From Planctomycetia bacterium (GTDB lineage Bacteria; Planctomycetota; Planctomycetia; Pirellulales; JALHLM01): a DNA stretch of 48,043 bases. This document shows positions 1-48,043 of this stretch, piece after piece (the stretch's first letter is position 1; every line of letters starts with the position of its first letter). The position numbers were made by a program, and so were the translations under genes. The notes below the pieces were generated by a model that saw only the letters and a program-made list of their open reading frames with translations, ran no database searches and was not told where the DNA came from. Where the stretch lies: the NCBI GenBank assembly GCA_034440135.1, contig JAWXBP010000339.1:1-48043 (forward strand), given 5' to 3'.

Positions 1-14
1 ACCAAAACTTTTCC

Positions 15-65
15 CCACATTTTGTGGCCGATAAAAGCAGCTTGCTACCGTCCGACATTTGTCGG
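15..65. repeat. Two short palindromes upstream of the first HTH gene
   Basis: Positions 15-27 read ccacattttgtgg (5-bp arms) and 52-65 read ccgacatttgtcgg (6-bp arms, 2-nt centre). They lie 80-150 bp upstream of the AlpA-like gene at 163. They could be operator sites for an island regulator, but no known consensus is recognised, so function is unassigned. Confidence 0.3.
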
Positions 66-162
66 GCCAATGTCTTTTCGCAAAGGGTCATCGCGCCGTT
101 GTAGGAAACTTCGCACCATGCAAACCGCACTCCGCGGTGAGCGATAAATGGAGCGAACGACG

Positions 163-369
163 ATGGCAACGCAACCGGTTGAATCCTTGGCCCTGCGACC
201 GCGTGAGGCGGCGAAGGCTTTGGGCGTGAGCGCCAGAACGCTTTGGGGGCTATCTGCGCCACGCGGCCCGATTCCCTGCCTTCGCGTGGGAAGCGGCAAA
301 CGGCAAACCGTGCTTTATCCGGTGGCCGACCTGCAACTCTGGCTGAGCCGGCAAGCGGTGCACGGCTGA
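163..369 (+). CDS. AlpA/excisionase-like helix-turn-helix protein
   Basis: A 68-residue protein with an N-terminal MerR/AlpA-type helix-turn-helix: LRPREAAKALGVSARTLWGL matches the pattern of small island regulators and excisionases, followed by a basic wing and the terminal helix VADLQLWLSRQ. Such proteins usually bind element promoters or the attachment site. The start at 163 is preferred because ggag lies 9 nt upstream; the in-frame ATG at 148 is an alternative that adds five residues. It is the first gene of the plus-strand island block, 52 bp before the next gene. Family assignment is fairly safe; the role (excision or transcription) is inferred from context. Confidence 0.7.
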   Translation: MATQPVESLALRPREAAKALGVSARTLWGLSAPRGPIPCLRVGSGKRQTVLYPVADLQLWLSRQAVHG

Positions 370-421
370 CTCCGTTCGGCCGCGGAGACTTCTTAGACAA
401 CTTCAACCTCCGAGGTTTACT

Positions 422-1039
422 ATGTCCAAGTCTTCGATCGAAAGCATCTCTACAACCAATGGCAAGCCAGCACAGATTGGAATTGAGACCGATCCCTTTG
501 ATCTAGACCGGCTCCGACTCTCGCAAAACTTTGGCGAGGCGCTCGGAGTCAAGAAGATTCTGACCACGCTCCGTTGCCGCAAGCCCGACAAACAAGAGTT
601 TGTCCGCGTGCGGCCAGGCGATGAATGGCGGCTGCAAACCGCGATCCTCGAAGATCGTGTCAACCGCGAGGATTACATCGTCGACCCTCGCTTACACGCC
701 GACGTAGCAGAATTCCTGCAACCTGTCGTGTTGCTCTTGGCAACTACCAAGCAGGGAAATCCATTTCTCTGGCGGTGCAAGCTGCCGTCGTCGGACGGAC
801 GCCCGAACGCCTGGAACGATTCGATGTTGGCGGCGGCTCACGCGGCGGAAACGAAGTGGGTTCGAGTCGCGGCGAACATGCAAGCTGGGCTCTACGACGT
901 GTTTATCGCCGCCGGGGAGCTGGCCGAGCCAGAGTGGCCAGATCTGACATTCCAGCAACTCGTCAAGCTTTGTTTCCAGTCGCGATTTATTGCCAGCCCG
1001 GATCACCCGGTACTCAAGCAACTGCGCGGCGAAGCATGA
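422..1039 (+). CDS. Conserved island protein of unknown function upstream of polymerase-like gene
   Basis: A 205-residue soluble protein with no signal peptide or membrane segment. I recognise it only as a conserved family found directly upstream of polymerase-I-like genes in integrative elements. Recognisable blocks are DPFDLDRLRLSQNF near residue 25, KPDKQEFVRV near 55, WVRVAANMQAGLYDVF near 140 and the C-terminal FIASPDHPVLKQLRG. A gaggt ribosome-binding site sits 5 nt before the ATG. The stop codon overlaps the next start as ATGA (1036-1039), so the two are probably translationally coupled and co-functional. No catalytic motif is evident. A role in element replication or stabilisation is inference from neighbours only. 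Confidence 0.75.
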   Translation: MSKSSIESISTTNGKPAQIGIETDPFDLDRLRLSQNFGEALGVKKILTTLRCRKPDKQEFVRVRPGDEWRLQTAILEDRVNREDYIVDPRLHADVAEFLQPVVLLLATTKQGNPFLWRCKLPSSDGRPNAWNDSMLAAAHAAETKWVRVAANMQAGLYDVFIAAGELAEPEWPDLTFQQLVKLCFQSRFIASPDHPVLKQLRGEA

Positions 1040-2004
1040 TCGACACGTTCAGAGAAATCTGGTTGGCGGACTTTGAATTCTCCGCGCCCACCGGCGAGCG
1101 GCCTGAACCGCTCTGCCTGGTGGCGCGAGAATTCCGCACCGGTCGCTTATTGCGGCTGTGGCGTGCAGACCTGCAATCGTTGCGGCTGCCACCCTTCGAG
1201 ACGGGCAAGGGGACGCTGTTCGTCGCCTACTACGCCAGCGCAGAGCTTGGCTGTTTTCTTTCACTGGGCTGGCCAATGCCCGCGCGAATCCTCGATTTGT
1301 TTGTTGAGTTTCGTAACGCCACGAATGGCCTACCGACTGAATGCGGTAGTGGCCTACTCGGTGCGCTGGTCCATTTCGGGCTCGACGGCATCGCATCTGC
1401 GGAGAAGCAAGAGATGCGCGAGTTGGCGATGCGCGGCGGCGACTACACCGACGCCGAGCAAGCGGCCTTACTCGACTACTGTCAAACGGACGTGGACGCA
1501 CTCACCAAACTGCTGACCGCAATGCTGCCCGAGATTGACCTGCCGCAAGCAACCTTGCGTGGTCGCTACATGGCCGCGGGGGCACGAATGGAATCGATTG
1601 GCGTGCCGATCGACCTTGAGACCCTGGAACAACTTCGTGAGTCTTGGCGGTTGATTCAAGGGAAGCTTATCGAGCGGATTGATGCAGACTTTGGCGTGTA
1701 CGTTCCGCGTGGTCAAAAGCGACTCGACCATCGCAGCGATCCGCGCGGACGCTTCGAAAACGGCAACGCCGGCGGACCTGGCCGGCCCAAGAAAGCACCG
1801 CCGCCGCGCGAGATCAACCCCAGCCTGGTTGTGCAGCCGATCGAACTCATGCTGCTGCGCGACGCGCTGCTGTTGCGCGACGAAATGATGCAGCACATCC
1901 GAAAAGACTGCCCGCCTCACATCGTCGCCAGGCTCGAGCACTTGCTGCGCGAAACCGATCGCCTGGCCGGTCTCAACCCAGACGAACAGCGACCGCCGCG
2001 TTAG
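1036..2004 (+). CDS. Family-A DNA polymerase exonuclease domain, polymerase lost, fused to unrelated tail
   Basis: This 322-residue protein begins like island DNA polymerase I homologues. The DEDDy 3'-5' exonuclease motifs are visible: ADFEF (D12, E14), the ExoII region AYYASAELGC (E70 in the acidic position) and LLDYCQTDVDAL (Y148-x3-D152). The sequence continues through the linker helices RGRYMAAGARMESIGVPID, where a polymerase would go on for several hundred residues more. Instead, after about residue 227 it switches to a basic Gly/Pro-rich stretch (RGRFENGNAGGPGRPKK) resembling the N-terminus of DUF5681-type proteins, then a helical end (MLLRDALLLRDEMMQHIRK). There are no palm, finger or O-helix motifs. 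The simplest reading is a deletion that joined two genes. The exonuclease may still fold. Its stop interlocks with that of the convergent gene (2001-2004). Confidence 0.75.
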   Translation: MIDTFREIWLADFEFSAPTGERPEPLCLVAREFRTGRLLRLWRADLQSLRLPPFETGKGTLFVAYYASAELGCFLSLGWPMPARILDLFVEFRNATNGLPTECGSGLLGALVHFGLDGIASAEKQEMRELAMRGGDYTDAEQAALLDYCQTDVDALTKLLTAMLPEIDLPQATLRGRYMAAGARMESIGVPIDLETLEQLRESWRLIQGKLIERIDADFGVYVPRGQKRLDHRSDPRGRFENGNAGGPGRPKKAPPPREINPSLVVQPIELMLLRDALLLRDEMMQHIRKDCPPHIVARLEHLLRETDRLAGLNPDEQRPPR

Positions 2005-2795
2005 AATGCGGCCGAGGCGTGTTCACCGATACGCGACCTCATAGAGCAACAGCCGCGGCGGCGATGATCACGTCGCCGCGGCCACGCCTCACCACGCCTT
2101 CCACGACCGCGTGCGCAAAACGTCGCGCACAACTCGCGTCGAGCCCCGCGATCGTCGAAGCAATCCGCGCCGCGATCGACCTCCGTCTCGTGCTGCTCCG
2201 CGTTCGGTCCGCGCGACAGCAGTCGATCGACGAGCTCGCCGGCGACGTCGCCGACGGCGGTTGTTGCGCACAAACCGCCGCCCTCCCTTGAACCCTCACC
2301 CTCTGCGCGCTGCAAAGGTGAAGGTGAAGGTGGAGATAAATCTCTTTCCTGAAAGGTACCAAGGCGCGACGGCGGTTGTTGCGCAACAACCGCCGTCACG
2401 TCGGCCTCGTCGTCGCTCGATCGTGACTCATCGGCGAACGAAAGTTCGCCTTGGTCGGGTGGAGCAACGCGACGACCGACGCGGACGTCGGCCGGCTCGT
2501 TGAGATACACACTCCACACGCCGTCGCGTCGATCGACCACGTGCAACAAACCATGCGCGGCGAGCGTTTCGAGCGCCCGCCTCCCACTGCGATCGCCGAC
2601 GCCCTGATCACCGCCGACGTCGCACGCATGCGTCGACACGCTCGCGCAACGACCGCCGGCCAGGTCAAACAAATACAGCCAGGCCAACTTCGCTTCGCCG
2701 CTGAGACGAGGCCAACGCTTGACCACGCCCCAGCAATCGCCGGCGGCCGCGGGCGCCGCCGGCGAATCGGCCTCATGCCGCCGGCTTCGGTCCAT
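2001..2795 (-). CDS. Winged-helix island protein with probable C-terminal frameshift
   Basis: Residues 20-110 form a replication-initiator-like winged helix: CWGVVKRWPRLSGEAKLAWLYLFDLAGG, followed by the GRRALETLAAHGLLHVVDRR wing. This type is common in planctomycete islands. GGAGGAG lies 5 nt before the ATG. The second half is Ser/Pro-rich and becomes implausibly Arg/Cys-rich after about 2200. There the neighbouring frame reads a much better continuation (IAARIASTIAGLDASCARRFA and AHAVVEGVV), ending at 2039, so a one-base indel near 2190-2200 is likely. The coding region also contains a 30-nt perfect palindrome at 2368-2397. It overlaps the upstream small gene by 23 nt. Function is unproven; DNA binding is inferred from the fold. 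Confidence 0.6.
   Translation of the reverse strand: MDRSRRHEADSPAAPAAAGDCWGVVKRWPRLSGEAKLAWLYLFDLAGGRCASVSTHACDVGGDQGVGDRSGRRALETLAAHGLLHVVDRRDGVWSVYLNEPADVRVGRRVAPPDQGELSFADESRSSDDEADVTAVVAQQPPSRLGTFQERDLSPPSPSPLQRAEGEGSREGGGLCATTAVGDVAGELVDRLLSRGPNAEQHETEVDRGADCFDDRGARRELCATFCARGRGRRGEAWPRRRDHRRRGCCSMRSRIGEHASAAF
2252..2397. repeat. 19-nt direct repeat pair, second copy forming a 30-nt perfect palindrome
   Basis: The sequence cgacggcggttgttgcgca occurs at 2252-2270 and again at 2367-2385, 115 bp apart. The second copy continues into its own reverse complement, so 2368-2397 is a perfect 30-nt palindrome with no loop; the first copy has a degenerate right arm (to 2280). Between them is a purine-biased stretch with tandem gaaggt units. 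The block lies inside the reading frame of the winged-helix gene, coding for its low-complexity linker. It looks like a small insertion rather than native coding sequence. Confidence 0.6.
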
Positions 2796-3036
2796 CGCCG
2801 CTCCTCCGGGTCACAATGGGCTCGCGGCCGTCGAACAATCGCCGCTGACCGATCTCATCGTCGTCGCTGACCCACGTGTCCAATCCGTCGTCGACCTCGA
2901 CGTTGGCGAACAACTGCCCCGCGCGGTGCCGCTTCAACTCCACGCGCGCCACCACGCGCGTCGGCACGCCGCCCGGCCCGCGTTGGTAAACGATCAACAC
3001 CCCCGGGCACGGCAACAACAGGTCTTCGCTCGTCAT
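2773..3036 (-). CDS. Small island protein of unknown function
   Basis: An 87-residue protein beginning MTSEDLLLPCPGVLIVYQRG, with a beta-rich first half and an acidic centre (VEVDDGLDTWVSDDDEIGQ). I do not recognise a family. The start was chosen because it overlaps the stop of the CsrA-like gene as ATGA (3033-3036), and its own end overlaps the start of the winged-helix gene by 23 nt. These overlaps make it part of a tightly packed minus-strand operon behind the recombinase. The longer in-frame extension upstream is Arg/Gly-rich shadow sequence of the preceding gene and was rejected. Confidence 0.55.
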   Translation of the reverse strand: MTSEDLLLPCPGVLIVYQRGPGGVPTRVVARVELKRHRAGQLFANVEVDDGLDTWVSDDDEIGQRRLFDGREPIVTRRSGDGPKPAA

Positions 3037-3296
3037 CGCAAACCCTCCCGCCGACGACAGAGACAATCGTCGCCGGCGTCGCGCTGCAACGCCTGCACTT
3101 CCACGATCGCCTCGTTCACGGCCACCATCCCGATCGCCTTCCCGCGCACGACTCCCACCGCCGGCGGCGCCACGATCCTCCATTCGATCGCCGCCCGCCG
3201 GCGGCACCCACGACTCGCGATCAGCACGATCGGCCCGTCGCTCGAATCGAGCACCAAAGCCTCCACGTCCGAAGTCGACAAACAAAGCGCTCCCAT
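3033..3296 (-). CDS. Possible CsrA-like island protein
   Basis: An 87-residue protein starting MGALCLSTSD, immediately after the recombinase stop (4-nt gap). Residues 20-55 resemble the CsrA/RsmA beta-strand pattern: an I-V-L-I strand, a basic turn, then RIVAPPAVGVVRGKA, which aligns with the 'I-x-A-P-x-x-V-x-V-x-R' signature of CsrA. The N-terminal strand is divergent and the protein is longer than the usual 60-65 residues, with a Cys/Arg-rich tail. CsrA-like proteins in islands would bind GGA hairpins in mRNA. This assignment is tentative; the gene itself is supported by its operon position and its ATGA overlap with the next gene. Confidence 0.5.
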   Translation of the reverse strand: MGALCLSTSDVEALVLDSSDGPIVLIASRGCRRRAAIEWRIVAPPAVGVVRGKAIGMVAVNEAIVEVQALQRDAGDDCLCRRREGLR

Positions 3297-3300
3297 CGCT

Positions 3301-4263
3301 TCATCCTCCTTGCTGACGTTGAAACAGTTGATCGAACTCCACCGGATGCGGCGCACGCTCCACCGCCTCCCGCAACCACTCCGTCGCGTCCACGTACAAC
3401 TCGCTCGTCGCGATCGACGAGTGATCCAACATCGCCCGCACCGCATGGGCGCCGCCGACGCGCGCCACCTGCGTTCCGCAGGTCGCCTTCAACGCGTGCA
3501 GCTTGTACCACTCGCCGCGGCGAACGCCGGCGGCCGCTTGAATCCTTCGCCACTCGCGATAGAGCGTTCGCCAGGTCGCGTACGGCCAGGCAAACACGCG
3601 CGCGTCGGCCGAGCGAATCGCCACCAGGTGGCGCACGACGACTTCCTTGAGCGGCTTCAAACGCTCGACGCCGCACTTGTCTTCCTCCGCGCGCACGCGA
3701 AGCGTGCGGCGCGCGAGATCGAGGTCACTCCATTCGAGCGACAACATCGCTTGCCGACGAATGCCCACCTGGCTCGCGACGACGATCCACGCGCGCCACC
3801 ATGCCGCCGGGGTCACGCCAGCGATCGCCGGCGCGACCGCCACGCCGCACGCGGCGTAGATTTTCCCGAGGAGCTCCTGCGGCGACGGCCGCGGCCGTCG
3901 CCGCGGCAACTTGAGCGGCTTCGCCCAAGGCACTTGCGCTATCAAGCTCAACGCGTCACGGTTACGCGGGCCTGCCGGCCCCGCTTTCGCAAGGATGGCG
4001 CCGATCGCCGCCAGGTGCTTATTCACCGTCGCCGGCGAGAGTGATTTTCCGCGCCACGCGCGCTTCGCGAGCTCCGCTCGAAACGTCGCCATCGTCAAGT
4101 TGGAAACAGCGTCGATCGGAGGATCCTCCGTCAGCGACCGCCACAACGTCAGCGCCTCGCGATACGCGGCCAACGTCTTCGGCGCAGCCTGGGGCAAAAA
4201 GTGCGGCTCGTACGTGGAGTAATAAAAGTCCCCCACGCGCAGCAGCACACGCTGCAGCGTCAT
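3301..4263 (-). CDS. Tyrosine recombinase/integrase of the tRNA-Glu element
   Basis: A 320-residue phage-type integrase. Residues 10-110 form a SAM-like core-binding domain (TVNKHLAAIGAILAKAG). The catalytic domain shows R169 (VGIRRQAMLSLEW), a candidate beta-hairpin lysine K196, H256 in LHALKATCGTQ, H281 in MLDHSS and the nucleophile Y290 in SELYVD. The usual box II HxxR reads HxxK (K259), a conservative but uncommon change at a catalytic arginine. The gene heads a minus-strand operon and starts about 380 bp from the tRNA-Glu 3' end, so it most likely integrates the element there. Length is typical for the family. Confidence 0.85.
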   Translation of the reverse strand: MTLQRVLLRVGDFYYSTYEPHFLPQAAPKTLAAYREALTLWRSLTEDPPIDAVSNLTMATFRAELAKRAWRGKSLSPATVNKHLAAIGAILAKAGPAGPRNRDALSLIAQVPWAKPLKLPRRRPRPSPQELLGKIYAACGVAVAPAIAGVTPAAWWRAWIVVASQVGIRRQAMLSLEWSDLDLARRTLRVRAEEDKCGVERLKPLKEVVVRHLVAIRSADARVFAWPYATWRTLYREWRRIQAAAGVRRGEWYKLHALKATCGTQVARVGGAHAVRAMLDHSSIATSELYVDATEWLREAVERAPHPVEFDQLFQRQQGG

Positions 4264-4640
4264 GGTGCGTTCCTCGCGTTTTACAAACGGCGTTCACGCA
4301 CGCGACATAAGAAGCGAACGTGAACTAGAGTTGCTTAAGGGACGCTCGTTGTACCGCGCGTTTCAGCCGTCGGCAACACTTTTCGCCAGCGCCGCGCAGC
4401 GAAACGGCCGTTGCCCGGAGGCAACGGCCGTCTTCGATGTGCGTGCGGAGAAGCCTTAAGCGGTCACATGCAGCGGACGCGAGGAGCGGAGAATCCGCAA
4501 CTTTTCCGCTGAATCACCGTTGGAGTCCTCGCGGTGGCTCCCTTCTCCCCACGCATTCTATCAACCACAACTCGCACCGCGAGCCGCGAGAATTTTCTGC
4601 CAAAAAGAGGTCACCCGAATCAAACTCCGGTGCCCACAAC
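4264..4640. other. Recombinase upstream region and attachment-site flank
   Basis: This gene-free stretch lies between the recombinase start and the tRNA-Glu 3' end. It would hold the recombinase promoter and integrase arm-binding sites. The only structure recognised is the 12-bp hairpin at 4404-4431. No convincing open reading frame is present on either strand. Confidence 0.5.
4404..4431. repeat. Perfect 12-bp hairpin with 4-nt loop
   Basis: acggccgttgcc (4404-4415), loop cgga, then ggcaacggccgt (4420-4431). There is no T-tract on either side, so it is not a canonical intrinsic terminator. Its position between recombinase and tRNA fits either a terminator for the leftward tRNA transcript or an integrase/excisionase binding structure. 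Confidence 0.55.
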
Positions 4641-4668
4641 TACCCCCAGCGGGAGTCGAACCCGCGTT
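4641..4668. other. Candidate attachment site (3' end of tRNA-Glu)
   Basis: The T-arm and acceptor 3' half of tRNA-Glu face the recombinase gene. Elements of this type usually recombine within this part of a tRNA and rebuild it on integration, which fits an intact tRNA at the border. The matching direct repeat expected at the other element end is not in the window, so exact core limits are unknown. Confidence 0.35.
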
Positions 4669-4713
4669 GCCGGACTGAGAACCCGGAGTCCTAGGCCACT
4701 AGACGATGGGGGC
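4641..4713 (-). tRNA. tRNA-Glu (anticodon CTC)
   Basis: A 73-nt cloverleaf reads on the minus strand. The 5' end at 4713 starts GCCCCCA, pairing with TGGGGGT before discriminator A at 4641 (one terminal G-U). The anticodon arm has stem CCGGG/TCCGG, closed by one G-U pair, around the loop TTCTCAG, giving anticodon CTC with T33 in place. The T-arm carries GGGTTCGACTCCC. The CCA end is not encoded. It is intact despite the neighbouring integration, and its 3' end faces the recombinase. Confidence 0.95.
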
Positions 4714-4996
4714 CTTCAACTACTGCCAAGCCCCAAATTCTAAATCGCGGTCCGTGCCACGGCAACCGCAGGCGTGCGGAAATCATGGGCCGCAGTCTGC
4801 GCCAGGAATGGTGTGCTGGAAAATACGATTTGCGGAGCAAGACCTGCCCGGATCGCCCGAATTCCCCACAGGGCGAACTGTGCCGCGAGCGCCACGCAGG
4901 GCTGAGGGCGGTTCGATCTGCTCTGGCGTTTGCCCGGTCGACCCCTAGAATGAGGTCGATTTCCGCCTTTGCTGTGTTTCAGGAGTTTGCCTGCCC

Positions 4997-5578
4997 GTGG
5001 CCAAGAATCCCGTGATCGTCACCGCGCCGGACGGCAGCCGGATCAACTTACGAGATCCCTTCGTGGCCGGTTTTTTGGCCTGGCTCATCCCTGGCGCGGG
5101 GCATCTCTACCAGGGTCGGACCACGAAAGGCATCATCTTCCTGACGTGCATCCTGGGCACCTTCGCCTATGGCGTCTTTATCGGCGGATCGCAGGTCGTC
5201 TACGCCTCGCTGCGGGCGGAAGATTACTACCGCCTTTCGTTCGTGGGCCAGGCCGCCGTGGGCTTGCCGGCGTTGCCGGCGCTGGTGCAGCATTTCCGCG
5301 TCGAACGCAAACAGCCGCCGCTGTGGAACGGCTGGATGGCCCCGCCGGACGTCATCAAACGCGGCAATCCAGGGATGTCGGAATTGGATCGCCTGCAGGG
5401 CGACCCCGGGCGCGATTTCGACTTGGGAACGACGTTTACGATCATCGCCGGGCTGCTCAATGTGCTGGCGATTTACGATGCCGCCAAGGGACCGATGTTC
5501 ATGCCGCCGGACGAGCGCGAAGCCAAGCGCAAAGCCGCGGAGGGAAATACGTCGACCGAACCAGGCACGGGGAGTTAA
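4997..5578 (+). CDS. DUF6677-type membrane protein
   Basis: A 193-residue protein starting at GTG 4997, with aggag about 11 nt upstream. Hydrophobic segments near residues 22-40 (VAGFLAWLIPGAGHLYQG), 45-68 and 155-165 indicate a small inner-membrane protein. The motif AWLIPGAGHLYQGRTTKGII is typical of the planctomycete DUF6677 family and related TM2-like proteins. The C-terminus (PPDEREAKRKAAEGN) is charged and probably cytoplasmic. It is followed 3 nt later by another small membrane protein, so the two likely form an operon. No enzymatic function is known. Confidence 0.8.
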   Translation: MAKNPVIVTAPDGSRINLRDPFVAGFLAWLIPGAGHLYQGRTTKGIIFLTCILGTFAYGVFIGGSQVVYASLRAEDYYRLSFVGQAAVGLPALPALVQHFRVERKQPPLWNGWMAPPDVIKRGNPGMSELDRLQGDPGRDFDLGTTFTIIAGLLNVLAIYDAAKGPMFMPPDEREAKRKAAEGNTSTEPGTGS

Positions 5579-5581
5579 GCA

Positions 5582-5788
5582 ATGACAAGCGGACTATTGC
5601 TGGCGATCGGCCCCGTGCATTTGATGCACGTCGTGCCGCTGTTGGTCTCAGTCAGCCTGGTCTATTCCGCTACGCGCTGCGAATCGACGGAAGAAATCAT
5701 GCGCGGGGCCTGGAAAAGCGCCGTCACGTTCGGCGGTTTCCTGGTCGGCATCTTCATCGTGCTGGCGTTTTTGTCCTGGCTCGTTTGA
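5582..5788 (+). CDS. Small two-helix membrane protein
   Basis: A 68-residue protein with two predicted membrane helices (about residues 4-28, containing HVVPLLVSVSLVYSA, and 47-67, ending GIFIVLAFLSWLV), joined by a short charged loop TRCESTEEIMRGAWKS. A ggggag site lies 7 nt before the ATG, inside the end of the DUF6677 gene. The spacing implies co-transcription and perhaps a joint membrane complex. The family has no recognised function. Confidence 0.75.
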   Translation: MTSGLLLAIGPVHLMHVVPLLVSVSLVYSATRCESTEEIMRGAWKSAVTFGGFLVGIFIVLAFLSWLV

Positions 5789-5813
5789 ACCAGGCGACCC
5801 CGGTCGCTTTCGC

Positions 5814-6407
5814 CTATCGACCGGTCGAGTTGCTCGGGGCCACCGGCGCAAGTTCTTCATCGTCGTCGGAAGGCGACTCGCTGCGCGCCGGAATGACGAG
5901 TTCGACGCCAATCGGCAATAGCTCTGGATTCGAGATCAACGCTCGGTTGGCCTTCAAGAACTCGCCCGCCCGGGCGGGATCTCCCAAGTACCGATCCGCT
6001 AGGGACGCCAAGGTGTCCCCATCCATGACGCGGTGCTTGCGCTGTCCCGCGCCTGCCGACGAATCGGTCTCGTCTCTCCATGCGCTAGACGTGCCGGCGG
6101 ACACGTCGCTCAGCGGCTCTTGCGGAAAGGACTTGGCTAACGCGGGAGGCGGCGCAACCAGGTCCACCGGCCCGCGCTGTTCCGATACAACGTCAACGGA
6201 GGGCGCGCGGTTGATCTTGCCCAAGAGATGCGTGCCTGGCCCCTCGGTCATCGGCGGCTTCTTCACCGTGATGCGCTGCGGCGCAACGCCGTTCTCGGCC
6301 GAGCTTTCCGGCTTGCGCTTGAACGTCAGGGCCGCGACGATCGCGACTACGAGCACGACAAAGATCACCACGGCCTTGAGCGGCGGCGGCTGGGTTTCTT
6401 GATCCAT
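5814..6407 (-). CDS. Membrane-anchored LysM-domain protein
   Basis: A 197-residue protein with an N-terminal cytoplasmic tip, a single membrane helix (residues 11-29, LKAVVIFVVLVVAIVAALTF) and a Pro/Ser-rich linker. A LysM domain occupies about residues 122-175 (HRVMDGDTLASLADRYLGDP, then LLPIGVELVIPAR). LysM domains bind peptidoglycan or related glycans, so this protein probably tethers the membrane to the wall in the periplasm. AGGAG sits about 11 nt upstream of the ATG. It converges on the small membrane protein gene with 25 nt between stops. Some planctomycete tail-fibre-like LysM proteins look similar, but the membrane helix argues for an envelope role. Confidence 0.8.
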   Translation of the reverse strand: MDQETQPPPLKAVVIFVVLVVAIVAALTFKRKPESSAENGVAPQRITVKKPPMTEGPGTHLLGKINRAPSVDVVSEQRGPVDLVAPPPALAKSFPQEPLSDVSAGTSSAWRDETDSSAGAGQRKHRVMDGDTLASLADRYLGDPARAGEFLKANRALISNPELLPIGVELVIPARSESPSDDDEELAPVAPSNSTGR

Positions 6408-6598
6408 AGCGGCAAGGGCTCCTGATCGTTACCCATCGGAGCGGGCGGGAGCCGCACTTTCGCGCCCCGCGCGGAATACCGCGAATTCCGTCTGGGAAAA
6501 CTCTGCGGCCGTCAAAGGCGTGCTTTGGCCGTTGCCGGCAACTATACTAATCGCCGGCGGAAATCGCTCCTCGTCAAGCAACTCGCGACCCACGAACC

Positions 6599-9500
6599 AT
6601 GAAACGACGACCCTTGCGCCGCGTCGTCTCCCGAGGACTCGAGAAACGAGCCCTGCGTTTGGAGTCGTTGGAATCGCGCGCGCTGCTGAGCGGCGCGCCG
6701 CCGGGATATTTGGCCGGGCCCGAGTTTCGGGTGAACACCTTCACTGCGGGCAACCAGCAGTTCGATCCGTTTAACGCCCAAAACGTGGCGATGGACGCCG
6801 ATGGTGACGCTGTGGTCGTGTGGGTGAGCGATTCGCAGGACGGCAGCGACCGCAGTATCCATGCCCAGCGTTACGCCGCCGACGGCACGGCGGCCGGCGA
6901 CGAGTTTCAAGTCAGTCTGTACACGACGAACAACCAGATGAACGCGTCGATCGCAATGGACGCCGATGGCGATTTCGTCGTGACCTGGAGCAGCAAGGGG
7001 CAAGACGGTTCGGACTATGGCGTTTACGCGCGTCGCTTCAACGCCGCTGGCGTGCCGCGCGGCGGCGAATTTCGCGTGAATCAAGAGTCCGCGGGCTATC
7101 AACGACTTTCGACAATAGCCACAGATGCGCAAGGCAACTTTATCGTCGCCTGGGCCGAGCGACCGTCCGAGCTACAAATCTGTCCCTGTCAAATCATGGG
7201 GCGCAGGTACGACATGGATGGCGTGCCCTTAGGGGACGAATTTCAGATCAACGAACCCTCGACCGATTTTGTTACAGAGCCGCACGTGGCGGTCAACGGA
7301 CGCGGTGACTACGCGGTCGTCTGGCGGCGGAGCCAAGCCGCTGGGACGGACGACGTCTATGGCCGTAACTTCGCAGCGGACGGCACGCCGCGAAGCAGCG
7401 AATTTCGCGTCCACCAGCGCACGGAGAACCAACAAATTCGCTCCGGCGTAGCGATCACGGCCGCAGGCGAGGTCATCGTTACCTGGCACAACCAGTCCAC
7501 GGTCGCCGGCGTGATCGAACCGCGGCACGTCTTCATGCGCCGCTTCGCGCTGGACGGCACGCCGCTTAGCGACGACACGCGCGTTAATACTTCGCCAGAG
7601 CCAGAACATCGCAACCCCGCCGTCGTCGTGACGCCGGCCGGCGACTCGGTCGTGACTTGGGCCGGAAAGAATTTCGAGGAGCCCGGAAACAACACGTTCG
7701 GCGCGTTCCTTCAGCCGTATGACGCGAGCGGGAACGCGGTCGGCGGCGAAACGCTCGTCAACGTTACCACGGCGGGACAGCAACAATTCCCCGCGATCGC
7801 CACGGACGCCGACGGCGACTTTCTGGTGGCCTGGTCGAGCTTGGGCCAAGACGAAGGCAACGAATTCGGCATCTATGCCCGGCGGTTCGAGCGTGGCGCG
7901 GACAGATCGCCGCCCATCGTCGGCAATGTCTTCGTGGGAGGGGACGAGCATGCCATGCGCGAACGCGAGGTGCTCGTGCAACATCCCGAGCGGATGGTCG
8001 TGACGTTCAGCGAAGCGATCGATCTATCGCCGGGCGGGGCCCGCCAGCAGTGGCGTCTGCTGCGCAATGGCGTGGACGAAAGCGAGCGACTGGCCGCGGC
8101 GACGTACGTGTTCAACGGCGCGGCGAATCGCCACGAAGCGACGCTCGATTTCCAGACACCGCTGCCGGACGGCGACTACGAGTTGATCGCCTTGCCCACG
8201 CTTCGCGATCTCTCCGGAAAAATGCTGGACGGCGACTACGACGCCGTCGGCGGAGACGCGTTTACCCGGCGTTTTACGATCACGACTCCGGAAGCCAAGG
8301 GCCCTCAACTGTCGATCGCAACGGGAGACCTGTTGATCGACGACGGCGTGCCGGGCGCCATCGCGCGGGACGCGGCAGGCAATTTCATCCTCGTCTGGCC
8401 TGCTGCGGGGCAAGGCCTTGATATCCGAGCACAGCGGTACGACGTCAACGGCAACGCTGTCGGCCCGGAGATCGCTGTAAACAGTTTGCTTGCCGGCGAC
8501 CAGAAACAGCCGACCGTCGCGATGGACCATGACGGCAATTTCGCCGTGGTCTGGACGAGCATCAACGAACTCGGTGAACAGGACGCGGACAATGAAGACA
8601 TTTACCTGCGGCGCTTTGACTCCGCGGGCAATCCGTTGGGCGCCGAGCTGCGCGTCAACGTCTCCGACAGCGGCGTGACGTCGCCGTTTGTGCAACAGCG
8701 GCCAACCATTGGCATGAGCCCCACGGGCGAGTTCGTCGTGGCTTGGGAAACGAGCGCACATCCAGGCGGCGGCGGAGTCGATATTCACTTCCAGAGATTT
8801 AACGCCAACGGTTCGCGAAGCGGAATCGAGACGCGAGCCAACTTTGAAGAGGAGGACACGCAGCGTTTCCCGCACGTGGCGATGGATGCGTACGGCGACT
8901 TCGTTTTGACTTGGACCAGCCGTCGACAAGACGGTTCGATCCCCGTCAGCGATGGTGTCTACGCCCGCCGTTTCTCAGCGGCCGAGGGAACGCTCGTCGG
9001 CAGCGAATTCCTCGTGCATCGCGATGATGTGGCGGGAGAACAGCGCAGATCAACCGTGGCGATGGATTCTAGCGGCAACTTCGTGATCGCCTGGCAATCG
9101 GTCGCGTTGGGCGCTGAGGACATTTACGCCCAGCGATACGCGTCCCGCTTAAACGGCGCGCTCAGCTATGAATTTGCTGTCGGCCCTCGATTCAGGGTCA
9201 ATCAGCAAACGGCCGGTCCACAGCAGCGCCCCGTGGTGGCGATGGACGCGGATGGCGATTTTGTCGTGACCTGGCAGAGCAACCACTCGCCGCAATTGAA
9301 CGATATCAAATATCGTCGCTATGCCTGGAATGGCACGGCGCAGAGCGACGAGTTGGCGATTGCCGATGTTGGAACGCCCACGCAGCAGACCTTGCCGCAG
9401 TTGGCCATGGACAGCCAAGGCAATTTCGTTCTGGGCTGGCATGCGGAAGAATCGCCGACCCCGGGCCTCTTCGCCCAGCGCTTCGTCGGTTTCGTGAATT

Positions 9501-11050
9501 CGCCCCCCGCCGCCGACGCCGGAGGATCGTACGCCATCGCCGAGGGGCAGCCGCTCCAACTCAACGCCGCGGGGAGCGCCGATGTCGATGCCGGTCACGC
9601 CGCGCAACTGCGCTACGATTGGGATCTCGACGGCGACGGCGCCTTCGACGACCTGGTCGCCGCCGATGCATTGGCGACAGTCACTTGGAACACGCTTTCC
9701 AGCCTGGGCGTCGTCGACGACGGCCAATATGCGATCTTCGTGCGCGTCACCGATCCACTGGGAGGCGTGTCCGTCGACAGTGCGACGCTGAGTTTGTCGA
9801 ACACCGCGCCCAGCCAACTCGTGCTCGTGACCGGCGCCGCGATCGACGAAGGCGGCGAAGCCATGGTGACCGGCACGTTCGTCGACCCGGGATTTCGCGA
9901 CGAACACCAACTGCGGATCGACTGGGGCGACGGGACGATCGAAACGCTATCAATTCCAGCCGGGTTACAATGGTTTTCCTTCAAGCACGTGTACGTTGAC
10001 GACAATCTCGCCGACTCCTTTCGGATCACCGCCCGCGTGATCGATGATGACGAAGGAATGAGCGATCCGGCTGAGACGTCCCAAACGGTTGCGAACCTGG
10101 CTCCGTTTTCTCTGGCGGTTCAACTCAGCGATGCGAGAGAGGGCGAAACGTTGACGGTCGTAGGTAGCTTCTTGGACGCTGGAACGGGCGATGTACATGA
10201 CGTCTACGTCGATTGGGACGACGGCCAAGGTCTAGTGAAATTGCCCGCCGCTGCAGTTGTGGCGCGCCAATTCACCGCCGCGCATGTGTACCGCAATAAT
10301 CGAAACGATGTCGAAATTCGGTTGCGCGTCCACGACGACGACGGCGGAGTCGTGCAAACGACGCGGCGCGTGAATGTCGAAAACGCATCACCGGCGAATG
10401 TGGTGCTAACATTGGCCGTAAACGTTGTGGCCGTGGACGGGTTGGTGCAATTGAGTGGGACTTTCACCGACGCCGGTCTTGACGACCGACATATTGTCGA
10501 CGTGTTTTGGGGCGACGATTCATCACCACAGTCGATTCCGTTGCCAATTGGCGCACGAAACTTCGTCGCCACCTATCGCTATCCACTCCCAACAGCTTAC
10601 GTCATCTCCGTCACAGTCTCAGATGAAATGGATGAATTGGCGACTGGAACGACCACCGTTCAAATCATCTGCGGAGTTTCCGGCGATACCAACGCCGATT
10701 GCGTCGTGAACGTGGCGGACCTCAACGCCGTCCGCAACTTTTTCGGCACCGGCGTGCCTGGCGGCCCGCGCGTCCCGGGAGACGTCTATCCCTTCGACGG
10801 CGTCGTCAATGTGAACGATCTCAATCAAGTGCGCAACCAGTTCGGCGTCAGCGCCCCGGCGCCGCAGTCGAATCACGAAAGCACCATCGCGCCGCGCATC
10901 GACGAGCACTCGGTCAGTCGATCCTTGACAGCGCTGGACGCTGTCTTCGCCCGTTGGACGAACAACGAGCTGCCTCCACGGTTGTTGCTCGACGACGCCG
11001 GTCAGCCGCGTGGAACCCAGCGACGCAAGGCCGTGATGAGCTCCCGCTAG
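6599..11050 (+). CDS. Giant LEPR-XLL surface protein: two 7-repeat propellers, PKD-like domains, dockerin
   Basis: A 1483-residue secreted protein. The N-terminus is basic with the LEPR-XLL-like motif LESLESRALLSG. Residues 41-440 hold seven repeats of about 55 residues with the core VAMDADGDFVVTW and the ends RRF..G..LGGEF. An SbsA-like Ig domain (about 440-560) follows, then seven more repeats to about residue 965. The 7+7 count suggests two beta-propellers. Four PKD/Ig-like modules follow, starting with AADAGGSYAIAEGQPLQL (about 968-1355). A dockerin-like pair ends the protein (GDTNADCVVNVADLNAVRN near 1360 and FDGVVNVNDLNQVRNQFG). No Shine-Dalgarno is seen. Likely role: extracellular scaffold or adhesin. 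The stop interlocks with the convergent protease stop. Confidence 0.85.
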   Translation: MKRRPLRRVVSRGLEKRALRLESLESRALLSGAPPGYLAGPEFRVNTFTAGNQQFDPFNAQNVAMDADGDAVVVWVSDSQDGSDRSIHAQRYAADGTAAGDEFQVSLYTTNNQMNASIAMDADGDFVVTWSSKGQDGSDYGVYARRFNAAGVPRGGEFRVNQESAGYQRLSTIATDAQGNFIVAWAERPSELQICPCQIMGRRYDMDGVPLGDEFQINEPSTDFVTEPHVAVNGRGDYAVVWRRSQAAGTDDVYGRNFAADGTPRSSEFRVHQRTENQQIRSGVAITAAGEVIVTWHNQSTVAGVIEPRHVFMRRFALDGTPLSDDTRVNTSPEPEHRNPAVVVTPAGDSVVTWAGKNFEEPGNNTFGAFLQPYDASGNAVGGETLVNVTTAGQQQFPAIATDADGDFLVAWSSLGQDEGNEFGIYARRFERGADRSPPIVGNVFVGGDEHAMREREVLVQHPERMVVTFSEAIDLSPGGARQQWRLLRNGVDESERLAAATYVFNGAANRHEATLDFQTPLPDGDYELIALPTLRDLSGKMLDGDYDAVGGDAFTRRFTITTPEAKGPQLSIATGDLLIDDGVPGAIARDAAGNFILVWPAAGQGLDIRAQRYDVNGNAVGPEIAVNSLLAGDQKQPTVAMDHDGNFAVVWTSINELGEQDADNEDIYLRRFDSAGNPLGAELRVNVSDSGVTSPFVQQRPTIGMSPTGEFVVAWETSAHPGGGGVDIHFQRFNANGSRSGIETRANFEEEDTQRFPHVAMDAYGDFVLTWTSRRQDGSIPVSDGVYARRFSAAEGTLVGSEFLVHRDDVAGEQRRSTVAMDSSGNFVIAWQSVALGAEDIYAQRYASRLNGALSYEFAVGPRFRVNQQTAGPQQRPVVAMDADGDFVVTWQSNHSPQLNDIKYRRYAWNGTAQSDELAIADVGTPTQQTLPQLAMDSQGNFVLGWHAEESPTPGLFAQRFVGFVNSPPAADAGGSYAIAEGQPLQLNAAGSADVDAGHAAQLRYDWDLDGDGAFDDLVAADALATVTWNTLSSLGVVDDGQYAIFVRVTDPLGGVSVDSATLSLSNTAPSQLVLVTGAAIDEGGEAMVTGTFVDPGFRDEHQLRIDWGDGTIETLSIPAGLQWFSFKHVYVDDNLADSFRITARVIDDDEGMSDPAETSQTVANLAPFSLAVQLSDAREGETLTVVGSFLDAGTGDVHDVYVDWDDGQGLVKLPAAAVVARQFTAAHVYRNNRNDVEIRLRVHDDDGGVVQTTRRVNVENASPANVVLTLAVNVVAVDGLVQLSGTFTDAGLDDRHIVDVFWGDDSSPQSIPLPIGARNFVATYRYPLPTAYVISVTVSDEMDELATGTTTVQIICGVSGDTNADCVVNVADLNAVRNFFGTGVPGGPRVPGDVYPFDGVVNVNDLNQVRNQFGVSAPAPQSNHESTIAPRIDEHSVSRSLTALDAVFARWTNNELPPRLLLDDAGQPRGTQRRKAVMSSR

Positions 11051-14000
11051 CGACGCGGCTTGGCAGGGCGAATCGGCGTTACCGCGGCGGCTTGCCAATT
11101 CTGAAAGAGCAGATCGGCCGCGCGTTGGCGTTGCTCTGTATGTTGCGTTGGCGTGTGCCGCGTCATCGCGCTAGGTGCGCCAGCGGGCGTAGCACCGAAC
11201 TGATTGCGCACGGCGTTCAGATCGCTGATGTCGACGTCGTTGTCGCCATCGGCGTCCCCAAGTCCTTCACCGCCGAAGTTGTTGCGAACATTGTTCAAGT
11301 CAGTGATATCGACGCGGCCGTCCTCATTGGTATCGCCGACGAGGCGGGGCGCGACCGTGACGGTAAAACTAACAGGATTTGCAAACGCGCCGGCGGTATC
11401 GAACAGCACCAGGGTGACGGTGGACGATCCCAGCGCATCGTCGGCGAGCGTGAATCGAAGCGTCCCGTCGGCGCTCACCTGCGGCCGTCCGGCGACGCCC
11501 GCGAAGATCGCCGTATGCGTATCATAAGTCGGATAGAAGAAGACGTTCTGCGTCAGCTTTTCGTCGTCCGGTCCCACGCTGACGTTGGTCGCCCAGTTCG
11601 GAATGATGTGCGCGCCGGAGTTCTTCGGCACCACGACGTTTTCGCCGCGCGTGAACGAAGGCGGATCGTTGACCGCATTCACCACGATGCGATATGACTT
11701 CGCGGCGGACACGGCCCCCAAGCTGTCGCGCGCCACGATCGACAGATTGGCAATCCCGTTGGCGTTGGGCGCCGCGCGAAATCGAATCGTGCCGACGGCG
11801 TCGATCTGCGGCCGACCGAGCGCCGTGAACAGTCCGGGATTGTCGTTCTCAACGACGAATTCCACGGTTTGACTCGCCCGCTCATTCTCCGCCCCTGGTG
11901 AAATACTTGTGATCCGGCCGGCGTAAACCTGCGGCCCGCCGTCCTCCTGGGCGTCGGTGACGTCCGGCCCGAGGACAAAACTCGGCGCGTCGTTCACCGC
12001 GTTGACGATCAGCCGGAAGGTTTGCGGATCCGACGTATCCTGTCCGCCGCGTTCCGTGCCGCCGCCGTCTCGGAGGCGCACCCGTACGCCGGTCTCGCCA
12101 AAAGCGTCCGGGGCAAGTCGGAAGCTCAATCGGCCCAGACCGTCGATAGTTGGCGGCACGGCGAACAACGACGGGTCGTAGCCGTCGACGAGATAGCTCA
12201 ACGGTGGTTGCGGCGTATCGTCCTCGCCGTCGCCATAGGATTCCAACTCCGCGAAGTCGAGATTCATCGTTGCGTTCGCGGGAGCGTCTTCGGCAAAAAT
12301 CAGCGTGTCGCTGCCGAACAGCAGCGACGGCTTGTCGTTGACCGGCCGAACGGTGACGGTGAAGGTCCGCGTGAAGACGCCGTTGTCGGCCGGCGACAGC
12401 AAGTTCAAATCAGCGCCGCCGTCGGTAACGGTGACGGTGACGCGCGCCGCGCCCCACTTGTTCGCCGCGGGCGTGAATCGCACGGCGCCGGCCTTGGTGA
12501 TGATGTTGTAATCGCGCACGAGCGCCAGGAACAAAGCGGGATTGTCGGAGGACACTTCAATCTTGAGCGGCTGCACTTCGCCGCCGCCTGCGGTGATGTC
12601 AGACAGTACAATCTTCGTTTCCAAGGCGTCTTCGTCGACCACTTGCGGCGGAATCTCATTCAACGTCGGCGGATGGAGCACGGAGCGCACTCCGATATCA
12701 AGCAACGGCAACACTTGATTCTCGTTGCCGGTCAACTCCACGTAATGAGCGCCATTGACTTTTGCATTGGTGAGCAACGCCACGCGGTTCGACCAGCCGC
12801 TCGATACGACCACGTCCGGTAGGCCATCATTGTTCAAGTCGCCGGCGGCCACGCTGAGATGTTCCGACGCGCCAAACCGCGCGACGCCGACGTTGTACGG
12901 TTGCACCGCGGCGAAACCGACGGTCCCTTGCCGTCGTAAATTGCGCAACACGCTGAGGCCGCGCACCGCACCGCCGCCGACCTTCGTGGTCACCAGCAGG
13001 TCGTTGTCGTTGTCGCGGTCAATGTCCGCGACCGCGAGCGACATTGGCGAGGCGGCCAAATCGAAGTCCTGCCGCGTCGTAAAGTTGCCCTGAGTGTCGT
13101 TCCACCGCACCGTCACGCTGCTATCGAAAACGTTCGCGGTCACCAGGTCGCGGTGGCCGTCGTCATTCAGATCGGCGAGCGACACCGACGTCGGTCCTCG
13201 GCCGGTCGCAACGGTCGACGCGACTTGGAACTCGCCCGCCACATTGCGCAAGACCGTGACGTTGTTCGAACCGAAATTGGCGACCAGCAGCTCGGGATAG
13301 TCGTCATCATCCCCATTCAATTGCGCTGACGCAATCGCTCGGGGCGATTGACCCACCGCAATGATTTGCCGAAACGGCGGCGAGTCCGGAAACACGCCGC
13401 CGCCGGAGTTTCGCAGCACGCGCAAGTTTCCTTCGGACTCGTTCACCACGGCCAGGTCCGTTCGGCCGTCCTGGTCCCAGTCGCCGGCCGTGATCGCAGT
13501 CGGCGCAAACCCAGCCGCGTACACGCCGCCCAAGACAAACCAACCGTGACCGTCGCTCAAGAACACCGTGATCGTACTGCCAAACTGATTCGTCACGGCG
13601 ATATCGAGCCCGTGCGCGCCGTCGAGTTGCGCGGTCACGATCGACGAGGGGCCGCTCGCCAAAGTACTCGCCGCGGAAATGGCGCCCAGCCGCTCCAGTA
13701 CGCCGCCGTTGTTACGGACGATCGTCACGTCGTTCGACAGCGCATTGGCCGTGGCGACGTCCTGATCGTTGTCGCCATCGTAGTCGAAGAGCGCCACCTC
13801 CTGCGGGGCGTCGCCCACGGGCGTGACCGATTCGGTGAACTTGTTCCCCAGCGGCGCGGTAGTCGCCTGATCGTCGGGCGTCACGGCCCTGACCGCATAC
13901 ACGCCGCCGCCAAGATTGTTGAACTCGTACACGCCGGCGCTATTCGTCTGGTCAATCTCGTCGCCGTCGCTCTTGTGGCCGGAGTGATCTCTGTCGAGGT

Positions 14001-17000
14001 ACACGTCGGCAAACGGCATCGGCAATTCACCGTCATTGTGGACGCCGTCGCCGTTGGCGTCGCGATAGTACCTGCCGGTAATCCGCCCTTTGACGCTGAC
14101 GCCGTAGTTGCTGAACTGATAGAGGCCGAAGTCGCGACCGACGGCGGCCTCGGCGGCGTCCAACTCGACGACGTATTCCGACTCCGCCTGATCCGCGCGC
14201 GGCGACGTCTGGAGCCAGCCGCTCAACTCCGCCACGCGCACCTTGAACGGCAGGAACGGCTGAATGTTTGTCAGCACGTAGTTGCCGGCCGGATCTGTGA
14301 TGGCAATCGGCTCGCGCGTACCTTGCGAATCGATCGGAAAGCGATCCAGCACGCCGTTGCCGTTCAGATCGAGATAGACCTCGCGGCCGGACAATGGCGG
14401 CTCCACGCCCGCGGCGAAGATGCCGTTCTGATCGAGGTCGTGAAACACGCGTCCGCGGATTTCCGCCCGCAACGGCAACTCGCCGAAATCGAAACCAGAC
14501 GCCGACTCGCCGGCGTACAGGTCCGCGCGGTGCTGTCCGCGCGAGTTGACAAACGGATGTACGCCGGGTTCCTCGGCGACGGCTACGTTCAGATCCGCAA
14601 AACCATCCGAGTTCAAGTCGCCCACGGCGAGACTGGCCGGAGCGCCCGCCGGCGAAAGTCGCGATGTCCCTTCGATGGTGAACTTGCCGTGGCCGTCGTT
14701 GAGCAGGGTCTCGACGCGCCTCAAATCATCGAGCGCCACGGCCGCGTCGAGATCGCCGTCGCGGTCCCAATCAGCGAGCGCAACGTCTTGTGGCAGGCCC
14801 GGCAGTTCAAGCGTCGCTTCCGCGGTCGCTTGAAAGACGCCATCGCCACGGTTCACTAGCACGCCGAACTCCCGCGCGGCGCGGCGTAGGCCGATCAAAT
14901 CCAAGTCGCCATCGCCGTCCATGTCGGCGGACTGATAAGGCGTGACCGCGTTGACCAGGTTAGTCGACTGCGAGGCGTCGAATTGACCGCCGCCGAGGTT
15001 CAACAACAGGTCCGTCCCCACGATCAGGTCGACGGTCGCGCTCCCTGACTGATTCGGATTGAAATTTCCCGCCACGATCGCTTCCGCCAGTCCGCTCACG
15101 TCAAAAGATTGCGACGTTGGAAAAACGCCCGCACGATTGTTGAGCGCCACGCGCAGTCTTCCGCCATCGGAGCCCGCGTTCGGCTCCAGCCAGACGAGAT
15201 CGACAAATTGATCGCCGCTCACGTCCACGAGCAGCGGCGCACTGGGGAAGTTCGCGGTGTCGATGACATGTTCCGGAGCGGCGAACGTCCCGTCGCCGCG
15301 ATTGCGCAACAAGGTCAGATTGCCCGCCGACGCGGTATGCGCCACGATGAAATCAACGTCGCCGTCGCGATCGACATCGCCGTGCGCGAGCGTGCCGGCG
15401 GCCCATGGGACGCCAGTGGAAACATAAACCGGTGCGGCGAAATTCCCCTGACCGTTGTTCTTCAGAATGATCAGCCGGTCGGACGTGGCGTCCGGATTTG
15501 ACTCGAGCGCCACCAAGTCGAGATAAGTGTCCGCGTCCACATCGACGGCCACCAGATCGGCGATTGACACGTTGGCTTCCAAAGCCGAAGTTCCGGCAGC
15601 CGTCAACCAACTGGGCGAGGTGCGTTTCCAACCCGGCTGCGATTCCGTCGCCACGTAGTGCACGCCTGGCGGCAAATCCTCGAACGCATACACGCCATCC
15701 GCATCCGTGACGACGAATGTCTCATCGCTATCGCGCTTGCCGTCACGATCCTTGTCGAGATACACGACCAACCCGGCCAGGGGCGGCTCGTTGGCGTCGC
15801 GAATTCCGTCGCCGTCCTGATCTTGAAACCGCACGCCGCGCAGTTCGGCCTGGTAGCGTTCCACGGCGCCGACGTCCGCCGTCATGACGCCGTTTCCGTC
15901 GCCGTCCTGGGGACGTGGTGCGCCGAGTTGATCAAATGCCGGCGAGCGCGCGGGATCGGCGGCATCGATCGCGAGGCTATTTGGCAATAGTTGATGTACC
16001 AGCGGCGTGCCGTCGGACGGCAAGCCGACCAGCCCCGCAGCGGCCTGTGAGTTCACTTGATCCGTTGCCCGTCCAAATCCCGTCGCGCCGTTCGAAGCAC
16101 CGACCAGGTTGTACCCGAGACTGGCCAATACGCCGCCGAGATCGATAGGAGTAACGCCCGTGCGGTTTCCGGCAATCAAGCTGCTCTTGATAGCCAGCGT
16201 TCCGCCCGCTTCGCCATAGATGCCGGCGCTCCCGGCATCGGAATTGTTCTGCGCGATCGTGGCGTGAACCATCGCCGTGACGGCCTCGGCCGCGCTAAAT
16301 ACGCCCGCGCCGTTCGCCGTGGCATCGTTGTTCGAGACGGTCACGTTTTCCAGCACGAGCGTCGCGGCGGCGAGCACCGAATCCTCGTCATAGCTCGCCT
16401 CGTAGCGCTGCAGGAAGATTCCCCCGAGATCGCCGGCTCCTTTGCCGTTCCAGACGATCGTGACCTGATTCACCGAATTGGCGGCGACGCGCGGATTGAG
16501 CTGGCTGCCACTGGTCGTCGAGTTCACGCGGAACTCGGCGCTGCGCGGATGGCCTTGATCGTCGAACTGTCGCGCGTACACGCCCCACCCTTCGCCGTCT
16601 CGTCCCAAGCTGGCGAACGTGGCGATCAGGCCGCCGTCGGCCAACGCCGCCAAGGCTGCTCCACGTTCGAGACCAGTCGAAGTGGTGCTCAATGGAACGA
16701 CGCCGGCAATCGGTTGTCCCGAGGAATTCAACAACCGATATTCCAGTTGCTCTGTCGCACCGCCATCGCTGATGCGGCTCCACGCCACGGCGTAGCCGTC
16801 GCGCGTGGCGACCAGGCTCGTCGCCAACAACGACGCTTGGGCAGCGCTGGCAATCACCAGTTCCGTGCCGAGCGGCTGCGCGGAGGCGTCAAAGAGTTGG
16901 CCGCGCAGCGAGAATCGACCATCCACCTCTTCGGTGGACCAAACTACCAGCGACCTGCTATCCGCGTCGATCGCCGCGAGACCGCCCGTTTGTTGCCCGG

Positions 17001-19956
17001 CAGTAACCGAATTTACCCTGCGATCACGGACTTGCTCGCCGCTCAGGTAAAACCGCGCGAACACGCCGTCATTGTCACCAGCGCCCATGCCGTTCCAGAC
17101 GACGAGGATTTCGCCGTCATCGTCGATCGACACGCTCGGCGCCGTTTGATGTCCGGCCGCTGCGGGATAGGGAACGACCTCCGTCTCGTCGAGCATGCCG
17201 TTCGCGTTCACGCGGCGAACGTGAATGCCCCAGCCTGCGTCGTCGGCGAGGTAACCCTGCCAGGCAATCACGCCCTCGCCCGACTTGTTCATCGCCACGG
17301 TCGGATGCACGCGTTGCGGACCGCTGATGTTGACGAGTAACTGCGGCCCGGGATTGCCGGCAGCGTCGAATCGGCGCGCGTAGATTCGCCCGGAGTCGCC
17401 ACCATCGAAACTTTCCCAGACGACCAGACTGTTGTTGGCGTCATCCATTGCCACGACCGGCAGTTGTTGTTGCGACGCGTGCGGCGTGTTCACCAGGACT
17501 TCGCCGCCGACGGTCTGCAACGAATCGAGCGCCGGTCGCGTGCCGTTCGCTGCCGCCGCGTTGTATACGCCGCCGCCCTCGTTCGCCGTGTTTGCCACGA
17601 ACGAGGTTGCGCGCGCGTCGGCCCGCGCACCATCGCCGTTGTAGAGGCCGCCGCCAAGCTCCGCTTCGTTATCGCGCACGACGACGCCGTCCAACTCAAG
17701 TTCGCCCAGATTGCGAATGCCGCCCCCTTCGGCGTCTGTCTGCCCTCCCCGGACGGTCAGCTTTTCGAGTCGCAGTTTTCCGCCAGGACGCACGTCGAAC
17801 ACGCGGTCGATCGAGTTACCGTCGATCACCGTCGCGGCGAAGCCTTCCCCTGTGATAGTGATCTCCGTCGTGATATCGAGATCGCCGAACTGAGCGGCGT
17901 CTTCGAGGCCAGGACGCGAAAGTTGAAAGACCGTCGGTCCCAAGGAATTGAGCGCGGACAGAATGATCTTCGTCGGCGCGCCACGATCGGTGGCCTGGAG
18001 AATCGCCTCGCGCAGCGTCACGCCCGTCGCGGGATCGTCCAACGGGCTTGTCACGCGAATCACGCCCGCCTCTTCGACCGCGACATCAAAGCCTTCCAGG
18101 CTGCCGCCGGCGACCGAGTTCCCGACGACATCGAACACGTTGTCCGGCAAGCTGCGCACGTCATACCGCGCGCTGTCATCCGCCGTCCACGAACCACCCG
18201 GCGGCGTCAGGATGTACGTGACCTCGATCGATTTGGCGTCGTTCGCCGTGCTGTACGAAACCGGCGCCGCCTCGCTCGTCCAAGAGCTGTTCCCCAGCCG
18301 CACGACGGATAATTTCGACAGTGGCAGCCGATCGCGATCAATCAAGTCGTTGTCGAAGTAAGTGACTCTGATCTGCAGCGACATACCGTGCGCTTCCGTG
18401 ATCGTCGCAATAGGCGTCGTCAACGCGCGGGGCGCGATCGTATCTGTTTTCAACGCTTTGTACGCGTTCAACCGGCCGGCGCTGGCCACGACGCCTTGCA
18501 AGCCGGGCACGTGATCGACCCCCTCAAGGATCGCGTCCCGCACTTCCTTGACCGTGGCCTGCTCAAAATGACTCCAGATGAGCGCCGCCACGCCGCTCAC
18601 GTGCGGCGCGGCCATGCTGGTGCCGTTGCTCGTCTTGTAGCAGGAAACCTGTACGCAGTCCCCGGCCCAAGTGCTCAGGACGCCGATGCCCGGCGCGGCG
18701 AGATCGACCGACGTAGGTCCATAGTTGCTGAACTTCGCAAGTTGATCGGCACTGTCGACGGCCGCGACGGAGAGGATGTTGTCCAACTCGTAACTGGCGG
18801 GATAAAAGGCGTTGGAGTCGGTGTCGACGCCGGAGATTCCGTCCTGCCCGTTGCCCGCCGCGGCGACGAACAGGATGCCCTCATCGCCTGCACGCTCAAT
18901 CGCATTCTCCAGATCGACTTGCGGACCATAACTGCCGAAGCTGGCGTTCAGGACGCGAATTGGCGTCCCGCGCTGCCGCATATCCTCAGCGTAGTTGATC
19001 GCCCGAATGGCGTCCGACGTGACGCCCCGGTTGTTCGCGTCGAGGACCTTGAGCGACATCAATGAAGTTTTCCACGCCACGCCAGTGACGCCAATGCCGT
19101 TGTCCCCCACGGCGCCGATGGTTCCGGCCACGTGCGTGCCGTGCCCATGATCGTCGTAGGGATCGTGGTCATCACATGTGGGGCTTTTAGGATCGCCATT
19201 GCAGGGACGGTCGTTGACGAAGTCGTAACCGTGGATGTCGTCGACGAAGCCGTTGTTGTCATCGTCAACATTTGGCAGACCGTTCGACTCCGTGACATTC
19301 CTCCAAATGTTGGCAGAGAGATCCGGATGATCGTAGGCAATGCCCGTATCGAGCACAGCCACGACGACCGATTCCTTGCCGACTGTGATGTCCCAAGCCG
19401 ACGGCGCATTGATGTCGGGTCCGGAATTCTGACCCGGCGTGGCTTGCCCGGTGTTGTTGAGACCGACCTGATCGACGAAGCGCACGTCGTCAGGAACTTG
19501 CGCGCCTTGAATCACGCTGTTCGGGCCATAAGAACTGACCCAAGGATTCGCCAGCAACGCCGACGCGATTTCCTCCTGGCTCGCAGTCGAAGACACCAGT
19601 ACCTGTCCGGGCAACCCAAGGCCGCGCACCCCCAGAAACCAAGGGCCGATGCGAGCGTTGTTCAAGAGCGGCGCCACACCAGCGGGACCGCTTGCCGTGT
19701 TGAGCGCCTCGGGCCGAAGCCGGACAATCCATTCGTGTTTCGGCGCTGCTGATTGCAACGCGATCGCACCGCTACCGGGCTCATCCTCTACGGACGCAAA
19801 CCAGGCTGGCGATACCGTGTCGTAATCCAAAGCAACCGGATTCAGCACCGCAAGCAAACGTCGCGACTCAAGCGGTTCGACCCATGCATGAGAACGCGTG
19901 GCTCGCGCGCGCTGGCGCAACTTGTCTGGACGTCGCGCACGGATAGGTTGATTCAT
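11047..19956 (-). CDS. Giant subtilisin-family (S8) protease with beta-helix, propeller, SdrD-like, FG-GAP, cadherin-like and dockerin regions
   Basis: About 2969 residues; ATG 19956 is preferred over an upstream TTG. VEPLESRRLLAV is the export motif. The S8 catalytic domain (about 160-490) has D203 (VVVAVLDTGIAYDHPDL), H272 (HGHGTHVAG), N369 (AAAGNG) and S447 (NGTSMAAPHVSG), so it looks active. Then come a CSLREA-type beta-helix (VTLREAILQA) interrupted by seven propeller repeats (plus coordinates about 16390-17515), SdrD-like domains (about 15590-15845, 14195-14475, 13860-14100) and two sets of seven FG-GAP/VCBS repeats (about 14500-15580 and 12740-13850). Cadherin-like domains follow (about 11350-12690), then a dockerin (GDTNEDGRVDITDLNNVRNN). 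Role: secreted, probably cell-surface protease. Confidence 0.88.
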   Translation of the reverse strand: MNQPIRARRPDKLRQRARATRSHAWVEPLESRRLLAVLNPVALDYDTVSPAWFASVEDEPGSGAIALQSAAPKHEWIVRLRPEALNTASGPAGVAPLLNNARIGPWFLGVRGLGLPGQVLVSSTASQEEIASALLANPWVSSYGPNSVIQGAQVPDDVRFVDQVGLNNTGQATPGQNSGPDINAPSAWDITVGKESVVVAVLDTGIAYDHPDLSANIWRNVTESNGLPNVDDDNNGFVDDIHGYDFVNDRPCNGDPKSPTCDDHDPYDDHGHGTHVAGTIGAVGDNGIGVTGVAWKTSLMSLKVLDANNRGVTSDAIRAINYAEDMRQRGTPIRVLNASFGSYGPQVDLENAIERAGDEGILFVAAAGNGQDGISGVDTDSNAFYPASYELDNILSVAAVDSADQLAKFSNYGPTSVDLAAPGIGVLSTWAGDCVQVSCYKTSNGTSMAAPHVSGVAALIWSHFEQATVKEVRDAILEGVDHVPGLQGVVASAGRLNAYKALKTDTIAPRALTTPIATITEAHGMSLQIRVTYFDNDLIDRDRLPLSKLSVVRLGNSSWTSEAAPVSYSTANDAKSIEVTYILTPPGGSWTADDSARYDVRSLPDNVFDVVGNSVAGGSLEGFDVAVEEAGVIRVTSPLDDPATGVTLREAILQATDRGAPTKIILSALNSLGPTVFQLSRPGLEDAAQFGDLDITTEITITGEGFAATVIDGNSIDRVFDVRPGGKLRLEKLTVRGGQTDAEGGGIRNLGELELDGVVVRDNEAELGGGLYNGDGARADARATSFVANTANEGGGVYNAAAANGTRPALDSLQTVGGEVLVNTPHASQQQLPVVAMDDANNSLVVWESFDGGDSGRIYARRFDAAGNPGPQLLVNISGPQRVHPTVAMNKSGEGVIAWQGYLADDAGWGIHVRRVNANGMLDETEVVPYPAAAGHQTAPSVSIDDDGEILVVWNGMGAGDNDGVFARFYLSGEQVRDRRVNSVTAGQQTGGLAAIDADSRSLVVWSTEEVDGRFSLRGQLFDASAQPLGTELVIASAAQASLLATSLVATRDGYAVAWSRISDGGATEQLEYRLLNSSGQPIAGVVPLSTTSTGLERGAALAALADGGLIATFASLGRDGEGWGVYARQFDDQGHPRSAEFRVNSTTSGSQLNPRVAANSVNQVTIVWNGKGAGDLGGIFLQRYEASYDEDSVLAAATLVLENVTVSNNDATANGAGVFSAAEAVTAMVHATIAQNNSDAGSAGIYGEAGGTLAIKSSLIAGNRTGVTPIDLGGVLASLGYNLVGASNGATGFGRATDQVNSQAAAGLVGLPSDGTPLVHQLLPNSLAIDAADPARSPAFDQLGAPRPQDGDGNGVMTADVGAVERYQAELRGVRFQDQDGDGIRDANEPPLAGLVVYLDKDRDGKRDSDETFVVTDADGVYAFEDLPPGVHYVATESQPGWKRTSPSWLTAAGTSALEANVSIADLVAVDVDADTYLDLVALESNPDATSDRLIILKNNGQGNFAAPVYVSTGVPWAAGTLAHGDVDRDGDVDFIVAHTASAGNLTLLRNRGDGTFAAPEHVIDTANFPSAPLLVDVSGDQFVDLVWLEPNAGSDGGRLRVALNNRAGVFPTSQSFDVSGLAEAIVAGNFNPNQSGSATVDLIVGTDLLLNLGGGQFDASQSTNLVNAVTPYQSADMDGDGDLDLIGLRRAAREFGVLVNRGDGVFQATAEATLELPGLPQDVALADWDRDGDLDAAVALDDLRRVETLLNDGHGKFTIEGTSRLSPAGAPASLAVGDLNSDGFADLNVAVAEEPGVHPFVNSRGQHRADLYAGESASGFDFGELPLRAEIRGRVFHDLDQNGIFAAGVEPPLSGREVYLDLNGNGVLDRFPIDSQGTREPIAITDPAGNYVLTNIQPFLPFKVRVAELSGWLQTSPRADQAESEYVVELDAAEAAVGRDFGLYQFSNYGVSVKGRITGRYYRDANGDGVHNDGELPMPFADVYLDRDHSGHKSDGDEIDQTNSAGVYEFNNLGGGVYAVRAVTPDDQATTAPLGNKFTESVTPVGDAPQEVALFDYDGDNDQDVATANALSNDVTIVRNNGGVLERLGAISAASTLASGPSSIVTAQLDGAHGLDIAVTNQFGSTITVFLSDGHGWFVLGGVYAAGFAPTAITAGDWDQDGRTDLAVVNESEGNLRVLRNSGGGVFPDSPPFRQIIAVGQSPRAIASAQLNGDDDDYPELLVANFGSNNVTVLRNVAGEFQVASTVATGRGPTSVSLADLNDDGHRDLVTANVFDSSVTVRWNDTQGNFTTRQDFDLAASPMSLAVADIDRDNDNDLLVTTKVGGGAVRGLSVLRNLRRQGTVGFAAVQPYNVGVARFGASEHLSVAAGDLNNDGLPDVVVSSGWSNRVALLTNAKVNGAHYVELTGNENQVLPLLDIGVRSVLHPPTLNEIPPQVVDEDALETKIVLSDITAGGGEVQPLKIEVSSDNPALFLALVRDYNIITKAGAVRFTPAANKWGAARVTVTVTDGGADLNLLSPADNGVFTRTFTVTVRPVNDKPSLLFGSDTLIFAEDAPANATMNLDFAELESYGDGEDDTPQPPLSYLVDGYDPSLFAVPPTIDGLGRLSFRLAPDAFGETGVRVRLRDGGGTERGGQDTSDPQTFRLIVNAVNDAPSFVLGPDVTDAQEDGGPQVYAGRITSISPGAENERASQTVEFVVENDNPGLFTALGRPQIDAVGTIRFRAAPNANGIANLSIVARDSLGAVSAAKSYRIVVNAVNDPPSFTRGENVVVPKNSGAHIIPNWATNVSVGPDDEKLTQNVFFYPTYDTHTAIFAGVAGRPQVSADGTLRFTLADDALGSSTVTLVLFDTAGAFANPVSFTVTVAPRLVGDTNEDGRVDITDLNNVRNNFGGEGLGDADGDNDVDISDLNAVRNQFGATPAGAPSAMTRHTPTQHTEQRQRAADLLFQNWQAAAVTPIRPAKPRR

Positions 19957-20325
19957 CACCAAGAACCCAGGGAGGAGACGCTACGACTCGGACGCCGACT
20001 GCGCCAACATAATTTTCCAAAAACCCCGTCCATCTTAACACAGTGGCGACACAGAAACCTTTCCTTGGAAACGCAATTTCCTGGGTACGGACGACGCACG
20101 CCCTACGTCCGGTATCCGGCGCTCTGAGCCTAAAAGCGGACGGACTTTGCCCGATGAGCGCGCAAATTCCCCAGATTTTCGAAAATCAAGTTCGCCTGCC
20201 GACCATGACGATGATGACGGTTGTAGGGGGAATCGTGACAGTAGCGTTTGCGCGGCCAATGCGGCCGCGCGTGATCCTTCCTACCACTCGAATCCGGCCA
20301 TGAAACCCTCCAACAGCGGTGGCAA
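19957..20325. other. Divergent intergenic region between protease and TonB receptor
   Basis: About 370 bp without a gene, which must contain both divergent promoters. No cobalamin-riboswitch box, Fur-like palindrome or convincing -35/-10 pair was recognised. An imperfect hairpin around 20087-20118 (gtacggac...gtccggtat) is the only structure noticed. An early ATG at 20300 is out of frame with the receptor. Confidence 0.5.
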
Positions 20326-22776
20326 ATGTCGACATGCTTGCTCCGCCCTTGGGGAGGTCGCGCCCCAAATCCTTGGGCGGCACTAGTTTGTTGCCTGACT
20401 TTGGGCGTGGCCGCGTGGACGAGTGCTGCGGAAGAAATGGACGAACCTTGGTCGGTAGTGCCGGACGCGTCGGCCTCCGACGGCCCCGACGCCATCGTCA
20501 GCGACGATCCCTACCTTTCCCCGGACGGGCAATACGTCCGCCCCGTGAGCTTTCAGCCGCAGCCGGCGCTGACGCCGGCGACGGAGTTTTCCCCCGATGT
20601 TGCACTTCCGGCCGCCGCCGCGAGCCTGATCGCGGAATCAGGGTTGGCCACTAGTTTCCTGGGACGCCCCGGCGCACCCCGGCGATTCTCCCCCGCCACG
20701 TCGGTCGTCTACGGACGTTTGGCACGCCCGCGGATTCCGACGGACGGCGGCAGCATGCTGCTGAAATCGCCAGCTGCGGTAGGCGTAGGCGTGCAGCGCA
20801 GAACGCCAATCGTCAACGACCCGCGCATTCGCGGCAGCCGCATCGGCCAGTTGGCGGCGTCCGGCTCTTACTGGGTGCCCGCGCGTGAAGATCTCGACAC
20901 GATGTTGAGCAAAATCGATGCGCGCGCCATCGACACGATCACGACGATTCGCGGGCCGTACAGCGCGCGCTATGGACCAGGCTTCAACTTCATCGACGTG
21001 CAACTGCTCGCCGCACCGCGTTACGCTGACGGCGACATGATCGAAGGGATGACCAGCGCCGACTATCAAACCAATGGCGAACAGTTCTACGGCCGCCAGG
21101 TACTCACCGGCGGCAATGAACGACAAGGATACCGCGTCGGCTACGGCCACCGCACCGGCAACGACTACGAAAGCGGCAACGGAACCGACATTCCAAGCAG
21201 CTACAAATCACGCGACTTGGAACTGGCCTACGGACTCGATCTCACGGAAGATCAGCACGTCAACGTCAGCTACTTGCGGCTCGATCAGACGGACGTGGAG
21301 TTCCCCGGTTATGCGTTCGATCTCAACTATCTGGTGACCGACGCCGTCGACGTCGATTACACGATCGAAGATCAGGCCGCCTTCGATCGCTTCGACGCCG
21401 AGTTCTGGTACAACCGCACCCACTTCAACGGCAATGCCCAGCGCACCGGGAAGCGCCGCCAGTTTCCGCTGTTCAACTTTTTCAATTTAACAGCTTTCAC
21501 CGACGTTGATTCCACGTCCACGGGATATCGATTCGCATCCACCTGGGGCGACGATGAGACCGGTACGCTCACCGCGGGCACGGATCTCCGCTACCTCCGG
21601 CAAGAGCTCAACGAACTTTCCACCGGGCGGATCGGCCTCACGATCTTCGAGAACGCCAATTCGCCGATTCCCAAGTCGGAGTCGCCAAATCCCGGACTGT
21701 TTGCGGAGGCTCAAACACCTCTCACCGAGCGCTGGACCGTCACTGCAGGAGCGCGGGCCGACTACGTTGCCCCGAAGATGCTGGAAGACGTGGCCAATCT
21801 GCAAGCCCTGGGACTGGCGCAACCGCAATCGTCACTGGCGGAAATCCTAGGCACCGATGACTTCGATCAGGAGTACGGCCTCTGGGCGGCATACTTGAGC
21901 GGCGCGTATGAAATCGATCCGCATTGGACGGCGACGATCGCCGGCGGCCATGCGGAACAAGCTCCGACCATGACCGAAATGTACGCCGCGCAAACGTTTC
22001 TCTTCGTGCTACAGAACGGCCAGAACACGGTTACCGGCGATCCCCGGCTCGACAATCAACGCTTATGGTAGATCGATCTCGCCCTGCAATGCGAATATGA
22101 TCGCTTCCGCGCCGGCGCGAATGGCTTCCACGCCTGGATTCATGATTACATCACCTTTGAGAACATGGGCGTCTTCCGCGGCCCACCCCAGGGCCAGGTG
22201 GAGCAAGTTAGTTTGAAATACGTCAACACGGATCTGGCCACGTTGACGGGCGCGGAACTGTTCATGGAATACGACTGGACGTCGCGATGGACTCCCTTCG
22301 CGACGCTGTCTTATGTGGAAGGGCGCGATCACACCCGTAACGGCGATTTCGCCACGCGTGAAGCATCCTCCGGCCAGTCCAGCGAACGCGTTTACGGACT
22401 CGAACGCGGCGCCTTCAGCGGCGTCGCTGGCAGCGACGAGGAACCGTTGCCGAGCATCGTGCCGCTGGAAAGCCGCCTGGGGCTGCGATTCCATCAAGCG
22501 TCCGACCAACCGCGCTGGGAGTTGGAGTTCCAGGCTCGCGTCGTGGCGGCGCAAAATCGCGTGGCGACCAGTCTGCTGGAATCGCCGACCGCGGGCTTCA
22601 CAACATACGATCTCCGCGGCCGCTGGCGCGCGACGGATCAACTGCTACTTTTGGCCGGCGTCGAGAACCTCGCCGACAAGCAATACCGCGAACACCTCGA
22701 CTTCCGCTCCCCCAGCGGCATCTCCGTGTTCCAGCCCGGCATCAGCTTTTACAGCGGCGTGGAATTGAATTACTAG
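20326..22776 (+). pseudogene. TonB-dependent outer-membrane receptor interrupted by in-frame TAG
   Basis: The reading frame encodes an N-terminal signal (LVCCLTLGVAAWTSAAEE), a plug-like region (DARAIDTITTIRGPYSARYGPGFNFIDVQ) and a long beta-barrel with alternating aromatic strands. The barrel ends in the typical ISFYSGVELNY with a terminal aromatic. The frame is open from 20326 to 22068, meets TAG at 22069-22071 (RLW-stop-IDL), then stays open in the same frame to 22776. Homologues read RLW/Y-Q/E-IDL at this point, so a single C-to-T change in CAG is the likeliest cause. Without read-through the product lacks about a third of the barrel and cannot assemble. The full frame is about 816 codons, normal for the family. 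Substrate unknown; no TonB box was confidently located. Confidence 0.85.
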
Positions 22777-22785
22777 CCGCTCCCT

Positions 22786-22942
22786 CCGTCGGTAGCCGAG
22801 GTCTGTGATCTCGCGAAGTTGGCGCCGCGCTACCATGAGGCTGCCTGATCTGCGCCAACTACGCATTTGTGAATGCGTAGCATACGCTGATAGTGCGCTT
22901 GCCGACGGCGCGGCCGAGGTCACAGACCTCGGCTACAGACGG
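22786..22942. repeat. Nested palindromic repeat element
   Basis: Outer arms 22786-22813 and 22915-22942 are inverted copies matching at 26 of 28 positions, with the core tagccgaggtctgtga. Inside are a 9-bp inverted pair (agttggcgc/gcgccaact) and a perfect hairpin ctacgcatt-tgtg-aatgcgtag. The element fills the gap between the receptor pseudogene and the convergent AAA+ gene. The outer core resembles an intergenic repeat I have seen in planctomycete genomes. It may act as a bidirectional terminator. Confidence 0.75.
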
Positions 22943-22951
22943 AGAAGTGCT

Positions 22952-24388
22952 TCAAAAGCCCAAGCGGCCGCGTAACCCGAGCGGGGCGCCGAGGGAACGG
23001 GCGTTGACTTCTCCGCCGCGGCGGAGGAGTTCGTCGAGGGCGGCTTGCACGTCTTCCGTGGCGATCACGCCGTCGTCGGCGCGTTCCATTTGGAACTGTA
23101 CAGAGCGCCGGATCAGTTCCTTGATAAATGCGCCGCTTCCGCCCTCGGATTGGGCGACCAGCAGTTCCTCGACGTCGACGGGAAGTTTGACGCGCCGTCC
23201 GTAGAGTTGCGCAAGTTTGCGGCGACCCTCTTCATCGGGGCAAGCAAATTCGATCGCCTGGTCGATCCGCCCCGGCCGCGCCGCGAGCGCTTCCTCCAAA
23301 TCCTGCGGGCGGTTCGTCGTGAGAATGAACAAAATCTCCGCGTCGTCCTTGAGCCCGTCCATCTCGTTCAGCAACTTATTGAGCATCACTTCGGTGCAAG
23401 GGCCGTCGTGTTGTTCGCGGGAGCGGGCGATCAGGTCGACGTCTTCAATCACCACGATGCTGGGCTGCAACAGCCGCGCGAGCGACATATACTCCGCCAG
23501 CATTCCCACTTGTTCGCCGGTCATCAGCAACGTCGTTTGGCCTGGCATCGACGTCGACAAATAGCGGATCGTATGCGTCTTCCCGACCCCCGGCGGGCCA
23601 AACAACAACAGCCCCTTCTTTTTCGATTGCCCAAGCTCGCTTAAGCGCGCCCGCCGGCCGACGAAGTTGATGACGTTGCGATCCAGCAGCGCCAGAGTTT
23701 CGTCCGGCAGGATGACTTCCTCGCGTGCCACGGGCGCGAGCGTATGCACTTTCAGCCCAGTGCCTTCGCCGGAATACTCGTCCGAGGCCTCCAGCGAGAG
23801 AATCTTGCCGCGATACGAGGGCGCCAACCGCACTAATTCCTCGATCCGCGCATAAACCGCTTGGATCAGTTCGCCGCCGGGGCCGTCGTTGGGCGCCGCG
23901 ACGTCAACGCGCACGGTGCCTGGGCCGTGCATACTGCGCACACGCGAAAGCAGAATCGCCCCGGGGCGCTGCTTGCCGTGAACCAGCCACAGGCTACTAT
24001 CTTGCACGCGGACCGGCGCCGCCTCGCCGATGTTGACTTCCTCATATTGCACTGGCACTTGTGTCGCGACCTGCGTGCCGGTCAGTAGGTGCGCCAGTTC
24101 GATTCCCTGGAAATACTCATGTTCGTATTTCACTCCCATGAGCCGGGCGACCGTCAACTCGCCGCCGAACATCGCGTCAAACCCGCGTTGCACGTCGGCG
24201 CGCATCCGCATGGGAAACTGACGTGTGGCGACGCGCAGTTCGCCGACCGGAGTTGGTTGAAAATGACGCTGGAGTAAGTAGTAGATCGCATGGGTTTTCT
24301 CCGTATCACGCCGAGAGATGGCCGCGATGACCGCGGCCGCGACGAATCCCGCGACGAGGCCCAACAAGATTCCCCAGAGCCAAGCCAT
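22952..24388 (-). CDS. Membrane-anchored AAA+ ATPase without protease domain
   Basis: A 478-residue protein (ATG 24388; a GTG nine bases earlier is possible). A single N-terminal helix (about residues 2-24, WLWGILLGLVAGFVAAAVI) anchors it. Residues 30-220 are a family-specific domain. The AAA+ module has Walker A GPPGVGKT (264-271), Walker B IVVIEDVD (311-318), the pore-side segment EYMSLARLL and the sensor/arginine region LTTNRPQDLEEALAARPGRID, followed by a helical lid. The ATPase core resembles FtsH/26S-type unfoldases, but no HEXXH metalloprotease follows, so it probably remodels a membrane-associated partner. It is 81 bp downstream of asnB on the same strand and may be co-transcribed. 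Confidence 0.85.
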   Translation of the reverse strand: MAWLWGILLGLVAGFVAAAVIAAISRRDTEKTHAIYYLLQRHFQPTPVGELRVATRQFPMRMRADVQRGFDAMFGGELTVARLMGVKYEHEYFQGIELAHLLTGTQVATQVPVQYEEVNIGEAAPVRVQDSSLWLVHGKQRPGAILLSRVRSMHGPGTVRVDVAAPNDGPGGELIQAVYARIEELVRLAPSYRGKILSLEASDEYSGEGTGLKVHTLAPVAREEVILPDETLALLDRNVINFVGRRARLSELGQSKKKGLLLFGPPGVGKTHTIRYLSTSMPGQTTLLMTGEQVGMLAEYMSLARLLQPSIVVIEDVDLIARSREQHDGPCTEVMLNKLLNEMDGLKDDAEILFILTTNRPQDLEEALAARPGRIDQAIEFACPDEEGRRKLAQLYGRRVKLPVDVEELLVAQSEGGSGAFIKELIRRSVQFQMERADDGVIATEDVQAALDELLRRGGEVNARSLGAPLGLRGRLGF

Positions 24389-24469
24389 CGTATACACCGT
24401 ACTACATGGACCTGAAGTTTCCCGACTACGCCTGGACTCGGTTGCCGCCGCGAACGTTCGCGCGAATTC

Positions 24470-26401
24470 CTACCTTCCCGCGGCCGTGTCGATCCATTCC
24501 CGGTGCCAGAGTTCCAGCACCAACAGCGCCCACAATCGGTAGGCATGATCGAAACGGCCTGCCTGGTGGTCGTCAATCAGTTGTTGTACCACGTCGGTGC
24601 GAAAATAGCCTCGTTCGGTCGTCCGGCTATCGAGCAGCACGTCACGGACATACTCGCGCAATTCGTTGCGAAACCAATGATCGAGCGGCACGCCGAAGCC
24701 CATCTTCGCGCGGCGTCCCACGCTCTTCGGCAGTAGCCCGCCGAAGACCTCGAGCAGGATGCGCTTCCCGCGCCCGCGACGATACTTGTAGCGCACCGGC
24801 ATGGCGGCCGCCAATTCAACCAATCGATAGTCGAGGAACGGCTGCCGGCACTCCAGGCTGTGCGCCATCGAGGCGATGTCCACCTTGGTCATCAAGTCGC
24901 ACGGCAGATAGGTCGTCAGGTCAGCCAGGCTGAAGGCCGTGATGGGATCGCGCCCCGCCGAGCGCGCCACGCCGGTTCGCAGGAACTGCGCCGGGTCGAC
25001 CGCCGGCAGCGCCGCGAGAAACCCTTCGTCGTACAACTCCGCTCGCCGGACGAAATTGAAGATGCAGCTCCAATCAAGAAACCGCTCGACCGGCTCTTGG
25101 CTCAATGCGCCGACCAGGCGTTTGAAGCGTCGCAACGGAGATTTTTGCCTTACGCTCCCTGGTAACCGCTGCCAGAACTGTGCGCCGACGAAGGCCCGAA
25201 GTGGTTCCGGCAGTTGGTCAAACTTTGCCGCCAGATCCGCGGCGCGATAGCGTGGATATCCGGCGAACAATTCATCGCCGCCATCGCCGGTCAGCGCCAC
25301 GGTGACATGTTGGCGTGTGAGCTGCGAAACGTACCAAGTGGGGATCGCCGACGAATCCGCGAACGGCTCATCGAAATGCCAGATCAGCTTGGGCAAGATG
25401 TCGATCGCGTTCGGCGTGACTCGGAATTCCTCGTGCCGCGTGCCGAGATGCCGCGCCACCTCGCGGGCATAACTGGTTTCATCGTACTCCGGTTCTTTGA
25501 AGCCGATCGAAAACGTGCGTACCGGCTCCTTCACAAGTTGCTGCATCAACGCGACGACGATCGACGAATCGACGCCGCCTGAAAGAAACGCGCCGAGCGG
25601 CACTTCGCTTTGCAGCCGGACTTCCACCGCGGACGTCAACAGGTCGCGCACCTCGGTTGCGTATTCCGCGTAGGGTCGCTCGCACTCGACGCGAAAGTCG
25701 GGCTGCCAATACGGGGCGACTTGCAGCTCCCCGTCCCGATACACGGCATAGTGCCCGGGCGAGAGCTTGTGAATACCCCGAAAAATCGTCTGCGGGTGCG
25801 GGACGTATTGGTACGTGAGATACGCGTCGATCGCGCCGGGATCAATTTCGCGCGGCACGTCCGGCACGGACAGAATGGCCTTCAACTCGCTGCCAAACAA
25901 CAGTCGGCCCGCATCGTGTCGATAGACCAGCGGCTTTTTGCCCAACCGATCGCGCGCCAGAACCAGTTGCCGGTTCCGGCCGTCCCAGAGGGCAATGGCG
26001 AACATGCCGTTCAGATGCTGGAGGAAATCGACCCCTTCGTCCTCATACAGATGCACCAGCACTTCGGTGTCGCTGTTGGTGCGTAGCGTGTGGCCGCCGC
26101 CTTGCAAGCGCCGACGCAACGTCGGGAAGTTGTAGATCTCCCCGTTGAACGTCACCCAGATCGAGCCGTCTTCGTTCGAGAGCGGCTGCTGTCCACCCGC
26201 CACGTCGATGATTGACAACCGACGGTGTCCCAAGGCGCACCCGACCACGCTGCCGGGATAAGGGGGCGTTTCGACGTGGGCGAAATACTGCCCCTGGTCG
26301 TCCGGCCCGCGGTGCGTGAGCGCATCGGTCATCCGCCGCACGGTCTCCGCGGAGACGGCGCGATCCGCCCGAACCCAAGCTGCCCCGGCGATGCCGCACA
26401 T
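24470..26401 (-). CDS. asnB: Glutamine-hydrolysing asparagine synthase / PEP-CTERM-type amidotransferase
   Basis: A 643-residue class II amidotransferase. C2 is exposed after Met removal (MCGIAGA), followed by glutaminase motifs LGHRRLSIID and VTFNGEIYNF. The synthetase domain begins near 250 with the PP-loop LSGGVDSS (273-280) and LTGDGGDELFAGYPRY. It would convert aspartate, ATP and glutamine to asparagine or amidate a sugar/peptide substrate. The length and style match AsnB proteins of exosortase/polysaccharide clusters as well as housekeeping asparagine synthase. A PEP-CTERM gene lies divergently next door, so a role in surface-glycan modification is possible. All key residues are present. 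Confidence 0.9.
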   Translation of the reverse strand: MCGIAGAAWVRADRAVSAETVRRMTDALTHRGPDDQGQYFAHVETPPYPGSVVGCALGHRRLSIIDVAGGQQPLSNEDGSIWVTFNGEIYNFPTLRRRLQGGGHTLRTNSDTEVLVHLYEDEGVDFLQHLNGMFAIALWDGRNRQLVLARDRLGKKPLVYRHDAGRLLFGSELKAILSVPDVPREIDPGAIDAYLTYQYVPHPQTIFRGIHKLSPGHYAVYRDGELQVAPYWQPDFRVECERPYAEYATEVRDLLTSAVEVRLQSEVPLGAFLSGGVDSSIVVALMQQLVKEPVRTFSIGFKEPEYDETSYAREVARHLGTRHEEFRVTPNAIDILPKLIWHFDEPFADSSAIPTWYVSQLTRQHVTVALTGDGGDELFAGYPRYRAADLAAKFDQLPEPLRAFVGAQFWQRLPGSVRQKSPLRRFKRLVGALSQEPVERFLDWSCIFNFVRRAELYDEGFLAALPAVDPAQFLRTGVARSAGRDPITAFSLADLTTYLPCDLMTKVDIASMAHSLECRQPFLDYRLVELAAAMPVRYKYRRGRGKRILLEVFGGLLPKSVGRRAKMGFGVPLDHWFRNELREYVRDVLLDSRTTERGYFRTDVVQQLIDDHQAGRFDHAYRLWALLVLELWHREWIDTAAGR

Positions 26402-26595
26402 GCCAACTATTTTAGGCCGCGAACCTGAAAGCGGATATGCGGATGCTGCGGAATGTTCGGGCCGCAGATTTTACGCAATTCAGCGCGCTCAATTACGCTG
26501 CGAATATCGCTTAGTTAAGTAGGGGAGCAGGCCGGTGACGCCGTCGTCGCTTCAAACGGCCTGTGCAGGATTTTCCGCGAGGAGCATTCCACGTC

Positions 26596-27420
26596 ATGCT
26601 GGATCACGTTTCGCGCTGCGCGCTGGTCGGACCAAGTGAGCTCGGTTTCCGTCGCGGAGGACGGTTTCGCTCCTGGATTTGCCTGTTGTTCATGACTTCT
26701 GGCGCGTCGGCGGCGCCTCTGAACCTGTACGTTCTCGCCGGACAGTCCAACATGTCCGGCTGGGGGCGCGTCGACGAATTGCCCGCCGAAGCGATCATGC
26801 CGCAGGCCGACGTGCTGTATCACACCGCGGGGGCTGGATTCGGCAACCTGCGGGCGACCGACGATGACTTCGGGCCAGAAATCGAGTTCGGCCGGACGAT
26901 GTCCGCGGCGATTCCTGGAATGATCGCCATCGTCAAGCACGCCGTGGGCTCAACCAGTTTGGCAGAGGATTGGAGCCCCTCGCTGGGAGATAATATGTAC
27001 TCGACACTGATGACGCGCGTCGCAACCGCGCGGCAATATTGGACTGGCGCCGGCTACGAGGTCCAGGTCGCCGGCGTCGTCTGGATGCATGGCGAAGAAG
27101 ACGCTCGCCGCGCGGCGATGGCCCCGCTGTACGAGGCGAATTTGCTGAACTTCATCGAACAGGTCCGTCTGGACCTGCAAGCTCCGGACGCGCCGTTTAT
27201 TTTCGGACAGATTCGCGGGGCCAATTTTGCCTATCGCGAAACTGTCCGTGGCGCGCAGGCAGCGGTCGATCAGACGGGCATCGCCGCGTATCTCGTCGAA
27301 ACGGACGATCTCACCTCCGGGGATGGGCTGCACTTCGACACCGCCTCGCAGATCACGCTGGGTCGGCGCTTCGCCACGGCGATGCCCTTGGCGACGGCCA
27401 AGTGGGCATCGACGACCTGA
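26596..27420 (+). CDS. SASA-type carbohydrate esterase, separated by frameshift from its dockerin tail
   Basis: A 274-residue product with an N-terminal signal segment (RSWICLLFMTSGASAAP), then the SGNH/SASA esterase start VLAGQSNMSGWG, with the nucleophile Ser in GQSN. WMHGEEDARR is the equivalent of the block II/III region, and DGLHFDTASQITLGRRFA gives the C-terminal Asp-x-x-His-like motif. Family members deacetylate sialic acid or plant polysaccharides such as acetyl-xylan. GAGGAG precedes the ATG by about 12 nt. The frame stops at 27420 while the adjacent frame continues as a dockerin plus PEP-CTERM, so the enzyme has lost its anchoring tail. The catalytic domain is complete and may be secreted free. 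Confidence 0.8.
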   Translation: MLDHVSRCALVGPSELGFRRGGRFRSWICLLFMTSGASAAPLNLYVLAGQSNMSGWGRVDELPAEAIMPQADVLYHTAGAGFGNLRATDDDFGPEIEFGRTMSAAIPGMIAIVKHAVGSTSLAEDWSPSLGDNMYSTLMTRVATARQYWTGAGYEVQVAGVVWMHGEEDARRAAMAPLYEANLLNFIEQVRLDLQAPDAPFIFGQIRGANFAYRETVRGAQAAVDQTGIAAYLVETDDLTSGDGLHFDTASQITLGRRFATAMPLATAKWASTT

Positions 27421-27626
27421 ACGCCGTACGGAACAACTTCGCCGGTTTCGGCGAGGGAGACGTAACCCGCGACGGATTGATCAACATCGACGACCTAAAC
27501 TTGATTCGCAACCAGTTCGGCACTGGCCTCGATTCCAATGCCCATGCCGTGCCGGAGCCATCCACTTGGTTGCTCACCATCGTCTGGGCGGCGTGCGGCG
27601 CTTACGCGCGACGGGCGCGGCTATAA
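27381..27626 (+). pseudogene. Out-of-frame dockerin and PEP-CTERM tail of the esterase
   Basis: This frame reads GDALGDGQVGIDDLNAVRNN, then GDVTRDGLINIDDLNLIRNQFG: two EF-hand-like dockerin repeats. It ends with VPEPSTW, a hydrophobic stretch (LLTIVWAACGAYA) and RRARL, a textbook PEP-CTERM sorting signal for exosortase. It has no start or ribosome-binding site of its own. It joins the esterase by a shift of one base around 27375-27400. The two parts were surely one gene in a recent ancestor, or are joined by frameshifting. Confidence 0.8.
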
Positions 27627-28109
27627 AGGCAGACCCAGCTTTTTGCCGTAACTCGTGTAGTTCGGGTTGTTCAGCATCAGCGTCACCAGCGGGGCGACTA
27701 CGGGGTCGAGCGCATCAGGGGCGATCTTGATGACGCCGGCTTCGCCGGTGCCGCGGTTTTCCGCCGCGGCGCCTTTGGCGGCGGATCCGAGCAGGTTCCC
27801 CGCCGCCGTGGAAGGCGCGCGAATCGCCTCCCAGACGGTCTTCAACGTGCAGCCGACAGTCATCTTGGAACCCTGCGTTTCCACCTTGAGCGTCAATTCG
27901 GCGGCGATCTTGATCGCGTTATAGCCGCTGGTGATCTTGATTGGCTTGTCGGTCGCCGCAGTGGTGTACTTGTCGGCCGGCAAGGCGCCCGCGATCCGAT
28001 TCACTACCATCGTCGAAAGCGCCGCCGTCAACGTGTCCGACATCAACCCAGTCGCCCCCGCCCCGTCCGGCACGACCACCGGCGCGATATATACCCAGAT
28101 TTTGCCCAT
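27621..28109 (-). CDS. Unknown planctomycete protein
   Basis: A 162-residue protein starting MGKIWVYIAPVVVPDGAGAT, with ggag about 10 nt before the ATG. It lacks an evident signal peptide. The middle (ITSGYNAIKIAAELTLKVET) alternates hydrophobic residues like beta strands, and the end is APLVTLMLNNPNYTSYGKKL. I do not recognise the family. Composition (low Arg, many Thr/Ala/Val) suggests a soluble or exported beta-rich protein. Its end overlaps the out-of-frame PEP-CTERM tail of the convergent esterase by 6 nt. Confidence 0.65.
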   Translation of the reverse strand: MGKIWVYIAPVVVPDGAGATGLMSDTLTAALSTMVVNRIAGALPADKYTTAATDKPIKITSGYNAIKIAAELTLKVETQGSKMTVGCTLKTVWEAIRAPSTAAGNLLGSAAKGAAAENRGTGEAGVIKIAPDALDPVVAPLVTLMLNNPNYTSYGKKLGLPL

Positions 28110-28305
28110 GACGGATGGTTCTCCAGTAGATCGGAATTGCGGTTGCCGGATGGGATCGAGAGCGCCCACTTTGATTGTTAAGCGTGGGTTCCCGCTGGAT
28201 GTTACAACGCCACCATAGTCTTCATAACGGGTGGTACAGGAATTCGTGGCTGGTCACAATGCGTGGCAATCGAATTTGCGCAACGACAGGGCCTTTGAAA
28301 TCCCG

Positions 28306-28899
28306 CTAGCGCGTTATCACGTCCGCGAGTTGTTCCGGGAGGTCGAGGTCGTAAACGGCGTTGGGCATTGGCACGTCGATGAGCAAGCTCGAGTCGAGTG
28401 CCGAGATGACGCGGCGAGCGCCTTCGTCCCCTGGGAGCAACAGCAACGCCGCAAAGCAACTCGCTGGAAAAATGACTGGGGGACCCACGTACTCGTCGTG
28501 TCGCGCGCGGCAGACCGTCGACCGACCTGACTTCGTCCATGCTAGGTGAAGTGCTTGCAAATCTCCGGCGCGGATGCGGTATTGATCGCAATGCAGGATC
28601 AAGAGTCCGGCGGCATTCTGGTCAATTGCAGCGCTCGCTGCTTCGCGGATCGATGAGGCGAGGCCTTCCTCCCACTGTTCGTTGCGGCGAACCGTTACGT
28701 TCAAGCCGCTCAGAGCTGCGAAGCAAGCGTCGGCATGACAGCCAAGAATGGTTGTAACGAGACCGACTTCCGCTTCGATCGCGACTCGGCACTGGCGCGA
28801 AAGTAGCGGTTCGTCGCCGACTTGCACGAGTTGCTTCGGTTGTCCCAAGCGGCGCGAGGCTCCGGCGGCCAGGATGGCGACGAGTAGCTCGTCAGACAT
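28306..28899 (-). CDS. mocA: MocA-type molybdopterin nucleotidyltransferase
   Basis: A 197-residue NTP-transferase-like protein. The N-terminal nucleotide-binding motif LAAGASRRLGQPK (residues 10-22) and the metal-site region LILHCDQYRI are characteristic of MocA/MobA enzymes. In MocA, CTP is joined to molybdopterin to form the cytosine dinucleotide cofactor used by xanthine/aldehyde-dehydrogenase-type enzymes. The gene ends the molybdoenzyme operon and its start overlaps the xdhC stop by 8 nt. The first 24 codons of the longer frame were rejected as overlap with xdhC. Cytidylyl rather than guanylyl specificity is inferred from the operon. Confidence 0.85.
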   Translation of the reverse strand: MSDELLVAILAAGASRRLGQPKQLVQVGDEPLLSRQCRVAIEAEVGLVTTILGCHADACFAALSGLNVTVRRNEQWEEGLASSIREAASAAIDQNAAGLLILHCDQYRIRAGDLQALHLAWTKSGRSTVCRARHDEYVGPPVIFPASCFAALLLLPGDEGARRVISALDSSLLIDVPMPNAVYDLDLPEQLADVITR

Positions 28900-30007
28900 T
28901 GTCGACGACGTCGCTTGCCGCGGTGCATGCTCGCGGCGAAAACTGGGACAATGGAATCGCCGTGCGACCATGCAATTCCGCCATGATCTCTGAGGCGATC
29001 GAAATGGCGATGCCTTCTGGCGTCCGTTCGCCGAGATCGAGGCCGATTGGACCTCGCAAGCGGGAAATAAACGCGTCGCTGAGCATGGACGTTTCCTGAG
29101 CGTCCCGCAGCACCCAGCCGAGGCGATGTTCCGGTCCGAGTACGCCGACGTAGACCGCCGGTTGTTCCGACAAGAGCGGCAGGATTTCGACGTCGTCGTT
29201 AACGCTGTGCGTCATCACAACCACCGCGGTCTGCGGCGTGAAGACAATCTCCTTCAAGGCGTTCCACCAATCGGCGGCAATGACCTGGTCTGCATCGGGA
29301 AACCTGGTTTGGGTTGCCAGGCGAGCGCGGCGATCGGCAACGGTCACATGCCAACCGAGGGACCTCGCTAGCTTGCACAGCGGACGAGCGTCGTTGCCCG
29401 CGCCGAGCAACACCAGGCGCGTCAGGGGGCGAACATAATGCACGAGTGCGCTACATGAGCCACCGACCTCGCCGTGCCGGCTTCGTCGTTCAGTAATCGC
29501 GCGACGGCGCAGCGCTTCCAAGGGTTGATCCGCGATGCCGTCGTCTTGGTCGAACCAACTCCGACGCACGGTGAGAGCGGGCAATTCCGCCGGATCGATC
29601 ACGCACGCGACGGCGGAACAGACGTCGGCCGATTGGGCCGCGCTCAAGCGGCGTAGAAAAGTCAGGTGTTCCGGCGTGCAGCGTTCGACGAGAACTTCAA
29701 TCGAGCCCCCGCAGCCGAGCGAAGGGACGCCGTCGTCATTGCTATCGGGGTCCGTATCGAAGCTCAGCATCGTGGCGTCATAACGTTCGATCAGTTCGCG
29801 GCCGCGCCGGGCGATGTATTCTTCCAGGCAACCGCCGCTGACGCCGCCGGCGATGAAGCCTGAGCCGGGACCGCTGACCATCATCGATCCGAGCGTGCGA
29901 TAGGTGGACCCGTCCGCCGAGAACAGCGTGGCGAGAACCGCTGGCTCGCCAGCGGCCAGGAGCCGTTCAGCGAGACCGATCATCTCGGAGAGTTCGTCGC
30001 GTGACAT
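28892..30007 (-). CDS. xdhC: XdhC/CoxF-family molybdoenzyme maturation factor
   Basis: A 371-residue protein with the XdhC N-terminal region (AVLATLFSADGSTYRTLGSMMV, shown here as ATLFSADGSTYR) and the signatures GGVSGGCLEEYI and LGCGGSIEVLVE. The Rossmann-type C-terminal domain has VLLGAGNDARPLCKLA and THSVNDDVEILPLL. XdhC proteins bind the molybdenum cofactor, help sulfurate it and insert it into the large subunit. The gene lies between the structural genes and mocA, as expected for a maturation set. It acts in the cytoplasm before Tat export of the complex. Length is typical. Confidence 0.9.
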   Translation of the reverse strand: MSRDELSEMIGLAERLLAAGEPAVLATLFSADGSTYRTLGSMMVSGPGSGFIAGGVSGGCLEEYIARRGRELIERYDATMLSFDTDPDSNDDGVPSLGCGGSIEVLVERCTPEHLTFLRRLSAAQSADVCSAVACVIDPAELPALTVRRSWFDQDDGIADQPLEALRRRAITERRSRHGEVGGSCSALVHYVRPLTRLVLLGAGNDARPLCKLARSLGWHVTVADRRARLATQTRFPDADQVIAADWWNALKEIVFTPQTAVVVMTHSVNDDVEILPLLSEQPAVYVGVLGPEHRLGWVLRDAQETSMLSDAFISRLRGPIGLDLGERTPEGIAISIASEIMAELHGRTAIPLSQFSPRACTAASDVVDNV

Positions 30008-30063
30008 ACGTCCCTAACGCATTGCATCACGCGCCGCGAACGCGGCGCTGGTTGAGATTCCGA

Positions 30064-30300
30064 TTACCCGCTGTCCCGATAGCACTCGCGTTCAGGCAGG
30101 CAAACACGGCGGCCCACGATCTGGTCATCCGGGCCGAGGGTGCGTTGCGTCTGGTTGCACCAGCAATAGCGGCTGCCGGTTTCTTCGCCGAGATCATGTT
30201 CGTGCCGCGATCCGGCGATTTGCATGATCTTGGAACGGAGATACGCGCAGGGAGGCTCGGTGATGGTGGGGAGGGGATCGTAGACCTTTTGAAACGCCAT
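30064..30300 (-). CDS. Small cysteine-rich protein within the molybdoenzyme operon
   Basis: A 78-residue protein starting MAFQKVYDPLPTITEPPCAY, 2 nt after the FAD-subunit stop. Five cysteines are arranged as C18, C46-x-C48 (SRYCWCNQT), C67 and C73 (VCLPERECY). This spacing suggests a bound metal or iron-sulfur cluster. The frame is conserved in type and clearly coding (compare the Arg-rich nonsense of the longer overlapping frame, which was rejected). I recall similar proteins beside planctomycete xanthine-dehydrogenase-type genes, but no function. It could be an extra electron-transfer subunit or an assembly factor for the neighbouring enzyme. Confidence 0.75.
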   Translation of the reverse strand: MAFQKVYDPLPTITEPPCAYLRSKIMQIAGSRHEHDLGEETGSRYCWCNQTQRTLGPDDQIVGRRVCLPERECYRDSG

Positions 30301-30302
30301 CG

Positions 30303-31289
30303 CTACAGTCCTCCTGGATTTAGTCCCGCGGCCAACATCACGGCGCGTTTGACAGCCACTTGGGTCAGTTGAATCTTGTGGGCGTTGCCTGACATCGGCA
30401 TGGCGCCAGTCACCGCAGCGACTCCCGCGGCTGCAGCGCGCGATTCGTTGACGGTCCCGCCGAGGAGCGCGCCCGCGGCCTCTGGAGACAGCCAGGGGAT
30501 CGGCGCGACTTGCCCCAAGACGATACGCGCGGAGACGACGACTCCATTGCGCATCGTCAGCGCTGCAGCAGCCGCGGCCAGCGGATAGTCCGGTCCGACC
30601 GATGGCCGCACTTCGTACGTGGCGCTCGTGGCCGTGGCTGGCGGCAAGATGATTTGCGTGAGGAGTTGCTTCGGCTGAAGGACGGTTTCGCGGTCTTGGT
30701 CGTTTTGAGGAACCTGGAAAAACTCCTCCGCGGCCACAAGTTGTTCGTCTTGTTCGCGCGGTCCGACGATTCTCAATTTGGCGCCCAGCGCGATCAACGC
30801 CGGTGCGATCCGCGAACCGCAAACGAACTTGGCTGGCCCCAGGTTGCCGAGAATCGCGTGGTCGCGGTTGTCGCCAAACTCGGCTAACTCGCTGCCGGCG
30901 AGCAAGCCGTGCCCGTTGCGAAAGAACCAGCACCGCGCCCTTTGGCAGAGCTCGCCGCCAATGGTGCCCTGACACTGCAACTGCATGCTGTTGATTCCGA
31001 GGATCGCGTCGGTGACGGCGCGATAGTCGGTCAGGTAATGACTCGCGAGCACTTCATCCAAGGTCTCGGAAGCGCCGATCACCACGCTTCCGTCGGCTCG
31101 CTCTTCGATTCCCTTGAGCGAAGGGATCTCCATGATGTTGACGACGCGCTCCGGCCGCAGCACCATGGATTTCATCAGGGCGACGAGGTCGGTGCCGCCG
31201 GCCAGGATTTCGCTGCGCCCTGGCACGGCATGGAGTAAGTCCAAGGCCTCCGCCTCGCTGCGAGGCGCCGCATACTCGAATGCTTTCAT
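30303..31289 (-). CDS. FAD-binding subunit of xanthine/aldehyde dehydrogenase family
   Basis: A 328-residue CoxM/PaoB-like subunit. FAD-contacting loops are visible: ILAGGTDLVALMK (28-40) and GTIGGELCQRARCWFFRNG (108-126). The CO dehydrogenase flavoprotein C-terminal domain follows (VGPDYPLAAAAAALTMRNGV). In PaoB-type homologues this region holds four cysteines for a [4Fe-4S] cluster. Here the equivalents are C120 and perhaps C157, while the two central positions are missing, so the cluster is probably absent. The gene follows the Mo subunit by 3 nt. It would take electrons from the FeS subunit. Confidence 0.88.
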   Translation of the reverse strand: MKAFEYAAPRSEAEALDLLHAVPGRSEILAGGTDLVALMKSMVLRPERVVNIMEIPSLKGIEERADGSVVIGASETLDEVLASHYLTDYRAVTDAILGINSMQLQCQGTIGGELCQRARCWFFRNGHGLLAGSELAEFGDNRDHAILGNLGPAKFVCGSRIAPALIALGAKLRIVGPREQDEQLVAAEEFFQVPQNDQDRETVLQPKQLLTQIILPPATATSATYEVRPSVGPDYPLAAAAAALTMRNGVVVSARIVLGQVAPIPWLSPEAAGALLGGTVNESRAAAAGVAAVTGAMPMSGNAHKIQLTQVAVKRAVMLAAGLNPGGL

Positions 31290-31292
31290 CGT

Positions 31293-33512
31293 TTAGGTCC
31301 TCTTCGCCGATTTTTGAATTGCTTCGAGCACCCGAGCGGGCGTCATGGGAATGACCGGCACGCGCACGCCGAGGGCGTTGCAAACGGCATTGGAGATGGC
31401 GGCGCCGGGTCCGATGACAGGCGGTTCGCCCAGGCCGATCACGCCACGTTTGCGCTGGTCTTCCGGCTCGTACAGTTCGACCACGATCTCGCCGATATCG
31501 CCGAGGCGCGGAAGTTTGTACGTCTCCATCGAGCTGTTCACAAACGCGCCGGTCGCCTGATCCATGATGCGTTGCTCAAACAGGGCGTACGCGATGCCCA
31601 TGATCACCGCGCCGTTGATCTGGCTCTCGGCGCCAGTGCGATTGATGATCAGGCCCATGTCCTGGACCGCGACGAATTTCTTCATGCGGACGATACCGGT
31701 TTCGGCATCGACCGCGACATGGGCCATTTGCACGCCGCCCACGCCGGAACCTGAGAGCGGACTATTGCCGCTTGGCTGATAGACGCCGGTCGCTTCCAGC
31801 GGTCTCATGCCGAGCGTGGCGCAGGCTTCCTTCCAGGCGAGCCCTTGGTCCGGCTTGCCACGAACCTGAATACGGCCGACGACGACTTCCAGTTGATCTG
31901 CCGTGGTATTGAGCTTGGGCGCGACTGTTTCGAACAACTGCGCCAACGCGTTCAGCGCCGCCCGACGGTGCGATTCGGAAACGCCGCCCACGGTTGTACT
32001 GCCGCCCGAGGGTCCGCTGACCGGCAGCTTCGACGTGCCGATGTTGACCTGCACGTCGGCGACGTTGAGTCCGAGCGTTTCGGCGACAATCACCGCGCAC
32101 ACCGTGCGCGTGCCGGTTCCCAGGTCTTGGGTGCCGCAGAAGGTTTCGACGCCACCGGTCGGAAAGATCTTCAGCGTGCAGTTTGACGCGTGCCCCGCGC
32201 CGCCCCACGTGTGGAGCGATACGCCCAGGCCTTCCACGACGGAACCGTTGACCGGTCCCTTGCCGTGCGGATGCCACTTGGCCTTCCAGTCCATCAGTTT
32301 CGCCGCGATCTCGAGTTCCGCGAGGTACACCTCCGGCGTTTGCTGCGAAGCGATATTCGGGATGTTCTTGCGAAACACTTCCAAACTATCGGCGCCCATC
32401 TTGGCCGCCAGATCGTCATAGGCGGTCTGCGACATGGCGCAGGCCTGCGGATGACCTGGGGCGCGCCAGGCGCGGGCCTGCGGGACGTTCGTGCGGATGT
32501 TCGTCGAATTGACGCGCAGGTTCTTCGGCCGGAAGACGTATGGAATGATGGTCTGGCTGACGGCGCCGCCGCTAAATCCGCCGCTTCCCCAGTGCGTCGA
32601 ATCCCAGACTTGCACCACGCCGTCCTTGTCAGCCCCCAGGCGGACTTTCAAATACCCCGAGGGGCGATGACCGCCGAGCTTGAGTTCCTGCTCCCGCGAG
32701 AGCATGAATTTCACCGGACGTCCGGTCGCCTTGGAGATCTGAGCGGCCGCGATGCTCCAATAGTCGGCCGCGAACTTACTGCCGAAGCCGCCGCCGATGT
32801 ACTGACAGATCACTTCGACATCTTCGGGACCGATCTGTAACGCCGCGGCAAAGCCCTCGTCGGTGCCGGAGACGTTCTGCGTGGACAGGTACGCCTTGAG
32901 CTTCGCGCCTTCCCAGGCGACGGTGACGCCGTGCGGTTCCAGGCAGCAGTGCGTGATCACGTCGGCGCCGTAGTAGCCTTCGACGACGTAGGCGCTTTCT
33001 TTCAGCAGCCGTTCGATTTCTTTTTCGATGAATTCATCTTCGTCGTCATCGTCGCCAGGTTCGTTCTCAGTTTCCGCGCGACCGCCGCCGGGGCTGGTGA
33101 GCTTGGCATCCGTGGCGGCCTGGAGATTCTCGTCGTCCAAGAACGCCGGCAGGACTTCATAAGCCAGGCGAAGTTTGTCGACGCCTTCCATCGCCGCGCC
33201 TTCGGTCTCGGCGGCGACGGCGACCAGCAACTCGCCTTCCCAATTGATTTCCTTACCGACTTCCGCGTGCGGGAAAACATGTACGTGGACGACGCCAGCT
33301 ACTTTCAGCGCGGCGCTCGTGTCGAGGCCCGTGATCCGGCAATGGGCGTGCGGACAGCCCAAGGCCAGTACAATCAGTTGCTTGGGCAGATTGATGTCGT
33401 AGGTGTATTTCGCCGCACCGGTGGCCTTCACGAGTCCGTCGAGGCGTTGATGCCGTTTGCCGATCAACCGCGCCTGGTCGGACGCGGGCCAGGTGTATTG
33501 CACTTCAGCCAT
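31293..33512 (-). CDS. Molybdenum-binding large subunit of xanthine/aldehyde dehydrogenase family
   Basis: A 739-residue catalytic subunit. The N-terminal a/b-hammerhead begins LDGLVKATGAAKYTYDINLP. The molybdopterin-binding regions include GGGFGSKFAADYW, RAWRAPGHPQA and the glycine/serine-rich VSGPSGGSTTVGG. The C-terminal GLGEPPVIGPGAAISNAV carries the catalytic glutamate motif. An acidic insertion (GDDDDEDEFIEKEIE, near residue 155) is unusual. ATG 33512 is chosen because AAGGGAG ends 6 nt upstream; an ATG two codons earlier abuts that site. It overlaps the FeS gene by 8 nt. Substrate is probably an aldehyde or N-heterocycle; specificity cannot be read. Confidence 0.92.
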   Translation of the reverse strand: MAEVQYTWPASDQARLIGKRHQRLDGLVKATGAAKYTYDINLPKQLIVLALGCPHAHCRITGLDTSAALKVAGVVHVHVFPHAEVGKEINWEGELLVAVAAETEGAAMEGVDKLRLAYEVLPAFLDDENLQAATDAKLTSPGGGRAETENEPGDDDDEDEFIEKEIERLLKESAYVVEGYYGADVITHCCLEPHGVTVAWEGAKLKAYLSTQNVSGTDEGFAAALQIGPEDVEVICQYIGGGFGSKFAADYWSIAAAQISKATGRPVKFMLSREQELKLGGHRPSGYLKVRLGADKDGVVQVWDSTHWGSGGFSGGAVSQTIIPYVFRPKNLRVNSTNIRTNVPQARAWRAPGHPQACAMSQTAYDDLAAKMGADSLEVFRKNIPNIASQQTPEVYLAELEIAAKLMDWKAKWHPHGKGPVNGSVVEGLGVSLHTWGGAGHASNCTLKIFPTGGVETFCGTQDLGTGTRTVCAVIVAETLGLNVADVQVNIGTSKLPVSGPSGGSTTVGGVSESHRRAALNALAQLFETVAPKLNTTADQLEVVVGRIQVRGKPDQGLAWKEACATLGMRPLEATGVYQPSGNSPLSGSGVGGVQMAHVAVDAETGIVRMKKFVAVQDMGLIINRTGAESQINGAVIMGIAYALFEQRIMDQATGAFVNSSMETYKLPRLGDIGEIVVELYEPEDQRKRGVIGLGEPPVIGPGAAISNAVCNALGVRVPVIPMTPARVLEAIQKSAKRT

Positions 33513-34122
33513 TGACATCTCCCTTGACGACGGCCACGGCGGCTTGAATGACATTCGCGTACGTGCCGCAGCGGCAAATATTCCCGTTGAGCCCGGCGCG
33601 GATCTCGTCAATCGTCGCTTTCGGATTTTTGTTGAGAAACGCCCGCACCGCCACGACGAAGCCAGGCGTGCAGAAGCCGCACTGCTCCGCATCGTGCGTG
33701 ACAAACGCGCGGACTACGGGATCGACCTTGTCGCCGCCCAGGCTTTCCACGGTTTCAATTCGCTTCCCTTGGCAGGCGACTGCCAGGAGCAGCGAGGCCA
33801 TCATCGGCTTGCCGTCGACCAGTACGGTACACGCGCCGCTACTGCCATCGAGGCTGACGGGCTTCGCGCCGGTCAGATCCAGTTGATAGCGCAACGTTTC
33901 GAGCAGCGTGTCGCGAGGCTCGACTTTCACCGTGTGTTCGGCGCCGTTGACGTCCAGCTTGATCGTCGTCGATTCACGCACGACGACGGCCGCTTCGTCT
34001 TGGGCCTTGGCGAGTTCCGCCTGGTGAAGTGCGGTGGCCGCGGCGACCGCGCCGGAGCCTTTCAGAAATGCGCGGCGATTGACGCCCGACCGCGCGTTGG
34101 ACCCTGGGTCTTTCCCCGTCAT
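33505..34122 (-). CDS. Tat-exported [2Fe-2S] subunit with degenerate ferredoxin cluster
   Basis: A 205-residue small subunit. The twin-arginine signal is NRRAFLKGSGAVAAATA (residues 15-31), so the complex is probably exported folded. The plant-type ferredoxin domain (55-125) lacks most cluster ligands: where homologues have C-x4-C-x2-C and a later Cys, this protein has S90, S95, C98 and S110. The second, all-helical [2Fe-2S] domain is intact, with C148/C151 (EQCGFCTPG) and C183/C185 (NICRCGTY). It is the first gene of the operon. Electrons would have to pass by a route lacking one of the two usual clusters. Confidence 0.88.
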   Translation of the reverse strand: MTGKDPGSNARSGVNRRAFLKGSGAVAAATALHQAELAKAQDEAAVVVRESTTIKLDVNGAEHTVKVEPRDTLLETLRYQLDLTGAKPVSLDGSSGACTVLVDGKPMMASLLLAVACQGKRIETVESLGGDKVDPVVRAFVTHDAEQCGFCTPGFVVAVRAFLNKNPKATIDEIRAGLNGNICRCGTYANVIQAAVAVVKGDVNG

Positions 34123-34314
34123 TCGTAGTCGCCTTATGCAGAAGGAGCGACGCGCGAGTCAGGATCGTTGACAAGCGTTCGCTGGCGGAAAGCTGGACTA
34201 GCGGGACGTGATTATACGGCCTGTCAAAGGAGAAGCAACACTTTTGCGAGAATTGTTGGCGAGGTCCCATCAGACACGATTTGCGCGACGGTCCAAGGTA
34301 GAAGCATGGCCGCG

Positions 34315-34809
34315 TCAGGGGGCAATCGGCCGGCGGCGCAGCTCGATGGGGCCCTGGCAGCATTCGCACAATTTGAGTTCAAACATCGCGATCGCGCAGA
34401 CGTCGCACCAATAGTCGAGCTCCGCGCGGCTGCCGTCGGACGTGACTTCCAGAATCTGCAAGACTTGCAGTAGCGGAGTCTTTTGATAGCGTCGCACGAC
34501 CAACTCCAGCTCCATCGTTCGCAGCCGTTCATCAAGACGAAACGCGCGGCCGCGCGAATCTTCGAGCAACGGCACGACCTCGGCTTCTGCGGTCGTGATG
34601 GCCAAGGTTCGTTCGCTCGCTTCGGGGGACAACTCCAGGCCGAAACGTTCACGTAGCGCGTCCCCCAGCCAGCCGACGCGACCTGTGACACGGACTACTT
34701 CGAAGTCGGCTTTGGCCGAATCATCGGCGTTGGCAGAGCCAAACGGCAATGCCAGCCCAGCGCCGAGCGACAAGGTGAGCAGTTCACGGCGCGATCGCAA
34801 CGTGGCCAT
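34315..34809 (-). CDS. Secreted protein with CxxC pairs, function unknown
   Basis: A 164-residue protein with an N-terminal signal that looks Tat-like (SRRELLTLSLGAGLALPFGSANA). The C-terminal half has a CDVC pair and a CECC cluster (YWCDVCAIAMFELKLCECC), suggesting a metal site, perhaps zinc or FeS. The central region is helical and basic (RLDERLRTMELELVVRRY). No family function is known to me. It lies 12 nt downstream of another secreted protein on the same strand, so the pair is likely an operon. If truly Tat-exported, the Cys cluster would be metallated before export, as in the neighbouring FeS subunit. Confidence 0.7.
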   Translation of the reverse strand: MATLRSRRELLTLSLGAGLALPFGSANADDSAKADFEVVRVTGRVGWLGDALRERFGLELSPEASERTLAITTAEAEVVPLLEDSRGRAFRLDERLRTMELELVVRRYQKTPLLQVLQILEVTSDGSRAELDYWCDVCAIAMFELKLCECCQGPIELRRRPIAP

Positions 34810-34821
34810 GGAGAACTCCGA

Positions 34822-35499
34822 CTACTCGTTCGCGTGGCCGATCACGACAACATCGAGCGGCAGGTCTTTTTCTTCCGCGCCGACGCGTCCCTTGCCGTTC
34901 AAGCGAAGCAACCGCCAGTCGTTCGCTTCGTCGTGCCGTAGTTTTTCACCATCTGTCGATGCGGCCTTCAAGGCCAGCATCGCGGGGTGCGCGGTGCCGG
35001 CCGCCTCGGCGGCGTCTTTCATCAAGGATTCCAAATCGCGCGCTTCAGGCGACGGATCGGCGGCGGCTTTGTTCAACAACAGGAAATCACGCGTGGGCGA
35101 AGTGCCCACGTGCGCGCCGTCGACCGGTTGCTGCGCGTAGCGGAGCGTATACACGCCCTTCGCGACGCCTTGATCGCGAAAATCGCCGGTCTTGCGCGGC
35201 AGCCGCAACACGCCGATCAACTGACCGGGCGTAAACGGGTACAAGACGTCTCCCTCGGGCGTGAACGACTTGAGTTCCCACGATTTGAGGAGCCAGATCT
35301 CGCAAACAACGCGAGTGCCGTCGCGCACGACCTTAACGCCGCTGCCGCCGAGTTGATCCGCGACGGCGGCAGCCACTTCCTCGGCGGGAGCGCGAGTCTC
35401 GATCGATTCAACGGTGTATTCCTGGCACCAGGCAGGCAGCGGGCAACACGTCAGCACGCCGATCAATGTCAGAAGGAAAACGCGGACCAGCGACAACAT
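34822..35499 (-). CDS. Secreted protein of unknown function
   Basis: A 225-residue protein with a Sec signal peptide (LVRVFLLTLIGVLTCCPLPAWCQ, cleaved after about residue 25). The mature part starts EYTVESIETRAPAEEVAAAV and is mixed alpha/beta with the blocks VVCEIWLLKSWELKSF and GVYTLRYAQQPVDGAHVG. It ends with the strand LPLDVVVIGHANE. I do not recognise catalytic residues. It appears to be a planctomycete-specific periplasmic protein. It is followed closely by the CxxC protein and preceded at 65 nt by a DUF1326 gene, forming a three-gene secreted cluster. Confidence 0.7.
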   Translation of the reverse strand: MLSLVRVFLLTLIGVLTCCPLPAWCQEYTVESIETRAPAEEVAAAVADQLGGSGVKVVRDGTRVVCEIWLLKSWELKSFTPEGDVLYPFTPGQLIGVLRLPRKTGDFRDQGVAKGVYTLRYAQQPVDGAHVGTSPTRDFLLLNKAAADPSPEARDLESLMKDAAEAAGTAHPAMLALKAASTDGEKLRHDEANDWRLLRLNGKGRVGAEEKDLPLDVVVIGHANE

Positions 35500-35563
35500 G
35501 GCGGCGCCTTGGTGTAACTACATGATGGAAGTTTCGGTACGGATGACTAGCGAACCGCGTTGC

Positions 35564-36238
35564 CTAGTAAACGAACGTGCCCATGTAGGCGCTGCGGCTG
35601 TCGGGCGCCGACCAGCGTTGGCCCAGGCCGCGACCGCGGAATTCGTTTTCGATGCAGACGCCGGCGGCGAAGTTTTCCAGCCGAGCGAGCGGCGGATAGT
35701 AGGCGGCCTCATTGCCGCAGATGCAGTCGCCCACGCGCGCGGCGCGGGTCGAGAGCTTGACCACTTTGCCGACTTCGAGCTTTCCGCGCAGGTCGAGAAC
35801 ATCCAGCGACATGCTGATCGGTTGAGACTCAACCTTGACGACGTGCTCGCCGGCGCGGCCGACCTGCTGACGAGCAAAGTCGACGAGGGCGTCGCGTTGT
35901 TCCGAAGTGGCGCGTTCGTCCACCAGGATCATTGACTTAAGTTCGCGACCGTTGTCGATGCCCTCGAAGGCCAGCGTGTCGGAGGAGTGGACGACGACCA
36001 CGACGCTGAGGCCGGCGAGATCGACGCCCGCATGGTCTCCTTGAGATACGTTCCAGGCGAGGATTGCGCACTTGCCGGCCAGGCCGGATTCGGAATTCGC
36101 GAAGCAAGGCCCCGTGTAGACCTGGCACGTGCGGCTTTCGAGGTACGCGCCTTCAAGTTTCGCGGCGTGGGTCACCGAATTCGCGGCGGCCAGCACGATG
36201 GAAGCAAACAGCAGACCGGACAGCACGCGATGCGACAT
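35564..36238 (-). CDS. Secreted DUF1326-type protein
   Basis: A 224-residue protein. The start at 36238 is supported by AGGAAGGG upstream, and the signal peptide is VLSGLLFASIVLAAANSVTHA. The motif YLESRTCQVYTGPCFANSE directly after the cleavage site is typical of DUF1326 proteins, which share a Cys-x5-GPC element and have no defined activity. Two further Cys-containing segments (GDCICGNEAAYYPP and GVCIENEF) could form disulfides in the periplasm or bind a metal. It is the first gene of the secreted trio. Confidence 0.75.
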   Translation of the reverse strand: MSHRVLSGLLFASIVLAAANSVTHAAKLEGAYLESRTCQVYTGPCFANSESGLAGKCAILAWNVSQGDHAGVDLAGLSVVVVVHSSDTLAFEGIDNGRELKSMILVDERATSEQRDALVDFARQQVGRAGEHVVKVESQPISMSLDVLDLRGKLEVGKVVKLSTRAARVGDCICGNEAAYYPPLARLENFAAGVCIENEFRGRGLGQRWSAPDSRSAYMGTFVY

Positions 36239-36470
36239 GGGAGGACCCTTCCTGAAAAACTGACAACTCCCCCGCGGAACGGCACCCACAGTTTAGCCAT
36301 TGGGCCGCCCGAGGTCCACTTGGGGGCACTACTTCCGCGGCCCGACTGGATCGGCTGCGAAGTTATCGGCAGAATGGACACCTGGGGTTGTGCCGTGGGC
36401 CGCTCCACGCGGTACACTGCGCAACCGATGAAGTGAACGGTACTTGTCGAGACGTCACCGCGAGGGCTTT

Positions 36471-37829
36471 ATGTCACGATCCCAGCAACGACTCAACGCA
36501 CATCGTCGCTGGGCGATGATGCTAGCAATTGCCTTGATGGCGCTTCGCGCGCCGGCTCGTGCCGACGATGAAGCCGATTTCTCGCCACGGACTGAGGAGC
36601 GGCAACTGCCTCGCTCCATGCGCGCGGAAATGAGCGAGCTGCCGCGCGTCACCGTCGGAACCCGCGACGCCGATATCGTGGGCGTCGATGGTCGCGCCTT
36701 GCAGGCCGCCGTGGATTACGTTGCGGCGCTCGGCGGCGGCATCGTAGAGATCGGCCCGGGCGAGTTCGCGATGTCAGACTCGCTGCATTTGCGTCCGTTC
36801 GTGACGGTGCGGGGCACGCCCGGCGAGACGATTCTGCGCAAAACGAAGGCGGACGTGTCTGCCCTCGCGCTCGACGGCGATTACGGCGAGGAGCAAATCA
36901 CGCTTGTAAGTCCCGAAGGGTTCGGCGTCGGCGCCGGTGTGGCGATCTGGGACGACAACGCGGGCGGGTTTCATACGACCGTGGCGCGGATCACGGGGCG
37001 CAGCGGTAACACTTTTTCGATTGATAAGCCGCTAAACGCCGACTGCCTGGCGGCCAGCCACGCGCAAGCGGCCACGGTGTTTGCCGTCATCAGCGGCTAC
37101 GGCGCCGAAGGGGCGCGCGTCGAACACGTGACGGTGGAAGGAAATCAGGCTGAGAACGTCGCGCTGAACGGCTGCCGGGGCGGCGGCGTATTTTTGTATC
37201 GGTGCCACGGCGCGGTCATCGAGGACTGCCTGGTTCGCAATTACCACGGCGATGGCATCAGCTTTCAACAGTCGAACGACGTACGGGTCGAGCGCTGTGT
37301 TTCGGCGGATAACGCGGGGTTGGGCTTGCACCCGGGGAGCGGCTCGCAGCGGGCGGTCGTCCGCGAATGTGTCGCGCGCGGCAATCGAGAGGATGGCTTG
37401 TTTCTTTGCTGGCGGGTGCGGCACGGGCTGTTCGAAAAGAACGTGTTGGAGAACAACGGGCGGTTCGGCATCTCGATCGGACATAAGGACAGCGACAATC
37501 TGCTGCGCGACAACCTCGTCCGGCTCAATGGCGAGGATGGCGTGATGTTCCGGAATGAGACGGTCGGTATGGCGGCGCACCGCAATCGGTTGGAGAACAA
37601 TCGCATTGAGGACAATGGCGCCACGGAGCCTGCCGCGGGGATTCGCGTGCGCGGTTCCACGGACGGGCTGGTGTTTCGCAACAACATCATCCGCGACACG
37701 CGGCCGATGAATGAACAGACCCAAGCAGTCGGCATCCGGATCGAGGAAGACGCCGGCGAAGTGACTCTGGACGGCAACGACGTGCGAGCGAAGACGACTG
37801 TTGACGATCGCAGATCGCCGAAGCCGTGA
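36471..37829 (+). CDS. Secreted right-handed parallel beta-helix protein
   Basis: A 452-residue protein. The start at ATG 36471 is preferred over an upstream TTG-initiated frame. The signal is RRWAMMLAIALMALRAPARA. After the pectate-lyase-3-like start (GRALQAAVDYVAALGGGIVE) it is built of stacked beta-helix turns, for example VIEDCLVRNYHGDGISFQQS, GLFEKNVLENNGRFGISIGH and RLENNRIEDNGATEPAAGIR. Such proteins are polysaccharide lyases, hydrolases or carbohydrate binders. The conserved Asn/Asp ladders are visible, but no catalytic set can be assigned. Gene is monocistronic, converging on the MFS gene 71 nt away. Confidence 0.85.
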   Translation: MSRSQQRLNAHRRWAMMLAIALMALRAPARADDEADFSPRTEERQLPRSMRAEMSELPRVTVGTRDADIVGVDGRALQAAVDYVAALGGGIVEIGPGEFAMSDSLHLRPFVTVRGTPGETILRKTKADVSALALDGDYGEEQITLVSPEGFGVGAGVAIWDDNAGGFHTTVARITGRSGNTFSIDKPLNADCLAASHAQAATVFAVISGYGAEGARVEHVTVEGNQAENVALNGCRGGGVFLYRCHGAVIEDCLVRNYHGDGISFQQSNDVRVERCVSADNAGLGLHPGSGSQRAVVRECVARGNREDGLFLCWRVRHGLFEKNVLENNGRFGISIGHKDSDNLLRDNLVRLNGEDGVMFRNETVGMAAHRNRLENNRIEDNGATEPAAGIRVRGSTDGLVFRNNIIRDTRPMNEQTQAVGIRIEEDAGEVTLDGNDVRAKTTVDDRRSPKP

Positions 37830-37900
37830 GACAGGACCATGTTGGCGGCGCCCAGCGTGGTACTCTGGCAGGCGAGAGATCGCGATCGCATTGGCACAGG

Positions 37901-39175
37901 TCAGTCAGAAGAATCTGCATTACTTGATGGAATGCGCCTGTCGAGACGCGTAGTCCAGCAAGCTATGGCGGCTACCAGGGCACTGCCGGCGGCGGTCAGG
38001 AACAACGGCGCATAAGAGTCAAACTGGTCGCGAAGGTTCGCCAGGATCACCGGTCCCAGGGCGGAGGCAAACACGGTGATGGTTTGCACGACCGCTTGGA
38101 TTGCGCCGAGGTGCTGGCGGCCAAAGGCATGTCCATAGGCCGCGAAGAAAACTACGGTGACAATGCCGCCTGAGACGCCCAAGCCCGCGGCATAGACGAT
38201 GGCGGTCGTGGTCGAAGTCACGAACGGAAACATCGCCAGCGTCAGCGCAAGGACCGCCATGCCAATCGCCAGGATGCGTTCCATCGGCCATTTCTTGGCT
38301 AGGTATCCGGCCATGATGTTCGTCGGCAATCCGCTGAATGCCAAGACCGCCATCACCATGATGAACGCGTCGTGATCGAGACCTTGCTCCGCGAGAATCG
38401 ATTCGTTGAACAGCGTGATCGCCGACCAGACGAGATTGAACAGCGACGTCGCCAGCGTGATCGACCAGAAGGCCGGCACGCGCAGCACGCTCGCCAATGG
38501 CAAATCGAGCGGCGCATAGTGGACATCTCCCAGATCACCGATTGATTCCGGACCGCTGCGGACCAACAGCCAGCAAATCGGCGCAAACGCCAGCAGCGCA
38601 AGGCCGAGCGTGCTCCAAGCGGAGCGCCAGCCCTCGGCGGCGACCCCCGCGCCGAGGGCGACAGTGCTGACCATGAAGCCGATCGTCAGTAGTACAGCGT
38701 ACACGCCCATGGCCGGGCCGAGTCGACGGCTAAACCATTTTCCGACCACCGCCATACTGCAAACCGAAAGGGCGCCCTGACCCAGACCTCGGACAAGCAC
38801 CAGCGACAGGAAGAACCACCACCATTGATCCACCCGGCTCATGAACAATACGGAACAACCCAGCGCCGCCACCACGGCCACCAAGACGCCGCGCACGCCC
38901 AGGCGGTCAATGGCCCGTCCTACGGGCAGGCACATCAGCGAACCGAGCAGGATCGCCCAGAAATTCAGGAGGCTGAACGACTGCTCGTTAATCGCCAGTC
39001 GCCCGTCTTCGGTGATTGGTTTCGCAATCATCCCCAATCCATGGGTTCGTCCCGGCAGCGTCGCAGTCATTGCCGCCGCGGCGACCAGGAGATTGACCCA
39101 GCCATAATAGATAGGCAACCGCGCCAACCACGGGCGGACAGCGGCAGGGCCGCAATCCAAAGTATCGCTTGCCAT
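37901..39175 (-). CDS. MFS transporter, monocarboxylate-porter-like
   Basis: A 424-residue, probably 12-helix protein. The start ATG 39175 trims a non-membrane extension. The N-terminal half begins with the helix YYGWVNLLVAAAAMTATLPG, and the loop 2-3 motif GRAIDRLGVRGVL matches the MFS 'G-x3-D-R-x-G' signature. A middle loop (RSGPESIGDLGDVHY) separates the halves; the second starts at PAFWSITLATSLFNLVWSA. The style is that of oxalate/formate- or monocarboxylate-type antiporters. Substrate cannot be inferred from neighbours. It is divergent from the thioredoxin-fold gene, with 201 bp between starts. Confidence 0.85.
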   Translation of the reverse strand: MASDTLDCGPAAVRPWLARLPIYYGWVNLLVAAAAMTATLPGRTHGLGMIAKPITEDGRLAINEQSFSLLNFWAILLGSLMCLPVGRAIDRLGVRGVLVAVVAALGCSVLFMSRVDQWWWFFLSLVLVRGLGQGALSVCSMAVVGKWFSRRLGPAMGVYAVLLTIGFMVSTVALGAGVAAEGWRSAWSTLGLALLAFAPICWLLVRSGPESIGDLGDVHYAPLDLPLASVLRVPAFWSITLATSLFNLVWSAITLFNESILAEQGLDHDAFIMVMAVLAFSGLPTNIMAGYLAKKWPMERILAIGMAVLALTLAMFPFVTSTTTAIVYAAGLGVSGGIVTVVFFAAYGHAFGRQHLGAIQAVVQTITVFASALGPVILANLRDQFDSYAPLFLTAAGSALVAAIACWTTRLDRRIPSSNADSSD

Positions 39176-39376
39176 GTCGTATTGCGTTCGCGTTTGTGAC
39201 TCGGAATCCCTGCAAGCCTTGAATGAATGAAAGTCTATCAGCGTTTGAGTGAAAGCGGCTCCCTTCCAATTGATGAAAATGTGCGGCGGATTGACGCGCG
39301 TCGGGCGAGGCTTCACACTCTAGCGAAGCGGAAACCCACGCCGCTGAAAATGCTCTTCCTCGATTCAGGAGCAAGT

Positions 39377-40519
39377 ATGATGCGCGCACGATTGGGATTG
39401 CTGACATGCGCCGTGCTGGCGTTCGTGCTCGGGACATTTCCTGCGTCCGCCGCGCCGGAAGGATTCAAAGAGCTCAAGATCGGCGACGCCGCGCCGGAGT
39501 TTAATTTGCCAGGCGTTGACGGAAAGAACCATCAGCTCGCCGATTTCGCGGACGCCAAGTTATTGTTGGTCATTTTCACCTGCAATCATTGCCCCACGGC
39601 GCAGGCGTATGAATCCCGCATCATGCAACTCCACGAGGACTACCAAGATCGCGGCGTCGCGCTGGTGGCGATTTCGCCCAATGACGATCAGGCTTTGCGG
39701 CTCGACGAGCTGGGTTATACGGATCTCGGCGACTCGTTCGAGAACATGAAGCTACGGGCCGAAGAACACGGCTACAAGTTTCCGTATCTCTATGACGGTG
39801 ACACGCAGAAAGTGTCGCTCGCCTATGGCGTCGTCGCCACGCCCCAGGCGTTTCTCTTCGACGCCGATCGCATGCTGCGATACGTGGGTCGGATTGACGA
39901 TTCCGAAGTGAAAACCGTTAAGAGCCACGATGCGCGCAACGCGATCGAAGCGCTGCTCGCCGGCAAGCCCGTGCCGGTGGAGCAAACGCGCACGTTTGGC
40001 TGCTCGACGAAATGGTCCGAGAAGCGCCAGGACGCGGCAGAGTCGCTTGAGAAGTGGAACGAGGAGCCGGTGGAACTGGAATCGTTGGACGAGGTGGCGC
40101 TCGAAAAACTTGCTGCCAACGATACCGATCAACTGCTCGTCGTGAACGTCTGGGCGACCTGGTGCGGTCCGTGCGTGAAGGAGTTGCCGGAGTTTGTCAC
40201 GATCAACCGCATGTATCGCCAGCGCCGCTTTCGACTGGTGACGATCTGTCTTGACGAACCAGAGCAACGCGAGGACGCGCTCGCCTTCCTGCGCAAGACT
40301 CACGTCTCCTGTACCAACTATTTCCCGGCGTTCACGGACCGGGATCGCCTGGCAGATTTGTTAGACAAGGAATGGAAAGGCCCGTTGCCCCACACGGTTC
40401 TGATCGCGCCGGGCGGCAAGGTGATCTACCGTCAGAGCGAGGAGATCAAGCCGCTGGAGCTGCGGCGCGAGATCGTCAAGGTGCTCGGCAGAACCTATGG
40501 CAGCGACCCGGAAAAGTAG
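39377..40519 (+). CDS. Tandem thioredoxin-fold (redoxin plus TlpA-like) secreted protein
   Basis: A 380-residue protein. The start ATG 39377 has AGGAG 5 nt upstream; signal LLTCAVLAFVLGTFPASAA. Domain 1 (about 30-200) is a peroxiredoxin-like redoxin with the active site FTCNHCPTAQ (C69/C72), a thiol pair seen in planctomycete redoxins. Domain 2 (about 235-375) is TlpA/ResA-like with WATWCGPCVKELPEF near residue 260. The fusion of two thiol-disulfide domains suggests electron relay or disulfide reduction in the periplasm. Upstream in-frame ATGs exist but give a non-signal extension. It probably maintains Cys-containing exported proteins, an inference from location. Confidence 0.88.
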   Translation: MMRARLGLLTCAVLAFVLGTFPASAAPEGFKELKIGDAAPEFNLPGVDGKNHQLADFADAKLLLVIFTCNHCPTAQAYESRIMQLHEDYQDRGVALVAISPNDDQALRLDELGYTDLGDSFENMKLRAEEHGYKFPYLYDGDTQKVSLAYGVVATPQAFLFDADRMLRYVGRIDDSEVKTVKSHDARNAIEALLAGKPVPVEQTRTFGCSTKWSEKRQDAAESLEKWNEEPVELESLDEVALEKLAANDTDQLLVVNVWATWCGPCVKELPEFVTINRMYRQRRFRLVTICLDEPEQREDALAFLRKTHVSCTNYFPAFTDRDRLADLLDKEWKGPLPHTVLIAPGGKVIYRQSEEIKPLELRREIVKVLGRTYGSDPEK

Positions 40520-40574
40520 AAACGATGGCCTACGAGGCCGCATCCGTGGCGTCGACACGGTTGCCGAATTCCGC

Positions 40575-41369
40575 TCAATCCGTTGCTTTCAAGATGCCGA
40601 CGTCCAGTTGGCCGTCAGTCTTCCAAGGGTCGCCGCCGCCGTTACGGCCCGAGCGTTCCTCGTGAAAGTTGGGGACGGCATAGCGTTCCGACAAGGACTT
40701 CGCTCGTTCCAGACACTGCATGACATGATTTCGTTCGGTGTCGACATCGGCCGCGATATGGTGCGTGATCTGGCCCGTGGTATCGCTGAAACCCACACGT
40801 CGATCGTAGGTCGCGGAGCCCAGCCAGATCGGGCGGCCGTCGGCATCGGACTTAGGGGACCGCCAGTAACGCACGTGATGCCGTTGGCGCGGATCATCGC
40901 CGACCGGCTGCTCGAACGCCAGGTCTTCCTTGCGCCCGAAGAGATACAGACTGCTTACCGGCGCTGCGTCGTACGGACGCTTGAGCACCGTGGCTTCGGC
41001 GATTTCCAGGCAACTCTTCAGTGTGAGCGGATCAGCCGGATACCATTTCGCGGCGACCATCGCGCGTTTAAGGTCGCGCTCGGAACCGATCAGCGCAAGG
41101 TTCAACGGATCGCCGGGAATCTTGTCGCCGGTTTCGGTGATGTCCGGCATGTCGTCCAGTTGCGGATGGCGCGTGGCGTATCGATCCCACATGAAGGGGA
41201 GGATCAGATAAGCGATCGCCAAGTAGGCGAGCAGCAATCCGAGTACGATCCAGGCGGTGCGCTTGCGCCAACGCGGCGCGCCAGCGTCGGTCGATGTGAG
41301 GGCTCGCGCGGACGACGGCGCGTCGGGTTCTGCAGGAGATTGCGCATTGCCCGAAGTTGTCCCAGCCAT
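40575..41369 (-). CDS. Single-helix membrane protein with LssY_C-like domain
   Basis: A 264-residue protein with a disordered Ser/Ala/Pro N-terminus, one membrane helix (about residues 39-59, WIVLGLLLAYLAIAYLILPF) and a periplasmic domain. The domain starts GDPLNLALIGSERDLKRAM and includes the conserved HHVRYWRSP. This is the pattern of the LssY C-terminal domain, originally named from a putative type I secretion component; its role is unknown. It lies 69 nt beyond the last gsp gene on the same strand, where gspJ/K would often follow, but is unlike them. Confidence 0.75.
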   Translation of the reverse strand: MAGTTSGNAQSPAEPDAPSSARALTSTDAGAPRWRKRTAWIVLGLLLAYLAIAYLILPFMWDRYATRHPQLDDMPDITETGDKIPGDPLNLALIGSERDLKRAMVAAKWYPADPLTLKSCLEIAEATVLKRPYDAAPVSSLYLFGRKEDLAFEQPVGDDPRQRHHVRYWRSPKSDADGRPIWLGSATYDRRVGFSDTTGQITHHIAADVDTERNHVMQCLERAKSLSERYAVPNFHEERSGRNGGGDPWKTDGQLDVGILKATD

Positions 41370-41437
41370 GATTCGCGCCCATTTCTTGAAGAGTGCGTCA
41401 CAATGCGTGTTTCGACTACGCGCTTCCAGCTAGCGAA

Positions 41438-41929
41438 CTATTGTCCGCTCGATGTGCCGCCGGTGGAAGAGCTGCCGGAGGAGCCCGAAGAACTGCTCGA
41501 ATTGCCGCTGTCCGAGGTGGATGAGTCTTCCGTATCCGTCGTGCTCGGCGGCGGCATCATCCAGCGGGTCAGGGCGAACTGCACGGGGCGCTGGCTCGGT
41601 TGCAGGTTTTGATTCACCGTGACGGTGACGCTCGCCAGACCCGTGACCGAGTCGATTTCGCTGAATTCGATCGAATAGAGCCACGCCTGGTCGGGATCGT
41701 AGGTGGTATCGAACGTCGCGCCGCTCACGTTTTCCAAGGGAGACAGGCCCGATACCAGCTCGTTCAATTTGCTCTCGCACAAGAGTTGCGCCTGCGTCAA
41801 GTCGCGCGCGATCCGCGCGTTGCGCATGCCGAACCGCGTGAGCTCGCCCAACAGCACCGTGGCCGAAGCCAGGATGGCGATCGCGAGGATCACCTCCATC
41901 AACGAAAAACCTTGCCGCCGGCGCTTCAT
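41438..41929 (-). CDS. gspI: GspI-like minor pseudopilin with Ser-rich tail
   Basis: A 163-residue prepilin. Its type III signal is RRRQGFSLMEVILAIAILASATVLL, quoted here as QG|FSLMEVILAIAILA, with Glu at +5 after the predicted prepilin-peptidase cut. The globular part fits GspI size and layout (AQLLCESKLNELVSGL). The last 40 residues are almost all Ser, Thr, Gly and Asp (for example GNSSSSSGSSGSSSTGG), which is not usual for GspI. The start overlaps the gspH stop as ATGA. It would sit at the tip of a type II secretion pseudopilus. Confidence 0.8.
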   Translation of the reverse strand: MKRRRQGFSLMEVILAIAILASATVLLGELTRFGMRNARIARDLTQAQLLCESKLNELVSGLSPLENVSGATFDTTYDPDQAWLYSIEFSEIDSVTGLASVTVTVNQNLQPSQRPVQFALTRWMMPPPSTTDTEDSSTSDSGNSSSSSGSSGSSSTGGTSSGQ

Positions 41930-42576
41930 GGCGATTTCTCCAGCGCCGGCGCCCGGTAATTCTCATCGGCGCTGACTTCGCCGAGCCGCGAGCCGCCAGT
42001 CAGTCCGCGCAACGAAATCATGACCGTGGCGCCATACTGGTTGGTGAGCGTCAACTCCGCCGTAGTCGAGGTGCCGTCCGGAAAGAACAGCACCGGCGTC
42101 GACCAGGTTTCGTCGCGCGATTGGCTCGGATCTTCGTTACCGAACTCCATCGCCTGGCTCGACGTACGGGCGTCTGCTTCCGTTTGCAAGTCGGACATCG
42201 TCACGCCGGCTGGCAAAGTTTTGTCGATCGACAGTGCCGGCGTACCAGGCGTGGCGTTGTCCGACGCGGTCGCCGCAAAGCCGGTGGACGTGACCGCCTG
42301 GTCGATATCCAGCCCGGCGTAACGCTCGATCAGATACCGGCTCCCCTGCAACTGGCAGCGGAACGAATAGACTTCACCGGAATCGATGGCGCGATTCCGA
42401 GCGCGACTCCAATGGGCGCGGACTTGATCGCCAGCCCGGCGCAACCGCTCCGCCGCGAACGGCCGCTGCAAATTCGGCCACACCATCGCCCCCATCGCCA
42501 CCAACAACGCGAGCACCAGCAAGACCTCCATGAGGGTCAAGCCGCGCCGGCGTTTTGGTTTGCAATAGAAGAACAT
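41926..42576 (-). CDS. gspH: GspH-like minor pseudopilin
   Basis: A 216-residue prepilin with cleavage region RRRG|LTLMEVLLVLALLVAM (Leu replaces the usual Phe at +1; Glu at +5 kept), followed by the long N-terminal helix and a GspH-type beta-rich head (SRARNRAIDSGEVYSFRCQL). GspH caps or joins the pseudopilus in type II secretion. It precedes gspI by an ATGA overlap, and is separated from gspG by 198 bp containing a long inverted repeat. No strong ribosome-binding site was seen. Confidence 0.82.
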   Translation of the reverse strand: MFFYCKPKRRRGLTLMEVLLVLALLVAMGAMVWPNLQRPFAAERLRRAGDQVRAHWSRARNRAIDSGEVYSFRCQLQGSRYLIERYAGLDIDQAVTSTGFAATASDNATPGTPALSIDKTLPAGVTMSDLQTEADARTSSQAMEFGNEDPSQSRDETWSTPVLFFPDGTSTTAELTLTNQYGATVMISLRGLTGGSRLGEVSADENYRAPALEKSP

Positions 42577-42620
42577 GCTAGGAGTGTAAATTCGTTTTGA
42601 ACCGCTGAGACGCAGAGTGA

Positions 42621-42743
42621 GGAGGATTTAACCGCGAAACACGCGAAACAGCGCGAAAGAATTGCAGGTTGTCGGATCAGCTCAGACCGATTCTGAACCT
42701 CTCCTTTTCGCGTCATTTCGCGTGTTTCGCGGTTAAATCCTCC
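42621..42743. repeat. CGAAA-type inverted repeat between gspG and gspH
   Basis: Arms 42621-42658 and 42706-42743 are inverted copies, 35 of 38 positions identical, the first 28 perfectly. Each arm contains the repeated unit accgcgaaacacgcgaaa with a roughly 9-nt period. The 47-nt centre is unrelated. The transcript would form a very stable hairpin downstream of gspG. It belongs to the same family as the repeat at 46486-46621. Confidence 0.85.
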
Positions 42744-42774
42744 GTCACCCCAAGTTTGCGTTTCTATCGTCTGC

Positions 42775-43230
42775 CTAGCTGGCCGCTTCCGCGGTCCAGT
42801 TGCCGATGTCGTCGGCGGAGTTGTCGACGCCGTCCGGGCCGAAGCTCCAAATGTCGAACGAATCTTGATTGCGGTTGCCGGGCGACATGTATTGGTATTG
42901 ATTGTCCCACGGATCGAGCGGCACCGCCTTATCGAGGTACGGCCCTTGCCACTTCGAGGCGTTGGCAAGATCGCCCGGGGCGGATTCCAGCGCCTGCAGC
43001 CCTTGCGACGTGGTCGGGTACGAATTGATGTTCAGGTGATACATCTCCAGCGGCTGTTCGAGTTGCTCGATCTGCGCCCGGGCGGCGTTAACGTTCGCCT
43101 GTCCCTGGGCGTTGCGGATGGCAATGCCGACGAACGAGCCGATGATCACCAGGATCACGAGCACGAGCAAGACTTCCATCAGGGTGAAGCCAGCGCGGTT
43201 GCGGCGGCGCGAGGGTTTGCGAGTACGCAT
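42775..43230 (-). CDS. gspG: Major pseudopilin GspG
   Basis: A 151-residue prepilin. The type III signal NRAG|FTLMEVLLVLVILVIIG has Phe +1 and Glu +5. The conserved GspG head follows: LEMYHLNINSYPTTSQGLQA, GPYLDKAVPLDPWDNQYQY and DIWSFGPDGVDNSADDIGNW, including the calcium-site loop. AGAGGA lies 6 nt before the ATG. It would form the type II secretion pseudopilus shaft in the periplasm. Length is typical. It is flanked on both sides by palindromic repeats. Confidence 0.93.
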   Translation of the reverse strand: MRTRKPSRRRNRAGFTLMEVLLVLVILVIIGSFVGIAIRNAQGQANVNAARAQIEQLEQPLEMYHLNINSYPTTSQGLQALESAPGDLANASKWQGPYLDKAVPLDPWDNQYQYMSPGNRNQDSFDIWSFGPDGVDNSADDIGNWTAEAAS

Positions 43231-43245
43231 GGGTATCCTCTTGTT

Positions 43246-43334
43246 AGTTTGAAGTTTTCAGTTTTCAGTTTTCAGTGTCCAGTCAATTGAGTGCTTTGTC
43301 TCAACTGAAAACTGAACACTGAAAACGTCAAACT
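43246..43334. repeat. TTCAG-heptad inverted repeat between gspF and gspG
   Basis: The left arm starts at 43246 with agtttgaag followed by heptads ttttcag x3 and tgtccag. The right arm (43300-43334, read in reverse complement) is agtttgacg, ttttcag, tgttcag, ttttcag. The right arm begins exactly after the TAG stop of gspF. It is the sister of the repeat at 44546-44636. Confidence 0.85.
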
Positions 43335-44537
43335 CTATAACGAAGTACTCATCTTCATCACCGGCAGCAGCAGGGCCATGACGACCAGCAGGACGACGCC
43401 GGCGAGGATGAGCAACATCAACGGTTCCAACAGACGGACGAACAATTCCAGTTGCCGCCAGGTGCGGCGTTCCAGGCCTTCGGCGATGGTGACTAGCACC
43501 GTGTCGAGCTGATTGGCTTCCTCGGCGACGGCGATCATCTCCACGACGGTCACCGGGAAATGGCCGCTGGCGCCCAGCGGACCGGCGAGCGATTCGCCCG
43601 CGGAGATATTCTCCGCGGCGTCGCGCACGGCGGTGGACAGCACGCGATTGCCCGTGGCGTCGCTGGAGATATCGAGCGACTTCAAAATCGGCACGCCATT
43701 CTTGAGCAAGGTGCCCAGCACGCGGCAAAACCGCGCCACGGCCAGGTTCAAGAAGATCGGGCCGGCCATGGGGATGCGAATCTTCACGCGATCGACGAAC
43801 CGGCGTCCTTCCTCGGTGCCGAGCGCATTCTTCGCGAAGATCGCCAGCACCGCGAAGCCGGCCAGAATCAACCAACCGTATGAGCTCAGCGTTTCGCTCA
43901 GCCAAAGCAGCCATTCGGTTGTGGCCGGCAATTCGCCCCGTTCGCGGAGGCGATCGAACATCGTCGCGAACTTGGGGACGAAGAATACGATCAACACTGT
44001 CACGACCACCGTGCCGACCACGGCCAGGAACATCGGGTAGGCGATCGCGCCCAGCGTGCGGCTCTTCAAGTCTTCTTGCTGTTCGGTGAATTCCGCGACG
44101 CGATCGAGGGCTTCTTCCAGGAAGCCGCCTTCGCCGCCGGCGCGGACCATGCTGATCGCCATCTCGCTGAACACCTTGGGGTGCCGCGCGAAGGCCTCGG
44201 CCAGCGTCGTGCCTTCTTCGACTCGGCTGCGCACATCCGCCAGCACGGCCGACAGGCCGGCATGCGACGATTGTTTTTCCAGGATCGACAGCGATTTCAA
44301 CAGCGGCACGCCGCTGCGCAACAAATCGCCGAGCTGGCCGTAGGTCGACGCCAGCCGCTGCGGGCTGACGCGTTTCGACTTCCAGACTGCGCTCCCCTTA
44401 TTGTCTTGCGCGATTTCGACCGGAAACAGCGCGCGCTGGTCCAGCAGAGAAATCGCCTCTTGGCGACTTCCCGCCGACAACTTTCCGGCCACACGTTTGC
44501 CGCCGGAGTCACGCGCGATGTAAGCGAATTCGGGCAT
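43335..44537 (-). CDS. gspF: Inner-membrane assembly protein GspF
   Basis: A 400-residue polytopic protein. The N-terminus FAYIARDSGGKRVAGKL and two homologous GspF domains are present (RLASTYGQLGDLLRSGVPLL; RFCRVLGTLLKNGVPILKSL), each followed by membrane helices near residues 170-195, 220-240 and 370-395 (LLILAGVVLLVVMALLLPV). It links the GspE ATPase to pseudopilus growth in the inner membrane. It lies between gspE and gspG, with a nearly identical heptad repeat on either side. Length is normal for the family. Confidence 0.93.
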   Translation of the reverse strand: MPEFAYIARDSGGKRVAGKLSAGSRQEAISLLDQRALFPVEIAQDNKGSAVWKSKRVSPQRLASTYGQLGDLLRSGVPLLKSLSILEKQSSHAGLSAVLADVRSRVEEGTTLAEAFARHPKVFSEMAISMVRAGGEGGFLEEALDRVAEFTEQQEDLKSRTLGAIAYPMFLAVVGTVVVTVLIVFFVPKFATMFDRLRERGELPATTEWLLWLSETLSSYGWLILAGFAVLAIFAKNALGTEEGRRFVDRVKIRIPMAGPIFLNLAVARFCRVLGTLLKNGVPILKSLDISSDATGNRVLSTAVRDAAENISAGESLAGPLGASGHFPVTVVEMIAVAEEANQLDTVLVTIAEGLERRTWRQLELFVRLLEPLMLLILAGVVLLVVMALLLPVMKMSTSL

Positions 44538-44545
44538 GGTGATTC

Positions 44546-44636
44546 AGTTTGAAGTTTTCAGTGTTCAGTTTTCAGTTGGATGCCGAATCGAAATCCTCAC
44601 TGAAAACTGAACACTGAAAACTGAACACTTCAAACT
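44546..44636. repeat. TTCAG-heptad inverted repeat between gspE and gspF
   Basis: The left arm 44546-44576 reads agtttgaag then ttttcag, tgttcag, ttttcag. The right arm 44599-44636 in reverse complement reads agtttgaag then tgttcag, ttttcag, tgttcag, ttttcag. The arms match perfectly except for one extra heptad on the right. The right arm starts on the last base of the gspE stop codon. Confidence 0.88.
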
Positions 44637-46348
44637 CATTTCTTTTGCACTGAGAATCGATCTGCTTTCGTCACGCGCAGCACTTCTTCCACTGTCGTTT
44701 GGCCGGCGAGGACCTTTTCCCAGCCGTCGTCGCGGAGCGTCCGCATGCCGTCGGCGACGGCAGCGCTTTTCAGTTCCCAGCTTGTGGCGCGGTCGTGCGC
44801 GAGCTGCCGAATTCTGTCCGTGGTCAACAGTAATTCGTAAATGCCCATCCGCCCTTTGTACCCGACGTTCCGGCAGGCCCGGCAGCCGCGCGGCAGGAAG
44901 ATCGGTTCCAGTTTGGCGAGGCGATCCTTGGGGAAATCGTCCGGCAGCTCGTCCGGGTGCGGCGTGTATTCCTGTTTGCAGAGCGGACAGAGGCGGCGCA
45001 CGAGGCGTTGAGCCATCACCGCTTCGACCGTGCTGGCCACGAGGAACGGCTCGACGCCCATGTCCACCAATCGAGTATAAGCACCCGAGGCGTCGTTGGT
45101 ATGCAAAGTACTGAACACCAAGTGACCGGTGAGCGACGCCTGGATGGCGTTTTCCGCGGTTTCCAGGTCGCGGATTTCGCCGACCAGCACTACGTCCGGG
45201 TCATGTCGCAAGATGCTGCGGAGCGACGCGGCGAAGGTCAGGCCGATCTTGGGATGGACCTGGATCTGGTTGATGCCTTCGAGCTGATATTCCACCGGGT
45301 CTTCGGTGGTGATGATCTTCACGTCCTCGCTCTTGATCTCCAACAGTGAACTGTAGAGCGTCGTCGACTTGCCGGACCCGGTCGGGCCAGTGACGAGGAT
45401 GATGCCGTGCGGAAGTTGGATCAACTCGCGGAATTTTTTGTAGATCTGTTCGTCCATCCCCAACTTACGAAGCGCGAATTCCATCCCGCCCTTGTCGAGA
45501 ATCCGCATCACGATGCCTTCGCCGTGAATCATCGGGATCACGCTGACACGGACGTCCACCTCGCGGCCTTTGACTTTGAGTTTGATCCGCCCGTCTTGGG
45601 GCAAGCGTTTCTCGGCGATGTTCAATCGCGCCATGATCTTCAAGCGGCTGATAATGGCGGCCTGAAAGCGCGTGATCTCCGGCGGCACCGGCTGTGCGTG
45701 CAACATGCCGTCGACGCGGTAGCGAATCTTCAAGCCCGACGGTTGCGACTCCAAGTGAACGTCGCTGGCGCGGGTTTCGATGGCTTCGAGCAGGATCTCG
45801 TTGACCAGGCGAACGACCGACGCTTCTTGCGCTTGTTCGGAGAGCTCGGAACCGTCGGACTCGATCTCTTCGAGGAGTTCAACGTCACCTTCGGCATTCT
45901 TGGCGGCCATCAGGCCGTCGATCGTCTCGCTGCCGACACCGAGGTGCGTCTTGATCAGCCGTGCGATCTCGTTGCTGCTGGCCAGCACCGGCTCGACCTG
46001 CAGTCCGGTGATGGCGCCCAACTCGTCGAGCGGATAGAGATCGAACGGGTCGCTCGTGGCGACGGTGATGGTGCCGTTGTGGCGCTGGATGGGGAACAGC
46101 GCCTGGCGATGGATCAACTTTTGCGGAAAATCCTTGAGCAGGCCGAAATCAATGTCGGCTTCGCTGAGGTCAATGAAGTTAAGCCCGACCTCTTCGCCGA
46201 TCGCCTTGAGCGCGGCTTCCTCACTGCAATAACCCATGGTGACCGCGATCTGGTCGGCGCGCGAACCGTCCATCCGCGCGGCGCGAATCATTTCCAATTG
46301 GCGCGCGTCGAGCAAACCCTTCGTTAAAAGGATCTCACCGGCTTCCAT
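44636..46348 (-). CDS. gspE: Type II secretion/pilus assembly ATPase GspE
   Basis: A 570-residue ATPase (ATG 46348; an upstream TTG would extend it through low-quality sequence). The N-terminal MshEN/GspE-N domain begins MEAGEILLTKGLLDARQ and includes the block FPQKLIHRQALFPI. The ATPase core has Walker A VTGPTGSGKSTT, the Asp box (IITTEDPVEYQLEGI), Walker B DVVLVGEIRDLETAE and the His box (HTNDASGAYTRL). A tetracysteine zinc element follows (CPLCKQEY ... GCRACRNVGY). It powers pseudopilus assembly at the cytoplasmic face, with GspF next downstream. Confidence 0.93.
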   Translation of the reverse strand: MEAGEILLTKGLLDARQLEMIRAARMDGSRADQIAVTMGYCSEEAALKAIGEEVGLNFIDLSEADIDFGLLKDFPQKLIHRQALFPIQRHNGTITVATSDPFDLYPLDELGAITGLQVEPVLASSNEIARLIKTHLGVGSETIDGLMAAKNAEGDVELLEEIESDGSELSEQAQEASVVRLVNEILLEAIETRASDVHLESQPSGLKIRYRVDGMLHAQPVPPEITRFQAAIISRLKIMARLNIAEKRLPQDGRIKLKVKGREVDVRVSVIPMIHGEGIVMRILDKGGMEFALRKLGMDEQIYKKFRELIQLPHGIILVTGPTGSGKSTTLYSSLLEIKSEDVKIITTEDPVEYQLEGINQIQVHPKIGLTFAASLRSILRHDPDVVLVGEIRDLETAENAIQASLTGHLVFSTLHTNDASGAYTRLVDMGVEPFLVASTVEAVMAQRLVRRLCPLCKQEYTPHPDELPDDFPKDRLAKLEPIFLPRGCRACRNVGYKGRMGIYELLLTTDRIRQLAHDRATSWELKSAAVADGMRTLRDDGWEKVLAGQTTVEEVLRVTKADRFSVQKK

Positions 46349-46485
46349 GAGCTGTACCGAGGCGGGGGGTTCAGGTGGGCTGTTCCGTGGGTTTACAGTA
46401 TACCCGATCCGGAACAACGAATCAGCGCGCTTTTATGGGCCGGGAGTAGGGAAAACCACCCCGGCGACTGGACGCTCAGACGAGC

Positions 46486-46621
46486 AACCACGAAATACAC
46501 GAAAGGCACGAAAGTGTTGCGGCTCAGTGGATTGCGCCGCACTGAATGACAAGGCGACGCCACGGCTCCGGCGCATCGCTCATTTCCAAATGCTTTCGTG
46601 CTTTTCGCGTCTTTCGTGGTT
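46486..46621. repeat. CGAAA-type inverted repeat upstream of gspE
   Basis: Left arm 46486-46514 and right arm 46593-46621 are inverted copies with 26 of 29 positions identical, built of accacgaaa-like units with a 9-nt period. The centre is 78 nt. It shares its unit with the repeat between gspG and gspH. Similar accacgaaa...cacgaaa arrays occur between genes in many planctomycete-like genomes. Confidence 0.82.
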
Positions 46622-46657
46622 CCTGCCGAGATACATACGGTTCGGATCGAATGGGAA

Positions 46658-46696
46658 GCGGAGCCGGCGCCATCTGGCATAGCGTTCCGGCTCCGC
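46658..46696 (-). terminator. Hairpin downstream of the Spy-like gene
   Basis: Arms gcggagccgg (46658-46667) and ccggctccgc (46687-46696) enclose a 19-nt loop. It lies 67 nt beyond the stop of the Spy-like gene. There is no T-tract, so intrinsic termination is only possible, not shown. Confidence 0.35.
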
Positions 46697-46762
46697 CTGG
46701 GATCGAACACCCCTACGTGCGGGGCGTCGTCAAAGTTCACTGCCTAGCCGACGTTGCGAGTG

Positions 46763-47593
46763 CTATTCGCCGTCGCGGTCGCGGTTGCGACGTCCGCCGC
46801 CACCGCCGCCGCCGCCGGGACCTCCGGGGCCGCCTGGGCCACCGGGTCCGCCGCGACCACGGCCCAGATCTTCCATGCTGATCTCGATCTTCTCGCCTTG
46901 CATTTCCTCGAACTTCTTGGCCTGCTCTTCGCTCAGCTCGGCCAGGAGCTTGGCGTCGAATTCCTTCCGCATTTCGGTCATTTTTTCCCGCATGCCTTCG
47001 AAGCCCCCGCCGCCCCCTTCTGCACGGAGAGCTTCCATGGCTTCGCGCATCGCGGTCATGTTTTCTTCTTGAGCGGCTTTCAGCTTTTCCTTGGCGCCGT
47101 CGTCAAGACCGACTTCTTCGGCGACTTTCTCGTCCAACAAGGCATTCGCGCCGCGGACTTGCAGGGAGATCTGCTTCAGGCGGGTGCGTTGATCGTCGTT
47201 CAAAACAGCCTGGATTTCTTCGTCCGTCTTCGCGCGTTGCTCGGCCATTTCCTTCATCTTGGCATCGCGCTCTTCATCGGACAGATCGCGGATGCCTTGG
47301 AAGGCCCCGCGTTGCGCTTCGCGTGCGGCGTCGCTGATCTCTTGAATCTTGGTGCCCTGTTCGAGATCCAGACTTAGCGCATCGCGCACTTTCTCAACGC
47401 GAAGGAGCGAAACGGTGTCCACGCCGCCGCCGGGGCCGCCGCCGAAACCCATTCCGGGGCCGCCGAACCCGCGCCCACCGCCACGACGACCGCCGCCGGG
47501 ACCTCCGGGAGGTTGCGCCAACGCGGCCGAGGCCATCAAACCCAAGGCCAGGCACACTGCGAGTGTGCGTACCGACTGATTTCGTGCCAACAT
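46763..47593 (-). CDS. Secreted Spy/CpxP-like helical protein with Gly-rich ends
   Basis: A 276-residue protein. ATG 47593 follows a GGAGG site; the signal is SVRTLAVCLALGLMASAALAQ. A Gly/Pro-rich segment (PPGGPGGGRRGGGRGFGGP) is followed by a long charged helical region with LTxxQ-like features (EEIQAVLNDDQRTRLKQI; LLAELSEEQAKKFEEMQ), as in Spy/CpxP periplasmic chaperones. The tail is Gly/Pro/Arg-rich (RGGPGGPGGPGGPGG, then RRNRDRDGE). A periplasmic chaperone or structural role is likely. The upstream 69 codons in frame were rejected as non-coding. Confidence 0.8.
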   Translation of the reverse strand: MLARNQSVRTLAVCLALGLMASAALAQPPGGPGGGRRGGGRGFGGPGMGFGGGPGGGVDTVSLLRVEKVRDALSLDLEQGTKIQEISDAAREAQRGAFQGIRDLSDEERDAKMKEMAEQRAKTDEEIQAVLNDDQRTRLKQISLQVRGANALLDEKVAEEVGLDDGAKEKLKAAQEENMTAMREAMEALRAEGGGGGFEGMREKMTEMRKEFDAKLLAELSEEQAKKFEEMQGEKIEISMEDLGRGRGGPGGPGGPGGPGGGGGGGGRRNRDRDGE

Positions 47594-47844
47594 ACGACGC
47601 CTCCAAGAAATTGAACGTTGATATGGTGCGTGCCTGGGATGCCCTGACGCTGCCCACGAAATTACTAAACCCGGTGTGGCGGGGGAAGTTTCGCCGTGGA
47701 GATTTGCTCGAAACTCCGTGCCCTCAAAATGGTTAGATGCCCTCGGGGGGTGTTGCGCGCATTCCGCTATGCCCATTTGTCGCACCTGTTTACAATGCAT
47801 TCAGCGGCCTGCTTCGGCGGGTCGCAGGGAAATCGGGTGAATCC

Positions 47845-48043
47845 ATGCGAGTTCTTTGCCGCATCACCGTCATCTTGGGGCTGTTCGCGGCCCTTCCCGC
47901 CCTCGTTCCCAACGTCAGTTCCGCCCAAGATTCGGGCGAGCGCGATCGCCGTGGCGGCGATAACGACGATGACGACGACAATGGTCGTCCCCCCTGGCAG
48001 CGCGGCCGGAACTTCGGCCCAGCGGGCGGCGGCGGACCTGGCG
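47845..48043 (+). CDS. Secreted Gly/Asp-rich protein, cut by window end
   Basis: The frame is open from ATG 47845 to the end of the window (66 codons visible). The signal peptide is RVLCRITVILGLFAALPALVPNVSSA, here VILGLFAALPALVPNVSSAQ, followed by ERDRRGGDNDDDDDNGRPP and a Gly-rich stretch. Composition resembles the adjacent, divergently transcribed Spy-like protein, so the two may be paralogous in their flexible ends and share a 251-bp promoter region. Its C-terminal domains are unseen. It may be another LTxxQ or EF-hand protein. Confidence 0.65.
   Translation, partial: MRVLCRITVILGLFAALPALVPNVSSAQDSGERDRRGGDNDDDDDNGRPPWQRGRNFGPAGGGGPG

Follow-up and report, generated by a model that had tools for sequence, protein, structure and literature searches.

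A predicted seven-bladed beta-propeller that appears nested within the beta-helix of a giant planctomycete S8 protease

The giant protease gene and its neighbour

The window, i.e., the whole stretch of 48,043 nucleotides of planctomycete DNA that was analysed, contains two convergent genes whose ends overlap by four bases. One encodes a giant protease carrying the insert discussed below, and the other encodes the non-nested form of the insert's propeller family.

11047-19962, minus strand: giant S8 protease gene; 2,971 aa; TTG start, with an ATG two codons later; planctomycete-type N-terminus
18523-19374, minus strand: Peptidase_S8 domain; aa 197-480; PF00082, E=4.6e-58
6599-11050, plus strand: convergent neighbour gene; two free-standing seven-blade propellers of the same family; PKD; dockerin-like C-terminus

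The first-pass annotation had named no strand for the propeller-bearing gene, which lies on the minus strand. The D, H and S motifs are all present in the translation (VLDTG, HGHGTHVAG and NGTSMAAPHVSG, the last with GTSMAAPH), which places the protein among the subtilases of family S8. Both gene products carry at their C-termini paired GDTNxDGxVDxxDLNxVRNxFG segments that are dockerin-like; Dockerin_1 is not among the Pfam matches to the giant S8 protein. The same propeller repeats are also encoded on at least five further contigs of the window genome (C52, C447, C363, C290, and C140).

The inserted propeller and its host helix

Behind the S8 domain lies a parallel beta-helix that is split by seven repeats of about 53 residues (aa 815-1190, window 16393-17520). 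The description given earlier, of a beta-helix that breaks off, is followed by repeats and then resumes its turns, agrees with where the segments sit: GGGIRNLGELELDGV (17683-17727) and NTANEGGGVYNAAAANG (17542-17592) on the N-terminal side and LVLENVTVSNNDATANGAGV (16300-16359) after the repeats.

17527-18063, minus strand: beta-helix, N-terminal part; aa 634-812; TLREAI cap; GGG turns at 746, 770, and 796
17467-17520, minus strand: opening half-blade; aa 815-832; hmm 36-53; completes blade 7; 1.9 bits alone
17329-17460, minus strand: propeller blade 1; aa 835-878; 41.4 bits with the leave-out HMM
17146-17304, minus strand: propeller blade 2; aa 887-939; 37.1 bits
16990-17139, minus strand: propeller blade 3; aa 942-991; 32.2 bits
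16840-16974, minus strand: propeller blade 4; aa 997-1041; divergent; 21.5 bits
16672-16800, minus strand: propeller blade 5; aa 1055-1097; the most divergent; 13.0 bits
16501-16653, minus strand: propeller blade 6; aa 1104-1154; 54.9 bits
16393-16494, minus strand: first part of blade 7; aa 1157-1190; hmm 1-35; 21.0 bits
15847-16359, minus strand: beta-helix, C-terminal part; aa 1202-1372; choice-of-anchor Q cap at its end (aa 1316-1368)

A blade HMM of 53 positions was built from the repeats. Its leave-out version, made without sequences of the window or its orthologue, gives the giant protein 199.6 bits, against 9.6 bits for the best of 200 shuffled segments. The array opens with a half-blade (hmm 36-53), continues with six blades between aa 835 and 1154 and finishes with hmm 1-35. 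Since the two end pieces add up to one blade, the array bears in its sequence the signature of a velcro-closed propeller. The opening half-blade is weak alone (1.9 bits) but stands in the same phase as the half-blades of other arrays, and phase and blade count are the same in most other arrays of the window genome and its relatives; seven blades and closure, therefore, characterise the family as a whole and are more than the reading of one divergent example.

An AlphaFold2 model of aa 628-1375, based on a shallow alignment of four sequences, has a mean pLDDT of 69. Its propeller part (model residues 188-562, mostly pLDDT 75-90) contains 28 strands (7x4), a count that takes in short bridges listed by DSSP as isolated residues. 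A Foldseek search of the PDB with this model returned hundreds of matches with propellers on top (best E 6.5e-10), among them the seven-bladed lectins PLL, PHL, and CV39L at a target-normalised TM of 0.62-0.68. Repeat phase, predicted strands and seven-bladed matches thus all support closure of the repeats into a seven-bladed propeller, as had been expected from the letters alone. Together, the repeat sequences and the predicted structure show the insert to be a beta-propeller with seven blades and velcro closure. Its repeat family is uncatalogued: the repeats match none of the models of Pfam or NCBIfam above the cut-off, and no sequence relative of them was found in the PDB. The family is expanded in the window genome, yet it is without a Pfam model.

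Structure prediction had been proposed as a check on the nested arrangement, and it succeeded in part. The strands of the propeller and of the N-terminal helix were modelled, the latter mostly at pLDDT 80-92 between model residues 70 and 170, but the C-terminal half of the helix came out at low confidence (mostly pLDDT <50 in this first model with its four-row alignment); AlphaFold2 on the C-terminal helix alone gave a pLDDT of 39, with values <70 throughout. The label “CSLREA”, given to the helix in the first-pass annotation, did not hold: an NCBIfam scan of the giant protein at E<=1 did not return the CSLREA model, and the TLREAI motif is a resemblance only. Recognised instead is a choice-of-anchor Q domain (NF041518) at the C-terminal end of the helix, with 36.5 bits at an NCBIfam cut-off of 25, and the C-terminal part can be aligned to the cap regions of relatives whose helix is uninterrupted. 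The Pfam Beta_helix model (PF13229) stays below its gathering cut-off in the giant protein (13.1 vs 25.9 bits) and is passed by two relatives, L106 and L110.

Homologues with an uninterrupted beta-helix, which the first-pass annotation had suggested looking for, do exist and include a paralogue (L070) in the same genome. The two flanks of the insert were spliced, aa 812 directly to aa 1202, and aligned to seven such helices (L070, L104, L126, L128, L124, L061, and L108), with 200 shuffled C flanks for each. Against L070, the joined flanks score 365, while the N flank alone and the unspliced sequence both score 274. Across all seven helices the joined score exceeds that of the N flank alone by 91-168 and lies above the best of the 200 shuffled C flanks, and in every alignment the host residues on either side of the join are adjacent, with none lost or gained. 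The join sits within a single rung in six of these alignments, after the GG-G-x-x-N strand and before the strand that follows it, and L108 aligns slightly further on; in the window protein, a single rung contributes both the GGGVYN and the LENVTVSNN strand, and the propeller enters at the loop that connects them. These alignments are good evidence for the flanks being two halves of one parallel beta-helix in register, cut by the propeller, a continuity predicted from sequence, with the C-terminal half modelled at low confidence.

A beads-on-a-string arrangement, in which the propeller links two short, independent beta-helices, would agree with the low confidence of the C-terminal half in the AlphaFold2 model, and a serial order of helix and then propeller is indeed seen in another protein (L118). 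The N-terminal part, however, possesses an N-cap and no C-cap, the C-terminal part a choice-of-anchor Q cap and no N-cap, and both together make up one ordinary helix whose cut lies within a single rung in all comparisons but one; we consider two separate helices quite improbable. A propeller nested inside a single beta-helix behind the S8 domain is, in our judgement, very likely the correct description.

Filled and empty helices among the relatives

A genome of the same genus (G001) encodes an orthologue with the same insert and the same junctions, 76% identical over the fragment. The window genome is fragmented (534 contigs), and an error of assembly or binning could in principle have joined unrelated genes; the recurrence of the same junctions in this second genome and the occurrence of related nested forms in a relative (L055) whose genome, G080, is a single contig of 6.6 Mb led us to reject this explanation as extremely unlikely.

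Among the other members of the S8 family, at least seven possess the helix without an insert (L070, L104, L108, L124, L125, L126, and L128), and L070 shares the S8 domain, the linker and the helix of the window protein with nothing inserted. Two proteins of two other genera (L054 in G124 and L055 in G080) carry two such propellers per helix, with complete rungs between them, at the turn before GGG, i.e., half a rung from the insertion point in the window. In five relatives (L105, L106, L107, L111, and L112) PD40 repeats, identified by Pfam in L105 and L106, break the helix, and rungs and cap resume behind them; in L109 and L110 the break consists of PPC domains, behind which the GGG rungs resume. 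A further member, L123, which comes from another family of the same class, has an NHL propeller (PF01436, E=7.8e-60) at a rung loop like that of the window protein. In proteins other than S8 proteases, the insert's propeller family is found free-standing or after a finished helix (L118). This comparison shows that members of the S8-helix family bear different closed beta modules, either at the loop used in the window protein or at the turn that precedes GGG, and that other members bear none; the beta-helix seems to serve as a framework into whose side different modules can be plugged. The nested architecture had been called rare, which is appropriate for this propeller family, elsewhere mostly free-standing, but not for the S8-helix family, in which nesting is recurrent.

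In a tree of 25 propeller arrays the propellers of the window and G001 pair at 100/100, the four propellers of the double-array proteins L054 and L055 form a clade at 98/97, and all six nested arrays are set apart from the rest by a branch with a support of only 74/72; judging from these sequences, the nested propellers of the insert's family may share one origin. Their position on one side of that branch would fit a single ancient insertion from which all nested propellers of this family derive, with duplication, slippage, and loss since then and separate insertions of the other module types. However, the insertion loop of the window protein and L067 is half a rung away from that of L054 and L055, the clade of the four double arrays does not include the window pair, and the nearest host relative of the window pair is the uninterrupted paralogue L070 (81/85 in the host tree, which also contains a PPC pair at 100/100 and a PD40 group at 71/66). 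We rather doubt, therefore, that one event accounts for all nested propellers of the family. Whichever history holds for this propeller, the variety of module types means that helices of this one kind have received inserts on several separate occasions.

The region following the helix consists of SdrD_B-like domains and FG-GAP propellers:

15610-15852, minus strand: SdrD_B-like domain 1, N-terminal part; aa 1371-1451; first ~84 of 113 positions; PF17210
14563-15570, minus strand: FG-GAP propeller 1; aa ~1465-1800; PF13517, E=1.6e-31; probably nested in SdrD_B-like domain 1
14473-14550, minus strand: last strands of SdrD_B-like domain 1 (HRADLYAGESASGFDFGE); aa 1805-1830; suggestive, from the joining test
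14113-14472, minus strand: SdrD_B-like domain 2, uninterrupted; aa 1831-1950; hmm 2-112 of 113; 148 bits
12763-13815, minus strand: FG-GAP propeller 2; aa ~2050-2400; PF13517, E=2.4e-35; after the first part of SdrD_B-like domain 3

The uninterrupted domain 2 served as internal control; its own sequence sits in the seed of the HMM. For the interrupted domains, the first part was joined to 32-residue windows along the whole protein, and the 1,470 windows were ranked. The expected continuation of domain 1 comes 20th among the 1,470; the real end of domain 2 is placed above it, as is at least one further region. On these grounds, the nesting of FG-GAP propeller 1 in this domain is probable. At the same place in domain 1, a seven-bladed propeller of the lactonase type (PF10282) is present in L055 (E=7.7e-17) and L054 (E=3.3e-15), PD40 in L106 and PPC in L110. 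The SdrD_B-like domain adjoining the helix, thus, probably also hosts lineage-specific nested propellers. A similar nesting of FG-GAP propeller 2 in domain 3, the first part of which lies at aa 1957-2038, is plausible by eye, but the C-terminal piece ranks only 144 out of 1,470; the joining test does not support it, and we do not claim it.

Known systems and a possible mechanism

Domain insertion into solenoids and side domains on beta-helices are already known. In autotransporter passengers (domain 2 of Hbp, IgA1 protease), a beta-helix linked to a serine protease domain bears a globular side domain. These passengers differ from the window protein in protease family, in the fold inserted and in their autotransporter export, and to our knowledge no exchange between unrelated propellers has been observed in them. 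Surface helices of the choice-of-anchor Q/CSLREA type share the TLREAI-type start, the GGG turns and the NLVG..AID.G..DQ.G..R..D.GA.E cap with the window helix, which differs from them in being interrupted by another complete domain. The lectins PLL, PHL, and CV39L (PDB 6RG2, 6FHX, and 6GXS) match the seven-bladed fold over its full length at 13-16% identity, a resemblance of fold only, and are free-standing and sugar-binding, whereas the window propeller is nested in a helix. The nearest known system found is CylK (PDB 7FH6, 7RON), a biosynthetic enzyme composed of a beta-roll and a seven-bladed propeller (PMC8916777). CylK is rank 4 in the Foldseek search with the window model, although the propeller family has no sequence match in the PDB; its beta-roll is N-terminal and its propeller C-terminal, end to end, unlike the nested propeller of the window protein (PMC8916777). 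A literature search, with most subscription papers outside its reach, found nothing on propellers nested in a beta-helix or on the insert's family.

The two ends of a closed propeller lie side by side, and such a module could, therefore, occupy a loop at the surface of the solenoid and leave the latter unbroken and undistorted. The beta-helix would then be a stiff stalk whose loops tolerate modules, and the inserted modules would presumably protrude sideways from it as putative binding heads, keeping the secreted protease attached to its substrate, to polysaccharide or to the cell surface. By exchanging modules, lineages would acquire other targets, with protease and stalk staying the same. 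The nested propeller and the recurrent modules, taken together with these inferred steps of stalk and binding heads, form a statement that we regard as likely on the whole. A binding role of the nested modules, argued by analogy, is put forward tentatively and may prove wrong.

Alternatively, the modules may be baggage without function, i.e., closed propellers that are brought into loops by accidental recombination and are retained through drift. This would be in line with the divergence of the window repeats (blade 5 has 13 bits) and with the several family members without an insert. It is less easily reconciled with the comparison of window protein and orthologue, since the insert is 81% and the whole fragment 76% identical between the two species, the frame is open and the boundaries are kept, nor with the recurrence of nested modules in many lineages; we consider it unlikely that the modules are mere baggage.

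Extended to the whole S8 family, the stalk-and-head reading becomes that of a plug-in platform, in which the protease, its helical stalk and an arm of SdrD_B-like domains, all of them conserved, would repeatedly have captured and exchanged unrelated closed beta modules. Its sockets would be two rung loops, the cap, and the strand-end loop of SdrD_B-like domain 1, its modules the insert's propeller family, PD40, NHL, lactonase-type, and FG-GAP propellers and PPC, and each lineage would thereby acquire new heads for binding that point sideways. This wider proposal could, in our view, be right nearly as readily as wrong. One scaffold with different complete propellers at the same loops across lineages and with empty-site relatives, also in the same genome, provides a natural series of filled and empty helices for how one fold enters another. 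It suggests where a beta-helix can bear large cargo and, as a design rule, the use of closed modules with adjacent ends. It also provides a hypothesis on what the very large proteins at the surface of planctomycetes may do, and exposes a propeller repeat that is common in the class of the window organism and is named by neither Pfam nor NCBIfam.

Two further arrangements were noticed among the relatives. In L129 (ORF 3014-13333, minus strand), propeller-like repeats without a Pfam family (aa ~1155-1530) split the choice-of-anchor Q cap (DQFENPRPVD ... TDMGAVE). In L109 (ORF 6537-19898), more than 10 PPC-like domains in a row (aa 955-2405, ~1,450 residues) are nested in one beta-helix.
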